Part shown: one piece after another, positions 1-53,138 of the stretch
Layout of the letters: every line of letters starts with the position of its first letter
Numbering within the stretch: the stretch's first letter is position 1
Assembly: GCA_016215705.1 (NCBI GenBank)
Contig: JACRIR010000161.1
Location: forward strand, 1-53,138
Length of the DNA: 53,138 nucleotides
Direction: 5' to 3'
From: Candidatus Poribacteria bacterium
Lineage (GTDB): Bacteria > Abyssobacteria > SURF-5
Translations under genes and position numbers: made by a program
The notes under the pieces: model-generated
Seen by the model: the letters and a program-made list of their open reading frames with translations, nothing else
What the model was told of the DNA's origin: nothing
Database searches by the model: none

Positions 1-141
1 GAAGCAAGGGTAATGGCATCGGAAGCCATTCAATGCCACATCGAGAGCCTGCTTAAGGACGGTGAGCCGGTTCCCGAGGACGTGGAGATAAAACTCGAGC
101 CGGTAAAGGAAAGAGTCAGCATCACGCTAGGGGCTGCATGA
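1..141 (+). CDS. hicB: HicB-family antitoxin, C-terminal part (cut by window edge)
   Basis: The frame is open from base 1 to a TGA at 139-141. It encodes about 46 residues rich in Glu and Lys that begin EARVMASEAIQCHIESLLKD and end ITLGAA. HicB antitoxins combine an N-terminal HicA-binding domain with a short C-terminal DNA-binding or tail segment; only the C-terminal part is visible here. The stop overlaps the start of the following hicA by four bases (ATGA), the usual coupling of the pair, and this neighbour is the main reason for the call. The antitoxin would neutralise HicA and repress the operon. Whether the gene is intact cannot be judged, because its start lies outside the window. Confidence 0.75.
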   Translation, partial: EARVMASEAIQCHIESLLKDGEPVPEDVEIKLEPVKERVSITLGAA

Positions 142-368
142 GCCCAAAACTCCCAGCCTTGACTTCCCGCCAAGTGATAGCAGCCCTCAAGAAAGCTGGC
201 TTCTATGTGCATCACCAAAAGGGGAGCCACGTCACCCTGAAGCATATTCCCGACCCTGTAAAAAGAGTAACTGTTCCCTACCATAACCGCGACCTAAACC
301 GCAAGACTTTGGCGACAATCCTTGATCAGGCCGGCCTGACAGACGAGGAGTTCGTTGCCCTTCTGTAA
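138..368 (+). CDS. hicA: HicA-type mRNA interferase toxin
   Basis: The gene encodes 76 residues, the full length of HicA toxins, which cleave mRNA through a small double-stranded-RNA-binding fold. The family pattern is present: an N-terminal helix with VIAALKKAGF (13-22), the catalytic GSH motif with His31, a strand ending RVTVPYHN, and a C-terminal helix ILDQAGLTDEEF. The ATG overlaps the hicB stop, so translation is coupled. The hicB-then-hicA order is one of the two known arrangements. Directly after the stop begins repeat R1, so the module ends at a repeat boundary. Sequence and context agree well; cleavage specificity cannot be read from sequence. Confidence 0.92.
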   Translation: MSPKLPALTSRQVIAALKKAGFYVHHQKGSHVTLKHIPDPVKRVTVPYHNRDLNRKTLATILDQAGLTDEEFVALL

Positions 369-378
369 GGTCATAAAC

Positions 379-460
379 CCTGCCTTTTTCAAGGACTCCG
401 CGGTGGGGAATTCTTTTGGCCAATCAGTTTTGGCGGGTTCGGGGAATGGGAGGCGAAAGG
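379..460 (+). repeat. Dispersed repeat R, copy 1
   Basis: This is the first of three same-orientation copies (others at 1653-1730 and 3779-3860). A loose CCTGCC start is followed after 18-24 bases by a conserved block GTGGGGAATTC-N4-GGCCAATC and then GCGGGTTCGGGGAA. A purine-rich GAAAGG-type tract follows it to about 525. The copy starts 11 bases after the hicA stop. Apart from this repeat, the purine tract and the promoter at 772, I see nothing in 369-850. Confidence 0.75.
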
Positions 461-771
461 GGCAAGGAGCAAGACGAAGGGGGACGAAAAGACAGGCGGA
501 AAAGGTTAAAAGGCGAAAAGGGGGATGTCCGATGCGCGGGTAACGTGCAGTCCGAGGCTCACAGAAAGTCACCTAATCATGAATACAAACACCTCAAAAC
601 CATTTCTGTGAAAAGCCTATTCTCGATCCCAATCAAAGCGTGTCATTAAGAAGTAGAACGGGAATTGGAGACAAGCTCTGACCGCGGTCGGGATTATGGA
701 GAAGATCTCCCAGAGTTGCGCGCAGCCCCCCACAAGAATCTTCAATTCCGGATCTGAGTAGTACAGAGAAT

Positions 772-827
772 TTGACAATGTCTCTTGATTGGGATATAAT
801 TATCAATAGAAGTATATCTCTATTGGT
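772..827 (+). promoter_or_regulatory. Consensus sigma-70 promoter and inverted-repeat operator of abiEi
   Basis: TTGACA at 772-777 and TATAAT at 795-800 are separated by exactly 17 bases, a perfect consensus promoter reading into the gene at 851. Immediately downstream, ATCAATAGA (802-810) and TCTATTGGT (819-827) form an inverted repeat with an 8-base spacer and one mismatched pair. It covers the expected start of transcription. AbiEi proteins are known to repress their own operons through inverted repeats at the promoter, so this is the likely operator. That role is inferred. Confidence 0.75.
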
Positions 828-850
828 ATTATTATCCAAGAAGGGTTATT

Positions 851-1477
851 ATGTTTGCCGATATGACCACAAAAGAGCGGACAAATATTCGAAAAGCGAA
901 GGACCTGTTTCGACAGCATGACGGAATGCTCTCCGCGTCGAGGGCTATTCAGCTTGGTGTGCATCCGCGGACGCTTTACGCCATGCGTGACACCGGGCGG
1001 CTGCAGCAGATCAGCCGTGGCCTCTACCGCCTTGCGGACCTTCCTCCGCTGACTGAGCCTGACCTTGTCGCCGTTTCTCTGCGAGCGCCGCGTGGCGTGA
1101 TTTGCTTGATTTCCGCCCTGAGTTTTCATGAGATTACGACGCTTGTTCCTCACGAGGTTTACCTTGCCATGAGAAAAGGGGATGAGCGCCCTCGAATCGG
1201 CTATCCTCCAGTTCGCGTGTTCTGGTTCGGAGGAGCGGCGTTTTCAGAAGGGATCAAGCCTCACACTTTGGATGGAACCGGCGTGCGCGTTTACGCCGCT
1301 GAGAAGACGCTTGCTGATTGTTTCAAGTTCCGCAACAGGATCGGCCTTGATGCCGCGCTTGAGGCGCTCAAGCTTTATCGGCAGCGCAAGCGAGTCGATG
1401 TTGATGCGCTTATCCATTTTGCCCGAGTGTGCCGAGTCGAAAACGTTATGCGGCCCTATTTGGAAGCCATTCTATGA
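851..1477 (+). CDS. abiEi: AbiEi-family type IV antitoxin
   Basis: The protein has 208 residues. A winged-helix N-terminal region (about 8-60, with SASRAIQLGVHPRTLYAMRD and QQISRGLYRL) is followed by the C-terminal antitoxin domain (about 65-208). The family block AAEKTLADCFKFRNRIGLD is present, as is a second helix set with ALEALKLY. AbiEi proteins bind promoter DNA and antagonise AbiEii nucleotidyltransferase toxins. The start is the first ATG after an AAGGG-type ribosome site at about 840. Its stop overlaps the ATG of an abiEii reading frame that breaks off after about 32 residues, so the antitoxin appears orphaned. The length is normal for an antitoxin with only the first two domains. Confidence 0.88.
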   Translation: MFADMTTKERTNIRKAKDLFRQHDGMLSASRAIQLGVHPRTLYAMRDTGRLQQISRGLYRLADLPPLTEPDLVAVSLRAPRGVICLISALSFHEITTLVPHEVYLAMRKGDERPRIGYPPVRVFWFGGAAFSEGIKPHTLDGTGVRVYAAEKTLADCFKFRNRIGLDAALEALKLYRQRKRVDVDALIHFARVCRVENVMRPYLEAIL

Positions 1478-1629
1478 CCAGTCGCGCGAAAAATGTTTCC
1501 GCCTCCGTGCGTGAGAGACTGCTCAACAGGGCTCGTCAGACGGGGCGTCCATTCAACGAATTGCTGCAAGGCTCAATCCTCGAATTATCAGGTCGTGCCG
1601 GGTGCCCGCACATTATCTTTTCTCAGTAG
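1474..1629 (+). pseudogene. abiEii: AbiEii toxin remnant, N-terminal stub
   Basis: This frame starts at an ATG overlapping the abiEi stop (ATGA), exactly where the toxin gene begins in intact modules. Its first ~32 residues (MTSRAKNVSASVRERLLNRA, then RQTGRPFNELLQ) match the conserved N-terminus of AbiEii nucleotidyltransferases. Intact toxins run to roughly 250-300 residues. After FNELLQ the similarity stops, the frame continues with unrelated residues and ends at a TAG about 25 bases before repeat R2. No nucleotidyltransferase GSxxxxxD core follows. The break looks like a deletion or recombination ending near the repeat, and no toxin activity is expected. Confidence 0.75.
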
Positions 1630-1652
1630 GGCCAATGAGTCAAGGTCCTACC

Positions 1653-1730
1653 CCTGCCATCTCCGAAGACATTGCCGTGGGGAATTCTGTCGGCCAATCG
1701 TTCTTAGCGGGTTCGGGAAACGGAAGGCGA
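1653..1730 (+). repeat. Dispersed repeat R, copy 2
   Basis: This copy has the same block as at 379 and 3779 in the same orientation: CCTGCC, a spacer, GTGGGGAATTC, GGCCAATCG and GCGGGTTCGGG, then a GA-rich tract. It lies just after the truncated abiEii frame. Relative to the other two copies, many of the differences fall on every third base, as noted in the findings. Confidence 0.75.
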
Positions 1731-2249
1731 GTGGCGAGAGGAGCAAGAAGAAAAGAATCCGAGCAAGGCGCGGAGTCGCGGACAACGAGTCGTGAGTCGC
1801 AGGTCAAAAAATAGACCGGATCATCGCCACGAAACAGCACGAAATTCACGAAAAAGCTTCTTTCCTTTCTTTCGTGCCATTTCGCGGCTCACCTCTCTTT
1901 GTGATGAACTTCCTGGATAACTCCTTGCTCGTACCTTCATCATATCTCGCAGGTAGCTACTGATTCTATCCTTGTTCAGCCCGAGACTGGAAAACTGTTT
2001 CTCACATACATCGCTGAATCGCGCCAGGACTTTGCGGTTTATGGATTCTTGGTCCTCGCTTTCCAAAAAGGAAGAACTCCAACCGCTGAGGGCGCAAAGG
2101 GCCGCAGAGGAAGATATAAGGACGTCAACATCCTTCGTGAGCCTCTGCGCTTCGGTCTGCGACCTTTCTGCGGCCAAGATTGTTATTCTTGGATGGCAGC
2201 GCTTCTTCCCTCGTCGGTGCTAATCGGTGTTAATCTGTGGATAATAACG
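1731..2249. other. Gene-free stretch with dispersed short words
   Basis: No convincing gene is visible on either strand. The stretch holds phrases that recur elsewhere in this kind of genome: a CACGAAATTCACGAAAAA-type word near 1828-1855, and an interrupted inverted repeat of a GCAAAGGGCCGCAGAGG-type word between about 2090 and 2180. A segment at 2217-2244 reappears in opposite orientation, with four mismatches, at 53111-53138. Weak overlapping frames here have no family features and are treated as noise. Confidence 0.5.
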
Positions 2250-3374
2250 TCAGGCCGCAACCGTGTGTCCCCAGCCGTCCGTCAGCGCTGTCTCGGTAAT
2301 AATATGTTTCACTTTCTCCAGCATGCGCCGATAGGATTCCCATTTGAGTTCTTTCCGGAACTGAAGCTGGCCGACAACAATGCCAGGATGCGCTTTGTTG
2401 TGCGCGGCAAAATCGAGTATCTTACGGGCGCTGTAAAGAGGATGAACACGGGCGATGAAATCACGCAGTTGCGACTGGTCAATCAAGAATTCCGTCGCAA
2501 ACGAGTTTGCCTGTCTTTCGGAATCGAGCATTCGTTCCGAGGGCTCTCCTTCCTTGCCGACAAGTTCAATGTCAAGGATGACGGCCTCCAAACCGTCCCT
2601 TCTTTTTATGTGACCCAATTCGTGTGAAAGGGTGAACCAAAAATAATCAATCCGATCATAACGCATGGAAAGAGCTATTACGGGTTTTCCCCTATCCAGC
2701 CAAAAAGCGGCGCCGTCAATCTTTGTATGTGGCAAATGTTCAAGTATCAAGAATCTGATCCCTGCCTGCGCAAGAACTTCAGGGATCTGTCTTATATCCC
2801 GGGCATTGACGAGCAATCCTCTAAGTCGCGTTAAGCCCGCATTAAATGATTGAACAGAGAAAGGTCTTGCAGATACAGCGCTCGCGAGTTGCCTCGCGCG
2901 GAAGAACCATGCGACCTGAGCGGGGGAATACTCTTTCGACGATTTTCGCGCTGCATACGGAAACCGGATTTTATCGTCAGGCGTTTTCAGGTCGAAGAAG
3001 TCAAGCAGCCTTTTTTCAAGCGCTTCTATGTTCTGTGAGGGTTCAATCCACTGTCGCCTCACCATTTCCTTGACCGGCGCAATTTCATATAATTTGGCTC
3101 GACGCGCAATCGCAGTATCAGTGTCTTTGACACGCCATAACTGGTACATGCTTTCCAGATTCATCCAATACTGGGCGCTTGTGCCAAAGGCATCCCCCAA
3201 TGCCTTGGCAGTCTCCGGCGTTATGGACCTCTTGCCCATTATCAGTTCGTTTATAACATTGGGATTACGCCCAATGATCTCGGCCAAATCCACTTGGCTC
3301 CAGTTGCGCGCCTCCAGTTCTTCCTTGATAAACTCCCCGGGCGGAAAAACCTCCGCGACTTTTCTGTCAGTCAT
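2250..3374 (-). CDS. higA: HigA-like antitoxin fused to ImmA/IrrE-type metallopeptidase domain
   Basis: The product has 374 residues. Residues about 12-65 form a HigA/VapI-type HTH (EELEARNWSQVDLAEIIGR, then GKRSITPETAKALGDAFG and SAQYWMNLE). The second half carries the zinc-peptidase signature HELGH at 251-255 with a downstream DSERQANSFATEFLI block typical of the ImmA/IrrE (COG2856) family. Such long HigA proteins are a known variant in which the DNA-binding antitoxin carries a peptidase-like domain. It lies 12 bases downstream of a higB-type toxin on the same strand, in the toxin-first higBA order. It is expected to bind HigB, repress the shared promoter and possibly be regulated by proteolysis. 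Peptidase activity is inferred from intact ligands only. Confidence 0.88.
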   Translation of the reverse strand: MTDRKVAEVFPPGEFIKEELEARNWSQVDLAEIIGRNPNVINELIMGKRSITPETAKALGDAFGTSAQYWMNLESMYQLWRVKDTDTAIARRAKLYEIAPVKEMVRRQWIEPSQNIEALEKRLLDFFDLKTPDDKIRFPYAARKSSKEYSPAQVAWFFRARQLASAVSARPFSVQSFNAGLTRLRGLLVNARDIRQIPEVLAQAGIRFLILEHLPHTKIDGAAFWLDRGKPVIALSMRYDRIDYFWFTLSHELGHIKRRDGLEAVILDIELVGKEGEPSERMLDSERQANSFATEFLIDQSQLRDFIARVHPLYSARKILDFAAHNKAHPGIVVGQLQFRKELKWESYRRMLEKVKHIITETALTDGWGHTVAA

Positions 3375-3386
3375 TACAAATCTCCT

Positions 3387-3683
3387 TTAGTGATAGTCCT
3401 CTATTGCAACTATGATAACGACCTTATTGGAGGCCGTTCCCTGAAACTCCAGGATCAGCCGCCATTGGTCATTCAATCTCATTGAATATTGATGAGACCT
3501 GCTTCCTTTCAGTTTTTCAAGTCGCAAAGATTTCAGGCTGCGGAGGTCTCTTTCATCTGCCGCCGACCTGATCTGTTGCATCCTCTTGCGAAAAGCTTTG
3601 ACGACTCCGGGTTGATACCCGGCGTCAAAGACGGCGTCAGTTTCCAATCTTTCTAGATGCCGGCCTTTGAAACGTGCCTCCAT
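3387..3683 (-). CDS. higB: HigB-type RelE-superfamily toxin
   Basis: The product has 98 residues from ATG 3683. HigB toxins are ribosome-dependent mRNA interferases. Family features visible are MEARFKGRHLERL at the start, a central helix with KAFRKRMQQIRSA, the LRLEKLKGSRSHQYSMRLND core and the closing strand WRLILEFQG. A GTG in the same frame at 3698 would add MYDHF, but it lies immediately upstream of the -10 hexamer and so outside any transcript from that promoter. I therefore chose the ATG, which coincides with the expected transcript start. The gene may be read from a leaderless mRNA. The higA antitoxin follows after 12 bases. Confidence 0.85.
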   Translation of the reverse strand: MEARFKGRHLERLETDAVFDAGYQPGVVKAFRKRMQQIRSAADERDLRSLKSLRLEKLKGSRSHQYSMRLNDQWRLILEFQGTASNKVVIIVAIEDYH

Positions 3684-3689
3684 GAAGTG

Positions 3690-3755
3690 ATCATACACAA
3701 GTGGATTTGAATTGTCAAATATTTAATTATCGCATTATCGGTATGCGATAATTAA
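3690..3755 (-). promoter_or_regulatory. higBA promoter and palindromic operator
   Basis: On the minus strand TTGACA (3713-3718) and TATGAT (3690-3695) are 17 bases apart, a near-perfect promoter whose start point falls at or next to the higB ATG (3683). Five bases upstream of the -35 is a perfect inverted repeat with 13-base arms, TTAATTATCGCAT (3723-3735) and its complement at 3743-3755, around a 7-base loop. The placement beside the -35 fits binding by the HigA HTH for autorepression. That role is inferred. Confidence 0.75.
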
Positions 3756-3778
3756 TCATAAGTGTGATATCATATTTT

Positions 3779-3860
3779 CCTGCCCGCGCCATTTCTGAAA
3801 ACACCATAGTGGGGAATTCCTTTGGCCAATCGTTTTTAGCGGGATCGGGGGATAGACGCC
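3779..3860 (+). repeat. Dispersed repeat R, copy 3
   Basis: This is the third copy, in the same orientation as copies 1 and 2, with CCTGCC, a spacer, GTGGGGAATTCC, TTTGGCCAATCG and GCGGGATCGGGG, followed by a GACGAAAGG-type purine tract. It lies just beyond the higBA operator, so it closes the three-module toxin-antitoxin island. Confidence 0.75.
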
Positions 3861-4354
3861 AGCGGAACAGGCGAGACGAAAGACGAAAGGGGAACAAAGC
3901 CACAGGGCACGAAGGGAAATGCTGTCCGAAGAGGTTTCTCATTCGTGAACTTCGTGGATGACTCCCGGCGGATGTGGGCCACTTGCTTTTTGGGGAACTT
4001 TATAGTAAAATATAGCCCAATATTGGCAAACCGAATTTCGAGAGAGGCTTCTCGGAAGATGCGCGCGACGGCTCCAAAGGGCTCGCGAACGGCTCAATGC
4101 CTCGCGGAGAACGCAAGAACGCGCAAGGCCCGCTCATAAGATTCGCGGCGCCGGTATCCTGAAGCTTATGCCTCAAGGAAAAGGGTTCATGAATCCCTCC
4201 ATCTGCAAGTTATCCTTGTGCAACTATTGCCGAGGCGGGCCTATGTGGCCGCCGTAGGCCGTCCCACCTCTCTTCACATCAGCCTAAGCAGCATCGGATA
4301 CTCTTGTTTCTCAACAAAAACATTCAGAGTTCTCTAAGAGAGGAGACGTGTGTC
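3861..4354. other. Intergenic stretch without a recognisable gene
   Basis: The segment contains a GAAAGG-type purine tract, a short CGTGAACTTCGTGGATGACTC word of a dispersed type, and an imperfect GC-rich palindrome near 4232-4262 (GGCGGGCC and GGCCGCCGTAGGCC). No supported coding frame was found, although short open frames exist. Confidence 0.4.
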
Positions 4355-4831
4355 ATGAAGATGCGTATTATGGCATTGGCTTTCCTTGCGGTCGTGCTTT
4401 TACCGCAGGTGTGTCCCGCCGCCGAGGTGGTCGACGCGGTCATGTGCCTGAAAGTCGAGAACAGGCAACCGGTGGACGCGGGGACTTCTTTCCCCGCCGA
4501 CGTGGGACAAGTGTGGTGTTGGTCCAGGATCAAGGACGCCGACGGAACGGCGATCAAGCATGTCTACTATCACAACGACAAGGAGAAAGCCTCAGTCGAA
4601 TTGAAGATAGGCAGCCCCCTCTTCCGGACTTTCAGTTCGAAGAGGATTCTGCCGGGCTGGACGGGTAAGTGGCGCGTGGACATCGTTGACGCAAGCGGCG
4701 CAGTCATGAAGTCGCTTGATTTCACGATCGGCGAAGCGGCCGAGCCCACGGAAGGAAAAGCTGCTCCGGGCGAGGCGGCAAAGCCATCAGCAGAGGGCAA
4801 GACGGAGGAAAGCGCGCCCACACAGAAATAA
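4355..4831 (+). CDS. Secreted DUF2914-domain protein
   Basis: The protein has 158 residues from ATG 4355, preceded by AGGAGA at 4341. An upstream in-frame start at 4304 would place 17 unrelated residues before the signal peptide. The N-terminus MKMRIMALAFLAVVLLPQVC is a Sec signal peptide with likely cleavage after PAA. Residues about 22-122 match the DUF2914 pattern: QVWCWSRIKD, IKHVYYHNDKE, then the SSKRILPGWTGKWRVDIVDA block with the typical pgwtGxWrV motif. A low-complexity Ala/Glu/Lys tail follows. The function of DUF2914 is unknown; an extracytoplasmic role is expected. A hairpin with a T-run follows 40 bases after the stop. Confidence 0.8.
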   Translation: MKMRIMALAFLAVVLLPQVCPAAEVVDAVMCLKVENRQPVDAGTSFPADVGQVWCWSRIKDADGTAIKHVYYHNDKEKASVELKIGSPLFRTFSSKRILPGWTGKWRVDIVDASGAVMKSLDFTIGEAAEPTEGKAAPGEAAKPSAEGKTEESAPTQK

Positions 4832-4873
4832 CCGACTTTCTTGATCTTGAAAGCGGTGGCGCTTAGGATCAAT

Positions 4874-4913
4874 TCGGGGACGCCATGCGGCACGGCGTCC
4901 CCGATCTTTTTTT
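4874..4913 (+). terminator. Terminator-like hairpin made by repeat B, copy 1
   Basis: TCGGGGACGCC (4874-4884) pairs with GGCGTCCCCGA (4894-4904) around ATGCGGCAC, followed by seven T residues at 4907-4913. The core is a member of the dispersed GGGGACAC-type palindrome family B. Here it has a U-tract and sits 42 bases after the DUF2914 gene, so it probably ends that transcript. Confidence 0.7.
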
Positions 4914-5043
4914 GTTATTCGGGAAGCGTTTCGAGGGAATATCCCGGCGCAATATGATAGAATTATGGACTAATGTTGGCAGGGATGATTCCTGAATGGC
5001 ATAGCATAGATTTGCGGGCAAGCACGCAACAGGAGAGAGTCCA

Positions 5044-6186
5044 ATGGATTTTGCATTCACAAAAGAGCAACTGATGTTCAAGCAGGAAGTTATCCGGTTT
5101 GCCGAGAAAGAGATCGTGCCGAGGGTGCGAGAACATGATCTGAAGGAAGAGTTCGATTTCGAATCGTTTCGCAAGCTTGGTGAATTCGGCATACTGGGGC
5201 TTCATTTTCCGGAAGACCTCGGCGGGAGCGGTGCGGACGTGATCACCACCGTCCTGGCGAGCGAGGCGCTGGGAGAAGCCGGCGTCGACGGCGGTCTGAC
5301 GTTGTCTCTGGGTGCTCACACGTTTCTCTGTGCAGATACGATCTATCGACATGGCACAGACGAGCAGCGCAAGAAGTACGTCCCCAAACTGGCCAGCGGC
5401 GAATGGATCGGTTGCATGGGGCTGACCGAGCCGAACGCCGGCTCGGACGTGGCTTCCTTAAAAGCCAGGGCGGAAAAGAAGGGGGACGCCTATGTTCTTA
5501 ATGGAAACAAGATGTTCATCACCAATGGGCCCATCGCGGACGTGGCTGTAGTCTATGCCAAGACGAATCCGGAACTAAAGCATGCGGGCATATCCGCATT
5601 CATCATCGAGAAAGGTACACCCGGATTCTCCGCAGGACCGAATCTAATCAAAATGGGCGTCCGAACCTCGCAAACATCGGAACTCATCATGAACGACTGC
5701 GTCATCCCGGCGCAGAATCTGCTCGGCGAGGAAGGCGAGGGCTTCAATATGTCCATGCAGACGGTGGAATGGGACCGCAGCGCGCTCCTGGCGCCGTTTG
5801 TCGGGGCCGCTCAGTATATGCTGAAGCGGTGCGCGACCTACGCAAATGAACGAGAGCAGTTCGGCCGGCCCATCGGCAAGTTCCAGGCGGTCAAACACAA
5901 GCTGGCCAACATCCGGATATTTGTCGAGGCCGCGCGTACGCTGGTTTATCGAACCGCCTGGTGCAAAGACCAGGGGCGCGCGCTCAACCATCTCGAAGCT
6001 GCTGTCGCGAAATTGTTCTTGGGCGATTGGAGCTTGGTCCCCACGAATGACGGCGTCGTTCTGCACGGCGGGTACGGCTACTGTCATGAATACGATATGG
6101 AGCGGATTTTCCGTGACGGCAGGCTGGGGCCGATCGGCGGCGGAACATCCGACATACAGAAAATGATCATCTCGAAACTTATGTAG
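5044..6186 (+). CDS. Acyl-CoA dehydrogenase (first of a pair)
   Basis: The protein has 380 residues, the normal length of the FAD-dependent family that forms the 2,3-double bond of acyl-CoA thioesters. The order is N-terminal helical domain (EQLMFKQEVIRFAEKEIVPR), middle beta domain (WIGCMGLTEPNAGSDVASLK, KMFITNGPIADVAVVYAKT) and C-terminal helical domain (REQFGRPIGKFQAVKHKLA, then GGYGYCHEYDMERIFRDGR). The position that carries the catalytic Glu in short- and medium-chain enzymes (YEGT) reads IGGGTSDIQ at 364-372. The catalytic base may lie elsewhere, as in isovaleryl- or long-chain-type enzymes. The next gene, 22 bases on, is a second family member, so a heteromeric enzyme is possible. The substrate is unknown. 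Confidence 0.92.
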   Translation: MDFAFTKEQLMFKQEVIRFAEKEIVPRVREHDLKEEFDFESFRKLGEFGILGLHFPEDLGGSGADVITTVLASEALGEAGVDGGLTLSLGAHTFLCADTIYRHGTDEQRKKYVPKLASGEWIGCMGLTEPNAGSDVASLKARAEKKGDAYVLNGNKMFITNGPIADVAVVYAKTNPELKHAGISAFIIEKGTPGFSAGPNLIKMGVRTSQTSELIMNDCVIPAQNLLGEEGEGFNMSMQTVEWDRSALLAPFVGAAQYMLKRCATYANEREQFGRPIGKFQAVKHKLANIRIFVEAARTLVYRTAWCKDQGRALNHLEAAVAKLFLGDWSLVPTNDGVVLHGGYGYCHEYDMERIFRDGRLGPIGGGTSDIQKMIISKLM

Positions 6187-6208
6187 ACGGATGAGGGAGG
6201 AGAATCCG

Positions 6209-7339
6209 ATGAATTATGATTTCAGCGAGCGGGAAACGGCATTTTTCTCGCAAATTGACGAGTTGATGCAGTCGCTGGCCGAGGCCGGGGATTCAGACAG
6301 GGGCGACACGGGCGCAGTCGGACATCGTCTTCGCCACGCACTGAAGCGGCTTGCTGAGACCCCATATCTGAAGCTGGGACTCCAAGCGCAAGAGGGCCTG
6401 GACGGCCCAAGCCTGATGCGCGCCATGGAGATTGTGTCGAGCCTGGCGCCGTCTCTGTTTCTTTCCGTCGAAATGAGCGCGCGCGTCTTTGGACGCATAC
6501 TGAGCACATGGGGAAATGCAGAGCAGAAGGAGAGATGGCTCGCGCCCTTGCTCAAGGGCGAAATTGTGGGCGCCCTGGCTCTTTCCGAAGACTCTCTGAA
6601 CGTGGAAAACGAGCCGCTAAAGACAAAAGCAAAGGCGGAAGGCGATGCAGTGGTCATCAATGGCCGGAAGCAATATGTAGTTAATGGGCCGGTGGCCGAC
6701 TGGATTGCCGTCGCCGGCGCTATCGAGGACAAAAACGCGATTTTCCTGATCGAGAAAAATGCCGCCGGGTTGCGGCTCGGAGATCGTATTGCGACGGTCG
6801 GCTACGAAGGCGCTGCCATATGTGGCCTGTCGCTGGAGAACTGCCGGATTCGCGCCGACCGGGTTGTCGGACGCTTCGAGCCCAAAGAGGGCTTGGGCAA
6901 GATTCGTTTGTGGGAAAACCAGGTGATTGTCGGCGCAAGCCTTGGTCTCATGAAAGCAGCATTCGAATCGGCGAAGGATTACGCAAAAAGCCATGAGAGC
7001 GGCGCCAAGCCCGTGATAGCATATCAAGAGGTTGGCTTCAAGTTAGCCGAGATGCTGACGCTGTTGCAGACTTCCCAACTGCTTGCCTGTCGCGCCGCCT
7101 GGACGGCGGAACATATGCCTGAAGAGGCAGACTCGCTCACCCTTTGCGCCAAAGTCTTCTGCACGGAGGCTTCGGAAGACGTGGCCGGAAAGGCGCTTCA
7201 GATTCTGGCGGGCGCGGGGTATGTTTCCGGCAATGCGGCAGAGCGGGCTTATCGGTGCGCCAAGTACGGGCAGATCGCGGGCACATCGACGGAGATAGCG
7301 CGGGTAAGGATCGGCGATTGTGCCCTCGAGAAACCGTAG
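6209..7339 (+). CDS. Acyl-CoA dehydrogenase-like protein (second of a pair)
   Basis: The protein has 376 residues from ATG 6209, which follows a strong GGGAGGAG site at 6195-6202; the in-frame ATG at 6191 would lie within that site. The family architecture is kept, with GALALSEDSLNVENEPLKTK in place of the usual TEPxAGSD loop, a middle domain with KQYVVNGPVADWIAVAG, and a C-terminal helix set ending YGQIAGTSTEIARVRIG. The flavin/substrate loop and the catalytic-Glu region (GTST without a preceding Glu) are both unusual, so this may be the non-catalytic or regulatory partner of the preceding gene. Two-gene acyl-CoA dehydrogenases that assemble as alpha2beta2 are known, for example in pimelate and steroid degradation. 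The substrate is unknown. Confidence 0.85.
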   Translation: MNYDFSERETAFFSQIDELMQSLAEAGDSDRGDTGAVGHRLRHALKRLAETPYLKLGLQAQEGLDGPSLMRAMEIVSSLAPSLFLSVEMSARVFGRILSTWGNAEQKERWLAPLLKGEIVGALALSEDSLNVENEPLKTKAKAEGDAVVINGRKQYVVNGPVADWIAVAGAIEDKNAIFLIEKNAAGLRLGDRIATVGYEGAAICGLSLENCRIRADRVVGRFEPKEGLGKIRLWENQVIVGASLGLMKAAFESAKDYAKSHESGAKPVIAYQEVGFKLAEMLTLLQTSQLLACRAAWTAEHMPEEADSLTLCAKVFCTEASEDVAGKALQILAGAGYVSGNAAERAYRCAKYGQIAGTSTEIARVRIGDCALEKP

Positions 7340-7510
7340 CACGGCAGAGCCGCAACCAACCAACATATATCGGGCGCGATGAATCGCGCCCCTACAGCGT
7401 TTCTTGATTCATGCCTGTAGGGGCGCAATTCATTGCGCCCATGTGATTGGCATGCAAGGCGTCACCAGAAATCAAGACACAAACTTAGGAAATTAAATGT
7501 GAGTAGTATA
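7337..7510. repeat. Dispersed repeat A, copy 1
   Basis: This is an element of about 170 bases shared with 11955-12125 and 25575-25812. A left part (GCRNAGCCGCAACCAA) leads to the palindrome GGGCGCGATGAATCGCGCCC, then CCCCTAC, a short spacer TTCTTGATTCATGCCT, GTAGGGG and a second palindrome GGGGCGCAATTCATTGCGCC. A tail with GACAC and a closing GTGAGTAGT word follows. CCCCTAC and GTAGGGG can pair to make a two-armed structure. It fills the gap between the acyl-CoA dehydrogenase pair and the GTPase. Confidence 0.8.
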
Positions 7511-7552
7511 GGGGTCACTGACCCTGCAAACTGAAGAGTGGGAGCATTACCC

Positions 7553-8542
7553 GTGCCTGCGAATCTTACTCCTGATTACCTGGAAGCGGAAAGGGCTTAT
7601 AAGGAGGCGAAGACGCCCTCGGAGAGAATGGAGTGCCTCGAGCGAATGCTGAGCACCATTCCGAAGCACAAGGGCACCGAGAAAATGCAGGCGGACATCA
7701 AGCGCCGAATTGCCCAGATCAAAGACAAGATGGAGCATGAGCGTTCGCAGAAACGAGGCGGGCCTTCGCTCGTGGTCAAGAGGGAGGGAGCAGGCAAGGT
7801 TGTTCTGGTAGGCCCGCCAAACACCGGCAAATCGCAACTCATTTGTTCATTCACCAACGCCAAACCCGAGGTCGCTCCATATCCGTTCACCACTCGCGCG
7901 CCGGTTCCCGCGATGATGCCTTTTGAAGACGTGTTCATCCAACTGGTCGAGTTGCCGGCTCTCTCCGAGGATCATTTCGAGCCTGCGACCGGCGACAACG
8001 TTCGCAACGCGGACCTTGCCCTCGTCGTGGCTGACCTCGCGTCGGCCGACCCGCTCGCACAAGTGACCTCGACGCTCCAGTTGCTCGAGCGCGTAAAAAT
8101 AAAACTGTCGCGGACGGGTTCAGTCGAGGGACTTGAGCCCGGCTGGTCAGTCAAGAAGGCGCTTATCGTCGCCAACAAATGCGACTGCGATGAAGACAGC
8201 GCGCTGTTGTCTCTGATGAAGGAGTTGTGGGAGGGCGATCTCCCGATACTTGCCATATCCGCGGAAAAGGGTCGGAACCTTGAGAGCCTCCGGAGTGAGA
8301 TTTTTCAAAGCCTCGAAATCATCCGAGTCTACTCGAAAGCGCCGGGCAAATCTTTGCACAAGGATACGCCGTTCACGCTCAAGGTGGGCAGCACGCTCCT
8401 GGATTTCGCGGCTGCCGTCCACAAGGATTTCGCTGAGAACTTGAAGCACGGGAGGGTCTGGGGCAGCGTAGCGTTCCCCGGACAAAACGTGTCCTCTGAC
8501 TATGTTCTGGCCGACGGCGACATAGTCGAGTTGCATACGTAG
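7553..8542 (+). CDS. OBG/DRG-type GTPase with C-terminal TGS domain
   Basis: The protein has about 329 residues from GTG 7553, preceded by GGGAG at 7539-7543. An in-frame GTG at 7538 overlaps that site and is less likely. An N-terminal helical segment (about 5-65) precedes the GTPase domain: P-loop GPPNTGKSQ, G4 motif NKCD and a G5-like SAEKG are clear. The usual DxPG of G3 reads VELPAL, so hydrolysis may be unusual. The last ~70 residues form a TGS domain ending GRVWGSVAFPGQNVSSDYVL and ADGDIVELHT. DRG and OBG family GTPases act on ribosomes or translation factors, and a similar role is likely. No operon partner is evident. Confidence 0.85.
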   Translation: MPANLTPDYLEAERAYKEAKTPSERMECLERMLSTIPKHKGTEKMQADIKRRIAQIKDKMEHERSQKRGGPSLVVKREGAGKVVLVGPPNTGKSQLICSFTNAKPEVAPYPFTTRAPVPAMMPFEDVFIQLVELPALSEDHFEPATGDNVRNADLALVVADLASADPLAQVTSTLQLLERVKIKLSRTGSVEGLEPGWSVKKALIVANKCDCDEDSALLSLMKELWEGDLPILAISAEKGRNLESLRSEIFQSLEIIRVYSKAPGKSLHKDTPFTLKVGSTLLDFAAAVHKDFAENLKHGRVWGSVAFPGQNVSSDYVLADGDIVELHT

Positions 8543-8767
8543 TAGAACAGAGAATGCCTCGCCGTCCGCATCTGTAACCCTGCGCTACTCGCAACAACAT
8601 CTCTGGTTGCCGCTATCCCATACCGTATGACCTGCGGGTAGGTCTATCTTGATAGAATCGGTCGGAGATGTCATATTGACTCCAGAGGTCGATATACTGT
8701 CTAACTAACCATTTCCGTGCCGACAGTGGCTACGGAAAGGAATATGGGTTCCCGAAGCCCCGAAAAG

Positions 8768-8830
8768 ATTGTGCGAACAAATGGCGCCTACAGAACCCCA
8801 TCCTGGTTCGCCAATTACGGGGCAGGCTAT
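8768..8830 (+). repeat. Dispersed repeat C, copy 1
   Basis: ATTGTGCGAACAAATGGCGC, CCTACAGAACCCC and GCCAATTACGGGGCAGGCT match, with changes, segments at 32445-32505, 20925-20975 and 27098-27170 and, in reverse orientation, about 13270-13385. Otherwise 8543-8946 holds only the Rrf2-gene promoter. Confidence 0.55.
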
Positions 8831-8867
8831 TTCCACCCATTTCCAGATGCTTCATTTCTTGTCCGGC

Positions 8868-8913
8868 TTGACAAAGGCATGGCTTGGTGTTAGAATCATG
8901 ACCAAGTTGGTCA
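8868..8913 (+). promoter_or_regulatory. Promoter and Rrf2-type operator of the sulfur-relay locus
   Basis: TTGACA (8868-8873) and TAGAAT (8891-8896) are spaced by exactly 17 bases. Three bases downstream of the -10 lies a perfect palindrome TGACCAA-G-TTGGTCA (8899-8913) that covers the expected transcription start. Its place 33 bases before the Rrf2-family gene makes it the probable autoregulatory operator. The promoter is visible directly; the binding protein is inferred. Confidence 0.8.
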
Positions 8914-8946
8914 ACATAGTGAACTCAACCGGAGTCCGGTGAATCA

Positions 8947-9387
8947 ATGAAAGTCTCAGCTAAGGGCGATTATGCCTGCCGAGCGCTTCTCGATCTGGCG
9001 CTCAACTATGACAGCCAGACGCCGGTGCACATAACGGAGATCGCGGAACGACAAGGAATCCCCAGAAAATACCTTGTGCAGATTCTCATATTGCTCAAGG
9101 GCGCAGGGTTGGTTAAGAGCAAGCGCGGGGTGGAAGGCGGGTATATGCTGTCGAGGCCGCCTGTTGAGATAACCCTGGGAGAAGTAGTGAGATTGGTTGA
9201 CGGCCCAATCCTCCCCCTCAAGTGTACCATGGATGACGAGTCCGCGACATGTGACCGGAAGCCGATATGCGGCTTTCATCCGATCTGGGAGTCGGTGAGA
9301 GACTCGATCTCCGACATTATCGACAATCTCACGTATGAGGATATATGCAAGAGAACTCGCGAAAAGGAGCAGATGTACTACATATAA
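8947..9387 (+). CDS. Rrf2-family (IscR/CymR-like) transcriptional regulator
   Basis: The protein has 146 residues. An N-terminal winged helix (MKVSAKGDYACRALLDLAL to about residue 75, with ITEIAERQGIPRKYLVQIL and GVEGGYMLSRPP) is followed by a loop with three cysteines in CTMDDESATCDRKPIC and a dimerisation helix. Three clustered Cys in this loop bind an Fe-S cluster in IscR, NsrR and RsrR. CymR, which controls cysteine metabolism, shares the fold. The position at the head of a sulfur-transfer locus, behind a palindromic operator, suggests control by sulfur or Fe-S status. The ATG start leaves a leader of about 43 bases. Family assignment is sure; the signal is inferred. Confidence 0.92.
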   Translation: MKVSAKGDYACRALLDLALNYDSQTPVHITEIAERQGIPRKYLVQILILLKGAGLVKSKRGVEGGYMLSRPPVEITLGEVVRLVDGPILPLKCTMDDESATCDRKPICGFHPIWESVRDSISDIIDNLTYEDICKRTREKEQMYYI

Positions 9388-9456
9388 GGACGGGAGCCGG
9401 TATGGACAGGCTGGAAGATGAAACGCATAATAGTGGTCAGAAGAGGAGGTCAATTT

Positions 9457-9729
9457 ATGACGACGGTTCGCATTCCAACACCACTTCGCAGATTCACGAA
9501 CGGGGCTGAGGATGTGCCCGCGACGGGAGCAACGGTGGCCGAGGTCATCGAGGACCTCGACCGCAACTATGCGGGCATGAAGGCGAGACTCTGTGAGTCC
9601 GACGGCAACGTGCGCCGTTTTGTCAACATCTACATTAATGATGAGGACATCCGCTTTTTGCAGCAGTTGCAGACACCCGTCAGAGACGGCGACGAGCTTT
9701 CGATAATCCCGGCAATCGCTGGCGGATGA
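9457..9729 (+). CDS. ThiS/MoaD/CysO-like ubiquitin-fold sulfur carrier
   Basis: The protein has 90 residues from ATG 9457, which follows a strong AGAGGAGG site at 9442-9449. It has the beta-grasp carrier pattern: VRIPTPLRRFTNG at the start, ATVAEVIEDLDRNYAGM in the helix, RFVNIYINDEDIR, and the closing DGDELSIIPAIAGG. The C-terminal Gly-Gly is the site adenylated by an E1-like enzyme and converted to a thiocarboxylate. The gene overlaps the following E1-like gene by four bases. With CysM and a JAMM peptidase downstream it most resembles CysO of the mycobacterial cysteine pathway. MoaD-like or ThiS-like use cannot be excluded. Confidence 0.9.
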   Translation: MTTVRIPTPLRRFTNGAEDVPATGATVAEVIEDLDRNYAGMKARLCESDGNVRRFVNIYINDEDIRFLQQLQTPVRDGDELSIIPAIAGG

Positions 9730-10565
9730 ACGGAACCACTCAAATGGAATTCACCGAAGAACAGATAAAGAGGTACAGTCGACACATTATCCTCAAGGAC
9801 GTCGGCGGAAAAGGGCAGAAGAAGCTGATGGACGCCAAGGTGTTAGTCATCGGCGCCGGCGGCCTTGGGTCGCCTTCCGCCTTCTATCTTGCTGCGGCGG
9901 GCGTCGGCGTCATCGGCATACTCGATTTTGACACGGTCGACCTCAGCAACCTTCAGCGGCAGATACTGCACGCTACGAAGGATGTGAACCGTCCGAAAGT
10001 GGAATCAGCAAAGGAAACGCTACAGGCGCTCAATCCCGACGTTCGCGTTATCGTGCACAATGAGCGTTTGACAGCAAGCAATGCATTCCGGATTTTCAAG
10101 GACTACGACGTCATTGTCGACGGCTGTGATAATTTCGTGACGCGCTACCTCACGAACGACGCATGTGTCATGCTCGGCAAGCCGAACGTGCACGGAAGCG
10201 TGCTTCTTTTCGAGGGCCACGTCTCCGTCTTTGACGCTAAGAAAGGCCCGTGTTATCGATGCCAGTATCCGCAACCTCCGCCTCCCGGGATGGTACCCAG
10301 TTGTCAGGAGGCCGGAGTCCTCGGAGTTTTGCCCGGTATCATAGGAACTGCTCAAGCCGTTGAAACTCTGAAGCTTATCATAGGGATCGGCAGCCCGCTC
10401 GTTGGTAGACTGCTTCACTTCGACGCTCTCAATATGAGGTTCCGCGAGTTCAAGCTGCGAAAAGACCCGCTCTGCCCCGTCTGCGGCGATGACCCATCAA
10501 TCACGCAGTTGATCGATTACGAGGAGTTTTGCGGGCTCAGACGCGACGGCGAGGGGGAGGAATAG
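9726..10565 (+). CDS. moeZ: E1-like ThiF/MoeB-family carrier-activating enzyme (first copy)
   Basis: The protein has 279 residues and adenylates the C-terminal Gly of a ubiquitin-like sulfur carrier. It shows the nucleotide-binding VLVIGAGGLGSP (39-50), the QRQILH block, two zinc CxxC pairs (Cys176/179 and Cys250/253) and the catalytic-type Cys193 in PSCQEAGVLG. It lacks the C-terminal rhodanese domain of mycobacterial MoeZ, so persulfide sulfur must come from another protein, perhaps TusA or DsrEFH encoded downstream. Its start overlaps the carrier gene by ATGA and its stop is two bases before the cysM-like gene, so the three are tightly coupled. A second start, M7, is possible. The symbol is by analogy only. 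Confidence 0.9.
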   Translation: MNGTTQMEFTEEQIKRYSRHIILKDVGGKGQKKLMDAKVLVIGAGGLGSPSAFYLAAAGVGVIGILDFDTVDLSNLQRQILHATKDVNRPKVESAKETLQALNPDVRVIVHNERLTASNAFRIFKDYDVIVDGCDNFVTRYLTNDACVMLGKPNVHGSVLLFEGHVSVFDAKKGPCYRCQYPQPPPPGMVPSCQEAGVLGVLPGIIGTAQAVETLKLIIGIGSPLVGRLLHFDALNMRFREFKLRKDPLCPVCGDDPSITQLIDYEEFCGLRRDGEGEE

Positions 10566-10567
10566 CG

Positions 10568-11500
10568 ATGGGCAAGCCTGCGCCCGGTCTTGACAATTGC
10601 AGGGCGTGCGAATCCGTGCTCGACTACGTGGGAAATACTCCGCTCATTCGCCTAAAAGGTTTGGAGAGCGAGATCGGCAGGCCGGGTGTCGAGCTATATG
10701 CGAAGGCTGAATGGTTCAACCCGGGTGGTTCAGTCAAGGATCGCGCCGCTCTCCTGATTGTCGAGGACGCCGAGAGGGCCGGCCTGTTAACGCAAGGCAA
10801 GACCATTCTGGAATCCACTTCAGGCAATACGGGCATCGCCCTCGCCATGATCGGCGCGGCCAGGGGATACAAGGTGGATATTGTGATGCCCTCGAATGCG
10901 AGCGAGGAGCGCAAACAAATCATTGAATCGTATGGCGCAAGGATCATCTATTCGAGCCCACTCGAGGGAACAGACGGCGCGCAGAGACTTGCGCACCGCC
11001 TATGCTCTGAGAATCCGAAAAAGTACTTCTATTCGAACCAGTACGGAAACGATTCCAATTGGCGCGCGCACTACGAGGGGACTGGCGTCGAGGTCTATTC
11101 GCAAACTCGCGGACGAATAACGCATTTCGTCGCGGGCGTGGGAACCGGCGGCACGATTATGGGAACGGGTCGCCGGCTCAAAGAATACAACGCGGACATC
11201 AAAGTAATCGCCGTCGGGCCCGCCGAATCGCTCCACGGCATCGAAGGTCTGAAGCACATGGCGACTTCGATAAAGCCGGCAATCTACGATGAAGATTTCC
11301 CCGACGCCAAAGTGAGTGTGCCCACCAACGAGGCCCACAAGTGGGTGCACAGAATGGCCAAAGAGCACGGACTGTTCATCGGGCTTTCGGGTGGGGCAGC
11401 CATTCATGGGGCGTTGAAAGTAGCAAGAAAGCTCTCCTGCGGTGTAGTGGTCACCGTATTGCCCGATACCGGCGCGAGGTACCTGAGCGTTCGGTTCTGA
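10568..11500 (+). CDS. cysM: CysM-like PLP-dependent cysteine synthase
   Basis: The protein has 310 residues from ATG 10568, two bases after the E1-like gene and behind GGGGGAGGAA. It is a beta-family PLP enzyme of the cysteine synthase group: NPGGSVKDRAAL with PLP Lys58, the substrate loop STSGNTGIALAM, and the phosphate-binding GVGTGGTIMGTGR. The usual GLSGGAA segment occurs near the C-terminus. Mycobacterial CysM uses O-phosphoserine and the CysO thiocarboxylate. The gene order here (carrier, E1, synthase, JAMM) repeats that pathway, so a protein-bound sulfur donor is likely. O-acetylserine/sulfide chemistry remains possible. A separate CysK is encoded at 30786. Confidence 0.9.
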   Translation: MGKPAPGLDNCRACESVLDYVGNTPLIRLKGLESEIGRPGVELYAKAEWFNPGGSVKDRAALLIVEDAERAGLLTQGKTILESTSGNTGIALAMIGAARGYKVDIVMPSNASEERKQIIESYGARIIYSSPLEGTDGAQRLAHRLCSENPKKYFYSNQYGNDSNWRAHYEGTGVEVYSQTRGRITHFVAGVGTGGTIMGTGRRLKEYNADIKVIAVGPAESLHGIEGLKHMATSIKPAIYDEDFPDAKVSVPTNEAHKWVHRMAKEHGLFIGLSGGAAIHGALKVARKLSCGVVVTVLPDTGARYLSVRF

Positions 11501-11545
11501 AAAACCGTGCGCCAGAAACGAGGGCCCGGGAGCCAAACCTGATAT

Positions 11546-12034
11546 ATGCTCATTATTTCAAAGAAAATTCTGGATGATATACTTGCCCACTCGAAGGAGA
11601 CGTATCCTGAGGAGTGTTGCGGAATCCTGGTCGGCCGCGACGAGGCCGGCAAACGGGTCGTCACTGAATCTTACCGCGCGAGAAACGTGAGCGAAGGTCG
11701 TAAGCACGACCGGTACCTGATTGACGAGAAGAAGCTGATCGAAGTGATGAAGGCGACACGTGGGCTCTCGGTGGACGTGGTTGGATTCTACCATTCGCAT
11801 CCCGACTACCCGAGCCGCCCGTCCGGGTATGATACCGAGACCGCCGCCTGGCCCGGATACTCATATATGATAGTGTCGGTAGCGAAGGAAAAGGTTGTTT
11901 CCTTCCAGTCGTGGGTCATGCCCGACGGAGCGAATGCTTTTGAGGAAGAACCCATAGATGCCGCAGCGCAGCATGACCGCAACCAAGAAATAAACATCGG
12001 GCGCGATGAATCGCGCCCCTACGGAAATTCTTGA
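11546..12034 (+). CDS. mec: JAMM (Mec+-like) metallopeptidase
   Basis: The protein has 162 residues. The JAMM zinc site is complete: Glu in EECCG (22-23), HSHP with His83 and His85, and Asp96 in the spaced HxHx10D signature. Mec+ in mycobacteria hydrolyses the CysO-cysteine adduct made by CysM to release cysteine and regenerate the carrier; the adjacent carrier, E1 and CysM-like genes fit that role. The last ~25 residues (from about 138) are the translation of repeat A copy 2, whose TGA serves as stop. The natural C-terminus was therefore probably shorter and has been replaced. The catalytic domain itself is untouched. Confidence 0.88.
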   Translation: MLIISKKILDDILAHSKETYPEECCGILVGRDEAGKRVVTESYRARNVSEGRKHDRYLIDEKKLIEVMKATRGLSVDVVGFYHSHPDYPSRPSGYDTETAAWPGYSYMIVSVAKEKVVSFQSWVMPDGANAFEEEPIDAAAQHDRNQEINIGRDESRPYGNS

Positions 12035-12125
12035 TTCATGCCTGTAGGGGCGCAATTCATTGCGCCCATGCGGGTTTCGGGCAAGGTGTCGTAAGAAACC
12101 ACGACACGAATTCAAAAGACTAACA
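11955..12125. repeat. Dispersed repeat A, copy 2
   Basis: This is an element of the same layout as 7337-7510, with the two GGGCGCGATGAATCGCGCCC and GGGGCGCAATTCATTGCGCC type palindromes, the TTCTTGATTCATGCCT spacer and a CACGACACGAATTC tail. It overlaps the 3' end of the JAMM gene and occupies the joint before dsrE, so it may separate two transcripts. Confidence 0.8.
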
Positions 12126-12145
12126 GTAAGCAACACAGAGGTGGA

Positions 12146-12466
12146 ATGAGCATGAGCGAAAAGAAGAAATTGGGTATTCTTCTCACAACCAGCCCGGAGC
12201 ATGCGAACACTCAGAGTGTCATAAGAATCGCCGAGGCAGCCCTCAAGAAAGACGTAGAGGTTCGCATCTTCTTGATGTGCGACGGAGTGTTCAACTGCAA
12301 CCAGGTTCCACTCTTGAACCTGCTCGACAAAGGCGCCAAGATTTGTTTGTGCCAGCAGAATCTGAATGAGAGATTTCAGGACGAGGCAAACGGGATCACG
12401 CTGGGAAGTCAGTATGACTTCGCGAGCAACGTCCGGGATATGGACAGGATACTTGCTTTCTGCTGA
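12146..12466 (+). CDS. dsrE: DsrE/TusD-like sulfur-relay protein
   Basis: The protein has 106 residues with the DsrE fold: LGILLTTSPEHANTQSVIRI, then DVEVRIFLMCDGVFNC and NLLDKGAKICLCQQNLNERF. In DsrE and TusD a conserved Cys in the helix after the fourth strand carries the persulfide; Cys67 or Cys69 in KICLC occupies that place. DsrE-F-H hetero-hexamers accept sulfur from TusA and pass it on, in sulfur oxidation or in tRNA thiolation. DsrF and DsrH homologs follow after 3 and 14 bases. Starts at 12146 or 12152 are both possible. No dsrAB or dsrC is in the window, so direction of flow is open. Confidence 0.85.
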   Translation: MSMSEKKKLGILLTTSPEHANTQSVIRIAEAALKKDVEVRIFLMCDGVFNCNQVPLLNLLDKGAKICLCQQNLNERFQDEANGITLGSQYDFASNVRDMDRILAFC

Positions 12467-12469
12467 ATC

Positions 12470-12814
12470 ATGAAGACCACAGCCGTAATCATATCGCAAT
12501 CGCCATTGAAGACTCTGCGCGTCGCTGAAGCGCTCAGGATGAGCGTCGGACTCACGCTCTGTGATGACGCTGTTCGCATAGTTTTTGTGGACGACGGGGT
12601 ATATACTTTGCTCCATACGGAGCCTGCGCGGGTCGGAATGCCCGAGTATTCGCGCCACGTGAGAACGCTCAAGGACCTCGGCCACGCCATTTATGCGGAA
12701 CGGGAATCATTGGAGGAACGCGGCCTCGAAAGGATTTCTTTCAAGCCGGAGATTGTGTCCCGTGCGGAAGTCATCCGGCTCTTGCTGGATAGCGACGCCG
12801 TGATTAGATACTGA
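12470..12814 (+). CDS. dsrF: DsrF/TusC-like sulfur-relay protein
   Basis: The protein has 114 residues of the DsrE/F family, with ALRMSVGLTLCDDAVRIVFV and VDDGVYTLLH near the middle and a C-terminal helix-strand AEVIRLLLDSDAVIRY. It occupies the middle place of the DsrE-F-H trio, three bases after dsrE and 14 before dsrH. TusC/DsrF is normally a structural partner whose own Cys is not essential, so its role is assembly of the heteromeric sulfur carrier. The call relies on order plus fold-type pattern. Alternative: a second DsrE-like protein. Confidence 0.78.
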   Translation: MKTTAVIISQSPLKTLRVAEALRMSVGLTLCDDAVRIVFVDDGVYTLLHTEPARVGMPEYSRHVRTLKDLGHAIYAERESLEERGLERISFKPEIVSRAEVIRLLLDSDAVIRY

Positions 12815-12828
12815 ATCGGAGAAGAGAA

Positions 12829-13086
12829 GTGAAGGTACTGCATATCATCCGGTCCAACGACGACAGGCTGGCGCATCGGTTCATCGACCAGATCGGCCGG
12901 TTGGACACCTCGGAACAGACAATCTTGATGATCCAGGACGGCGTATACGTCAGGCCCAAAGGCCCGAAAGTCTTTGCATGCGCCGAGGACGTATTGGCCC
13001 GTGGAATCGAGACTGACGTCGCGCTCGTGGACTACGACCGGATCGTAGAGATGGTTTTCGAGGCCGATAAAGTCATAACGTGGTAG
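12829..13086 (+). CDS. dsrH: DsrH/TusB-like sulfur-relay protein
   Basis: The protein has 85 residues from GTG 12829, preceded by a GAAGAG site. The pattern MKVLHIIRSND, QTILMIQDGVYV, then TDVALVDYDRIVEMVFEADK and VITW is that of TusB/DsrH, the smallest subunit of the trio. It completes a DsrE-DsrF-DsrH set in canonical order with short spacings. It is expected to form the 2:2:2 complex in the cytoplasm. No other function is suggested by context. Confidence 0.82.
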   Translation: MKVLHIIRSNDDRLAHRFIDQIGRLDTSEQTILMIQDGVYVRPKGPKVFACAEDVLARGIETDVALVDYDRIVEMVFEADKVITW

Positions 13087-13109
13087 AATCGAGACGAAAG
13101 AAGAAAGGA

Positions 13110-13156
13110 AAATCCCCCTCTTTCCCCCTTTTCCAAAGGGGGAGGAAGGGGGATTT
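13110..13156. repeat. Repeat F hairpin, copy 1
   Basis: AAATCCCCCTCTTTCCCCC and its near complement (AAAGGGGGAGGAAGGGGGATTT type) form a long GC-rich stem with a 3-base loop about 25 bases after dsrH. A related AAATCCCCCC...TTCCCTCTTTGCGAAAGAGGGAA unit lies inside the glycosyltransferase at 32318-32352. It could attenuate transcription in either direction, but it has no long T-run. Confidence 0.6.
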
Positions 13157-13269
13157 GGAATTTAGGGTCCGGGACCTGCAATGTACGACCCGCGCCTAGC
13201 CGGTTGTGTTGTGAAATGATTGCCAAGACCCGCGTTCCAGTTGTATTTGGCAGCCTGTCATGCTACTAT

Positions 13270-13385
13270 ACAACGAGATGCACGAACCTGTCCTCCAACT
13301 CTGTGGGTGCGCATTCATTTGCACGCTGAGCGCAGAAAAAGGCGGGAACTATTGTGCGAATGGATTCTAACCCGCACAGGTTTTC
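13270..13385 (-). repeat. Dispersed repeat C, reversed copy
   Basis: Read on the minus strand this contains GTGCAAATGAATGCGCACCC, ACAGAGTTGGAGGACAGG and an upstream CATTCGCACAATAGTTCC word. These resemble the C copies at 8768 and 32395. It fills most of the 364-base gap between dsrH and tusA. I see no gene there. Confidence 0.45.
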
Positions 13386-13450
13386 CTCGAGGCGCCGATT
13401 GCGGGATAATCTTAAGATGGCAGCTTAAATTGGGAGTTGAAAGAAGATAG

Positions 13451-13702
13451 ATGGAACAGCCGAAACCACAAGTCAAAGCGGACAAGGAAATCAACCTAAA
13501 GGGAGAGGTTTGTCCGTACACGTTCGTCAAATCGAAACTTGCGATCGAGGAAATGCTTCCCGGTCAGGTGCTCCGCGTGATTGTTGATTATGTGCCCGCG
13601 ACCAAGAATGTGCCGAGGAGCATGCAGAACGAAGGCAACAGCGTTCTCGACGTGAGCAAGCTCAACGACAACGATTGGCAGATTGTCGTCCGCAAGGGCT
13701 GA
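13451..13702 (+). CDS. tusA: TusA-family sulfurtransferase/persulfide carrier
   Basis: The protein has 83 residues. It has the two-layer TusA fold: INLKGEVCPYTFVKSKLAIE with the active Cys21, LPGQVLRVIVDYVPATKNVP, and the closing DNDWQIVVRKG. TusA receives a persulfide from cysteine desulfurase and donates it to DsrE/TusD or other acceptors. The motif is CPYTF rather than the CPxP of E. coli TusA; the CPYTF form is common in anaerobes. It ends two bases before the second E1-like gene, which suggests direct sulfur delivery between them. The start is ATG 13451 after a weak AAGAAG site. Confidence 0.9.
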   Translation: MEQPKPQVKADKEINLKGEVCPYTFVKSKLAIEEMLPGQVLRVIVDYVPATKNVPRSMQNEGNSVLDVSKLNDNDWQIVVRKG

Positions 13703-13704
13703 CC

Positions 13705-14526
13705 ATGCTCGATTTCACCGAAGAAGAAATCAAACGATACAGCCGCCACATAATCCTGAAAGAAGTCGGCGGCAGAGGCCAGAAGAAGCTTCGTGAATCA
13801 AGCGCACTGGTTGTAGGTCTCGGCGGACTAGGCTCGCCGGTCGCCCTGTATCTGGCAGCGGCCGGAATCGGCACACTCGGCGTTCTGGATAACGACGTCG
13901 TCGAGTTGAGCAATCTTCAGAGACAGATACTTCACGGCACAAGCGATATCGGCAGGCAAAAGACGGATTCGGCCGAAAATCGCATCCGAGCCCTGAACCC
14001 CGGCGTCAAGGTTACAAAACACTGTGCCAGGCTTGACAAGAATAACGTCGAGCGGACGATTCGTGACTATGACGTCATAATTGACGGCGTCGATAACTTC
14101 GCGGCGCGATATTTGCTCAACGACGCCTGTTTTTTCGGGAATAAGCCGCTTGTTGAAGCGGGAGTGCTTCAGTTTCTTGGCCAGATCATGACGATTGTGC
14201 CGGGGAAGGGTCCGTGTTATCGCTGTGTTTTTCCCGAGCCGCCCCCGCCGGGGAGCGTACCGAGTTGTCAGGAAGCCGGCATACTGGGGGCAGTCGCCGG
14301 AGTGTTGGGCGTGCTGCAAGCGACCGAGGCGATAAAATTGATCCTGGGCATTGGCAAACCGCTCGTGGGTCGCATGATTATCTATGAGGCGCTCAGCGGC
14401 TCGTTCAGGGAAGTCGGCTTCAGACCAAACCCGAAATGCCCGTTGTGCGGAGAGAAACCGTCGATAACAGAACTTGTTGAATATCCTGTCGCATGTGAAG
14501 AGCAACGCCAGGATGCAGTCACATAA
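13705..14526 (+). CDS. E1-like ThiF/MoeB-family enzyme (second copy)
   Basis: The protein has 273 residues from ATG 13705, two bases after tusA; an in-frame ATG at 13675 lies inside tusA. It keeps LVVGLGGLGSP (35-45), QRQILHGTSDIG, two zinc CxxC pairs (Cys171/174 and Cys245/248) and Cys188 in PSCQEAGILG, so all catalytic features are intact. It is clearly a paralog of the E1-like gene at 9726; the two align end to end with many identical blocks. Only one beta-grasp carrier is visible in the locus, so this copy either shares it or serves a carrier elsewhere. Coupling to tusA suggests it takes sulfur from TusA. Confidence 0.9.
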   Translation: MLDFTEEEIKRYSRHIILKEVGGRGQKKLRESSALVVGLGGLGSPVALYLAAAGIGTLGVLDNDVVELSNLQRQILHGTSDIGRQKTDSAENRIRALNPGVKVTKHCARLDKNNVERTIRDYDVIIDGVDNFAARYLLNDACFFGNKPLVEAGVLQFLGQIMTIVPGKGPCYRCVFPEPPPPGSVPSCQEAGILGAVAGVLGVLQATEAIKLILGIGKPLVGRMIIYEALSGSFREVGFRPNPKCPLCGEKPSITELVEYPVACEEQRQDAVT

Positions 14527-14547
14527 TAGGCAAATAGGACAATCTCG

Positions 14548-14588
14548 CTTATTGGGGGGGCCATGCGGCATGGTGTTCGCCAATAGGC
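14548..14588. repeat. Dispersed repeat B, copy 2 (degenerate)
   Basis: TTATTGGGG, CCATGCGGCATGG and TTCGCCAATAG keep the centre and outer pairing of family B, with several mismatches in the GGGGACAC arm. It lies in the 96-base joint between the second E1-like gene and the PP-loop gene. Confidence 0.65.
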
Positions 14589-14622
14589 GGCTGTCTGCGA
14601 TGGCAAACGGAATGCAAAGCAC

Positions 14623-15642
14623 ATGAATGAGAAAGCGAAGCCAAAGGCGATAGCGCTGCTTTCAGGCGGCCTGGACAGCGCGCTCGCAATCAGCATAATG
14701 CTTGATATGGGCGTCGACGTCGAAGCGCTCAATTTCACGACCATTTTCTGCAACTGCGCCAGTTCAAAGAAAGGCGAAGGCTGTGGAAGCGAGGCCCGCC
14801 GTTTAAGCGGACTCTTTGGAATAAAACTGACCGTCATCAATGTCACGGCGGAATACATCGCCGTGATCAAGCATCCGAAACATGGCCGGGGCTCGAGCAT
14901 GAATCCGTGCATCGACTGTCGAATCTTCATGTTCCGCAAGGCGAAGGAATATATGCTTAAGACGGGGGCCGACTTCATCGTGACGGGTGAGGTGCTTGGG
15001 CAAAGGCCGATGTCCCAGCATATGCGCGCCATGATGCTCATAGAGCGCGAAAGCGGTCTCGAAGGCCTGGTTTTGAGACCGTTGAGCGCCAGGCTTCTAT
15101 CACCCACGTTGGCAGAGAAGGAAGGGCTCGTCGACCGCGAAAAACTGCTCGACATCAAAGGGCGGAGCCGGAAACCCCAGATACTGCTTGCCAGTGAGAA
15201 GGGAATCACCGACTACGCATGTCCCGCCGGCGGATGTTTGCTGACTGACAAATCCTTCGGGAGACGGCTGAAGGACCTCCTCGCGCATATCCCCGACGCC
15301 GGCGTTGCCGAGATGCGTCTGTTGAAGTACGGCCGCCATTTCCGGCTTCCCGACGGCTCGAAAATAATCATCGGGCGCGACAAAGAGGAAAACGACAGGC
15401 TGGAACAATTCGGCAAGGGTTACGACAGGTTTCAGGTGGCCGACTCTCTTGGGCCCGTTACATTGGCGCCGAGACGATTATCCGAAGAAACAAAGAGGAT
15501 CGTCGCTTCGCTTACAGCCCGTTACAGTCAGGGCAGGGAAATGCCCACTTTGCGTATTCGGCACTGCGAGGACGGCACTGAAAGCTTTATTGAAATTGCG
15601 CCTGCGAGCGATGAAGATCTGGCGCGCTGGCGCATCGACTAG
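14623..15642 (+). CDS. PP-loop ATPase of the ThiI/MnmA-like tRNA thiolation type
   Basis: The protein has 339 residues. The PP-loop SGGLDS (14-19) binds ATP for adenylation of a nucleobase or carrier. Cysteine clusters follow: Cys43, Cys45 and Cys54; Cys96 and Cys99 in NPCIDC; and Cys200 and Cys205 in ACPAGGC. The last resemble the metal- or Fe-S-binding sets of thiolases of the TtuA/ThiI/MnmA superfamily. The C-terminal ~110 residues (from about FGRRLKDLL) look like the NFACT-R-like domain found in this group. With carriers and activases upstream, sulfur insertion into tRNA or a small molecule is likely; the product is unknown. It closes the sulfur locus. Confidence 0.82.
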   Translation: MNEKAKPKAIALLSGGLDSALAISIMLDMGVDVEALNFTTIFCNCASSKKGEGCGSEARRLSGLFGIKLTVINVTAEYIAVIKHPKHGRGSSMNPCIDCRIFMFRKAKEYMLKTGADFIVTGEVLGQRPMSQHMRAMMLIERESGLEGLVLRPLSARLLSPTLAEKEGLVDREKLLDIKGRSRKPQILLASEKGITDYACPAGGCLLTDKSFGRRLKDLLAHIPDAGVAEMRLLKYGRHFRLPDGSKIIIGRDKEENDRLEQFGKGYDRFQVADSLGPVTLAPRRLSEETKRIVASLTARYSQGREMPTLRIRHCEDGTESFIEIAPASDEDLARWRID

Positions 15643-15700
15643 TATGACGTTTCCGAAATAACATAGCATAAGCATTTTGAGGATGAGCCTAACAATAACC

Positions 15701-15735
15701 GTCATTCTGAGCGAAGCGAAGAATCTCGTTCTTTA
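15701..15735 (+). repeat. Dispersed repeat E, copy 1
   Basis: The word CGTCATTCTGAGCGAAGCGA followed by AGAATCT recurs at 50838-50868 with two or three changes, and a related GCGAGTGGAGCGAAGCAATC word is at 47540-47563. This word type is dispersed in many environmental bacterial genomes. Confidence 0.6.
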
Positions 15736-15784
15736 TGGCTATTGCAACGTTACTTAGGAAGCGCTCTACTAGGCTCAAAAGAAA

Positions 15785-15826
15785 CACCCCGGAAAGTGAA
15801 ATGGAACCATCCCACTTCCCGGGGTG
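15785..15826 (-). terminator. Probable terminator of the first XRE-cupin gene
   Basis: On the minus strand CACCCCGGGAAGTG pairs with CACTTTCCGGGGTG around a 14-base loop, followed by TTTCTTTT. It lies about 60 bases after the stop of the minus-strand gene at 15888. Confidence 0.65.
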
Positions 15827-15887
15827 ATGTTCGCGCGTTTTGCGAATCGGAGATACAGAACTCCTTCGCTCGAGGGACGCCCTCGCG

Positions 15888-16430
15888 TCATATTTGTGGA
15901 GGCGTAACGACGGTTATCACCTCTGCGCTCTCCTTCGAGGTGTTTTGCCATTGATAGGGCGTGCCGGCCGCCAGATACATGCTGTCTCCGGAGCCTAATT
16001 TATAGGTTTGGTCGCCCGAGGTTACCTCTATTTTTCCGCTCAGCACGAAGAAGAACTCCTCGCTGTAATTCACGATCGGTTCTTTTCCCGACGAATATCC
16101 GGACGGCGCCGTGATCTTGATCGGCTCCATCTTTTTGGTTGCTATGTTCATTGCCAGGAACTCGGTCGTGGAGTCACCGTCGGTAAAGAATCTGCGTGCT
16201 TCACCCTTGCGAACCACTGAGGCCTGCCCTCTCTCGATCGAAGTGAAGAGGTCGTGCAATTTCAATCCAAGCGAGGAGACCATTTTCATTAAGGACGTCA
16301 ACGACGGCGAAACCGACCCCGTTTCGACACGCGAGATGAGGGCTTTGGAATAGCCGCACTTATTCGACAATTCCTCGAGCGTCATCCCCTGCGACACCCT
16401 GATTCGTTTCAGTTCTTTTCCGATGTCCAT
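15888..16430 (-). CDS. XRE-family HTH regulator with cupin domain (first of three)
   Basis: The protein has 180 residues. Residues about 6-60 are a Cro/CI-type HTH (ELKRIRVSQGMTLEELSNKC, GYSKALISRVETGSVSPSL); residues about 105-175 are a cupin barrel (VNYSEEFFFVLSGKIEVTSG, GDSMYLAAGTPYQWQNTS). This architecture, as in PuuR and MppR relatives, uses the cupin to sense a small ligand. The gene is the last of three paralogs, all on the minus strand and separated by 240-290 bases, so they are probably separate transcripts. A terminator-like hairpin follows. The ligand is unknown. The neighbouring sulfur locus is a possible but unproved target. Confidence 0.9.
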   Translation of the reverse strand: MDIGKELKRIRVSQGMTLEELSNKCGYSKALISRVETGSVSPSLTSLMKMVSSLGLKLHDLFTSIERGQASVVRKGEARRFFTDGDSTTEFLAMNIATKKMEPIKITAPSGYSSGKEPIVNYSEEFFFVLSGKIEVTSGDQTYKLGSGDSMYLAAGTPYQWQNTSKESAEVITVVTPPQI

Positions 16431-16723
16431 TCTTTTTCATCTCCCTTTTCCGGCCGAGGTCCCTTGTCGAATGAACCATTTCAATAGATATCGGGACTTT
16501 CGGCCCACCTTGCCTTCCGCTCAGCGTATTGCGAAACCTTTAAATCATTTACTTCCCCCGGCTTCTCATGCCCCGAGCGGCACATACTCCTAAAGTAATC
16601 TGTTCCCCGTTTCTGCCCCAGAGTGCAAACAACAACCGCTATTCCTCCCCCTCTTTCACCCTTTTTGCAGTCCCTCCTTTTTCCGGATATTTTCCTTGAT
16701 CATTTGCTTTGTGAGTTCGCTGT

Positions 16724-17269
16724 TCAAGAAGAAGGCGGCGTCGATACAACCAGTGTGGTAGTTCGACCCTTCGCAGCGTTCCGCCACTTGTGAGGGGTCG
16801 CCATCTTCACGTACATGCAATCGCCTTCGTTCAGATCGTATGCTTCTTCCTCGACCAAAGCCTCCAGTTTCCCTTTGAGAACGTACAACCATTCTTCACC
16901 GATGTGCGCGGCTCTCTTGTCCTCGCTGGCCGCCCCGGCCTCAAACGTCTTGATGACGGATTCCATTTTGCTCCCGGGAGGACCTTGGGACAGGTACTCT
17001 ACCTTTATCTTCCCGCCCGAAAGAGTCGAGGACTTCCGACCACTCTTTTTGATCACAGACACATGCCCGCCTTCTACTGCCGTAAAAAGCTGGTGGAGAC
17101 TGATTGCCACCGCTCCCGCTATCTTGATCAGAGAGCTTATGGACGGAGAAACTGAATCGTTCTCAATTCGAGAAATAAGCGCCTTTGAGTAACCCGTCTT
17201 TTCCGCCACGTTCTGGAGTGTCATCCCTTTTTCCAGACGCATTTTCCTGAGTTTTTCACCAAGGGTCAT
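16724..17269 (-). CDS. XRE-family HTH regulator with cupin domain (second of three)
   Basis: The protein has 181 residues with the same two-domain plan: HTH at about 6-60 (KLRKMRLEKGMTLQNVAEKT, GYSKALISRIENDSVSPSI) and a cupin at about 105-178 (IGEEWLYVLKGKLEALVEE, GDCMYVKMATPHKWRNAAKG). The recognition-helix region GYSKALISRIE is almost the same as in the two neighbours while the middle linker (about 62-100) has diverged. The three may therefore see related DNA sites but different signals. Its start is ATG 17269, with a GAGGAGG-like site upstream on the minus strand. The function is otherwise unknown. Confidence 0.9.
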   Translation of the reverse strand: MTLGEKLRKMRLEKGMTLQNVAEKTGYSKALISRIENDSVSPSISSLIKIAGAVAISLHQLFTAVEGGHVSVIKKSGRKSSTLSGGKIKVEYLSQGPPGSKMESVIKTFEAGAASEDKRAAHIGEEWLYVLKGKLEALVEEEAYDLNEGDCMYVKMATPHKWRNAAKGRTTTLVVSTPPSS

Positions 17270-17511
17270 CGTTTTCTGCCTCCTCTTTGACTCCCACGCA
17301 TGCGTCCACTTCCTATTCGCGCTTCTGAAATCCTATTGAACTCCGCTTTTCTGACCCGCATGAAACAAGAATCCGGGATGCTCCTACTTATCTGGCGCGT
17401 TTCACCCCCTTACCTAAGCGCTACACGTCCTCGCAGCCATTCACATTTCCAACGTCCTGAAGGCTGGTCGAGCTTCGCTTATTCTCAACCGCTCCCCGAT
17501 GTCGAGGTTAT

Positions 17512-18063
17512 TCAAACGCGCACCGGAGTAATGACGCAAAAGGCGGTAGCATTTCCCTTGCCAACGTTCCGGAAACCATGCGGGACAGCCGCGTTGAAAT
17601 ATGCGCAATCCCCTTCCTCGAGGACGTGCTTTTTCTCCGCGAGTGTAAGCTCCATGCGACCCTTCAACTGCATCGCCCATATCTCGCCGCGATCCCCGCC
17701 GAGCTCGCTGCCCGTCGATGCTCCCTTTTCGACCGTGATCAGCAGCGGCTCTATCTTCTTTTCGTCGGTCTGTTCAGTGAGGAACTCGACCTCGACCTTC
17801 CCGCCGCCTATCTTGGCCTTCTTGCGTTCGGCCCTGCGGACCACGGTCGGCTCCGCATCCCTGGCGGGAAGAAACAGGTCATGGGGTTTAACCTCCAGAG
17901 CCGAAGCAATCTTCAACAGCGAATTTATCGACGGCGACACATTCCCGTTCTCTATACGGGAAATCAGCGCCTTCGAATAGCCCGATTTCGCCGACACGTC
18001 CTTTAGCGTATAACCTTTTTCGAGCCGCACCTTCTTCAAACGTTCACCAATATTTACGTCCAT
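17512..18063 (-). CDS. XRE-family HTH regulator with cupin domain (third of three)
   Basis: The protein has 183 residues with an HTH at about 6-60 (RLKKVRLEKGYTLKDVSAKS, GYSKALISRIENGNVSPSI) and a cupin at about 110-180 (DRGEIWAMQLKGRMELTLAE, GDCAYFNAAVPHGFRNVGKG). The linker KKAKIGGGKVEVEFLTEQTD resembles that of the second paralog (GGKIKVEYLS), so these two are probably closest. It is first in the transcription direction, and 734 bases of gene-free DNA lie upstream. The ligand and targets are unknown. Confidence 0.9.
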   Translation of the reverse strand: MDVNIGERLKKVRLEKGYTLKDVSAKSGYSKALISRIENGNVSPSINSLLKIASALEVKPHDLFLPARDAEPTVVRRAERKKAKIGGGKVEVEFLTEQTDEKKIEPLLITVEKGASTGSELGGDRGEIWAMQLKGRMELTLAEKKHVLEEGDCAYFNAAVPHGFRNVGKGNATAFCVITPVRV

Positions 18064-18797
18064 AGCTTTCTCCCTCTTACCACGCTACGCACACCTGTTA
18101 TTCATCATACACGTTCACCAGACTCCATTGTTTTCTTTCTTTAGTAACCTTCCTCTCTCCTTCGGGTCACCGGCCGCCCGTCCCATCAGGATTTAACCAA
18201 CGATTAACAGGTAAAGTGTTTGCCCGCTCCCCTCGAACCTCGTTTTCGCGGCCCCGCGTCGTGTGCGCTTTCCCCCTGCGCGTTACCTCCACTTAACGCC
18301 TGCGCCGCGCCGGACAGGGGTTATCGTGAGGAACATTATCGCCAGCCTTTAAACCTTAACACAAAAAAGATGTTTTGTCAACCGGCGGTTGCTTCTCTGT
18401 AGATTTCAACTGTGAGGCAACACCCCCGGGGATGCAACCCACAATGCGACATATTTCCCCCTCGCAAAACTGGATTGCGCGCCGCCAAAACCCGCAGGCT
18501 ATCAAACGAGCCGCCCTTGTCCGTCGGCTGTAATCCTTTGTCACTCAATTACGCTTCATCCACTCACCGAGCAGGGTTGCGAAGAACGGTGGGAGCGCGC
18601 TCGCGTTTCAGGGAATTCCGAAGTGAATCAATGTTACAACAATTCATCTTGTTAGTCAACTCTCACACGCGCACGGCGTAGGTTTTGCTTTTCCCTGTCT
18701 TTCGGGTATCGCAAGCGCATTCAAGACCGGGTTTGTGGAAGGCGCGCGTCTGGTATATAATGCCGTCTAAAGCGCGAAGCGCATAAGGTGAGCCAAC
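18064..18797. other. Long gene-free region upstream of the regulators and membrane protein
   Basis: The two flanking genes diverge from this 734-base stretch. I see no supported gene, and the open frames on both strands lack family features. A weak promoter for the plus-strand gene (TTGTGG at 18733, TATAAT at 18756, 17-base spacer) lies at the right end. The rest is unassigned. Confidence 0.5.
18733..18761 (+). promoter_or_regulatory. Promoter of the membrane protein gene
   Basis: TTGTGG (18733-18738) and TATAAT (18756-18761) are separated by 17 bases, 37 bases before the GTG start at 18798. The -10 is consensus and the -35 is poor. Confidence 0.5.
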
Positions 18798-20012
18798 GTG
18801 TCTGAAGCGCAAAGAGAAATGAGCAGAAGCGGCGTCACAGGGTCCCGCCCTGGAAGAACGCGGCAAGTCGTTGCGGTCGCGGGGGCCGGGATGCTTGTCT
18901 ATATCATTCTCCTCGTCTATCATGTCGCGCCTTACCATTACAACCTCAGCAGTCTGATAAAAATAGGCGCTTCCAACCCATTCTTCAACCCATCCGCGCT
19001 TGAGCCCGGACTCGTCGTCTTTGACGATCCGCGCTCCGGCGGCGACGGCTACGACGGTCAGTTCTTCTATTATACGATCAAGGATTTGTTCATGGGACTG
19101 CGTGGAATCGCAAACCCGTTCCGCTATCAGAGAATCCTCTATCCCTCCCTTGCGTTCCTGCTCGCTTTCGGGCGGGCGAATCTGCTGCCGTTCTCGATGC
19201 TCGAAGTGAACCTTCTGGCGATTATATTCAGCAGCGTCCTTCTGTGGTGGACGATACGGGATACGGCGCTGCCGGGCGGATACATTCTCCTCTACATGCT
19301 GAACATCGGATATCTTATTGCAGTGTTCTACGACGTAGCGACTCCCGTTTGTGTCGGCCTGATCGTCGCCGCCTCATACTTTTTCTCGCGCAGGAACCTG
19401 TGGGCCACTTCGGCCATGATGGCGCTTTCATTGCTCGCTCAGGAAAACGGCTCGGTTGTGCTCGCCGCGCTTTGTCTGTGGCTCGCCTTGAAGAAGCAGT
19501 GGCGGGGCGCATTCACGCTTTCCACTGCTATCTTGCCGTGGACGGCCTGGCAGGTCTTCCTCTGGCGCCGCTACGATGCATCGCCTCTTGTCATGTCAGG
19601 CAACCACCTGCGCATGCCGTTCACCGGCATGCTTTCTCAAATCGCGTCGCTCAAGCTGCCAGGTGATTGGGCCGGGAATCTGAGGGAACTGAGCGTATAT
19701 CCTTTCATGGCATTTGTTCTTGTGCTCCTCATTGTGAGCATTCATGAGACTAAGAAGAGGCCGAGCGATTTCATGCTCGTCCTTCTCCTTCATGCGTTTG
19801 TTGGCGTGTGCTTCAACAGAGAACAGGTCTGGGGTTCAACCATAACGTCCCCGGCGAGAGCGCTTGCGGGAGTGTTCCCTTTCCTCATCCTGTGCTACTC
19901 GCGCGAGCGTTCGGCGGGTCTGCGCATCCTCGTAATCTTGAGCGGACTGCTCACGCTAATGGGCATTGTGCGCATCCTTCTCATGCCTTCGCACCCGTTC
20001 TACATAACTTAG
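18798..20012 (+). CDS. Polytopic membrane protein, possible GT-C-type glycosyltransferase
   Basis: The product has 404 residues from GTG 18798. It has a short basic N-terminus, a first membrane segment (about 27-45, VVAVAGAGMLVYIILLVYH) and a loop with DPRSGGDGYDGQFFYYTIKD (about 78-97). Roughly eight more hydrophobic segments run to the C-terminus. An acidic loop after the first helix and the YDGQFFYY motif recur in uncharacterised GT-C-like integral membrane proteins that may use lipid-linked sugars. I do not recognise a named family. It stands alone, between the regulator cluster and AMP nucleosidase. Confidence 0.65.
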   Translation: MSEAQREMSRSGVTGSRPGRTRQVVAVAGAGMLVYIILLVYHVAPYHYNLSSLIKIGASNPFFNPSALEPGLVVFDDPRSGGDGYDGQFFYYTIKDLFMGLRGIANPFRYQRILYPSLAFLLAFGRANLLPFSMLEVNLLAIIFSSVLLWWTIRDTALPGGYILLYMLNIGYLIAVFYDVATPVCVGLIVAASYFFSRRNLWATSAMMALSLLAQENGSVVLAALCLWLALKKQWRGAFTLSTAILPWTAWQVFLWRRYDASPLVMSGNHLRMPFTGMLSQIASLKLPGDWAGNLRELSVYPFMAFVLVLLIVSIHETKKRPSDFMLVLLLHAFVGVCFNREQVWGSTITSPARALAGVFPFLILCYSRERSAGLRILVILSGLLTLMGIVRILLMPSHPFYIT

Positions 20013-20027
20013 GCGAAAAGAATGACA

Positions 20028-20831
20028 TCACCATTGCTTCTTAACGAGGCCTCGTTCCATTTCGCGAATTCGCATTAGGACATTTATCCCCAGTTCCAGG
20101 TGTGATCCGGAGAATTTCCTGAACACCATCTTCGAGGATTGTTTTGTCTTGATTCCGCGACGCATGTGGGGCAGATCAGAAATCAGCAGCAAGGCGCCAA
20201 CGTTCAAATTCCGGCTGAATCCGGCGGAAAAGAGGGTGGCGCATTCCATCTCGATAGCGCTGACCTTTTCACTTTTCAAGGTTTCCCTGAATTTCTCGTC
20301 GAATTCCCACATGCGGTAGTTGGTCGTATGGCACACCCCCGTATGATAGTAGAGGTTGACGCGCTCAACTTCCGTCGCCACGACTTTTTGAACGGTGAAT
20401 GAGGCGAGAGCAGGCACACCGGGCGGCATGTAATGGTTCGAGGTGCCCTCATCCCGAATGGCGGCGACGGGATTGAAGTAGTCACCGATCCGGTGTTTCG
20501 TGCGCAGTCCGCCGCACTGGCCGAGCATGAGAATCGCGACGGGATCGACAAATGCGAGAAGATCGATCACCAGGGCTGCCAGCGGCGAGCCGACCCCGAA
20601 GTTCAGTATCGAGATGCGCTCCTCCGGCCAGTGGCACGCCTCCATGAGAGAACCTCGACGGATTTGCCTTCCACTCTTTTCGGAGAAAAGGCTCATGTAG
20701 CTCGAGAAGTTTGTGAGCAAGATGAACGGTTGGAAATCGGACACGGGACTATTCGTGTAACGCTCAAGCGAATCGCGCCCGATCTTTTCCTTTAGGGCTT
20801 CCCCCGATAACGCGCGCGGTTTTCTCGCCAT
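20028..20831 (-). CDS. amn: AMP nucleosidase (short form)
   Basis: The protein has 267 residues of the nucleoside phosphorylase superfamily. It shows FGVGSPLAALVIDLLAFV, GQCGGLRTKHRIGDYFNP (phosphate/ribose side) and the VSAIEMECATLFSAGF block, whose Glu-Met-Glu binds ribose hydroxyls. A SDLPHMRRGIKTKQSS segment is typical of Amn. Amn splits AMP into adenine and ribose 5-phosphate. This is the short form without the N-terminal regulatory domain of E. coli Amn. A GGAGGAG site precedes ATG 20831. It may alternatively act on another purine nucleotide. No operon partner is evident. Confidence 0.85.
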   Translation of the reverse strand: MARKPRALSGEALKEKIGRDSLERYTNSPVSDFQPFILLTNFSSYMSLFSEKSGRQIRRGSLMEACHWPEERISILNFGVGSPLAALVIDLLAFVDPVAILMLGQCGGLRTKHRIGDYFNPVAAIRDEGTSNHYMPPGVPALASFTVQKVVATEVERVNLYYHTGVCHTTNYRMWEFDEKFRETLKSEKVSAIEMECATLFSAGFSRNLNVGALLLISDLPHMRRGIKTKQSSKMVFRKFSGSHLELGINVLMRIREMERGLVKKQW

Positions 20832-20924
20832 CTATCTTTCTCCTCCCTTAATGCTGCTCAGCGACGGATAAACCAAGATACATCAACGCCACCCATTTTC
20901 GCAAGTGGCGCTTCGGGGACAAAG

Positions 20925-20975
20925 TTTGTTCGCGGGAGTCGGGACCGGTTTGCCAATTGCAGGACAGGCTTAGAA
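20925..20975 (+). repeat. Dispersed repeat C-like segment
   Basis: TTTGTTCGCGGGAGTCGGGA, then GGTTTGCCAATTGCAGGACAGGC, resembles the right half of the C copies at 8768 and 32395. It lies between the amn and citrate synthase genes. A GGGACAG/CTGTCCC hairpin at 21066-21098 follows. Confidence 0.4.
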
Positions 20976-21065
20976 TACCCATCAAGCCGCCGTTTAATTT
21001 GTGAAAAGACGGCACAAAATTCACGGCGGAACTTCATAATTTTGAAAGTGAGTAGCGCAAACACC

Positions 21066-21098
21066 TAGGGACAGACCAAAGCCACGGGCCTGTCCCTA
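21066..21098 (-). terminator. Hairpin after citrate synthase
   Basis: TAGGGACAG and CTGTCCCTA pair around a 15-base loop 17 bases beyond the stop of the minus-strand citrate synthase. The T-run downstream is short (GTGTTT), so termination is only probable. Confidence 0.45.
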
Positions 21099-21114
21099 TT
21101 GTGTCAAATGGTTG

Positions 21115-22275
21115 TTATCTCTTGGCGATGGGCACAAATCTCTTGTTGAGCGGGCCCTTGTATTCGGTTATCGGCCTGATAAGCCTGTTATCTGCGAACT
21201 GCTCGAGAATATGAGCGGTCCAACCCGCCATCCGGCTCATTGCGAATATGGTTGTGTAGAGGTCGAGCGGAATTCCCATACAGTAGTAGACTGAGGCTGA
21301 GTAGAAATCCACGTTCGGGTCCAATCCCTTTTCCTTCTGCATGATTCCCTCGATGCGGGTAAGCATGTTGTACCACAGCGGACCGCAACCGTGTTCGCTC
21401 ATCCATTTCGAGTATTGCTTGAGAATCTTGGCACGAGGGTCCATTGTCTTGTAGACTCTGTGGCCGATCCCCATCACTTTCCCCTTTCTTTCAAGGAGAC
21501 TGTGGATGTAACCGTCCACTTTTTCAAGCTCGCCTATTTCGAGAAGCATCTGCATCACGCGGGTATTTGCGCCTCCGTGCAACGGCCCTTTGAGTGTCCC
21601 AATGGCGGCGGTAACGCCGGAGTATAGGTCTGCGAGCGTGCTGACCGCCACCCGTCCGGCAAACGTGGATGCGTTAAGGTCGTGGTCGGCGTGCAAGACG
21701 AGGCATACATCGAGCACGCGCGAAAGCACGCTCATCATTTCCTGACCGGCAAGCATATACAAGAAGTTCTCTGCGAGGCTCTTCTCCTTCAATGGCTCCA
21801 CTACGGGCAAGTCATTCCTGGCGCGATTAAACGCCGCGATGATCGTCGGGGTCTGAGCGACAAGGCGGCCGGCCTTTCGCAAGTTTGCTCCGAGTGAAGA
21901 GTCTTCGGCTTCGGGGTCATAGAAGGCGAGGGCGCTGACGGCCGTGCGCAGGACGTCCATCGGATGCGCCTCGCGAGGGGCCGACAGAACGAGGTCCAGC
22001 ACCGGCTTCGGGAGGTTTCGCTGCTGAGCGAGGCCTTTGCTGAACTTCTCGAGTTCCGTCTTGTTCGGCAGTTTGCCGTGCCACAGGAGATAGACAACCT
22101 CCTCGAACGTGGCGTTGTCAGCCAGTTCCTCGATGGGGTATCCGCGATACGCCAGGATGCCCTTAGTTCCATCGATATAACAAATCTCGGATTCCGCTAC
22201 TACAACGTCCTCAAGTCCTGTGGCAGCCTTCATCCGCCTCGCCCCCTTTTTCCGCGCTGATCGCCGCGGTCGCAT
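21115..22275 (-). CDS. gltA: Citrate synthase family protein
   Basis: The protein has 386 residues from ATG 22275, or 372 from ATG 22233, where family homology begins (MKAATGLEDVVVAESEICYI). Both starts have purine-rich sites upstream. It makes citrate from acetyl-CoA and oxaloacetate. Catalytic residues are all visible: His in LHADHDLNASTF, His in GIGHRVYKTMDPRA, and Asp in DPNVDFYSASVYY. The length matches the short, Gram-positive-like type I/II enzyme (CitZ-like) rather than the 430-residue E. coli GltA. A 2-methylcitrate synthase is an alternative that sequence inspection cannot rule out. Upstream, a TGACCAA half-site lies in the probable promoter. Confidence 0.92.
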   Translation of the reverse strand: MRPRRSARKKGARRMKAATGLEDVVVAESEICYIDGTKGILAYRGYPIEELADNATFEEVVYLLWHGKLPNKTELEKFSKGLAQQRNLPKPVLDLVLSAPREAHPMDVLRTAVSALAFYDPEAEDSSLGANLRKAGRLVAQTPTIIAAFNRARNDLPVVEPLKEKSLAENFLYMLAGQEMMSVLSRVLDVCLVLHADHDLNASTFAGRVAVSTLADLYSGVTAAIGTLKGPLHGGANTRVMQMLLEIGELEKVDGYIHSLLERKGKVMGIGHRVYKTMDPRAKILKQYSKWMSEHGCGPLWYNMLTRIEGIMQKEKGLDPNVDFYSASVYYCMGIPLDLYTTIFAMSRMAGWTAHILEQFADNRLIRPITEYKGPLNKRFVPIAKR

Positions 22276-22354
22276 CTTTTTCCCGTCCTCTCGCCTGGCA
22301 GTTCCGTTTTCACAGGCGCAGGCAATTTGTCATATCAGGCTCTACTTACTGTTA

Positions 22355-22386
22355 TTTTGACATAGGTTGGTCATACTGTAAAGATG
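22355..22386 (-). promoter_or_regulatory. Possible citrate synthase promoter with an Rrf2-like half-site
   Basis: On the minus strand TTTACA, a 17-base spacer and CAAAAT read towards citrate synthase. The spacer contains TATGACCAACC, including TGACCAA, which is one arm of the palindromic operator at 8899-8913. The second arm is poor (TGTCA only). This is suggestive, not strong. Confidence 0.3.
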
Positions 22387-22400
22387 CGTTATTGGGATTA

Positions 22401-22429
22401 TTGATTCTTTGCGGATTTGGGCGTATAAT
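22401..22429 (+). promoter_or_regulatory. Promoter reading towards the class III aminotransferase
   Basis: TTGATT (22401-22406) and TATAAT (22424-22429) are 17 bases apart. The leader to the ATG at 22751 would be about 315 bases and contains a GAAAGGCGAAAGG purine tract and two B palindromes, which could fold in the mRNA. Confidence 0.65.
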
Positions 22430-22584
22430 CGCATTTTAAAGAAAGGCGAAAGGAGCAAGGCGGGAGGGAGAGAAGAAAATGAAGAAAAGGAGAACAGGCT
22501 TATTTTCGATTTCCAACTTCACTTTTTGTCTCCAGACACCCCATCCAAGCAGGTAACAGGCTCCTAAGAAGCCAGCGACTGTTT

Positions 22585-22631
22585 CCCTTAATTCGGGGAC
22601 ACCATGCCGCATGGTGTCCCCGAATTAAGGG
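22585..22631. repeat. Dispersed repeat B, copy 3 (perfect 23-bp stem)
   Basis: The left arm is CCCTTAATTC then GGGGACACCATGC, and the right arm is its exact complement, with a single central base at 22608. Compare copies at 35924, 37566 and 50753, where the core is shared but the outer arm differs. Confidence 0.85.
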
Positions 22632-22677
22632 CTGTTTCTTTCGCAACTAACCGCGCCACAGGTGGGTCAGGCACTTC

Positions 22678-22708
22678 TTGGGGATATCATTCGGCATGCT
22701 GTCCCCAA
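22678..22708. repeat. Dispersed repeat B, copy 4 (degenerate)
   Basis: TTGGGGATATCATTCGGCAT followed by GCTGTCCCCAA keeps the outer pairs and CGGCAT centre. It lies 47 bases after copy 3 and just before the aminotransferase start. Confidence 0.6.
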
Positions 22709-22750
22709 TATAAAGACGGCAAGGCAATAAAACTCAAAAGGAAAAACCAG

Positions 22751-24061
22751 ATGGATTATTCAATCAATACAAAAAGGTCGAAACGGCTTTTTGATCGCGC
22801 TCAGAAAGTGTTGCCGGGCGGCATCTCGCACAACGTTCGCTACACGTCGCCTTACCCCATATATATTAAGGAGGCATATGGCGGAAAATTCTGCGACGTC
22901 GACGGGAATGAGTTCATTGACTACTGGGATGGGCATACCGGACTCATCCTTGGCCACAATCCCCCCGAGATAGTCAAGGCGCTCAAGCGGGCGGTCTCCA
23001 AAGGAACCCATTGGGGATTGGTCAACCAGAGCGAGGTGGAGCTGGCAGAATTGGTGTGCGAAATAGTGCCTTGCGCGGAAATGGTTCGCTTCTGCTGTTC
23101 GGGCACTGAGGCGACAATGTATGCCGTTCGCCTTGCGCGCGCATTTACCGGAAAAAAGGTAATTCTCAAAGCCGAAGGAGGCTGGCACGGCGGCAATCCC
23201 GACCTTTCTCTCGCCGTCACACCGCCTTATGACATGGAAGAGAGCATGGGGCTTCTCCCGGAAATAACGAAATACACAAAAGCATTCCCGGTGAACAACC
23301 TCGATGCCGTCAAGAAGCTTGTCGATGAGAACCGTAACGATTTCGCCGGAATAATCATTGAGCCGTTCGTGTTCTCGGGTGGAAGCGTGGCATGCAAGCC
23401 GGAATTCTTGCGCGGAATTCGTGAGATAACTCGCGAAACGGGGACGGTTCTCATATTCGACGAGGTCATAACCGGTTTCAGATTGGCGCCGGGAGGCGGA
23501 CAGGAATACTACGGTATCAAGCCCGACCTTTGCACGCTGGGAAAGAACTTGTGCGCCGGACTGCCGTGCGGCGCAGTGGCCGGCAGGCGCGACATTATGG
23601 GTCTTGCCAGTCCTCAACACTCCTCCGTGAAGAATGAGAAGGTTTTCATAGGAGGCGGGACGTACTCCGCCAATCCGCTGTCCATGATTGCGGGCAAGAC
23701 CGCCCTCAAGATATACCGCGACCGGAAGGAACAAATATACCCCGTTCTGGAAAAGCGAGCGGAGCGGCTGCGCAAGGGAATGGAGACGGCTCTTCGCGAT
23801 TGCGGAGTCAACGCTTCGGCCCGGGGTATTTCCTCCCTGTTCGTTGTGCTGTTTCCATACGACCCGGGGGCGGAAATCTCGAATGCGCTCGATGTGTTCA
23901 CGAAAACCGATATGTTCAAAAACATGGAATTCCAGTTCAGAATGCTGAATCACGGTGTCTACCTCGTGCACGGCGGAGGGGTGCTTTGCACCGAACATAC
24001 CGAGGCAGATGTCGACAAAACCATCGAAGCGGCTGCCCTTGCAGCAAAAGAAATGGTTTGA
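22751..24061 (+). CDS. Class III PLP aminotransferase, glutamate-1-semialdehyde aminomutase-like
   Basis: The protein has 436 residues from ATG 22751, which follows AAGGA. An open frame extends upstream to 22604, but it runs through repeat B copies and lacks homology. Family features are FDRAQKVLPGGISHNVRYTS, ILGHNPPEIVKAL, FCCSGTEATMYAVRLARAFT, the cofactor Asp in IFDEVITGFR, and the PLP Lys in LGKNLCAGLPCGAVAGR. The N-terminal LPGGISHNVR block is the signature of HemL-type enzymes. But the DYWDGHTG segment differs from typical HemL, so it may be another amine-transferring member. No other tetrapyrrole genes are nearby. Confidence 0.8.
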   Translation: MDYSINTKRSKRLFDRAQKVLPGGISHNVRYTSPYPIYIKEAYGGKFCDVDGNEFIDYWDGHTGLILGHNPPEIVKALKRAVSKGTHWGLVNQSEVELAELVCEIVPCAEMVRFCCSGTEATMYAVRLARAFTGKKVILKAEGGWHGGNPDLSLAVTPPYDMEESMGLLPEITKYTKAFPVNNLDAVKKLVDENRNDFAGIIIEPFVFSGGSVACKPEFLRGIREITRETGTVLIFDEVITGFRLAPGGGQEYYGIKPDLCTLGKNLCAGLPCGAVAGRRDIMGLASPQHSSVKNEKVFIGGGTYSANPLSMIAGKTALKIYRDRKEQIYPVLEKRAERLRKGMETALRDCGVNASARGISSLFVVLFPYDPGAEISNALDVFTKTDMFKNMEFQFRMLNHGVYLVHGGGVLCTEHTEADVDKTIEAAALAAKEMV

Positions 24062-24063
24062 CG

Positions 24064-24093
24064 TTGTGTGCGCAGAGCGGCATTTGATATAAT
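24064..24093 (+). promoter_or_regulatory. thrC promoter with extended -10
   Basis: TTGTGT (24064-24069), an 18-base spacer and TATAAT (24088-24093) preceded by TG at 24085-24086 make an extended -10 promoter. It lies just after the aminotransferase stop and 111 bases before the thrC start. Confidence 0.6.
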
Positions 24094-24105
24094 CGCTCAT
24101 GTTGG

Positions 24106-24172
24106 TTCATTGGGGAACACCATGCGGTACGGCGCATACTCGGTGGCACGATGCCGCATCGTGTCACTGAAT
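24106..24172. repeat. Dispersed repeat B, copies 5 and 6 (composite)
   Basis: TTCATTGGGGAACACCATGC opens one B unit. A second, with GTGGCACGATGCCGCATCG and TGTCACTGAATG, follows within 30 bases. The outer ends CATT and AATG can still pair. It lies in the leader of thrC. Confidence 0.55.
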
Positions 24173-24204
24173 GCGCGGAACTCTTATAGGAGAGTCGGGA
24201 AAAA

Positions 24205-25542
24205 GTGCCTTTTAAAGCTTGGTTTCAATGTATAGGCGAATGCGAAGACAGATATCCGCTCAATGAGGTAATCTACAACTGTCCCAAATGCGGAAACCTT
24301 CTCGAGGTGCGTCATGACATGGAGGTGCTGAAGACGCGCAGCGCGTACGCCTGGATGAAACTCTTTGATGAGCGCTTCATGCGAACCGAGTGGCCGTACG
24401 GCAGTTCGGTTTGGGGAAAGAAAGAGGTCGTTTGTCCCCATGTGGCCAACGAAAACATTGTGTCGATGTACGAGGGCGGGAGCAATCTGTTCCTTGCCGA
24501 GCGGCTCGGCAAACAGATCGGCGTCGAAGACCTGTGGGTGAAACAGTGCGGCAACAGCCACACCGGTTCCTTTAAAGACCTGGGCATGACGGTTCTGGTT
24601 TCGATGGTCAATCAGATGCGCGCCGAGGGGAAACAGATCACGGCTGTCGCGTGCGCGTCGACCGGCGATACCTCCGCCGCTCTCGCAGCCTATTGCGCCG
24701 CCGCCGGCATACAGGCCGTCGTATTCCTCCCGAAGAATAAGGTGTCAATCCCGCAGCTTATCCAGCCGCTCTCGAACAACGCCATCACGCTTTCCATCGA
24801 CACCGACTTCGACGGCTGCATGAAACTGGTCAAGGAGGTCTGTGCAAAGAACAACATCTATCTTGCCAACTCGATGAATTCGTTGCGCATCGAAGGTCAG
24901 AAGACGGTAAGCATCGAGATCGTGCAGCAGTTTGATTGGGAGGCGCCCGACTGGGTGATAATCCCGGGAGGCAACCTCGGCAATCTGTCGGCGCTTGGCA
25001 AAGGACTTCTTCTCATGGAGGAACTGGGAATAATCCGGCGCAGACCCCGCATCGCGTGCGCCCAGGCCGCAAACGCGAATCCGCTTTTCCTCAGTTTCAT
25101 GAAGGGATTCAAGGAGTTCACCCCGAAGAAAGCGAAGAAAACGCTCGCAAGCGCCATCCAGATAGGAAATCCGGTAAGTTATCAGAAAGCGATCAATGCC
25201 CTCAAGGAATTCGACGGCGTCGTCGAGCAGGCGACCGAAGAAGAACTCTCAAATGCCGCTGCTTTGGCTGACACAACCGGCCTGTTCTGTTGCCCGCATA
25301 CCGGAGTCGCTCTCTCCGCTCTCTCTAAACTTGTCGGCAAAGGCATCATTAAGTCTCACGAGAAAGTCGTAGTGATCTCGACCGCTCATGGGTTGAAGTT
25401 TACCGACTTCAAGCTCAAGTATCACACCGGCAAGCTCCATGGTGTCAAGCCGCGCCACGCAAACATACCGGTTGAAGTGACCGCCAACTACGGAAGAGTC
25501 CGCGACGCAATTTACAGGGAGCTTGATCGCCGCGCGAAGTAG
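24205..25542 (+). CDS. thrC: Threonine synthase
   Basis: The protein has 445 residues from GTG 24205 behind a GGAGAG site at 24189. An N-terminal zinc-ribbon-like part ([12 protein letters not shown] and NCPKCG, residues about 9-33) precedes the fold-type II PLP core: [18 protein letters not shown] holds the PLP lysine, [19 protein letters not shown] is the substrate loop, and [19 protein letters not shown] binds the phosphate. It converts O-phosphohomoserine to threonine. The length and the N-terminal ribbon match the ThrC type common in archaea and many deep-branching bacteria. Repeat A copy 3 starts about 30 bases after the stop. Confidence 0.92.
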
Positions 25543-25574
25543 CGCCTTCGCCTTTGGAATCCGCAATGCGAGAC

Positions 25575-25812
25575 TGTCACAGCGAGGCATAGCCGCAGCC
25601 AAACAGCGCGCATCGGGCGCGATGAATCGCGCCCCTACATCGTTTTTTTTGCTCGTGCCTCGCGAAAATCGGGGACACGATGCGACATCGTGTCCCCGAT
25701 TTTCTTCATTCTTGTCTGTGGGGGCGCAATTCATTGCGCGCGTGTGATCAATATGCGTCGGGCTCGTGCAAGAAATCACAGAATTCATGATTCCGGGCGT
25801 GAGTAGTGCAGA
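25575..25812. repeat. Dispersed repeat A, copy 3, carrying a nested B element
   Basis: The element has the same left part (GCCGCAGCCAAACAGCGCG), GGGCGCGATGAATCGCGCCC palindrome, second palindrome and GTGAGTAGTGCAG tail as the other A copies, but about 60-70 bases longer. The extra DNA lies between GTGCCT and GTGGGGGCGC, at the spacer of the double hairpin, and contains a complete B palindrome (25664-25704). Apart from this I see nothing in 25543-25870. Confidence 0.8.
25664..25704. repeat. Dispersed repeat B, copy 7 (inside repeat A)
   Basis: GAAAATCGGGGACACGATG, loop CGA, and the complementary right arm form a 19-bp perfect stem. The core variant GACACGATG and outer GCGAAAATC are shared with copy 10 at 50753, defining a subfamily. 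Confidence 0.85.
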
Positions 25813-25870
25813 ATTGACACCTACAGAGTTGCGAGACGGATGCGCGAGAGGGGAAAATTGACACCGGCGC

Positions 25871-26068
25871 TCAGTCGCCGGGCGTGTCCGTCCTCCCCGG
25901 CCCCGGTTTCTCGGGGGCTTTTTCAGAGGTTCGGGCCAAGCTATCGAGGTATTCCTCGATTTTCCTGTTCTTGCTGCCCAGGTCGCGCATAGCGTCCAGT
26001 AATTCTTTTTCTAGTTCGTCCGCGTTCTGCTCTTCCGCGTTAGTTTCTTCCGGCAGATTGTCGGTCAT
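25871..26068 (-). CDS. Small acidic helical protein of unknown function
   Basis: The protein has 65 residues, strongly acidic at the start (MTDNLPEETNAEEQNADELE), with a predicted helix DELEKELLDAMRDLGSKNRK and a Pro-rich tail. The start ATG overlaps the TGA of the upstream secreted protein gene by four bases, which supports translation by coupling. No family is recognised and there is no signal peptide or membrane segment, so it should be cytoplasmic. It may be a partner of the neighbouring envelope protein. Confidence 0.6.
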   Translation of the reverse strand: MTDNLPEETNAEEQNADELEKELLDAMRDLGSKNRKIEEYLDSLARTSEKAPEKPGPGRTDTPGD

Positions 26069-26598
26069 CGTTCTCCCCCGATGCTAATTGTGTCTCTTCG
26101 AGGTTGAAAATTGAATCGAGTCGTTCCTGGTTGAGTGTCCATCTGAGTTTGCGAGGGCTGCTCCGGCGGCAAGACTCCTTCCTCACTCTCCGGCTGAGGC
26201 GACTCCTGCGGGACAACCTCTCCCGATGGCTGAACGGCTTCGCTTGGTTCCTCGGGCGCATTCTTAAATAGGGGAACGTCGCCCCCGGATTCCAGCGGCT
26301 GCAAACCTGACCCCTTTGCTGACGGGATGATCGGGGCGCATACGCCCTCTTCCCATATTCTTTGCTCGAAGACGTCCTCCTTGTGGCCGAATAACTCCTG
26401 AATGCCCGGTTGCGAGACAATGCCATGAAGCGGCCTGACAACCACTTGATAGAGCACATACCCCACGGGATGCAGCACATAAGCTGCAACACGAATCGGG
26501 TTGGCGGCATCTTCGGCTTTGACCTCATGTGAGATTGCCGGACTCGCCGAAACCAGAAGCGTCACCAGCGAAAGCCACACGATAAACACTTTCTTCAT
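26065..26598 (-). CDS. Secreted protein of unknown function with Pro/Glu-rich tail
   Basis: The protein has 177 residues from ATG 26598, preceded by GGAGGCGAC on the minus strand; longer upstream readings lack a ribosome site. A Sec signal peptide (MKKVFIVWLSLVTLLVSASP) is cut after about residue 22. It leads to a short domain with NPIRVAAYVLHPVGYVLYQ and VVRPLHGIVSQPGIQELFGH, and then a long Pro/Glu/Ser-rich low-complexity tail. The AYVLHPVGYVLYQVVVRPLH segment is amphipathic and could be membrane-associated. I do not recognise a named family. It is coupled to the small acidic gene downstream. Confidence 0.7.
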   Translation of the reverse strand: MKKVFIVWLSLVTLLVSASPAISHEVKAEDAANPIRVAAYVLHPVGYVLYQVVVRPLHGIVSQPGIQELFGHKEDVFEQRIWEEGVCAPIIPSAKGSGLQPLESGGDVPLFKNAPEEPSEAVQPSGEVVPQESPQPESEEGVLPPEQPSQTQMDTQPGTTRFNFQPRRDTISIGGER

Positions 26599-26765
26599 AA
26601 GTTGTCGCCTCCTAAGAAAGGGGAAAGACGAAAGGAACAAGGCGAAAGGGAAATATTCACGAAGAGAAAGACGGCCTTGTTTCTGATTTCCGAATTGCCT
26701 TTTCCTTCCCAACAAACCCGCCCAAGCGCATATCGGGCTCCCAAGGAAATGGATATGGTTTCTAT

Positions 26766-27044
26766 TTATTTCCTGGTTTCCGGCGTCTCTTTCTTGACGC
26801 TCCCTCCGCCACCGGTCCGATATAGCATCCAGTAGTAGACACCCGCAACCACCGAGAATAGCGCTATCCTGACGGCCACGACCGTTCCGGACGCCGGTTT
26901 CCCGCTCTCTCCTTTGGTAACTATGGACAAAACAAGTATGAGAGCGAAAGTCCCTACGACTATCAGCGCTTCAATAATTTTTATTTTGGACCGGCTGTTA
27001 CCCCCGCCCATTCCTTCTTCCGCAACCTTTGTCTTTGGCATCAT
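26766..27044 (-). CDS. Small membrane protein of unknown function
   Basis: The protein has 92 residues. Two hydrophobic segments (about 25-42, IIEALIVVGTFALILVLSIV, and about 58-76, VRIALFSVVAGVYYWMLY) are separated by a short polar loop, and the C-terminus is basic and polar (TGGGGSVKKETPETRK). AGGA precedes the ATG pair at 27044. The gene is the same strand as, and about 170 bases upstream of, the secreted protein gene. No family is recognised. Confidence 0.6.
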   Translation of the reverse strand: MMPKTKVAEEGMGGGNSRSKIKIIEALIVVGTFALILVLSIVTKGESGKPASGTVVAVRIALFSVVAGVYYWMLYRTGGGGSVKKETPETRK

Positions 27045-27097
27045 TGGAATCCTGTCGCCAGCCCCGTCTTTCGGGTTCGCAAATCAGTCCCACAATT

Positions 27098-27170
27098 GTG
27101 TAGGCGCGAATTCATTCGCACCTACCCCGTCTCCGGCGAGATTTCCAACTGCGGGACAGTCTCTCTGCCC
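27098..27170 (+). repeat. Dispersed repeat C, copy 3
   Basis: TGTGTAGGCGCGAATTCATT, CGCACCTACCCC and CCAACTGCGGGACAGTCT match the C pattern of a short palindrome around GAATTC-like sequence, followed by an AATTGCGGGACAG-type word. With the D copies that follow it fills the 357-base gap 27045-27401. Confidence 0.5.
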
Positions 27171-27187
27171 CTGAGCTCGCCGCGACT

Positions 27188-27300
27188 GCTTTGTCAACTG
27201 TGTCTTACCGGTTCCGGTAAGGGCGCAGTCACACCGGGGCGTGACGCCCCTACAAAAGCATGTGTCTATATTTGCAAATTCAAGCATGATATGACACTAG
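27188..27300 (+). mobile_element. MITE-like element D, copy 1
   Basis: About 113 bases. It starts TTTGTCAACTGTGT, contains GGGGCGTGACGCCCC near the middle and ends CATGATATGACACTAG. The second copy starts immediately after and shares the CTAG. The right end matches that of copies 2 and 3. It has no coding capacity, so movement would need a transposase encoded elsewhere. Confidence 0.6.
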
Positions 27301-27405
27301 TGTTCTGTCAACTCTGTTTTGTCGGTTCCCGTAGGGGCACGGCGCGCCGTGCCCCTACAAAACCATACGCTCACGCTTGCAGGCTCAAGTGTGACATGAC
27401 ACTAG
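27297..27405 (+). mobile_element. MITE-like element D, copy 2
   Basis: The left end CTAGTGTTCTGTCA and right end TGACATGACACTAG form imperfect terminal inverted repeats of 14 bases. The centre is a perfect palindrome of 28 bases with half GTAGGGGCACGGCG (27331-27358). It is in tandem with copy 1. The terminal CTAG gives the TAG stop (27402-27404) of the minus-strand hydrolase gene. The CTAG ends resemble a short target duplication, though which transposase family would cut them is unknown. Confidence 0.7.
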
Positions 27406-28454
27406 ACTGTAGTCCCCGCCGGGGCCATCGGCTCCACGGGTAAGGATTTCTCGATAGTCAGGATATCCTTTTCAGTCTGTCCGGACATAAATTCGAGAAC
27501 CGCGGACACAAGTTCGGCTGGTTTTTCCTCTTGCGGGACGTGTCCGCATTCCGGAATAATCACGAGCATCGAGCCACGAATATCTTTGTGGAATCGGATG
27601 GCGTTCTCTTTCTCTATCCATTTGTCGTTCTCACCCCATATGATCAAAGTAGGCGCTTTGATTTCAGGGATTCTGCCCTGCCATTGAGCGGCATCGCTCC
27701 CCTTGCGGCGGAGTCTTGCAAGAACCGCGCGCATTGCGCCCTCCGTCTTCATGGAGTAGTAGTACGCGCTCACGGTCCGCTCAGTCACATGCACGGGGTC
27801 ATAGTAGGCGCTCTCAAGAACCGACCGCACACGACCACGGGTCATGAATGCGGACAGCAACTCACCCACGCCGGGCAACCTGCCAAGTTTGAGAAAGAGG
27901 GGGATTCCCGGGTGCTTCTCCTCGTAGCCGGATGCATCCACGAGAATAAGCTTGTCCACCCTCTCCGGGTATTTCAGCGCCGCTCGCCAGGCGATATTGC
28001 CGCCCATCGAGTTGCCGCACAAGGTCGCTGTCCGGACGCCGGTCGCGTCCATGAAGTGTATCAGGAAATCAACGTATCCATCGATTGTATACTCTGACGG
28101 GGGCTTGCCGGAAAAGCCGAAACCCTTGAGGTCGAGCGCAACCACGTGGTGCTTTGCCGCAATCGGACCGATGCACTGGCGCCACGTGTAGAGAGAAGAG
28201 GAAAAACCGTGGATGAAAACGATTGTCTCGCCGCCCGCTCCTTCCTCAATATACCGTGTCGGCACTTCGTCCACAGAGACAAAACGCGAGTCGGGCTCGA
28301 TAACGCCTAGTTCCTTCAGCGTCGCATCGGAGATCGGCCGCATGAACAGCACCGCAAAGACGGCCGCTGCTACGAAGACAGCTATACAGACACCGAGAAT
28401 GATGCGCAGTTTTCTGACCAACCGTTGTTTCCTCGCGCAATACGGGCGGTTCAT
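27402..28454 (-). CDS. Membrane-anchored alpha/beta hydrolase
   Basis: The protein has 350 residues with one N-terminal membrane helix (about 16-38, IILGVCIAVFVAAAVFAVLF) after a basic start, so the catalytic domain faces the periplasm or is anchored at the membrane. The fold markers are IVFIHGFSSSLYTWRQCIGP (oxyanion HG), the nucleophile Ser in LCGNSMGGNIAW, a late Asp after LIIWGENDKWI, and the catalytic His in IPECGHVPQEEKP. The substrate is unknown; the general class is esterase or lipase. A TTGACT-17-TAGAAT promoter lies just upstream. The stop codon is supplied by MITE-like element D, so the C-terminal ending (SLPVEPMAPAGTTV) may be recent. Confidence 0.85.
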   Translation of the reverse strand: MNRPYCARKQRLVRKLRIILGVCIAVFVAAAVFAVLFMRPISDATLKELGVIEPDSRFVSVDEVPTRYIEEGAGGETIVFIHGFSSSLYTWRQCIGPIAAKHHVVALDLKGFGFSGKPPSEYTIDGYVDFLIHFMDATGVRTATLCGNSMGGNIAWRAALKYPERVDKLILVDASGYEEKHPGIPLFLKLGRLPGVGELLSAFMTRGRVRSVLESAYYDPVHVTERTVSAYYYSMKTEGAMRAVLARLRRKGSDAAQWQGRIPEIKAPTLIIWGENDKWIEKENAIRFHKDIRGSMLVIIPECGHVPQEEKPAELVSAVLEFMSGQTEKDILTIEKSLPVEPMAPAGTTV

Positions 28455-28467
28455 TTAATACCGGCGT

Positions 28468-28496
28468 ATTCTACCACCTGGGAGAAAGTAAGTCAA
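28468..28496 (-). promoter_or_regulatory. Promoter of the alpha/beta hydrolase gene
   Basis: On the minus strand TTGACT (28491-28496) and TAGAAT (28468-28473) have a 17-base spacer. The expected start point is only about 7 bases before the ATG at 28454, so the leader is very short. Confidence 0.65.
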
Positions 28497-28712
28497 AAAG
28501 AACAATCAGACCGCAAAGGGTCCACAGCCGGGACATAAAGAGCGCCGAGAGGAGTAAGGAGGCAGGCCACGGATCAAACGAACGGGACGAATCGGCGTTT
28601 CATGGTCTGCGGTTCACACTTGCTCAAGCAACCACTTGCGGTCTCAAGAACTGATTGCTCAACAACTGTAGACTGTCAACTGCTCGCCGTAGACCGATTG
28701 TCCCTTTTGCCT

Positions 28713-30536
28713 TTATTCTATTGGAACTCTTGCTTCAATCCTTGTGCCTTGCCCGACTTGGGTGAAAGTCGTTACTGTTCCCGAAAGCTGGTCGACTCTT
28801 TCTCTTATTCCGACGAGACCAAGACTTCGGCGAACATCAATCCTTGACGGGTCAAAGCCGTGGCCGTTATCTTCAACGACGAGCGCGAGACATTTTTCTT
28901 TGAGGCAAAGCCCAACTTTCACGCAACTTGCTCCGGAATGGCGGGAGATGTTGCTTAATGCCTCCTGCATCACCCTGTACAGACACGTGGTCACTTCGGG
29001 ATTGTACTTCTTGTCTTCGACCTCGCACTCCCATTCGCACCGAATACCCGTCTCATCCTCAAAATCCATCAGGTAGGATTCTATCGTCGAAGCGAGTCCT
29101 ATCTCATCCAGCATCCTTGGCCGCAGTCTCGTGGAGAGATGTCGGATGTCCGCCGTCATAGCGTCGAGCTTCTTGCCGATGTCGTTGGCCGTGTCGCGAG
29201 TTCGTTGGTCTTCCACGTTGGCAAGTTTTGAAAGGTTTTCCACTGCCATTTTCACCGATGCCACATATTGCGCCAGCCCCTCATGAAGGTTCAGGGAAAG
29301 TCCCCTTCTTTCCTCCTCATGGGTCTGCATGAGCTTCTTCGAGAGGAGCCGGATTTCAGACCTGGAAGCCTCAAGCTTTTCCTCGGTTTGCCTGCGCTCG
29401 ACAATTTGTCGAACAAGCTGTTCGTTTATTTCGACCAACTCGGTGGTGCGCTCGCGCACCAAATCTTCCAACCGCTCCTTGTGCTTCATCAACTCCACTT
29501 CCATCTGCTTGCGTTGCGTGATGTCGCGCAGGACGACCACTTCGCTTATGAGACTGTCATTATGGTCGAGTAGCCGGGAGACTTTCACATCATACGTGTG
29601 CTGCCTGCCGTTTTCGTACAGCACCATCTCTTCATCTGCTGTTTTCCCTGCGTGGGAATTCAATCGGGCGCTCAATTCCGGCAATGTCTTATCCACCGGC
29701 TGACCAATAACCGAGGAAAGAGGACGCTTTGCCAGGCGTTGCGCGGGCGGGTTCATTTCTGCTACGCGACTCTGCTTGTCCAACACGATAACGCAGTCAT
29801 CCATGCTGTCGACAATGGCAGCGCGCGCTATCGGAACAAGATCGGCTAGATACAAATGGAAGAGCGCCCACGTACACGCCAGACAGGATATCGCAAGCGC
29901 AAACGGAGTGAGGTCCAAGTGGGGGACAGGGGATAAGCCGGAGAGGAACAGGATGTTGCCGGCCAACGGCGCCAGCGCTGCGATGAGGATTGCGCCGGCC
30001 TGCTTGCGGTAGAAATGACTCGAGCGGAAAAACGCCACAATGATAAGAATTGTGCCCGACAGGAGCAAGAGGTAGAAGTACGTTGCCCAAAACCAGAAAG
30101 CGATGCCCATTGGCAGATGCAGCACCGAGAATCGGCCGCTCAGGTCGATCTCGGCGCTCTTCCAGAACAAGTGATGGGCGTCATTGGTCAACACCGTAGC
30201 CAATGCGCCTGCGGCGCCTGCTACAAGAAGGGCAAACCTGAATGGCGTGTTCCATCGCCGATATCCTGCATATTGAATCGCGAAGAGCAGCCATGCGGGT
30301 GGAACAATGACGATGCCGATATACTTTAGCTTGGCCCAGAAAAGCTTTGCCGGCAACTCAATGGCTGTAAGTTCCAGCATATAGAGGTTGGACCATATGG
30401 CGACTCCCGCCATGAGCAACGCGAGTGCGCGGCCTTCGGGAGTTGGGCGCCTCCAGAAAACATAAACGGCCAGCACGGCCATAGCGATGCCGGTCAGGCC
30501 TAGCGGGCGCGTTTCGAGCATGATATCCCACGCCAC
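28713..30536 (-). CDS. 7TM-PAS sensor histidine kinase, HisKA_3/NarL type
   Basis: The protein has 607 residues from GTG 30536 behind GGGGG (ATG 30521 is an alternative). The N-terminal ~220 residues hold seven hydrophobic segments of the 7TM sensor type (LFWAKLKYIGIVIVPPAWLL is characteristic). A PAS domain follows (about 230-345, DSMDDCVIVLDKQSRVAEMN). Then come a coiled coil, the HisKA_3 dimerisation box with phospho-His in RRGLSLNLHEGLAQYV, and the ATPase part (VMQEALSNISRHSGA, VVEDNGHGFDP, GLVGIRERVDQLSG). Kinases of this subtype phosphorylate NarL/LuxR regulators. None is adjacent, so it is an orphan kinase in this window. The signal is unknown. Confidence 0.92.
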   Translation of the reverse strand: MAWDIMLETRPLGLTGIAMAVLAVYVFWRRPTPEGRALALLMAGVAIWSNLYMLELTAIELPAKLFWAKLKYIGIVIVPPAWLLFAIQYAGYRRWNTPFRFALLVAGAAGALATVLTNDAHHLFWKSAEIDLSGRFSVLHLPMGIAFWFWATYFYLLLLSGTILIIVAFFRSSHFYRKQAGAILIAALAPLAGNILFLSGLSPVPHLDLTPFALAISCLACTWALFHLYLADLVPIARAAIVDSMDDCVIVLDKQSRVAEMNPPAQRLAKRPLSSVIGQPVDKTLPELSARLNSHAGKTADEEMVLYENGRQHTYDVKVSRLLDHNDSLISEVVVLRDITQRKQMEVELMKHKERLEDLVRERTTELVEINEQLVRQIVERRQTEEKLEASRSEIRLLSKKLMQTHEEERRGLSLNLHEGLAQYVASVKMAVENLSKLANVEDQRTRDTANDIGKKLDAMTADIRHLSTRLRPRMLDEIGLASTIESYLMDFEDETGIRCEWECEVEDKKYNPEVTTCLYRVMQEALSNISRHSGASCVKVGLCLKEKCLALVVEDNGHGFDPSRIDVRRSLGLVGIRERVDQLSGTVTTFTQVGQGTRIEARVPIE

Positions 30537-30699
30537 GGATTGTACCCCCAGTCCCCCGAGGCTCTCACTTTCTCCCCCGAACTATTTTACCATGAATATC
30601 TGCAAAAGAGAAATTTGTCAATCCGCCAAGGAGTAAAAGGAGAAATTGCGACAGATTCATGGCAGAGGGCCGCCTCTATTCTCTCCAGGTCACAAGTTA

Positions 30700-30728
30700 T
30701 TGTGAAACCGACATTTTCATGCTATAAT
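30700..30728 (+). promoter_or_regulatory. cysK promoter
   Basis: TTGTGA (30700-30705), a 17-base spacer and consensus TATAAT (30723-30728) lie 58 bases before the ATG at 30786. I saw no regulatory leader in the 249-base gap. Confidence 0.7.
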
Positions 30729-30785
30729 ACACCCCCGATAAGGGCTGGAAGGGTAGTCGATTAAAGGGGGAAAGAGGTCTAATTC

Positions 30786-31718
30786 ATGCGCGTTTATCAG
30801 AGTGTTCTGGAGACTATCGGAAGGACTCCACTGGTTAGAATCAATAAAGTGGTGAAGAACAAGAACGCCGTCCTCTACGTCAAACTGGAGGGCCAGAACC
30901 CGGGCGGCTCGGTCAAAGACCGCATAGCGCTCAGCATGGTCGAGTCCGCCGAGCGTGACGGCAGGCTCACCAAAGATAGAATTATTCTGGAGCCCACGAG
31001 CGGCAACACCGGCATCGGCCTCGCCATTGTCGCCCTGGTGAAGGGATACCAGTTGCACGTTACCATGTCGGCTGGAATGAGCGACGAGCGTAAGAACATG
31101 CTCCTGGCGCTCGGGGCAACCCTTATTCTGACCGATCCCTCAAAAGGGACTGACGGCGCAATCCTGAAGGCCCGTGAGCTTATCAAAGAGAACCCGGAGA
31201 AATACTGGGAGCCCGACCAATTCAATAATTCTGCAAATCCGGAGATTCATTACCGCACAACCGCCGAGGAAGTATGGCAGGACCTTGATGGGAACATCGA
31301 TGTTTTTGTGGCGGCCCTTGGGACATCCGGCACCATTATGGGAGCGGGCAAGCGGCTGCGCGAGCTGAACCCGAAAACAAGGATAGTCGCGGTTGAACCC
31401 GTGCTCGGCCACAAGATTCAAGGTCTCAAGAATATGAAAGAGGCGATCGTCCCCGGCATATATAGCGAGGCCGGCTGGGATGAAAAAGTTACCGTGGACG
31501 ACCGACTGTGCGACGAATACAGCCGGAAACTTTCCCGCGAAGAGGGCATCTTTGCAGGAATGAGCGCAGGCGCAGCCTTCTATGCGGCGGTTCAGGCAAC
31601 CGAAAAGCTTCCGCGCGGCAACGTCGTCTGCATAATACCCGACCGGGGCGAGAAATACTTGAGCACGCGCCTATTCGAGTTGGAGAATAAAGCCGGGCGG
31701 ATAATCAAGGCGTACTGA
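30786..31718 (+). CDS. cysK: Cysteine synthase A (O-acetylserine sulfhydrylase)
   Basis: The protein has 310 residues, the normal length of CysK, which makes cysteine from O-acetylserine and sulfide. PLP Lys lies in NPGGSVKDRIALSMV, the substrate loop is PTSGNTGIGLAIVAL, and the phosphate-binding GTSGTIMGAGKRL and the C-terminal GMSAGAAFYAAVQ are intact. It is separate from the CysM-like gene at 10568, and its own promoter suggests independent control. The two synthases give the cell a sulfide route here and a carrier-bound route there. An AGAGG site precedes the ATG. A long hairpin follows the stop. Confidence 0.94.
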   Translation: MRVYQSVLETIGRTPLVRINKVVKNKNAVLYVKLEGQNPGGSVKDRIALSMVESAERDGRLTKDRIILEPTSGNTGIGLAIVALVKGYQLHVTMSAGMSDERKNMLLALGATLILTDPSKGTDGAILKARELIKENPEKYWEPDQFNNSANPEIHYRTTAEEVWQDLDGNIDVFVAALGTSGTIMGAGKRLRELNPKTRIVAVEPVLGHKIQGLKNMKEAIVPGIYSEAGWDEKVTVDDRLCDEYSRKLSREEGIFAGMSAGAAFYAAVQATEKLPRGNVVCIIPDRGEKYLSTRLFELENKAGRIIKAY

Positions 31719-31724
31719 AAAGAG

Positions 31725-31800
31725 GGCGAAAGACGAAAGGAATAAAGCGAAAGGGGATCATACTCATTCCCCTTTCGTCTTTGTCCTTTCGTCTTTCGCC
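31725..31800. repeat. Long imperfect hairpin of a GAAAGG-type purine repeat
   Basis: GGCGAAAGACGAAAGGA, GCGAAAGGGGA and their complements form a stem of about 30 pairs around TCATACTCAT. The GCGAAAGACGAAAGG phrase is a dispersed purine tract also seen near 430, 3880, 22441 and 26620 on the plus strand, and near 50935 in complement. It starts 7 bases after the cysK stop and ends just before the glycosyltransferase start, so it may separate the two transcripts. Confidence 0.6.
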
Positions 31801-31809
31801 TATGTGAGT

Positions 31810-33024
31810 ATGAATCGCATTCTTGTCATTCACCGAGGCTCGCTCGGTGACTTCCTGCTACTTCTGCCGACACTACATGCTCTAAAGGATAGGCTTGCCG
31901 GGGTGAGAGTCGAGATTCTCGGGCGCCTTGAGATCGCGGGCCTCGCCTGTCCCGGAGTTGCCGATTCGATAGCTTCCGTCGAACGGGCGGAATTCGTGCC
32001 CATCTTCGAGCAGGACGTCGGGTTGTCGGAAGCTCGTACAAGCTACTTTTCCTCATTTGACGCCGTGCTTGCATATGTTTTAGACCCCAATAGAACCCTC
32101 GAGCGAAACCTTCTCCGACTCGGTATAGGAAACGTGATAGTCCGGCCACCCTTTCCGCCGGCAGCCACACGAATTCATGTGAGCGAGTATCTCCTTGACA
32201 CAATTGCGCCACTGTTTCGTGATGCGGACAAGCGGCAGCCGATGGAGAAGCGTCCGCCACGGTTTCTAGCGTTCAATGAAGACGAAATGAGGTGGGCGGA
32301 GTCTTTTCTGCGACTTAAATCCCCCCGTTCCCTCTTTGCGAAAGAGGGAATAGAGAGACCGGCCCGTAGTATGAAGAGACCGTCTCGTGATTCTGTGAGT
32401 GCGAACTTATTCGCAGGCGCGACACGGAAGGAGTCCGAGAAGATTGTGCGAACAAATTCGCACTTACAGAATCCCACGCCGACTCGGCAATTGCGGGACA
32501 GTCCCACAGAAGGGATGTTGCCTGAAGGCGGTCCGGTAATCGCCATTCATCCGGGCAGCGGTAACGAGAAAAAGTGCTGGCCGGTTGAGAGGTATGAGGC
32601 GCTCGCTCGGCGAGTGTTAGGTGATATCAATTGTTCGCTGCTGTTGGTTCTCGGGCCTGCCGATGAGCGATTGACCGAACGGACAACGAATCTCGGCAGA
32701 GAACTCAACGCAACTATCGCGCAGAGCTTATCGCTCAGGCGTCTTGCAGCCGTGCTCTCGAAGTGCGCCGCTTACGTCGGCAATGATTCTGGTATCAGCC
32801 ATATGGCGGCAGCGGCCGGCACACCGACGCTCGCGATATTCGGGCCCACCGATTCCACAGTGTGGGCGCCCAAAGGCGAAAACGCGTGGATAGTCCGGAG
32901 CGATATCGAATGCAGCCCATGTGAGCGCGAAAAAATGCGGCAATGCGTAGAGAGGAAGTGTCTCACCGCGATCGATGTTAACGAAGTAACGGAAGCTGTG
33001 AAGCGCCTTCTTAGGACACCGTGA
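31810..33024 (+). CDS. Family 9 (heptosyltransferase-like) glycosyltransferase with in-frame repeat insert
   Basis: The product has 404 residues from ATG 31810. It has the GT9 pattern: VIHRGSLGDFLLLLPTLHAL (N-terminal), then GPVIAIHPGSGNEKKCWPVE and RYEALARRVL. The acceptor block YVGNDSGISHMAAAAGTPTL and IFGPTDSTVWAPKGENAW close it. These enzymes transfer ADP-heptose or a related sugar to lipopolysaccharide cores. Residues about 170-235 (LKSPRSLFAKEGIERPARSM to about LRDSPTEG) are not family sequence. They are the translation of repeats F and C in frame, forming an inserted linker between the two Rossmann domains. The domains are otherwise complete. The inserted loop may be tolerated. Confidence 0.85.
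   Translation: MNRILVIHRGSLGDFLLLLPTLHALKDRLAGVRVEILGRLEIAGLACPGVADSIASVERAEFVPIFEQDVGLSEARTSYFSSFDAVLAYVLDPNRTLERNLLRLGIGNVIVRPPFPPAATRIHVSEYLLDTIAPLFRDADKRQPMEKRPPRFLAFNEDEMRWAESFLRLKSPRSLFAKEGIERPARSMKRPSRDSVSANLFAGATRKESEKIVRTNSHLQNPTPTRQLRDSPTEGMLPEGGPVIAIHPGSGNEKKCWPVERYEALARRVLGDINCSLLLVLGPADERLTERTTNLGRELNATIAQSLSLRRLAAVLSKCAAYVGNDSGISHMAAAAGTPTLAIFGPTDSTVWAPKGENAWIVRSDIECSPCEREKMRQCVERKCLTAIDVNEVTEAVKRLLRTP
32318..32505 (+). repeat. Repeats F and C inside the glycosyltransferase gene
   Basis: An AAATCCCCCC unit and the palindrome TTCCCTCTTTGCGAAAGAGG (type F, 32318-32352) are followed by a C-type part. The C part has a palindromic GTGCGAACTTATTCGCAGGC, ATTGTGCGAACAAATTCGCA, CTTACAGAATCCC and CGGCAATTGCGGGACAGT words. 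Together they form an insert of about 190 bases with no stop in the gene's frame. Confidence 0.65.
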
Positions 33025-33228
33025 AGCGCTTTCTTGCGTGTTTGCAGGGGCGAACCTTGTGCTCGCCCGAATGCAGAACGAACAAAAGGGTCGTCCCTAC
33101 AGACGGTCGTCATCTCCAGGAGACGCAGGTTTTCGCCTCGCGGCCCTTCTCTGAGGTTCTTTCGCCTTGCAAGCCGGCGGAATGTTGAGGATGAACCCTT
33201 CAGGCGCAATCCGGGCTGAAATAGCGCT

Positions 33229-33513
33229 TCAGCCCTTGAAAGGTTGAATCTCGCCTGTGTCCTTCTTGACGAATACTCTCACTGACAGATTCTCACTTTT
33301 CAAAGCCTCGCAGGCGTGAGCAAGGTCACAGGCTTCTATCTGGATAGCCATGCCGCAGTCGGAGACTGCCTTATGAGGTTTGGGAACGGGAAGGTAGTGG
33401 ACGTTGAGAGATTGCAGGATTTCTTCCGCAAGAAGCGTGTGATGGGTGGTGGGCAGGACAAAGATGTATTTGGCTTGGGGAGAGGGAGGGATAATTTCGA
33501 TAAGGTCTGACAT
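33229..33513 (-). CDS. Se/S-carrier-like protein (DUF3343 type)
   Basis: The protein has 94 residues. The DUF3343 pattern is visible: YIFVLPTTHHTLLAEEILQS, the PVPKPHKAVSDCGMAIQIEA block with Cys53, and the closing VRVFVKKDTGEIQPF. This small family is proposed to carry selenium or sulfur and often lies beside cysteine desulfurases and YedF. Here it is the last gene on the minus strand after two cysteine desulfurases (83 bases after the NifS-type gene). A persulfide carried on Cys53 would fit. The role is inferred. Confidence 0.82.
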   Translation of the reverse strand: MSDLIEIIPPSPQAKYIFVLPTTHHTLLAEEILQSLNVHYLPVPKPHKAVSDCGMAIQIEACDLAHACEALKSENLSVRVFVKKDTGEIQPFKG

Positions 33514-33596
33514 GAAGCGTTAGCAGAACAGTTGGTTTAGATTTTAGGTTGAAGAGAAGCAGCACATCGCAAAGACGCGAAGCCCCTTTCGCCTTC

Positions 33597-34751
33597 TTAC
33601 GTGAGCGCTGACATTTTCCGGAGCCGCTGGACAATTTCCGGGAGAACTTCGGCGACGTAGAGGATATCCTCTCTGGAGTTGTCTATGCCGAGCGAGAACC
33701 TCAGTGAACCATGCGCTATCTCATGAGGCAGGCCGATTGCCAGCAGGACGTGCGACGGGTCGAGCGAGCCGGAAGTACACGCCGAGCCGCTCGAGACAGC
33801 GATCCCTTTCATGTCGAGCATCATTATCATGGATTCGCCCTCGACGTAGCGGAAGCAGATGTTGAGTGTATTCGGAAGCCTGTCGGTCGGGTGTCCGTTG
33901 ACGAGGGTATCGTCGATGCGCTCGACGAGTTCATTTTGGAGGCGATCGCGAAGCTCCACAAGTTTCCGATAATTGCTTTCCATCGATTTCTGCGAGAGCT
34001 CGCAAGCCTTTCCCATCCCCACTATGCCCGGAGTATTCTCGGTGCCCGCGCGCCGGTTGGTCTCATGATGTCCGCCATGCTGAAGAGGGAAGATGCGTGT
34101 GCCCTTCTTTATGAAAAGGGCTCCAACGCCTTTCGGGCCGTAAATCTTGTGGGCGGACATTGACATGAGCGTAGCATTCGATCTCACGACGTCGACAGGT
34201 ATCTTTCCGCACGTCTGAACGGCATCGGTATGGAAATAGACGCCTTTTTCGGCTCCAATTTTGCCAATCTCGTCAATATCCTGAATTGTGCCTATCTCGT
34301 TGTTGCCATGTATGATCGAGATCAGGATCGTGTCTTTGCGAATGGAGTCGCGCAATTGATCGAGGTCGACCTTTCCATACTTATCGACTTTGAGATATGT
34401 GACCTCGAAGCCCTGTTTTTCCAGGAATTTGCAGGTGTTAAGAACGGCGTGATGTTCGACCTGGGACGTGATGATATGCTTGCCTTTTTTCTCGTTCGCA
34501 TGCGCTATGCCCTTGATGGCGAGATTGTCCGACTCGGTGCCGCCACTTGTGAAGACGATGTTTGCGGACTCGGCGCCGATGAGGCCGGCGACCTGGTCGC
34601 GAGCCTTGGCCATCGCCTCTCGAGCCTCACGCCCGAAACTGTGAACGCTCGAAGCGTTCCCGTATTTCTGCTCGAAGTACGGAAGCATCGCCTTGAGGAC
34701 GTCCGGGCTCACCGCAGTGGTGGCATTGTGGTCAAGATAAACGCGTTTCAT
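33597..34751 (-). CDS. nifS: Cysteine desulfurase, NifS/IscS type
   Basis: The protein has 384 residues, typical of class I desulfurases. PLP Lys202 lies in SMSAHKIYGPKGVGAL, His100/101 in SQVEHHAVLNTC, and the mobile persulfide loop SSGSACTSGSLDPSH holds active Cys325. It removes sulfur from cysteine as an enzyme persulfide for Fe-S clusters, TusA or other carriers. It lies 13 bases after the second desulfurase gene, with the Se/S carrier gene downstream, so the three form an operon. No iscU or iscA is adjacent. It may feed the sulfur-relay locus at 9-15.6 kb. Confidence 0.92.
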   Translation of the reverse strand: MKRVYLDHNATTAVSPDVLKAMLPYFEQKYGNASSVHSFGREAREAMAKARDQVAGLIGAESANIVFTSGGTESDNLAIKGIAHANEKKGKHIITSQVEHHAVLNTCKFLEKQGFEVTYLKVDKYGKVDLDQLRDSIRKDTILISIIHGNNEIGTIQDIDEIGKIGAEKGVYFHTDAVQTCGKIPVDVVRSNATLMSMSAHKIYGPKGVGALFIKKGTRIFPLQHGGHHETNRRAGTENTPGIVGMGKACELSQKSMESNYRKLVELRDRLQNELVERIDDTLVNGHPTDRLPNTLNICFRYVEGESMIMMLDMKGIAVSSGSACTSGSLDPSHVLLAIGLPHEIAHGSLRFSLGIDNSREDILYVAEVLPEIVQRLRKMSALT

Positions 34752-34764
34752 TGCCTCTTCTCCC

Positions 34765-35898
34765 TTAAGCTGCTATGCGGCGCACTGCCGCTATTGCCGC
34801 GTCGATGTCGCTTTCGGAGGTGAAAGGCCCCGGGCTGAACCTCACTGTTCCATGCGGATAAGTGTGGATACTCTTGTGGGCCTCGGGCGCACAGTGGAGA
34901 CCGCCCCTCACACAAACGCCAAACTCCTGGTCGAGTCTGTGGGCCGCTTCCTGCGAGCTCAAGCCATCAAACGTAATGGATGTCAGCGCAATCCGCTCGG
35001 AACGCCCGGGCCAGGATCGCACTTTCACGCCCGCGATCCCGAAAAGGCCCTCTTCAAGCCGGTTTGCAAGCGCCAACTCGCGCTCGCGTATCGAGGCTAT
35101 TCCCGCATCCAATATATATTGCGCAGCAGCGCCCAATCCGGCAATCCCCGGCCCATTCAACGTGCCGGCTTCAAACTTGTCCGGCAACGCCTGTGGCTGA
35201 AGCAGGCTCGTTGAATTGCTGCCGGTTCCCCCCTCTTTCAAGGGGTCAAAATCGACGTGTTCCGCGATGTAAAGGCCGCCTGTGCCCATAGGCCCCAACA
35301 GGGCCTTATGGCCCGTGAACGCAAGCAGATCGATGGGCGACTCATCTATGTTTATGGAAACAGAACCCGCCGCCTGGGCTGCATCCACTAAGTACGGTAT
35401 GCCGTGAGCCTTTGCCACTTCGCCGATCTCTTTCACCGGCATGAGCGCCCCTGTTACGTTGCTTGCGAAAGTCGTCACGATGAGGCGCGTGTCCCGATTG
35501 ATCGCGCGGCGGACATCTTCCGGCGCGACAGGCCCCCCGCCGCTTTTTATTATACTCAATCTCGCCCCGTGTTGCACCATTGTTCGAAGCGGTCGAAGCA
35601 CTGCATTGTGCTCGAGTGAAGTCGTGATGGCGTGTCGGCCACGAGAAAGAATCCCCTTTATGGCGACGTTGATCGCTTCGGTCGCATTTGCGGTGAAGAC
35701 AATGTATTCGGACCTGTGGACGCCGAAGAGCCGCGCAAGCGCCCGGCGCGCCTTGAAAACCGTCTCGTCGGCCAGTCGGCCGAGTCTGTGGCTTGATCTG
35801 CCGGGACTGGCGCCAATCTCCCTCATATATCGCATCACTGCTTCTATGACCGGGTCGGGTTTTGGGAAAGAGGTCGCAGCATTGTCCAGATATATCAC
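34765..35898 (-). CDS. Cysteine desulfurase family protein (SufS/CsdB-like class V aminotransferase)
   Basis: The protein has 377 residues from GTG 35898 (start VIYLDNAATSFPKPDPVIEA), which has an AGAGGA site. An upstream open frame runs back through a B repeat and the cysS end and lacks homology. PLP Lys198 lies in LLAFTGHKALLGPMGTGG, the active-site loop reads VCVRGGLHCAPEAHKS with Cys336, and HNAV near 97 is kept. The short R-G-G-x-H-C-A-P loop places it in the class II or SufS-like group of TIGR01977-type desulfurases. It differs from the NifS-type neighbour by subfamily, so the two probably serve different acceptors. Confidence 0.9.
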   Translation of the reverse strand: MIYLDNAATSFPKPDPVIEAVMRYMREIGASPGRSSHRLGRLADETVFKARRALARLFGVHRSEYIVFTANATEAINVAIKGILSRGRHAITTSLEHNAVLRPLRTMVQHGARLSIIKSGGGPVAPEDVRRAINRDTRLIVTTFASNVTGALMPVKEIGEVAKAHGIPYLVDAAQAAGSVSINIDESPIDLLAFTGHKALLGPMGTGGLYIAEHVDFDPLKEGGTGSNSTSLLQPQALPDKFEAGTLNGPGIAGLGAAAQYILDAGIASIRERELALANRLEEGLFGIAGVKVRSWPGRSERIALTSITFDGLSSQEAAHRLDQEFGVCVRGGLHCAPEAHKSIHTYPHGTVRFSPGPFTSESDIDAAIAAVRRIAA

Positions 35899-35923
35899 CG
35901 TAAGACATCCTCTCGGGAAACAA

Positions 35924-35974
35924 GGGAACTTATTCGGGGACACCATGCGACATGGTGTCCCCGAATAAGTTCCC
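35924..35974. repeat. Dispersed repeat B, copy 8 (perfect 24-bp stem)
   Basis: The left arm GGGAACTTATTC with GGGGACACCATG is exactly complementary to the right arm, with loop CGA at 35948-35950. It lies between cysS and the desulfurase gene, about 26 bases upstream of the latter's start. The outer arm differs from copy 3 (CCCTTAATTC) and copy 9 (GCGATTATCC). Confidence 0.85.
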
Positions 35975-36019
35975 TGGCCGCACGGAGTCGCCGATGAAGC
36001 TCCTGCCGTTTTCCGCCAT

Positions 36020-37459
36020 TCAGACAGCCTGTTTCGCGCGCCAGAAGGTGCCTTCCGGCGTATCTTCGAGAGAGACGCCAAGGTCGGTCAGGCGAGACCG
36101 TATGGAATCGGCGAGTTGATAGTCTTTTCGCGTGCGGGCTTCAGCCCGCAGACTTATCAACAGATCGAGGAGTCTGTCGCTCAGTTCCGTGTCGGCGCGA
36201 GAAGCTTTTTGTTGGAATAGGCCGAGCACAGTCCCTAGTTCGCGAGTTTGGTCGATAATCGAGCGGAGTTCTTCCGGTTTGCAGTTCCATGCGTCGGGCT
36301 CATCCAGAATTTTGTTCAGGCTTCGGACCATATCGAAGAACGCTGCAATGGCCTTCGGGGTATTGAAATCGTCGTCCATCGCCTCCTCGAAGTCGGCCCT
36401 CAGTCTTGCTCCAATGCTTTCGAGTGAAACCGCCTCCTCCGATTGCCGACCCCTTTTCTCGAGCAGGAGCGCCTGGCGCTCAGCCTTTTCGAGAGCGATA
36501 TAGACGCGCTGAAGGGCCGACTCGGATTCCTTGAGTGAATCGTCGGTGAAATCAATGGGTTTGCGGTAATGGGCGGAAAGCAGAAAATGGCGAATTACTT
36601 CAGGAGTGGCGACGTTCAACATTTCACGGACGAGAGTGATATTGCCTAGAGACTTCGACATCTTCTGGCCGCTGATGTTGAGATAGCCGTTGTGCATCCA
36701 GATTCTTGCGAAACCCTTTCCGGTCACGGCGCAGCTCTGGGCTATTTCGTTTTCATGGTGGGGGAAGATCAGATCGTGTCCACCGCCATGAATGTCAAAT
36801 TCCTCACCGAGATACTTGCTCGACATGATTGAGCACTCAATGTGCCAGCCCGGTCTGCCTTTTCCCCACGGGCTGTCCCAACTCGGCTCTCCGGGCTTAG
36901 CCGACTTCCACAGCGCGAAGTCGAGCGGATGGCGAAGCCTGGGATCGACCTCGATCCGGACGCCTTGCATCAACTCTTCGAGATTCTGATGCGAGAGCCG
37001 CCCGTAATCCTTGAATGTCGATATTTCGTAAAACACGTCGTCATCGACCTGGTAGGCGAATCCCTTTTCGATGAGCCTCTCTATATAAGAGATCATCTCA
37101 GGGATCAAATCAGTGGCGCGAGGGTGATAGTCGGCGCGCTGTATGCCCAGGGAGTCGGAATCCTCGAAATAGTAGCGGGTATACTTCTCGGCTACTTCTG
37201 CGGCCGTGATTCCTTCTTCATTTGCCCGTTTGATTATTTTGTCTTCGACGTCGGTAATGTTCTGCACGTACCTGACCCGGTATCCCCGATACTGCAGGTA
37301 GCGGCGGACAACGTCAAAGAAAACGAAAACGCGGGCGTTGCCGATGTGGATGAAATTGTAGACTGTCGGCCCACAGGTGTACATGCCGATCTTGCCCGGC
37401 TCAATCGGCTCGAGCGGCTGCTTGCTCCTCGTGAGCGTATTATAGACCATCACCGGCAT
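36020..37459 (-). CDS. cysS: Cysteinyl-tRNA synthetase
   Basis: The protein has 479 residues from ATG 37459 with a GGGAGAGG site. It is a class I synthetase that charges tRNA-Cys. The zinc-binding start GMYTCGPTVYNFIHIGNAR holds the HIGN motif, then DIHGGGHDLIFPHHENEIAQ and the signature KMSKSLGN; a helical anticodon-binding part with DDDFNTPKAIAAFFDMVRSL follows. The length is normal. An open frame upstream of the ATG passes through repeats and is not part of the gene. It is first in a minus-strand series with two cysteine desulfurases, which may reflect shared need for cysteine. Confidence 0.94.
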   Translation of the reverse strand: MPVMVYNTLTRSKQPLEPIEPGKIGMYTCGPTVYNFIHIGNARVFVFFDVVRRYLQYRGYRVRYVQNITDVEDKIIKRANEEGITAAEVAEKYTRYYFEDSDSLGIQRADYHPRATDLIPEMISYIERLIEKGFAYQVDDDVFYEISTFKDYGRLSHQNLEELMQGVRIEVDPRLRHPLDFALWKSAKPGEPSWDSPWGKGRPGWHIECSIMSSKYLGEEFDIHGGGHDLIFPHHENEIAQSCAVTGKGFARIWMHNGYLNISGQKMSKSLGNITLVREMLNVATPEVIRHFLLSAHYRKPIDFTDDSLKESESALQRVYIALEKAERQALLLEKRGRQSEEAVSLESIGARLRADFEEAMDDDFNTPKAIAAFFDMVRSLNKILDEPDAWNCKPEELRSIIDQTRELGTVLGLFQQKASRADTELSDRLLDLLISLRAEARTRKDYQLADSIRSRLTDLGVSLEDTPEGTFWRAKQAV

Positions 37460-37496
37460 ATGGGCCTCTCCCTGCAAAAGTGGACTATTGACATAT

Positions 37497-37505
37497 ATTA
37501 TATCA
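37497..37505 (-). promoter_or_regulatory. Extended -10 element of cysS
   Basis: On the minus strand TGATATAAT gives TG one base before a consensus TATAAT (37497-37502). I see no convincing -35. The leader to the ATG is about 30 bases. Confidence 0.45.
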
Positions 37506-37565
37506 TGTTCCCGATACACGCGCGTTGGCGACACCAATGGCACGCGGCCCATCCTTTGCAGACAG

Positions 37566-37612
37566 GCGATTATCCGGGGACACCATGTCGCACGGTGTCC
37601 CCGAATAATCGC
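37566..37612. repeat. Dispersed repeat B, copy 9
   Basis: GCGATTATCCGGGGACACC and the complementary right arm pair with a mismatch at 37574/37604. It is upstream of cysS. The 377-base gap 37460-37836 also holds a GTAGGGGCACG...CGCGCCCCTAC palindrome at 37793-37819 like the centre of element D, and nothing else that I recognise. Confidence 0.8.
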
Positions 37613-37836
37613 TCCTCCGCCGACGGGTCTCCCGTATCGAACACACCAAATCAAAAAGAGTTTTGTGCCCGAGAGCCAAAACTCTTTTTGTTTTCCGCAA
37701 ATGTTGTCTGGATTTGGTGATTCCGGTCAGCATGGAGCAAACAACGCTCCTCTTAAGATAACCGGATATTTAATCTGTCACGCAATTGCTGGTAGGGGCA
37801 CGCGGCCGCGCGCCCCTACGACAGAATTCCCGCTTG

Positions 37837-38226
37837 TTACTGTATCTCGACGGTGGCGCCCACTGCCGCTAGTGTAGTCTTGATCTTCTCGGCTTCCTCC
37901 TTGGATGCGCTCTCTTTTATCGGCTTCGGCGCCTCGTCGACAACGGCTTTAGCCTCTTTCAGGCCAAGGCCGGTCAGTGCACGAACTTCTTTGATGACCT
38001 TTATTTTCTCAGGGCCGACTTCTTTCAGAATCACCTTGAACTCGGTCTTCTCTTCCACTTCTGCCGCAGCAGGCGCTGCCGCCGCACCCGGCGCCATGGC
38101 AACAGCCACCGGGGCCGCCGCGCTTACGCCGAACTTGTCCTGGAGTTTTTTCACCAACTCGGAAAGTTCCAGAACAGTCATCTCTTCGATCGCCGACATA
38201 ATCTGATCCAATTCAAGCTTCGCCAT
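37837..38226 (-). CDS. rplL: Ribosomal protein L7/L12
   Basis: The protein has 129 residues. An N-terminal dimerisation helix set ([20 protein letters not shown]) is followed by an Ala/Pro hinge (about 41-56) and the C-terminal factor-binding domain [20 protein letters not shown] with [20 protein letters not shown]. It forms the stalk that recruits translation GTPases, with rplJ upstream as usual. The expected downstream rpoB and rpoC are absent: instead, repeats and then cysS follow. An AGGAGG site precedes the ATG at 38226. Confidence 0.95.
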
Positions 38227-38419
38227 TTTCCTGTTTCCTCCTTGGCCTTAGTATGATCCTTCTTAGCTTTAGTATGATCCTTTTCCAGGAATATCTTAAC
38301 GACTGGTTCTCGGTCTGGAGTTCGTAGTTTTCACCCGTTGGTCCTTTTCAACCATAAACTACGAACCATAAACTCGGAACTGCGCGCCTTGCGTGGCTCC
38401 CTTTCGCCGTTGCCCTCCC

Positions 38420-38938
38420 TTACGCGGCTTCCTTCTTCTTGCGAAGTTCATCAAGCACATATACCAGATTCCGAACGGGACCGTTGAGCACGTTGACCAA
38501 TCCGGAAATAGGCGACTGCATCTGTCCCAGAAGTTGACCGATGAGAATCTTCTTCGGGGGCAGACTGGCGAGCGCCTGCACCTGCGCCGGCTTGAGCACT
38601 CTGCCTTTCAACACGCCGCACTTGATCTTCATGTTCGGGTTAGTCTTGATGAAGTCCGCCAGAATTTTCGACGCCATGACGGGGTCGTTGGAAAAAACGT
38701 ATCCGGTCGGCCTCTCGATGAAATCCAGAACGCCTTCAAGCCCGGTGTTCCTTGCGGCTATGCGGGCAAGTGTGTTCTTGAAGACGCGGTACTCGATTGA
38801 CGCCTTTCTGAGTTGCTCTCTGATCTGAGTAAGGGCCAGGACGGTCAGGCCCGTGTACTCAGTGAGAATGGACATCTCATTCTGAGAAAGCTTCTGCGAC
38901 AACTCCTCGACCAGTTTCTCTTTTTCCGGCCTTGCCAT
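38420..38938 (-). CDS. rplJ: Ribosomal protein L10
   Basis: The protein has 172 residues from ATG 38938, with AAGGAG seven bases upstream. L10 binds 23S rRNA and carries the L7/L12 dimers. The body runs MARPEKEKLVEELSQKLSQN to the C-terminal helix PVRNLVYVLDELRKKK. Internal landmarks are EYRVFKNTLARIAAR, SNDPVMASKILADFIKTNP and KCGVLKGRVL. The gene lies under its own promoter and an L10 leader. A gap of 193 bases to rplL contains twice-repeated TTAGTATGATCCTT words and no gene. Confidence 0.95.
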   Translation of the reverse strand: MARPEKEKLVEELSQKLSQNEMSILTEYTGLTVLALTQIREQLRKASIEYRVFKNTLARIAARNTGLEGVLDFIERPTGYVFSNDPVMASKILADFIKTNPNMKIKCGVLKGRVLKPAQVQALASLPPKKILIGQLLGQMQSPISGLVNVLNGPVRNLVYVLDELRKKKEAA

Positions 38939-38946
38939 ATCGTTTC

Positions 38947-39097
38947 TCCTTAACAAAAAACCTCCGTCGCGTTCGGCGACAGAGGCCAATTTCCGCAGGG
39001 CGCATCCAAGCCCTTTTGACCGTGTCTCGGAAGGCAGCATTAAGTCCGCTTGACGGACACCCTCTGTCTCAGACGAACGGATTGTTCGGTTACAGCG
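38947..39097 (-). ncRNA. L10 ribosomal leader with terminator-like hairpin
   Basis: On the minus strand the leader of about 150 bases contains GTCAAGCGGACTTAATGCTG, then CCTTCCGAGACACGG. This sits in the L10-leader layout that precedes rplJ in many bacteria and binds L10(L12)4 for autogenous control. It ends in a hairpin CCTCTGTCGC/GCGACGGAGG (38961-38985) with a six-T run, just before the ribosome site, which suggests premature termination. The family call rests on the motif, position and hairpin; I did not run a covariance model. Confidence 0.75.
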
Positions 39098-39103
39098 AAA
39101 GTA

Positions 39104-39132
39104 AGATTAGCACAATCAGCCTTTTTTGTCAA
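39104..39132 (-). promoter_or_regulatory. rplJL promoter
   Basis: TTGACA (39127-39132) and TAATCT (39104-39109) on the minus strand have a 17-base spacer. The -35 overlaps the last codons of the DUF502 gene, so rplJL has its own start point. A transcript start near 39097 fits the leader. Confidence 0.75.
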
Positions 39133-39797
39133 GCAGTTTTGGGTGATTCGATGGCTTTGGAATTGTATGCCGGCGTAAAGACGCCGCCGGAGATGACAAG
39201 TTTGAGTCCGTCCTCCGTAGTCATGTTGAGGTATATCAGTTCGTCCTTCGGCACAAAGACGAGGAGGCCGGACGTAGGATTTGGTGTCGTGGGAACAAAG
39301 ACGCCCACGACGTGCTCCGCTGTCTTATCTTGCACTTCTCCCTTGCCTTCGGACGTCACAAAGCCAAGGCTGTACAGTCCTTTTCGCGGATATTCGACCA
39401 GCACCACCGTGCTGAATATGGAGCGCTTCGACCCCAAGAACGCAGTGCTTATTTCCTGGACAGCCGCATATATTTTATTCGCAAGGGGTATGCGCGACAC
39501 TACCCTTTCGGCAAGCGAAAGCATGCGTTTCCCAATAAGGTTGGTGGCAAAAATGCCGACGAGCAAGATAAGCAGGAAGAATATGAGAACTCCAACGCCG
39601 GGGACACCTGCAATCGTCTTTCCCAGCACACTCCTTGCCTTGCTGTCTACGAATGAAAACAAACCCCAAAGCACCCAAATCGTGATAGCGAGAGGAGATG
39701 TCACCGCGATACCAGTAATGAGATACCTGCGCAGATATGTGAAAACGGAGCGCGCGCTCTGAAGTTTTTTTGGCTTTTTGGACTGTTCGGTGTTCAC
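39129..39797 (-). CDS. DUF502 membrane protein
   Basis: The protein has 222 residues. Two membrane helices (about 27-50, ITGIAVTSPLAITIWVLWGL, and about 68-90, VGVLIFFLLILLVGIFATNL) precede a soluble domain. The DUF502 features are IPLANKIYAAVQEISTAFLG, the VVLVEYPRKGLYSLGFVTSE block, and VFVPTTPNPTSGLLVFVPKD. The function is unknown; homologs are membrane-anchored in diverse bacteria and plants. It lies 9 bases after a CorC-type gene and is probably the last gene of that operon. Its stop codon overlaps the rplJL promoter. Confidence 0.88.
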   Translation of the reverse strand: MNTEQSKKPKKLQSARSVFTYLRRYLITGIAVTSPLAITIWVLWGLFSFVDSKARSVLGKTIAGVPGVGVLIFFLLILLVGIFATNLIGKRMLSLAERVVSRIPLANKIYAAVQEISTAFLGSKRSIFSTVVLVEYPRKGLYSLGFVTSEGKGEVQDKTAEHVVGVFVPTTPNPTSGLLVFVPKDELIYLNMTTEDGLKLVISGGVFTPAYNSKAIESPKTA

Positions 39798-39806
39798 ATG
39801 TTCTCC

Positions 39807-41108
39807 TTAGTTTTTCGGCGTCGCCGGTCGAGCGCCGTCCGGGCGTGGGCCGCCGCGCGGGCCCAGCTTAAACTTTACCCTTGCGACTCCCCGGTCGTTG
39901 GCCTCGAGTATTGTAACCTGAAAGTTGTCGAATTGGAAACTCTCGCCCTTTCGGGGGATTCTACCGAGCAGATCCAGGATAAAGCCTGCCACCGTCTCGT
40001 ATTCGCCTTCCGGCATCCGAACGCCCAAAAGCTGTTCCGCCTCATCTCTGTGCATGCGCGCATCGAGGACGAAAAGGCCTTCGCCGAGGTTCTTCACGGG
40101 GAGTTCCGCCACGTCATACTCGTCATGTATCTCGCCGAAAATCTCTTCGATGAGGTCCTCGAGGGTAACCAGCCCTGCCGTGCCGCCGTATTCATCGACA
40201 ACAATAGCCATGAACATCTGTTTCCGGCGGAATTCATGGAGCAGATCGTGCACTTTCTTCGATTCCGGAATAAACAGGAGCGGCCTGATGAACTCCTTTA
40301 TCGAGTGTTCCGCCAGCGGTTTTCCGGCTCTCATGAGATCGAAGACATAGATTAATCCGACAATCTCGTCTATTTTTTCGTGATACACCGGCAGGCGCGA
40401 ATGACGCCGTATCTCGAATGTATCGCACACTTCTTCCCATGTGGCCTCATCGCTGACGGCAACTACGTCGATACGCGGCACAATGATCTCGCGCACGGTC
40501 GTCGTGCCGAAATCGATCACGCCATGTATCATTTCGCGCTCCTCTTCCTGGATGACGCCCTTCTTCTCTCCCTCAATGAACATAAACCGGACATCCTCGC
40601 GGCTGATGAGGGGCGAGCGTTTGTCGGACCCTCCGAATACCCTTGTAAACCTGTTGGTGACGCGCAACACGTTTCCAACCACGGGCGCAAGAGACAGAAC
40701 AGCGGCGTCAAGCAGCCGGGCGAAAACAGGGGCGAGTGTGTCCGCCTTATGCCGAAAAACAGCTTTTGGGAGCAACTCACCGAGTATGAGAAGAAGCGGC
40801 GTCATGACGAGCGGCGTAAGAATCTCGGCCTGCTCGGCCCCCCATAGTTCGATCGCCCATATGAGAAAAAGCACGGTTGCGGCCACCTCGGTAAGATTGC
40901 TGCCGACAAGCATGGTGGCGAGCAGGCGCTCGGGCTGTTGAAGAAGTCTGCCGAGGATGATGGCTTTCCGGTCACCCTTCTCTTCCTTCTGTCTTAGCGT
41001 GACGCGGTCCAACGAGATCACGCCGGTCTCTATACCGGAAAAAAAGGCCGACATGATCAGTATCACAAACAGCCCGAAGGCCAAGAATGCGTCAGCAAGA
41101 GGTGTCAT
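39807..41108 (-). CDS. CNNM-CBS-CorC_HlyC membrane protein (second of a pair)
   Basis: The protein has 433 residues. It has an N-terminal DUF21/CNNM domain with about four membrane segments (SAFFSGIETGVISLDRVTLR, ATVLFLIWAIELWG), then a CBS pair (IVPRIDVVAVSDEATWEEV, RHSRLPVYHEKIDEIVGLIY, VVDEYGGTAGLVTLEDLIEE). A C-terminal CorC_HlyC domain ends before a Gly/Pro-rich tail (GPRGGPRPDGARPATPK). Members are linked to magnesium or cobalt efflux and some to hemolysin-like activity. Its ATG overlaps the stop of the preceding paralog (ATGA), so the two are co-translated. Ion selectivity is unknown. Confidence 0.9.
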   Translation of the reverse strand: MTPLADAFLAFGLFVILIMSAFFSGIETGVISLDRVTLRQKEEKGDRKAIILGRLLQQPERLLATMLVGSNLTEVAATVLFLIWAIELWGAEQAEILTPLVMTPLLLILGELLPKAVFRHKADTLAPVFARLLDAAVLSLAPVVGNVLRVTNRFTRVFGGSDKRSPLISREDVRFMFIEGEKKGVIQEEEREMIHGVIDFGTTTVREIIVPRIDVVAVSDEATWEEVCDTFEIRRHSRLPVYHEKIDEIVGLIYVFDLMRAGKPLAEHSIKEFIRPLLFIPESKKVHDLLHEFRRKQMFMAIVVDEYGGTAGLVTLEDLIEEIFGEIHDEYDVAELPVKNLGEGLFVLDARMHRDEAEQLLGVRMPEGEYETVAGFILDLLGRIPRKGESFQFDNFQVTILEANDRGVARVKFKLGPRGGPRPDGARPATPKN

Positions 41109-42409
41109 TTCTGCGCCTCCGGCCCTTTCTTTGATGCTGAATCCGGCAAGGGCGAAATGCGCACGGTGCGTATGTGGCGGTTCCTGATGTCTTCGACTGC
41201 GAATCTGAGTCCGGCATGCTCGACGGATTCGCCCTGCGCCGGCACATGCTCGAGAAGTTGGTAGACGAGGCCCCCGACTGTTTCATAACCCGGAAGAGAT
41301 ATGTCCGATCCCATGATTCCCGAAAGCTCTTCGAGGCGCATCCGGGCGTCCACGCGAAGGGCGCCGTCAGGCAACCGCTCCACCCTGCTTTTTCTCACAT
41401 CGTATTCATCGAAAATCTCGCCGATTACTTCCTCAACAAGGTCTTCGAGTGTCACCAGACCCGCTGTTCCACCGTATTCATCGACCACAATGGCCATGTG
41501 GAGTCGCCCGCTTTGAAACTCGCGCAAGAGGTCTCGCACTTTCTTTGTCTGCGGAACATAGTATGCCGGTCGGATGAATCGCGAGATGGGGATGTTGGTC
41601 TGCCCGCGCCAAAAGTACGGGAAAAGGTCTTTAGCGTACACGATGCCTCTGATGTCGTCAACCGTCTTGCCGTAAACGGGAAACCGGGAGTGTCCGGTTT
41701 CGCGCATCACCGCCGCCAGTTGCTCAACCGTAATGTCGAACTTCACGCGCACCATGTCGGTTCGGGGAACATACACATCGCGGACCAGGGTGTCACCCAA
41801 TTCGATTATCCTGTGTATCATCTGTCGTTCGCTCGATTTCAAAACGCCCTCTTCCTCGCCCATCGCCACAAGCGTCTTAAGCTCTTCTTCCGTCAGGATC
41901 GCTTCGGCCTCGCTTTTCTTGACACCAAGCAGACGCAGGAAGGAATCGGTGAAAAGAAGCAGCAGCCTCAGCAGCGGGGATACGGCTTCCGAGAACATCC
42001 GGAACGGGATGGCTATGCTGAGGGCGAAAACCTCCGCGTTGTTTATCGCAATCGTTTTCGGAGCAATGTCGCAGAACAGAAGAAGAAGAGTTGTCGTAAT
42101 CAGTATGGCGACAATGCTCCCGAGATAAGCGGAATACTCCAGCGCCGTGAATATCCGCAGAACCCACACGCCGATGATTGTGGAAACGAGGATATTGGCT
42201 GCCAGATTTCCGAACAATATCGTTGCGAGCAGGCGATTGGGTTCTTCAAGCAGGCCCGCTATTTGTCTGCCTCGAATAGAAGTCTGCTTCAGCCTTTCGA
42301 TAACGACACGGGGAAGGGAAAAAAGGGCGACCTCCGCGCCGTTGAAAAAGAACGAGAGCGACAGAAGAATCAACAGAAGGATGGTCTCTTCAAGAAATCG
42401 TGCGGTCAC
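41105..42409 (-). CDS. CNNM-CBS-CorC_HlyC membrane protein (first of a pair)
   Basis: The protein has 434 residues with the same plan: DUF21 (FFFNGAEVALFSLPRVVIER, NILVSTIIGVWVLRI, CDIAPKTIAINNAEV), CBS pair (VPRTDMVRVKFDITVEQL, GHSRFPVYGKTVDDIRGIVY, VVDEYGGTAGLVTLEDLVEE) and CorC_HlyC (AEHAGLRFAVEDIRN-like end). It is the first of two tandem paralogs, 22 bases after ybeY and overlapping the next gene by four bases. A phoH-pgpH-ybeY-corC order is well known. Two tandem CorC genes make this a variant of it. Confidence 0.9.
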   Translation of the reverse strand: MTARFLEETILLLILLSLSFFFNGAEVALFSLPRVVIERLKQTSIRGRQIAGLLEEPNRLLATILFGNLAANILVSTIIGVWVLRIFTALEYSAYLGSIVAILITTTLLLLFCDIAPKTIAINNAEVFALSIAIPFRMFSEAVSPLLRLLLLFTDSFLRLLGVKKSEAEAILTEEELKTLVAMGEEEGVLKSSERQMIHRIIELGDTLVRDVYVPRTDMVRVKFDITVEQLAAVMRETGHSRFPVYGKTVDDIRGIVYAKDLFPYFWRGQTNIPISRFIRPAYYVPQTKKVRDLLREFQSGRLHMAIVVDEYGGTAGLVTLEDLVEEVIGEIFDEYDVRKSRVERLPDGALRVDARMRLEELSGIMGSDISLPGYETVGGLVYQLLEHVPAQGESVEHAGLRFAVEDIRNRHIRTVRISPLPDSASKKGPEAQK

Positions 42410-42431
42410 GATGGCGGGCTCCTCCGGCTTT

Positions 42432-42869
42432 TCAACTTGTCTCGACGCGGCGCAGATATTTTCGGCCCAACCTCAGCATTCTTGCGCGTCCCGAGGCGGT
42501 CTCGTCTTCGTAGCCCAGCAGGTGGAGCGTTCCGTGGATTGCGAGCAGTTTGAGTTCGTCCGTCACGCCGTGGCCGGCGGCCTTCGCCTGAGACTCGGCC
42601 CTCTGCGCCGATATTACGACGTCTCCCAGTGTCTCGGGATGCAGATTGGCGAACTCACCCTCGGTCATGGAGAATGAAAGCACGTCAGTCGGGGCGTCAA
42701 TCCCCCGGTATTGCCGGTTGAGCGCGCGGATACGGACATCGTTGACGATGAGCACGCTGACTTCGGCTTCCGGCCTTTTCTCCCCGTCAAGCGTTTTCTC
42801 AATTGCTTCCCGGATTGGTGCGAGCGCGATGCGCGACTTTCGCGCCGTTCTTCGTATCTGTACCCTCAA
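42432..42869 (-). CDS. ybeY: YbeY endoribonuclease-like protein
   Basis: The protein has 145 residues. YbeY is a metal-dependent RNase for 16S rRNA maturation and ribosome quality control. The body shows VSVLIVNDVRIRALNRQYRG, then TDVLSFSMTEGE and GDVVISAQRAESQA. The metal site reads HGTLHLLGYEDE with His112 and His116. The third ligand of HxxxHxxxxxH, normally His, is Asp122. Activity could be kept if Asp coordinates the metal. The start overlaps the 3' end of pgpH by 71 bases. An alternative start would lose the first strand, so I kept this one. Confidence 0.88.
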   Translation of the reverse strand: MRVQIRRTARKSRIALAPIREAIEKTLDGEKRPEAEVSVLIVNDVRIRALNRQYRGIDAPTDVLSFSMTEGEFANLHPETLGDVVISAQRAESQAKAAGHGVTDELKLLAIHGTLHLLGYEDETASGRARMLRLGRKYLRRVETS

Positions 42870-45081
42870 ACTTCTCCTTTATCTCCAGTGCGGTCTGTTC
42901 CTCCGGATACTCGACGCGCGAGTGGAGGAAGCCCGCCAGCACCCTGACGAAACTGTCGGCTATGTTATGCAGGTCCTTCAGCGTGAGGTCGCATTCATCA
43001 AGCTGGGAATCGACAAACTTGTTGTTGACTATCTTTTCAACCAGTCCCTTGATGCGCCCGTGGGTCGGATTGACGAGCGTGCGTGAGGCCGCCTCGACGC
43101 TGTCGGCAAGCATGCAGATGGCCGTCTCACGGGTCTGGGGCTTCGGTCCGGGATAGCGGAAGGTCTCCTCGTTCACCGCGTGGGTCGGGTCCTGCTCGAG
43201 CGCCTTCTGGAAGAAATACGGCATCAGACTAGTGCCGTGGTGCTGCTGTATGAACTCCATGATCGGCTGGTTGAGGCGGTGCTCCCTGGCCAGTTCGACA
43301 CCCTCTTTTAAATGCGCGACAAGCACAAGAGCGCTCATGCTCGGGGTGAGTTCATCATGCTTGTTCTTCCCGCCTCGCTGGTTCTCGCTGAAATAGAGCG
43401 GTTTATTTATTTTGCCGACGTCGTGATAATAGGACCCCACTCGCGCAAGGAGACTGTTGGCCCCGATTTGCTCGGCCGCCGCCTCGGCCATGTTGCCGAC
43501 CATCAGGCTGTGGTGGTACGTGCCTGGAGCCTCCATCACCAGCCGCTTGAGAAGCGGGTGGTTGAGATCGGAAAGCTCCAGAAGCCGGATGTTAGTGGCA
43601 ATCCCGAAGAGGCTCTCGAGTGGTGTGAGCGACCCGGGGACCACTCCGATCGCCGTAATAAGGCCGTTGGAAACGCCCAACAACAGCGCATGAATGAATT
43701 CCTTGCCGATTTCCATGTCACTGATCAGGTTCACTGCGGAGATGGAGACAACGTTGGCGACCGCGACGGCAATGCCGGGCCAAAAGATGTCGCTTCGCCT
43801 GCGTATCGTCCTCATGTGGTAGATGCCCACGAGGCTTCCGAACAGCGCCACAAGAAGAAGATCAAGCCGGTAGCTGCCCTGCGCTGCATAGAGGACAGAG
43901 ATAAAGAACGCATAGACAATCGCTATCCTGTCATCAACCAGAATCGAGAGCAGGATGGCGCCGGCGGCGACCGGCACAAGATACAACCAGATATCAGGTA
44001 TCGGCAGGATGATGAGAATCCTGCCGGTGGCGAGCGTAAGGAACAGAAGGATTCCGACGAGCAATAACGCCTTGTTGTTGCCGAAGTGCTCCGGCCGGTA
44101 GCGGCTCACGTAGAAGAGGAAGCATCCGAACACCATGACTAATAGAATGGCGTTGCCCACATATATGCGAATCCTGTTGGCTCTGCTGAGCGCGTTCGCA
44201 TGGGCTTGAAGCTCAAATAAGTCCTGCGGCGTGATCTCACGGCCGGCCTGCACTACCTCTTGGTTCTTCCTGAAAGTCATCATGACGGGAGGAGTTCGCT
44301 CGCGCGCCTCCTCCTGTGCGAATTGGGTAAGCTTTTCATCGAAAGTAAGCGTGTTTCGGATGAAGGGGAGCGACAACTCTTTGAAGGCGCGTTGATTCGC
44401 GGGGCCGTCGGGGAATTGCGTTGCGGCCCTCTTCTCAAGGACCTCAGCCGCTTTTTTCAAGGTCAGCACATCGTCCACGAGCACGGCGCGCTGCTCGCGC
44501 TGCGCCTTATCGTATATGGTTATCTGCTTGGCGCTGCCCGGGACGTCGCTGAGCACTCCCCTTCCGGACATCTCGGCAATTGTATCCAGCGACGCCGCGC
44601 GAAGAGTATCGAAGGCCTGTCGGTCGAGTCCGGTCAAGAACGCCAGCGTCTTCTCTGAAGTGGAGCTGGGAACGTATTTTGAAATAAGGGCTATCCTCTC
44701 CTCACGCGTGAAGACGGGATTCAGGGCATCCTGGCCGATCTTGTCGAATTGGGCTCTCGCATCTTCGACTGAGGATTGGATAAGATCAGGGTCGAGTACG
44801 TATACGGGAGGTGTGAGGCTCGCCGCCTGCTCGCGCGCAAGCTTTGTGGCTTCGAGCTCAGTCACCTCGAAGTTAACTTCAGCGAGAACGGTTTCCCTGG
44901 GGTAATCGCCCACCTTGAACCTGTTCCATTGAAGTTTGAGGCCCGGCGACACGAGATACAAGGTGACAAGAAACGCAATGGCTATTCCTACGCTTCTCGG
45001 CGTAAAGGTATTCCCCATCGATACTTTGGGAATCCGGTCTTCAACCCCGGTTTTGGAAGGCTTCTTCTTCAAAGTCTGCAT
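42799..45081 (-). CDS. pgpH: PgpH-like 7TM-HD phosphodiesterase (c-di-AMP type)
   Basis: The protein has 760 residues. It is an HD-domain phosphodiesterase (7TMR-HDED family) that in firmicutes degrades c-di-AMP. An N-terminal membrane helix (about 30-47) is followed by an extracytoplasmic region with TPPVYVLDPDLIQ and REITPQDLFELQAHANAL, then seven hydrophobic segments (about 305-475). The C-terminal HD domain has MEAPGTYHHSLMVGNMAEAA, SYYHDVGKINKPLYF and FIQQHHGTSL. HD ligands (His, HD, His-His, Asp) are all visible. It lies between phoH and ybeY, eight bases from phoH. Cyclic-dinucleotide specificity is inferred. Confidence 0.9.
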   Translation of the reverse strand: MQTLKKKPSKTGVEDRIPKVSMGNTFTPRSVGIAIAFLVTLYLVSPGLKLQWNRFKVGDYPRETVLAEVNFEVTELEATKLAREQAASLTPPVYVLDPDLIQSSVEDARAQFDKIGQDALNPVFTREERIALISKYVPSSTSEKTLAFLTGLDRQAFDTLRAASLDTIAEMSGRGVLSDVPGSAKQITIYDKAQREQRAVLVDDVLTLKKAAEVLEKRAATQFPDGPANQRAFKELSLPFIRNTLTFDEKLTQFAQEEARERTPPVMMTFRKNQEVVQAGREITPQDLFELQAHANALSRANRIRIYVGNAILLVMVFGCFLFYVSRYRPEHFGNNKALLLVGILLFLTLATGRILIILPIPDIWLYLVPVAAGAILLSILVDDRIAIVYAFFISVLYAAQGSYRLDLLLVALFGSLVGIYHMRTIRRRSDIFWPGIAVAVANVVSISAVNLISDMEIGKEFIHALLLGVSNGLITAIGVVPGSLTPLESLFGIATNIRLLELSDLNHPLLKRLVMEAPGTYHHSLMVGNMAEAAAEQIGANSLLARVGSYYHDVGKINKPLYFSENQRGGKNKHDELTPSMSALVLVAHLKEGVELAREHRLNQPIMEFIQQHHGTSLMPYFFQKALEQDPTHAVNEETFRYPGPKPQTRETAICMLADSVEAASRTLVNPTHGRIKGLVEKIVNNKFVDSQLDECDLTLKDLHNIADSFVRVLAGFLHSRVEYPEEQTALEIKEKFEGTDTKNGAKVAHRARTNPGSN

Positions 45082-45089
45082 ATAATCTA

Positions 45090-46070
45090 TCAGCTATCGC
45101 TCTCCCCTCGGAGGGTAGATTCGTATTTCTCATAGGCATCGACGATCTTTGCGACAAGCGGATGCCGAAATATATCCTTACTCGTGAAATAGACGAACCT
45201 GATGCCCTCTATCTCGCTGAGCAGCCTTTGCGCCTCGACAAGGCCGGACGCTTTGCCGGTCGGAAGGTCGATCTGTGTCACATCCCCGGTTATAATCGCC
45301 TTGGAATCGTGCCCGAGGCGCGTCAAAAACATCTTCATTTGCTCGTGAGTCGTATTCTGCGCTTCGTCGAGGATGACGAAACAGTGGTTAAGCGTGCGTC
45401 CACGCATGTACGCAAGCGGAGCAACCTCGATCTGAGCCCGGCTCAAGAGCCGCGTGATTGTCTCGCCTTCCATCATGTCGTAAAGGGCGTCATAGAGAGG
45501 TCGAAGATACGGGTCGACTTTTTCTTGCAGGTCGCCGGGTAAGAAACCCAGCTTCTCACCCGCTTCCACCGCGGGACGCGTGAAAATCATCCGCTCATAC
45601 TCGCGTTTCAAGAACGCAGACACCGCCATCGCGACTGCAAGATAAGTCTTGCCCGTCCCCGCAGGGCCGATTCCGAAAACCACGTCGGCGTTGCGAATGG
45701 CCTCGATGTACTCATACTGCCCTTTGCTCTTGGGACGAATGGGCGCGCAACCGCTCGCGACGGGAATTGTCTCGCCAACGGCGCCCGAGAGGGGCGGCTG
45801 GGATTGGTCGGCGGCAACCCGCAGGGCATACTTGATATCCTCGATGTCCACCCGATTGCCGCGGCGCACTATCTGGAGCACTTCCTCGAAGATTTTATGA
45901 ACGGTATCGACATCTTTGTTTGAGCCGCTGAGCAGTACTTTCTCTCCGCGGTCCACTATCCTTATAGGGTATCGTTCCTGAACGAGCTTTACGTGCTCGT
46001 GATTCTTCCCCAAGAGCTTTATGGCTTCTTCTTTGTCTCGCAGAAGAATCTGCTTTGACGCTTTTGCCAT
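45090..46070 (-). CDS. phoH: PhoH-family ATPase
   Basis: The protein has 326 residues. An N-terminal KH-like region (LGKNHEHVKLVQERYPIRIV) is followed by the ATPase/helicase core. The core has GIGPAGTGKTYLAVAMAVSA (Walker A), IFTRPAVEAGEKLGFLPGD, VILDEAQNTTHEQMKMFLTR (Walker B, DEAQ) and ITGDVTQIDLPTGKASG. PhoH/YbeZ acts with YbeY in ribosome and RNA maturation. The gene order fits that partnership. It follows a coiled-coil lipoprotein gene on the same strand. Confidence 0.95.
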   Translation of the reverse strand: MAKASKQILLRDKEEAIKLLGKNHEHVKLVQERYPIRIVDRGEKVLLSGSNKDVDTVHKIFEEVLQIVRRGNRVDIEDIKYALRVAADQSQPPLSGAVGETIPVASGCAPIRPKSKGQYEYIEAIRNADVVFGIGPAGTGKTYLAVAMAVSAFLKREYERMIFTRPAVEAGEKLGFLPGDLQEKVDPYLRPLYDALYDMMEGETITRLLSRAQIEVAPLAYMRGRTLNHCFVILDEAQNTTHEQMKMFLTRLGHDSKAIITGDVTQIDLPTGKASGLVEAQRLLSEIEGIRFVYFTSKDIFRHPLVAKIVDAYEKYESTLRGESDS

Positions 46071-46094
46071 AGGTTGAGTCCTGGCTGGGGCCGC

Positions 46095-46508
46095 TCACTC
46101 GCTCAGATTGTTCGGCCAGAATATGGCATCAAGCTTTTTCTCGAGAGAGTAGATGGCCTGATTCGCGTCCGCCAACTCCCCTTCCAGTCTCGCTATTTCG
46201 GAGCGAAGCCGGTCGTTTTCCTCCTGCAACGTAGCATTTTCGGATCGTGCTTTGTCCAGTTCAGCGGCCACATCCTCGACACGTTGCCGCACCACCTTTT
46301 TCTTTTGCGCGGAAGAGCTTTCTGAGTCTACTAAAGGCTCACTCGCAGAACCGGTGTCTGATTCAACTCCGCCCACGGCGATTTCTTCATTCGTTCGTGC
46401 GGAAGTGTGGGTACACGACACAGTTACAAGCAGTCCGCCGACGCCGCAAACCAGCGTAACCAAACAAAAAAATATCGCCCATCTCCGGGCCGGAAGTCCC
46501 TGCCGCAA
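46095..46508 (-). CDS. Putative coiled-coil lipoprotein
   Basis: The product has 137 residues from TTG 46508, placed eight bases after GAGGAG on the minus strand. The N-terminus (ARRWAIFFCLVTLVCGVGG, then LLVTVSC) looks like a signal peptide with Cys32 as a possible lipidation site. A Ser/Glu linker follows. Residues about 75-130 form a leucine-heptad coiled coil (VEDVAAELDKARSENATLQE, NDRLRSEIARLEGELADANQ). The function is unknown. It is upstream of phoH in the operon and could be an envelope component. The rare TTG start fits the spacing to the ribosome site. Confidence 0.65.
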   Translation of the reverse strand: MRQGLPARRWAIFFCLVTLVCGVGGLLVTVSCTHTSARTNEEIAVGGVESDTGSASEPLVDSESSSAQKKKVVRQRVEDVAAELDKARSENATLQEENDRLRSEIARLEGELADANQAIYSLEKKLDAIFWPNNLSE

Positions 46509-46558
46509 CCCTTTTTCTCCTCATAGTCGGGCTGACATTATTAAGTAACTATCTTAAA

Positions 46559-46588
46559 AGTCTATCACGAAAAATCAATCCATGTCAA
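46559..46588 (-). promoter_or_regulatory. Promoter of the lipoprotein-phoH operon
   Basis: On the minus strand TTGACA (46583-46588) and TAGACT (46559-46564) have an 18-base spacer, about 50 bases upstream of the lipoprotein start. It would drive the operon down to DUF502. The remaining DNA to 46873 holds only short GC-type repeat words and no gene. Confidence 0.55.
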
Positions 46589-46873
46589 ATTAGAGAGTGC
46601 TGCGCAGCAAAGTTTATCGTTGACTTGAGCCGAGGTTATGCCCTAATATGGAGTGCATTCAAGAGTTTGATCGTGGCGACTTTTTCCAATGATTGTGTAG
46701 GGAGCAGCGCTTTGAGAATATGAAGACATACCCACAGGAGTAGAATCGCGGGGTCGTGGGGTCTTGCGCCCCTGCATCATATGGCTGAATACTAACACGG
46801 GATTTGCCGCATGCAGTTTGTCGGGCTGGCAATCGCGCCGCAACTCAGGCAGTGTTACAAGGGGGCTAAGATA

Positions 46874-47404
46874 ATGATAACTCATTGCAACTCAATATCT
46901 TATGGAAGTTTAGCCTCTCCTCTTGGGACCATCTATGTCGCCCTCGACGGAGAGAAAGTAATCGCGCTAAGTTTCACTTCTGGCAACCAGGAACGTTTCT
47001 TGAGGGAATTGGGAGCGCGGACCTCTCAGTCTGTCCGCCATTCCGACGCGGCTGTCAGGCCGATTGTTACCGAGTTGCTCGAATACTTCAAGGGCAAGAG
47101 GAAGGAATTCAGCTTCAGTTGCGACTTGTCCGGACACACTGACTTCCAGCAGAGGGTCCTGAACGCGGCAGCGAGCATACCTTTCGGACAGACACGCACC
47201 TATCGCTGGCTGGCTGAGCGGGCCAAAAGCCCGGACGCTTTTCGCGCCGCGGGGCAAGTGATGGCCCACAATCCTGTTCCGATAATCATTCCCTGCCACA
47301 GGGTCATCGGCTCATCGGGAGGGCTCTGCGGATTTGCGGGAGGGTTGCGAGCGTTTGATCTCAAAAGGAAGCTCCTCGAAATCGAGGGTGTGAATCTATC
47401 CTGA
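46874..47404 (+). CDS. ogt: Methylated-DNA--protein-cysteine methyltransferase
   Basis: The protein has 176 residues from ATG 46874; an open frame upstream to 46811 lacks homology. It is a suicidal alkyltransferase that takes O6-alkyl groups from guanine onto a Cys. The C-terminal domain has the HTH FQQRVLNAAASIPFGQTRTY, the active motif VPIIIPCHRVIGSSGGL with the acceptor Cys, and GFAGGLRAFDLKRKLLEIEG. The N-terminal ~85 residues are the usual ribonuclease-H-like half (GSLASPLGTIYVALDGEKVI). No ada regulatory domain is present. It stands alone and may belong to any DNA-repair regulon. Confidence 0.93.
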   Translation: MITHCNSISYGSLASPLGTIYVALDGEKVIALSFTSGNQERFLRELGARTSQSVRHSDAAVRPIVTELLEYFKGKRKEFSFSCDLSGHTDFQQRVLNAAASIPFGQTRTYRWLAERAKSPDAFRAAGQVMAHNPVPIIIPCHRVIGSSGGLCGFAGGLRAFDLKRKLLEIEGVNLS

Positions 47405-47594
47405 AGCTTGAAAAACGGTGCTGCCCCGGCCGATATCCTTTGCAATTAGATTGGCGCCGGGTCTGCCCAAACCTGAAACGCTTTCTTGAGGGGGGAGAAG
47501 CAGTGCGCCCACTACGGTCATTGTGGACCAAATGCTTGTCGTTGCGAGTGGAGCGAAGCAATCTTTCTGTTTCTTTTGTTTTCTCCCCTTTCGC

Positions 47595-47705
47595 CTAGTA
47601 TCAAGTCAAGTTAATTTTGTTGGCATCTGTAGGGGCACGGCGCGCCGTGCCCCTACGAAGAACCAAGCGCCAATACCCGCAAATTTTGTATTGACAGCAC
47701 ACTAG
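47595..47705 (+). mobile_element. MITE-like element D, copy 3
   Basis: A terminal CTAGTATCAAGTCAA and a right end TTGACAGCACACTAG form imperfect inverted repeats of 15 bases. The centre is again GTAGGGGCACGGCGCGCCGT continuing into a complementary arm (47632-47659). It has no coding capacity. It lies between ogt and the TPR gene. The rest of 47405-47744 contains an E-type word (47540-47563) and no gene. Confidence 0.7.
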
Positions 47706-47744
47706 CTCCTTTTGCCTTTCGCCCTATTTAGGAGTCAGTCTCGA

Positions 47745-48692
47745 ATGGTCAAGCGAAGGCTTTACTACATTTCGTTTGGAGTCTTTCTCTTATTGGTGCT
47801 TGCCGCCGGCGCGGGAGGTCTTCTGCTCCCTAAAGGGAGGGCCTTCTATCACCTGGCGCTTGCCCAAAAGCTGCTGAAAGAGGGAAACACCAACGGAGCA
47901 ATCGAGCAAACAAAGAGAGCCGTCGAAATCCAGCCGGACAATATAGTCGCCGTCAGAGGACTGGCGCGGGCATATATTGCGGCAGGCAAACACGATGAGG
48001 CTGAGAAGGTGATCCAGAAACTGATTGCTCTCTCTCCGAACCTCGCTGAAGCATATCACGATCTGGGAATGGTAAGATTCCGGCGTGGCGATACGAAGGG
48101 CGCTCTCGAGGCAGTCCGGAAGTCGATCTCGCTTTCGCCGGAGCTTCCCGACAACTACTTCCTTCTGGGCGCCGTTTCTCTGCAGAACAAGGACATCCCT
48201 GCCGCCGAGGAGTATCTCTCGAAAGCTCTCAAGATGACTCCGCAGAATCCCAACGCGCTTTATCTGCTCGGCATGGTACACTTCGAGAAAAAGGACTACG
48301 ACGCCGCGATCGACACGCTCAAGAATATGACGCAACTGGCGCCGGACTTCGCTCCGGCCCATGCCCTGTTGGCGATGTGTTACTTCGAAAAGAAACTGTA
48401 CATTCATTCGTTGTCCGAACTGAATGCCGCAGTGGACCTGGACAAGTCGGACTACAATTCGATGTACAACATAGCCTGCATCTATTCGCTCCAAAAGAAG
48501 CCGACGCCCGCGCTTAAGTGGCTTGAGCGGGCAATTGACAACGGTTTTTCTGATTCCGTCCACATGAGCAAGGACAGCGATCTGGACAATATACGGGCTG
48601 AGCCGAAATTCGGTGAATTGGCCGAGAATGCTGCCTGGCAGGCATCGCTGAATAAGGAACCAGCCAAAGAACAGGCGCAAGGGGGCCGCTGA
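47745..48692 (+). CDS. Membrane-anchored TPR-repeat protein
   Basis: The protein has 315 residues from ATG 47745 behind AGGAG. One N-terminal membrane helix (about 8-28, YISFGVFLLLVLAAGAGGLL) anchors about seven tetratricopeptide repeats (from about residue 40, AFYHLALAQKLLKEGNTNGA; AYHDLGMVRFRRGDTKGALE; ALYLLGMVHFEKKDYDAAID). It ends with a short charged tail. TPR proteins mediate protein assembly. With a single anchor, it probably acts on the periplasmic or outer face of the membrane. The partner is unknown. Confidence 0.82.
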   Translation: MVKRRLYYISFGVFLLLVLAAGAGGLLLPKGRAFYHLALAQKLLKEGNTNGAIEQTKRAVEIQPDNIVAVRGLARAYIAAGKHDEAEKVIQKLIALSPNLAEAYHDLGMVRFRRGDTKGALEAVRKSISLSPELPDNYFLLGAVSLQNKDIPAAEEYLSKALKMTPQNPNALYLLGMVHFEKKDYDAAIDTLKNMTQLAPDFAPAHALLAMCYFEKKLYIHSLSELNAAVDLDKSDYNSMYNIACIYSLQKKPTPALKWLERAIDNGFSDSVHMSKDSDLDNIRAEPKFGELAENAAWQASLNKEPAKEQAQGGR

Positions 48693-48748
48693 ATGACCCC
48701 CGGGTTAGCGCATTTCGTAGCGGGGTTGAGCGATCGGCAGGTTCTGAA

Positions 48749-49645
48749 TTGGGAGACCTGGACAGCAAGAATGACAAATCGCAGGCAGTGAAGTGGGGGA
48801 GAGGCAGGTTTCTCTTTGCCATTTGCGCAACCGCGCTCCTCGTGGCAATCGCGCTGACGGGCAGAACCATGATTGACGATTTTATCGAGCGAAATTTCGT
48901 CTTCTATCCCGAGAGATCGCTTGCCTATTCTCCGCGTGAGTGGGGAATGGAATATCAGGACCTCTATTTCACCACGCCTGACGGGGTCAGATTGAATGCG
49001 TGGCTGATCAAGCCTTCTCGCGACGCGCCGATGGTGCTCTGGTACCACGGTAATGCGGGCAACATCGCGGACAGAGTGGAAAATGCCAGACTTCTCTACG
49101 ATAGGGGCCTTTCGATTTTTCTCCTCGAGTATCGCGGCTATGGGAAAAGCGAGGGAGCGCCGTCGGAAAAAGGGATATACATCGACGGTCAGGCGGCGTA
49201 TGACTACATTATCTCGCAGAAAATAACCGTTGCGGACCGGCTGATCATATTCGGACGCTCACTGGGGACCACGGTTGCGACACATGTTGCCTCCCGCAAT
49301 AAATCCGCCGGCGTGATTCTGGAATCGGCCATCACAAACATGGCTGACATGGCGCGAGTCCATTATCCCGTGATACCGGGCCTTGGAAACCTGAAACATA
49401 AATTCAGTTCGATTGACCGCATTGCGGCGATCAAGTCGCCGATCCTCTTCATACATGGCGATGACGATGAGATCGTGCCGTATGAGCTTGGACGCCAACT
49501 GTTCGAGGCAGCAACCGCCGACAAGGATTTCTACACGATCCGGGGTGCGCGCCACAACGACACATACGTCGTCGGCGGCAAGGAGTATTTCGATAGGTTT
49601 GAAAAGTTCGTCCGCGAAAAGACACGCACGATAAATGATGAATGA
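48749..49645 (+). CDS. Membrane-anchored alpha/beta hydrolase, BEM46-like
   Basis: The protein has 298 residues if it starts at TTG 48749; GTG 48788 is an alternative and neither has a strong ribosome site. One membrane helix (about 22-42, FLFAICATALLVAIALTGRT) is followed by an alpha/beta hydrolase domain. The domain has MVLWYHGNAGNIADRVENAR (oxyanion HGN), nucleophile Ser in LIIFGRSLGTTVATHVAS, Asp in LFIHGDDDEIVPYELG, and the catalytic His in RGARHNDTYVVGG. This pattern is that of BEM46-like serine hydrolases; the substrate is unknown. It follows the TPR gene by 56 bases. Confidence 0.82.
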   Translation: MGDLDSKNDKSQAVKWGRGRFLFAICATALLVAIALTGRTMIDDFIERNFVFYPERSLAYSPREWGMEYQDLYFTTPDGVRLNAWLIKPSRDAPMVLWYHGNAGNIADRVENARLLYDRGLSIFLLEYRGYGKSEGAPSEKGIYIDGQAAYDYIISQKITVADRLIIFGRSLGTTVATHVASRNKSAGVILESAITNMADMARVHYPVIPGLGNLKHKFSSIDRIAAIKSPILFIHGDDDEIVPYELGRQLFEAATADKDFYTIRGARHNDTYVVGGKEYFDRFEKFVREKTRTINDE

Positions 49646-49788
49646 TGAATGCAGAATGATGAAGCCGGATTTCCGCTTTCGCGGGAATGACACTCAGGAG
49701 TGTGTATTCGTGTAGTTCGTCCAATTCGTGCAATTCGTGATCCAAACTTCTCCTTTGGCTGCGGCTATGCCGCGATAGGGATTCCAGC

Positions 49789-50736
49789 ATGTTCTTCTGC
49801 GACGCGCACATAGACACTCTTTCAAAAATGCTGAAATTCGACTGGAAGTGTCTCGCCGACATACCCGGAGACTCTCAGGTCACTGCCGCTCAACTGCGCC
49901 GCAGCGTCGTCGGCGTGGCAGTCTTCGCAATCTTCACCGAGAAATACGATAAATCTCTCCCGCCCCTTCAAAGGACCCTCCGGATGATTGACTTGGCGCA
50001 TTTAATCACCCGCGAGAACGCGGACTGGCTCGAGTTGGCGGCTGATACCGCAGGAATCGAGAGGGCGCTCAAGAGGGAAAAGACCGCTCTCGTGCTCGCC
50101 ATCGAGAATGGAATCGCCATCGGCAATGACCTCGGCCTGTTGCGCAATTTCCATCGGCTCGGCGTTCGGTTGATGACCGTCACGTGGAGCCACCGCAACC
50201 AACTCGGCGACGGCGTCTTCAAATGGTCTTCGCGACGTGGCTTGACCGCTTTTGGGCGCGATACCATCCGCGAGATGGAGCGGCTGGGCATGATGATCGA
50301 CGTCTCACACATGAACGAGAGAACATTCTGGCAGACTATTGAGACTGCGAAAGGTCCGGTCGTGGCCACTCACTCGAATGCTCTCAGCATCTGCAAGAGT
50401 CCTCGCAACCTCAACGACGAGCAGATAAGGGCCATATCAAAGCGACAAGGCTTCATCGGACTCAATTTTTGCCCCGCTTTCCTGAATGATTCCGGCGAAG
50501 CCTCAATCGGTGACGTTGTGAAACATGCGTCTCATATCGCCGGAGTCGGCGGGATCGATGTGCTCGCAATCGGGTCCGACTTTGATGGGATAACGGATAC
50601 TCCTGCCGGATTAGAGCATATCGGCAAGATGGGCAGACTGGTTTCCGCATTCCGGAAGGCGCGATTCTCGGAGGACGAAATCAACGCTATTGCCCACCGC
50701 AATTTTCTGCGCGTCTTTCGCGAGGTATGCGGCTGA
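49789..50736 (+). CDS. Membrane-dipeptidase family (M19) peptidase
   Basis: The protein has 315 residues. M19 peptidases hydrolyse dipeptides and some D-amino acid or beta-lactam-like substrates with a binuclear zinc site. Ligands are visible in DAHIDT (5-10), Glu in LAIENGIAIG, His in MIDVSHMNERTFW and His in VVATHSNALSICKSPRN. The RNLNDEQIRAISKRQGFIGL and GSDFDGI blocks are typical. No signal peptide is present, so it is cytoplasmic. It follows a short gap with dispersed GTGCAATTCGTG-type words, and a B palindrome follows it. Confidence 0.92.
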   Translation: MFFCDAHIDTLSKMLKFDWKCLADIPGDSQVTAAQLRRSVVGVAVFAIFTEKYDKSLPPLQRTLRMIDLAHLITRENADWLELAADTAGIERALKREKTALVLAIENGIAIGNDLGLLRNFHRLGVRLMTVTWSHRNQLGDGVFKWSSRRGLTAFGRDTIREMERLGMMIDVSHMNERTFWQTIETAKGPVVATHSNALSICKSPRNLNDEQIRAISKRQGFIGLNFCPAFLNDSGEASIGDVVKHASHIAGVGGIDVLAIGSDFDGITDTPAGLEHIGKMGRLVSAFRKARFSEDEINAIAHRNFLRVFREVCG

Positions 50737-50752
50737 CCCTTTCACGGGCATT

Positions 50753-50797
50753 GCGAAAATCGGGGACACGATGCGGCATCGTGTCCCCGATTTTCGC
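50753..50797. repeat. Dispersed repeat B, copy 10 (perfect 21-bp stem)
   Basis: GCGAAAATCGGGGACACGAT G, loop CGG, and its exact complement give 21 pairs. The outer arm GCGAAAATC and the GACACGATG core are shared with copy 7 at 25664. It lies 16 bases after the dipeptidase gene and could serve as terminator, but lacks a T-run. An E-type word follows at 50838-50868. Confidence 0.85.
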
Positions 50798-50958
50798 CCA
50801 AATTCAGCTTTTGACCTTTGATTTTCGACTCCCAATGACCGTCATTCTGAGCGAAATGAAGAATCTTATCGCCCTCTCCCGCTCTTCTTCCTCAAGTCTT
50901 TTCTTTGATCCGCGACTCGCGACCTTTCGCCTTGCTCCTTTCCCCTTTCATTACAGGT

Positions 50959-51903
50959 CTACATCAAGCCTGCCAGCGCCCTCTCGTACTCGGCGTCCAG
51001 CTTCTTGAAAAGCTCGGCAACACTAGGAATCTCATGGACGAGCCCTGCCGACTGTCCGGCCTCGAGTACGCCCTCCTGGACGTCGCCCCTCACCATCCCC
51101 ATTTCGGCGCGATCATTCTCCTCGCCGATTATGCTCAGTAGCTCTTCCACGCTTGCGCCTTTGCGCTCGGCCTCGGCCATCCTGAGAGTGAACTCGTTTC
51201 TGAGGCTCCTGAGCATATTCATCTTGCGGCCCGTAATCAGTGTGCCGGTGTCCACGGCCTCGACCAGTTTCTGCTTGAAGTTTTCGTGCGCCGGACACTC
51301 GACGGTGGCCACGAAACGCGTGCCCATCTGCACGCCGTCCGCGCCGAGAGCAAGCGCAGCGAGAATTCCCCTGCCGTCGGCTATGCCGCCGGCGGCGGCA
51401 ACAGGGATGGTGACGGCATCGACCACCTGAGGCACGAGCGAGATTGTGCAGTTTTCGTCCATTCCGTTGTGTCCGCCTGCCTCGTAACCCTCGCATACAA
51501 TGGCGTGAAAGCCGGCTTCCTCCGCTTTCTTCGCGCCTTTCACCGAGGGAACCACATGAATGATGACGGTGTCGCTCCGCTTAAGGAGCGGCCCCGCTTT
51601 CATCGGGTTGCCGGCGGAAGTTGTGAAAATTCGCGCGCCCTCTTCGAGGCCGATGCGCGCGATGTCCTCGAAGTCGGGCCGCATCATCGGGATATTCAAG
51701 CCCCACGGTTTGCTCGTGCCCTCACGCACTTTCCGGATATTCTCGCGGATTTGGTCCCACATCATCGAGCCGCTCCCGATCTGTCCCAACCCGCCTGCGT
51801 TCGAGACAGCCGCCGCCAGCCTCCAATCCGAGACCCACACCATTCCGCCCTGAATTATCGGATACTCTATGCCCAAAAGCTGCGTCAATCTCGTCTTCTT
51901 CAT
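50959..51903 (-). CDS. Nitronate monooxygenase/FabK-like FMN enzyme
   Basis: The protein has 314 residues from ATG 51903 with GGAGGTGAC. The TIM barrel of the 2-nitropropane dioxygenase family is clear: LGIEYPIIQGGMVWVSDWRL, VVPSVKGAKKAEEAGFHAIV, EGYEAGGHNG (with the conserved His), VVDAVTIPVAAAGGIADGRG and ALALGADGVQMGTRFVATVE. Members oxidise nitronates or, as FabK, reduce enoyl-ACP. The EAGGH motif is shared, so activity cannot be chosen from sequence alone. With the acyl-CoA enzymes far upstream there is no operon link. It is a single gene. Confidence 0.9.
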   Translation of the reverse strand: MKKTRLTQLLGIEYPIIQGGMVWVSDWRLAAAVSNAGGLGQIGSGSMMWDQIRENIRKVREGTSKPWGLNIPMMRPDFEDIARIGLEEGARIFTTSAGNPMKAGPLLKRSDTVIIHVVPSVKGAKKAEEAGFHAIVCEGYEAGGHNGMDENCTISLVPQVVDAVTIPVAAAGGIADGRGILAALALGADGVQMGTRFVATVECPAHENFKQKLVEAVDTGTLITGRKMNMLRSLRNEFTLRMAEAERKGASVEELLSIIGEENDRAEMGMVRGDVQEGVLEAGQSAGLVHEIPSVAELFKKLDAEYERALAGLM

Positions 51904-51924
51904 GTCACCTCCGATATCAAACAC

Positions 51925-52504
51925 GTCACCCGTGCGCTATTTTGTCCGTCCCTATTTACCAAATATGCGGCCTAAAGTCAACTATTATTTGTCATTCCCG
52001 CAAAGCCTGTCCTCGACCTTGACCGGCCAGCGGGAATCCACGATGATTAGCGTATGAAACATGCGCAATTGTCTGTATTACTTAACTTCAAAATCGCGAA
52101 TGCTTGTCACTCTTGTCCAAGATAGCAGAATCAAATCATCGAAAAAGCCTGTCACCACTGAGTAACGCTGACATGCAAGAACCAGGAAACCTCTTTTTCA
52201 TAAACAGCAAAGAAGAAAAAGCTTGCACAAATCATTAACCGCAGAGTACGCCGAGTACGCTGAGAACATTGGCTTTCTACCGTTTTTCTCCGCGCCCCCT
52301 CCGCGCTCTCTGCACTACTCAACATCAGAATCGTGAATTCCTGTCTGGTCTGTCCCTATTTTCCCCACATAATGGAGGCCGTCTTGACCCCGGAGAGCAC
52401 GGGGAACACGGAGAAAAGAAGAAGAAAAAAAGGAAATTCACCACGAAGGCGCGAAGGCACAAAGAAAGAGAAGAAGCGGAGGTGACTCAAAATTGCTCGA
52501 GTAT
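51925..52504. other. Gene-free stretch with dispersed repeat words
   Basis: No supported gene is seen on either strand. Words of common dispersed types are present: AACCGCAGAGTACGCCGAGT, CACGGGGAACACGGAG and CACCACGAAGGCGCGAAGG. There is no clear terminator between the nitronate enzyme and relE, and the strand of these words is mixed. I assign no function. Confidence 0.5.
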
Positions 52505-52768
52505 CTACCGATAGACATCCTTGCGATGCCTTACTCGCATAATCTTGACAGACCTTTCTTTTTCCTGAATCTCATATGTTACGCGATAACTGCCGACCCT
52601 GATGCGCCAATCACATTTTGAGCCGGCAATTTTGCGACATCCCGCCGGTTTTGAATTGTTGGCCAAAGCCTGAATGCTGGAGATAACCCGATCGAAATCA
52701 TCTGGCGGTATCTTCTTTAGGTCTCTTTCCGCCGACCGTTCAAGGTAGACTTCATACACGCCGATCAT
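52505..52768 (-). CDS. relE: RelE/ParE-family toxin
   Basis: The protein has 87 residues. The RelE fold is apparent: YEVYLERSAERDLKKIPPDD, then ISSIQALANNSKPAGCRKIA, WRIRVGSYRVTYEIQEKERS and the closing VKIMRVRHRKDVYR. RelE toxins cut mRNA on the ribosome. The basic C-terminal Arg/His set used for catalysis is present. The start ATG at 52768 overlaps the antitoxin gene by 17 bases, typical for this operon type. Subfamily (RelE versus ParE-like gyrase inhibitors) is not certain. Confidence 0.9.
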   Translation of the reverse strand: MIGVYEVYLERSAERDLKKIPPDDFDRVISSIQALANNSKPAGCRKIAGSKCDWRIRVGSYRVTYEIQEKERSVKIMRVRHRKDVYR

Positions 52769-52958
52769 ACTCCTTGAGAAACTCTTCTATGCGTCTGAAC
52801 TTGAGCGGCTTTTTCCGTATTTCCTGAAGCATTTGCAGGTCTTCCGCGTCTTCCAGACGTTCCAGCATTTCCTGATACTCGTCAATACTCAATATGACGG
52901 CTGCAGGTTTGCCATTTCGCAAGATAATCTCAGGAGCTTTCTTGGCTTTGCTCTTCAT
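52752..52958 (-). CDS. relB: Phd/RelB-type antitoxin
   Basis: The protein has 68 residues with GGGAGGTG site upstream of ATG 52958. It matches the Phd/YefM-like antitoxin pattern: APEIILRNGKPAAVILSIDE, YQEMLERLEDAEDLQMLQEI, and an acidic C-terminus EFLKEYDRRV that wraps the toxin. The N-terminal part would bind DNA for autorepression. It overlaps relE by 17 bases. Together with the hicBA, abiE and higBA modules, this makes the fourth toxin-antitoxin set in the window. Confidence 0.88.
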   Translation of the reverse strand: MKSKAKKAPEIILRNGKPAAVILSIDEYQEMLERLEDAEDLQMLQEIRKKPLKFRRIEEFLKEYDRRV

Positions 52959-53032
52959 GCACTCACCTCCCGGAAGTCAGTTGAATCCGTAAGCCTTTCA
53001 GTGTGAACTCGAAAGCATGTGTTATCATCATC

Positions 53033-53061
53033 ATTCTAATCTGCGGCTAGTGCGCTGTCAA
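53033..53061 (-). promoter_or_regulatory. relBE promoter overlapping a D-like terminal repeat
   Basis: TTGACA (53056-53061) and TAGAAT (53033-53038) on the minus strand have a 17-base spacer. The -35 lies inside CTAGTGCGCTGTCAA (plus strand 53047-53061), which differs in one base from the CTAGTGTGCTGTCAA terminal repeat of element D copy 3. No D body is seen beside it. Confidence 0.65.
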
Positions 53062-53110
53062 ACCACGGTCCCCAAATGGATGAGGCGGCAGAAAAAGAAG
53101 AAGAGTCAAC

Positions 53111-53138
53111 TTATCCACGGATTGACGCGGATTAGCAC
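53111..53138 (+). repeat. Dispersed repeat cut by window end
   Basis: TTATCCACGGATTGACGCGG followed by ATTAGCAC is the inverted form, with four differences, of 2217-2244. It is a short dispersed word and is cut at the window end. Confidence 0.5.

Follow-up and report, generated by a model that had tools for sequence, protein, structure and literature searches.

The eleven genes at 8947-15642 of the window, by which we mean the whole 53,138-nucleotide stretch of DNA analyzed, probably encode a protein-thiocarboxylate route to cysteine in which a persulfide relay serves as the sulfur donor. Sequence comparison across genomes shows the carrier, the rhodanese-less E1, CysM and DsrE/F to be one recurrent unit with permuted gene order, which in most cases also includes DsrH and a TusA of the CPYT type, and the two halves of the locus very likely act together as one pathway because very similar gene sets, reordered, are found in several distant bacterial groups. 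The best reading of the relay is that DsrE and the CPYT-type TusA would replace the rhodanese domain of MoeZ. The initial annotation of the locus as eleven genes of named families running in one direction holds, since the ORFs are all on the plus strand, downstream of a promoter (8868-8896), and each exceeds the gathering score of the Pfam family in question. Their order is Rrf2, GG-ended carrier, E1a, CysM, JAMM, DsrE, DsrF, DsrH, TusA, E1b and PP-loop enzyme, and the features discussed below are as follows.

8868..8896, plus strand: strong sigma-70-like promoter, TTGACA-17-TAGAAT (11/12 matches)
8898..8914, just 3' of the -10 box: near-perfect palindrome ATGACCAAGTTGGTCAA, candidate Rrf2 operator
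8947..9387, plus strand: Rrf2-family regulator (CymR/IscR-like) with C-x8-C-x5-C-x2-H (Pfam Rrf2, 131.8 bits)
9457..9729, plus strand: ubiquitin-like sulfur carrier (ThiS/MoaD/SAMP1-like), C-terminus IIPAIAGG (Pfam ThiS, 67 bits)
9726..10565, plus strand: E1a, MoeB/ThiF-type adenylyltransferase without rhodanese domain (Pfam ThiF)
10568..11500, plus strand: CysM-like PLP cysteine synthase with HGIEGLKHM signature (Pfam PALP/CysM, 247 bits)
11546..12034, plus strand: JAMM/Prok-JAB metallopeptidase, motif HSHPDYPSRPSGYD (Pfam Prok-JAB, 80 bits)
11999..12067: dispersed palindromic repeat whose first arm codes for the C-terminal end of JAMM
12146..12466, plus strand: DsrE-like sulfurtransferase subunit; invariant Cys is Cys67 (numbered from start 12152)
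12470..12814, plus strand: DsrF/TusC-like subunit, conserved Cys absent
12829..13086, plus strand: DsrH/TusB-like subunit, conserved Cys absent
13110..13156: palindromic element within the 364-bp gap
13451..13702, plus strand: TusA-like carrier of CPYT type, GEVCPYTFVKSKL (Pfam TusA, 75 bits)
13705..14526, plus strand: E1b, second MoeB/ThiF-type E1 (Pfam ThiF)
14623..15642, plus strand: PP-loop ThiI/MnmA-like enzyme with C-terminal NFACT-R_2 domain, a lineage-specific neighbor
24190..25539, plus strand: threonine-synthase-like PLP enzyme, of a family found at the head of many related clusters but away from the cluster here
30786..31718, plus strand: second cysteine synthase
33597..34751, minus strand: NifS-type cysteine desulfurase

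Position 8868, given initially as the start of the locus, is the -35 box of the promoter, and many related clusters are also preceded by a TTGACA promoter-like site. No site of this genome other than the palindrome at 8898..8914 matches TTGACCAANTTGGTCAA with one mismatch, and the counterpart of this palindrome at the equal place in G002, one of two further genomes of the same family (G001 and G002), is AAGTTGGTCAA. A genome-wide Rrf2 regulon could not be drawn from this palindrome, as a single further site (2 mismatches) was found in the present genome, and G001 and G002 held no further sites, a control pattern giving as many matches there. The three cysteines of the regulator are kept in 13 of 14 cluster Rrf2 proteins. 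Intergenic spacing is tight except at 12035-12145 (111 bp) and 13087-13450 (364 bp). Both gaps hold palindromic elements and break up the run, a point against the proposed route; a single transcript for the eleven genes is plausible because neither gap has a promoter-like or terminator-like site on the plus strand.

The union of carrier/E1/CysM with DsrEFH/TusA, to judge from its distribution, is not a local accident: the association recurs across many families with permuted gene order, which places it beyond chance. Gene order is identical in G002, and G001 has an equal gene set except for CysM, where its contig ends. Of 386 diverse genomes, 15 have a DsrE linked to an E1; for a second phylum, apparently Nitrospinota from the matching contigs, the figure is 21 of 24. 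The order in that phylum, ThrC-carrier-E1-DsrE-DsrF-CysM-DsrH-TusA, interleaves the two halves, and DsrE-DsrF separates E1 from CysM on every contig that spans the stretch. In one family, that of G093 and G360, the genes form a single run, Rrf2-ThrC-carrier-NIL-NIL-E1-JAMM-DsrE-DsrF-DsrH-TusA-CysM. The initial annotation had held that the two halves belong together and had named their separation in relatives as the refutation test beforehand; over the gene order of many genomes, relatives do not separate them. A single origin of the DsrEF linkage is not supported: the E1 tree forces at least 3 changes and requires 8, and the DsrEF-linked E1s are not one clade, which counts against the proposed route.

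The two E1s score 283 and 287 bits with Pfam ThiF, and, for the one with 283 bits, alignment to MoeB (1jw9) and ThiF (1zfn) shows the nucleotide site, the SC.EAG cysteine and the Zn cysteines to be present. In both proteins the chain stops about 25 residues past the Zn motif, with the rhodanese domain absent, and E1b is not a recent duplicate of E1a. The initial proposal of an E1 without this domain agrees with the counts: the domain is found in none of 23 DsrEF-linked and none of 14 TusA-only E1s (0/37 together), as against 34 of the 48 scorable E1s of carrier/CysM/JAMM loci without DsrEF or TusA. These raw counts are strong but confounded by phylogeny, and mutual exclusion was rejected as independent evolutionary proof; the tree-based test comprised only 3 independent pairs and had neither significance nor power.

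The initial names DsrE, DsrF, DsrH and TusA stand at the level of Pfam superfamilies (35 and 47 bits with Pfam DsrE and 35 bits with DsrH), but the proteins are diverged, and none reaches its NCBIfam cut-off; the curated DsrEFH/TusBCD scores against cut-offs are 22.5/89.25 (DsrE), 46.1/94.15 and 46.5/49.2 bits. A family-wide cysteine is kept in DsrE only, where it is invariant (14/14) and aligns, as Cys67, near the YchN cysteines. No conserved cysteine was found in nine DsrH sequences, and the active-site cysteine of the DsrH of sulfur oxidizers is thus missing. The TusA motif is CPYT, not CPxP, and CP(Y/F)T occurs in 24 of 26 cluster TusA proteins with a readable motif. The relay therefore resembles the TusA-TusBCD-TusE and DsrEFH-DsrC systems in its one conserved DsrE cysteine and its DsrF, DsrH and TusA partners, but differs from them in falling below the family cut-offs, in its DsrH and TusA motifs, and in apparently not requiring DsrC/TusE; the acceptor of its sulfur is probably the E1/carrier pair. 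CysM of the clusters belongs by sequence to a distinct subfamily, with Lys in HG(I/L)EGLKH aligned to Mtb Arg220 across most clusters, a replacement that makes the putative preference for O-phosphoserine less certain. Most clusters without JAMM would need one from elsewhere in the genome.

The route might proceed as follows. Inorganic sulfane sulfur, in the form of polysulfide, thiosulfate or a sulfite-reductase product, would be loaded as persulfide on the cysteines of DsrE and TusA; an inorganic source is proposed because cysteine desulfurase alone could not yield net cysteine. E1a would adenylate the C-terminal Gly of the carrier, and the relay, in the role of the rhodanese domain, would convert it into a thiocarboxylate. 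CysM could then move the carrier sulfur onto an activated serine to give a carrier-cysteine adduct, the substrate being O-acetylserine here, because CysE is present, and probably O-phosphoserine in related genomes without CysE. Cysteine would be freed from the adduct by JAMM, which would first trim those carriers that have residues after GG, and Rrf2 would repress the operon in cells replete in cysteine or Fe-S clusters. JAMM trims post-GG residues before E1 acts in the thiocarboxylate methionine route of Wolinella (HcyS/HcyF/HcyD) and in Pseudomonas QbsE/QbsD, and similar trimming is suggested by carriers with a tail or a NIL fusion in related clusters. The Wolinella and Pseudomonas systems differ in yielding homocysteine or a thioacid instead of cysteine, and they are not known to include DsrEFH. 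Because no further full-length E1 was found in the genome, E1a and E1b probably also serve ThiS and the AOR-linked MoaDs; TtuC (PMC3980101) and MoeZR (PMC3227635) are precedents for such hub E1s. The host may not depend mainly on this cluster for its cysteine, because the genome has both CysE and a second cysteine synthase. No sulfate/sulfite assimilation genes were found at this locus, and contig C33 of the same genome carries CysH, TusA and a sulfite-reductase-like gene.

One alternative, which we regard as unlikely, is that the relay and both E1s mainly load ThiS and AOR-linked MoaD for thiazole and tungsten cofactor synthesis, with CysM merely co-regulated. The genome has five carriers and only two full-length E1s, both at this locus, and no E1 accompanies ThiS-ThiG-ThiE or the three MoaD-AOR pairs at their separate sites; G001 and G002 have two E1 matches each. 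As a main function, however, loading of ThiS and MoaD is at odds with the dedicated carrier of the cluster, with the make-up of the 35 related loci, of which 30 contain CysM and 26 a threonine-synthase-like gene, and with the cluster of G185, which lies directly 3' of CysC and CysH. The last arrangement points to assimilation and favors the cysteine output foreseen in the initial annotation.

Somewhat less likely still is a division at the 364-bp gap into a cysteine unit, Rrf2-carrier-E1a-CysM-JAMM(-DsrEFH), and a tRNA thiolation unit, TusA-E1b-PP-loop. The palindrome in the gap would suit such a boundary, and TusA-E1b-PP-loop is kept together in all three genomes of this family, but in G001 the matching gap has shrunk to about 100 bp, the plus-strand signals expected of a boundary are lacking as described above, and in other families the CPYT-type TusA adjoins DsrH/CysM without E1b or a PP-loop gene. 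The "PP-loop thiolase" of the initial annotation is indeed a PP-loop enzyme, more properly a ThiI/MnmA-like PP-loop thiouridylase-type enzyme, as it matches ThiI (57 bits), tRNA_Me_trans and NFACT-R_2 (77 bits) and is not of the TtuA type. It was dropped as a core member, and thiolation as a general output is not supported, because the gene is widespread (162/386 genomes) and its top-scoring copies outside this family have no adjoining E1. The Thermus TtuA/TtuB/TtuC tRNA thiolation system (PMC3980101) is similar in using one E1 for several ubiquitin-like carriers and in that a PP-loop enzyme lies nearby in this family; the enzyme here differs in its type and NFACT-R_2 domain and is unlinked to the module elsewhere. 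That DsrEFH-TusA is a dissimilatory sulfur-trafficking module, for oxidation or for reduction with DsrC, that landed beside cysteine genes is very improbable: this genome does have DsrC and neighboring dsr-type genes, and Nitrospinota dsrEFH/tusA have been discussed as sulfur oxidation markers (PMC10839748), but DsrC/TusE is absent from G185, G307, G169 and G016 (all at least 90% complete), each of which has DsrEF beside E1, a second, canonical DsrEFH set adjoins dsrC in G093/G360, and its interleaved arrangement with E1 and CysM has been conserved.

The proposed thiocarboxylate route to cysteine with a persulfide relay is closest to mycobacterial CysO-CysM-Mec+ with MoeZR (PMC3227635), with which it shares a GG-ended carrier, a MoeB-type E1 that (here probably) also serves MoaD, a CysM-like PLP synthase and a JAMM, while the rhodanese-less E1, the DsrE/F/H and TusA genes in the operon, the Lys at the Arg220 place and the Rrf2 regulator set it apart. 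The initial statement that no known pathway joins the two halves requires qualification, since Iyer et al. 2006 (PMC1779556) described operons of carrier, JAB, rhodanese-less E1 and SirA/TusA (class 4e) and of carrier, E1, JAB and cysteine synthase (class 4c); DsrE, like DsrF/H, is not mentioned in the main text of that study. The present locus contains the gene set of class 4e, merges it with that of class 4c and adds DsrE/F/H, whereas the sulfate-reduction genes of class 4e are absent here, although such genes do occur next to the cluster of G185 and at other places in the present genome. The carrier/JAMM/E1/TusA union has been known since 2006, and a cysteine module with DsrEFH added to it seems to be undescribed within the literature searched, as no published description of the full union was found in the open full-text literature.

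The sulfur source of the mycobacterial CysO pathway has been stated as unknown (PMC3227635), and a conserved cluster with a persulfide relay beside E1 and carrier offers a concrete, testable sulfur donor. Caution also seems advisable when dsrEFH and tusA are taken to indicate sulfur oxidation, as has been done for Nitrospinota (PMC10839748), because 21 of the 24 apparent Nitrospinota genomes hold a DsrE of this type inside an E1-CysM cluster. We tentatively suggest, although we would not yet bet on it, that these clusters represent an unnamed, widespread assimilation route, in which inorganic sulfane sulfur would pass through a dedicated DsrEFH/CPYT-TusA relay to a ubiquitin-like carrier, loaded on an E1 that lacks the rhodanese domain, and from there to cysteine, JAMM would also mature tailed or NIL-fused precursors, and adjoining threonine-synthase-like and NIL genes would extend the route to homocysteine/methionine. 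If that were true, some of the dsrEFH-tusA genes taken as sulfur-oxidation markers would be cysteine genes.

Reading of the window together with family scans confirmed eleven + strand genes (8947-15642) encoding, in order, an Rrf2 regulator, a GG-ended ubiquitin-like carrier, a MoeB/ThiF-type adenylyltransferase (E1a), CysM, a JAMM peptidase, DsrE, DsrF, DsrH, TusA, a second adenylyltransferase (E1b), and a PP-loop enzyme. The initial annotation had proposed a joint CysO/CysM/Mec+ and DsrEFH/TusA sulfur locus under one Rrf2 regulator, and gene-order comparison over many genomes bears out the union of the two halves, which relatives keep together. Within the host's family, G002 has the same eleven-gene order, and G001 has the same set without CysM, where its contig ends. 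A DsrE alignment search found E1-linked DsrE in 15 of 386 diverse genomes, and outside the host's family the genes of the two halves interleave, in varying orders:

G064, G335, G205, and others: ThrC-carrier-E1-DsrE-DsrF-CysM-DsrH-TusA-NIL-Rrf2
G093/G360: Rrf2-ThrC-carrier-NIL-NIL-E1-JAMM-DsrE-DsrF-DsrH-TusA-CysM
G022/G307/G169: ThrC-CysM-JAMM-carrier~NIL-E1-DsrE-DsrF
G185: carrier-E1-DsrE-DsrF-DsrH-CysM-JAMM, directly 3' of CysC and CysH

The phylum of G064, whose members at loci L126, L118, and L137 we infer to be Nitrospinota MAGs, has E1-linked DsrE in 21 of 24 genomes, immediately downstream of E1 in all cases where the contig reaches. Constant content in permuted order typically signals functional coupling, and the annotation's own refuting condition, halves kept apart in close relatives, was not observed. 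The proposed interpretation is partly supported: PP-loop thiolation as a general output did not hold, and the position of the PP-loop gene in the locus is lineage-specific. The gene occurs in 162/386 genomes, and no E1 neighbor was found beside its best-scoring copies outside the host's family. The enzyme might act in tRNA thiolation supplied by the same carriers.

The carrier and E1a genes overlap by 4 bp, and the gaps are short at DsrE-DsrF (3 bp), DsrF-DsrH (14 bp), and TusA-E1b (2 bp) and wider upstream of DsrE (111 bp), TusA (364 bp), and the PP-loop gene (96 bp). A promoter-like TTGACA-17-TAGAAT (11/12 matches) at the 5' end is directly followed by the palindrome ATGACCAAGTTGGTCAA, partly common to G002. 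Neither promoter-like nor terminator-like sites were found on the + strand within the 111-bp and 364-bp gaps, which makes a single transcript plausible. Both gaps contain palindromic elements; one of these is dispersed in the window, and the JAMM ORF takes its C-terminal tail from it. The positions of this repeat and of a downstream group of regulators are:

7372, 11999, and 25615 (partner arms 7417 and 12044): palindromic repeat GGGCGCGATGAATCGCGCCCCTAC, one copy of which lengthens the JAMM reading frame
15888-18063, - strand: three adjacent XRE-cupin regulators 3' of the locus; the loci of G001 (L040; two seen) and G002 (L039; three seen) are also adjoined by copies

The carrier ends in IIPAIAGG. 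In E1a and E1b alike, the cysteine of SCQEAG is present, as are the Zn cysteines; E1a can be aligned with MoeB and ThiF, and E1b is no recent copy of it. CysM is 43% identical to that of M. tuberculosis and shares HG(I/L)EGLKH with most cluster CysMs; the Lys of this motif aligns with an Arg of the mycobacterial enzyme, which we take to be Arg220. The JAMM motif is HSHPDYPSRPSGYD. One Cys of DsrE is invariant in 14/14 relatives, and DsrF and DsrH have no invariant Cys. TusA carries GEVCPYTFVKSKL in place of CPxP, and CP(Y/F)T is found in 24 of the 26 related-cluster TusA proteins with a readable motif. The Rrf2 protein is CymR- and IscR-like, scoring under both families' cut-offs, and the three Cys of its C-x8-C-x5-C-x2-H pattern are kept in 13/14 cluster Rrf2 proteins. 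The upstream regions of the clusters in L260, L262, L264, L267, L126, and L268 have in common an ACTAGGG/CTAAGG-like motif, possibly an Rrf2 operator, that separates the -35 box from the -10 box.

In mycobacteria, the rhodanese domain of MoeZR is the proposed source of CysO sulfur (PMC3227635). Of 48 scorable carrier/CysM/JAMM loci that have no relay genes (DsrE/F/H and TusA), 34 have an E1 with a C-terminal domain of ~130 aa, which reads as rhodanese in the tails inspected; the domain is present in 0/23 E1s with DsrEF and in 0/14 with TusA alone. Fourteen short E1s lack nearby relay genes (13 Nitrospinota MAG loci and G007). On the E1 tree, about two changes account for the fusion, so that the absence of the domain from relay-linked E1s does not count as independent evolutionary support. 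For SirA/TusA, Iyer et al. 2006 (PMC1779556) likewise observed an E1 without rhodanese. Seven Poribacteria-type loci (L065, L068, L072, L074, L119, L133, L135) have a rhodanese-less E1 less than ~6 kb from an ~820-aa TusA-domain protein.

The cluster relay is most likely not a DsrC relay: DsrC/TusE was not found in four cluster-bearing genomes at least 90% complete, G093 and G360 have a separate DsrEFH set adjoining dsrC (28-40 bits versus 42-126 bits for the cluster copies), and the locus DsrE/F/H proteins score under the curated DsrEFH/TusBCD cut-offs.

The host genome has two full-length E1s, both within the locus, versus five carriers, i.e., the locus carrier, ThiS upstream of ThiG and ThiE, and three MoaD-like proteins adjoining AOR genes. 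Judged from these counts, E1a and E1b must be shared among carriers unless one E1 is missing from the 92% complete assembly, which is unlikely because G001 and G002, with two E1s each, also lack a further one. Thermus TtuC (PMC3980101) and MoeZR (PMC3227635) are precedents for a shared E1.

Mechanistic steps beyond gene content are inferred. The relay input would be inorganic sulfane sulfur because a cysteine desulfurase can give no net sulfur supply to a cysteine-making route. A separate assimilation cluster on host contig C33 (L006, L271, L273) holds CysH, a second TusA (CPINF), a sulfite-reductase-like NIR_SIR protein, Rrf2, and a MoaD-AOR pair. Among 13 well-assembled cluster genomes, CysE scores above cut-off in six, one of which is the host, where O-acetylserine is a possible acceptor; in the other seven, below cut-off, O-phosphoserine is the likely one.

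Most related carriers (e.g., L126, L121, L118, L137, L260-L269) have 1-11 residues beyond GG, in clusters without JAMM. The G002 carrier (L039) has a 24-residue tail, again GG-ended. Elsewhere, NIL is fused after AIAGG, with JAMM in the same cluster:

L182, 9358-9906: carrier-NIL fusion
L174, 7495-8037: carrier-NIL fusion
L054, 8724-9272: carrier-NIL fusion
L056, 10561-11088: carrier-NIL fusion

The fusion looks like a precursor needing cleavage to free the GG end, and both tailed and fused carriers would need a peptidase before E1 action. A Prok-JAB protein is encoded in 13/13 genomes at least 90% complete, and a double role of JAMM in carrier maturation and cysteine release would fit.

The locus is best described as a variant among known thiocarboxylate sulfur-carrier operons, in which the new element appears to be a DsrEFH/CPYT-TusA relay inside the cysteine module, in several lineages. 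Some dsrEFH-tusA genes are thus probably not sulfur-oxidation genes (compare PMC10839748).
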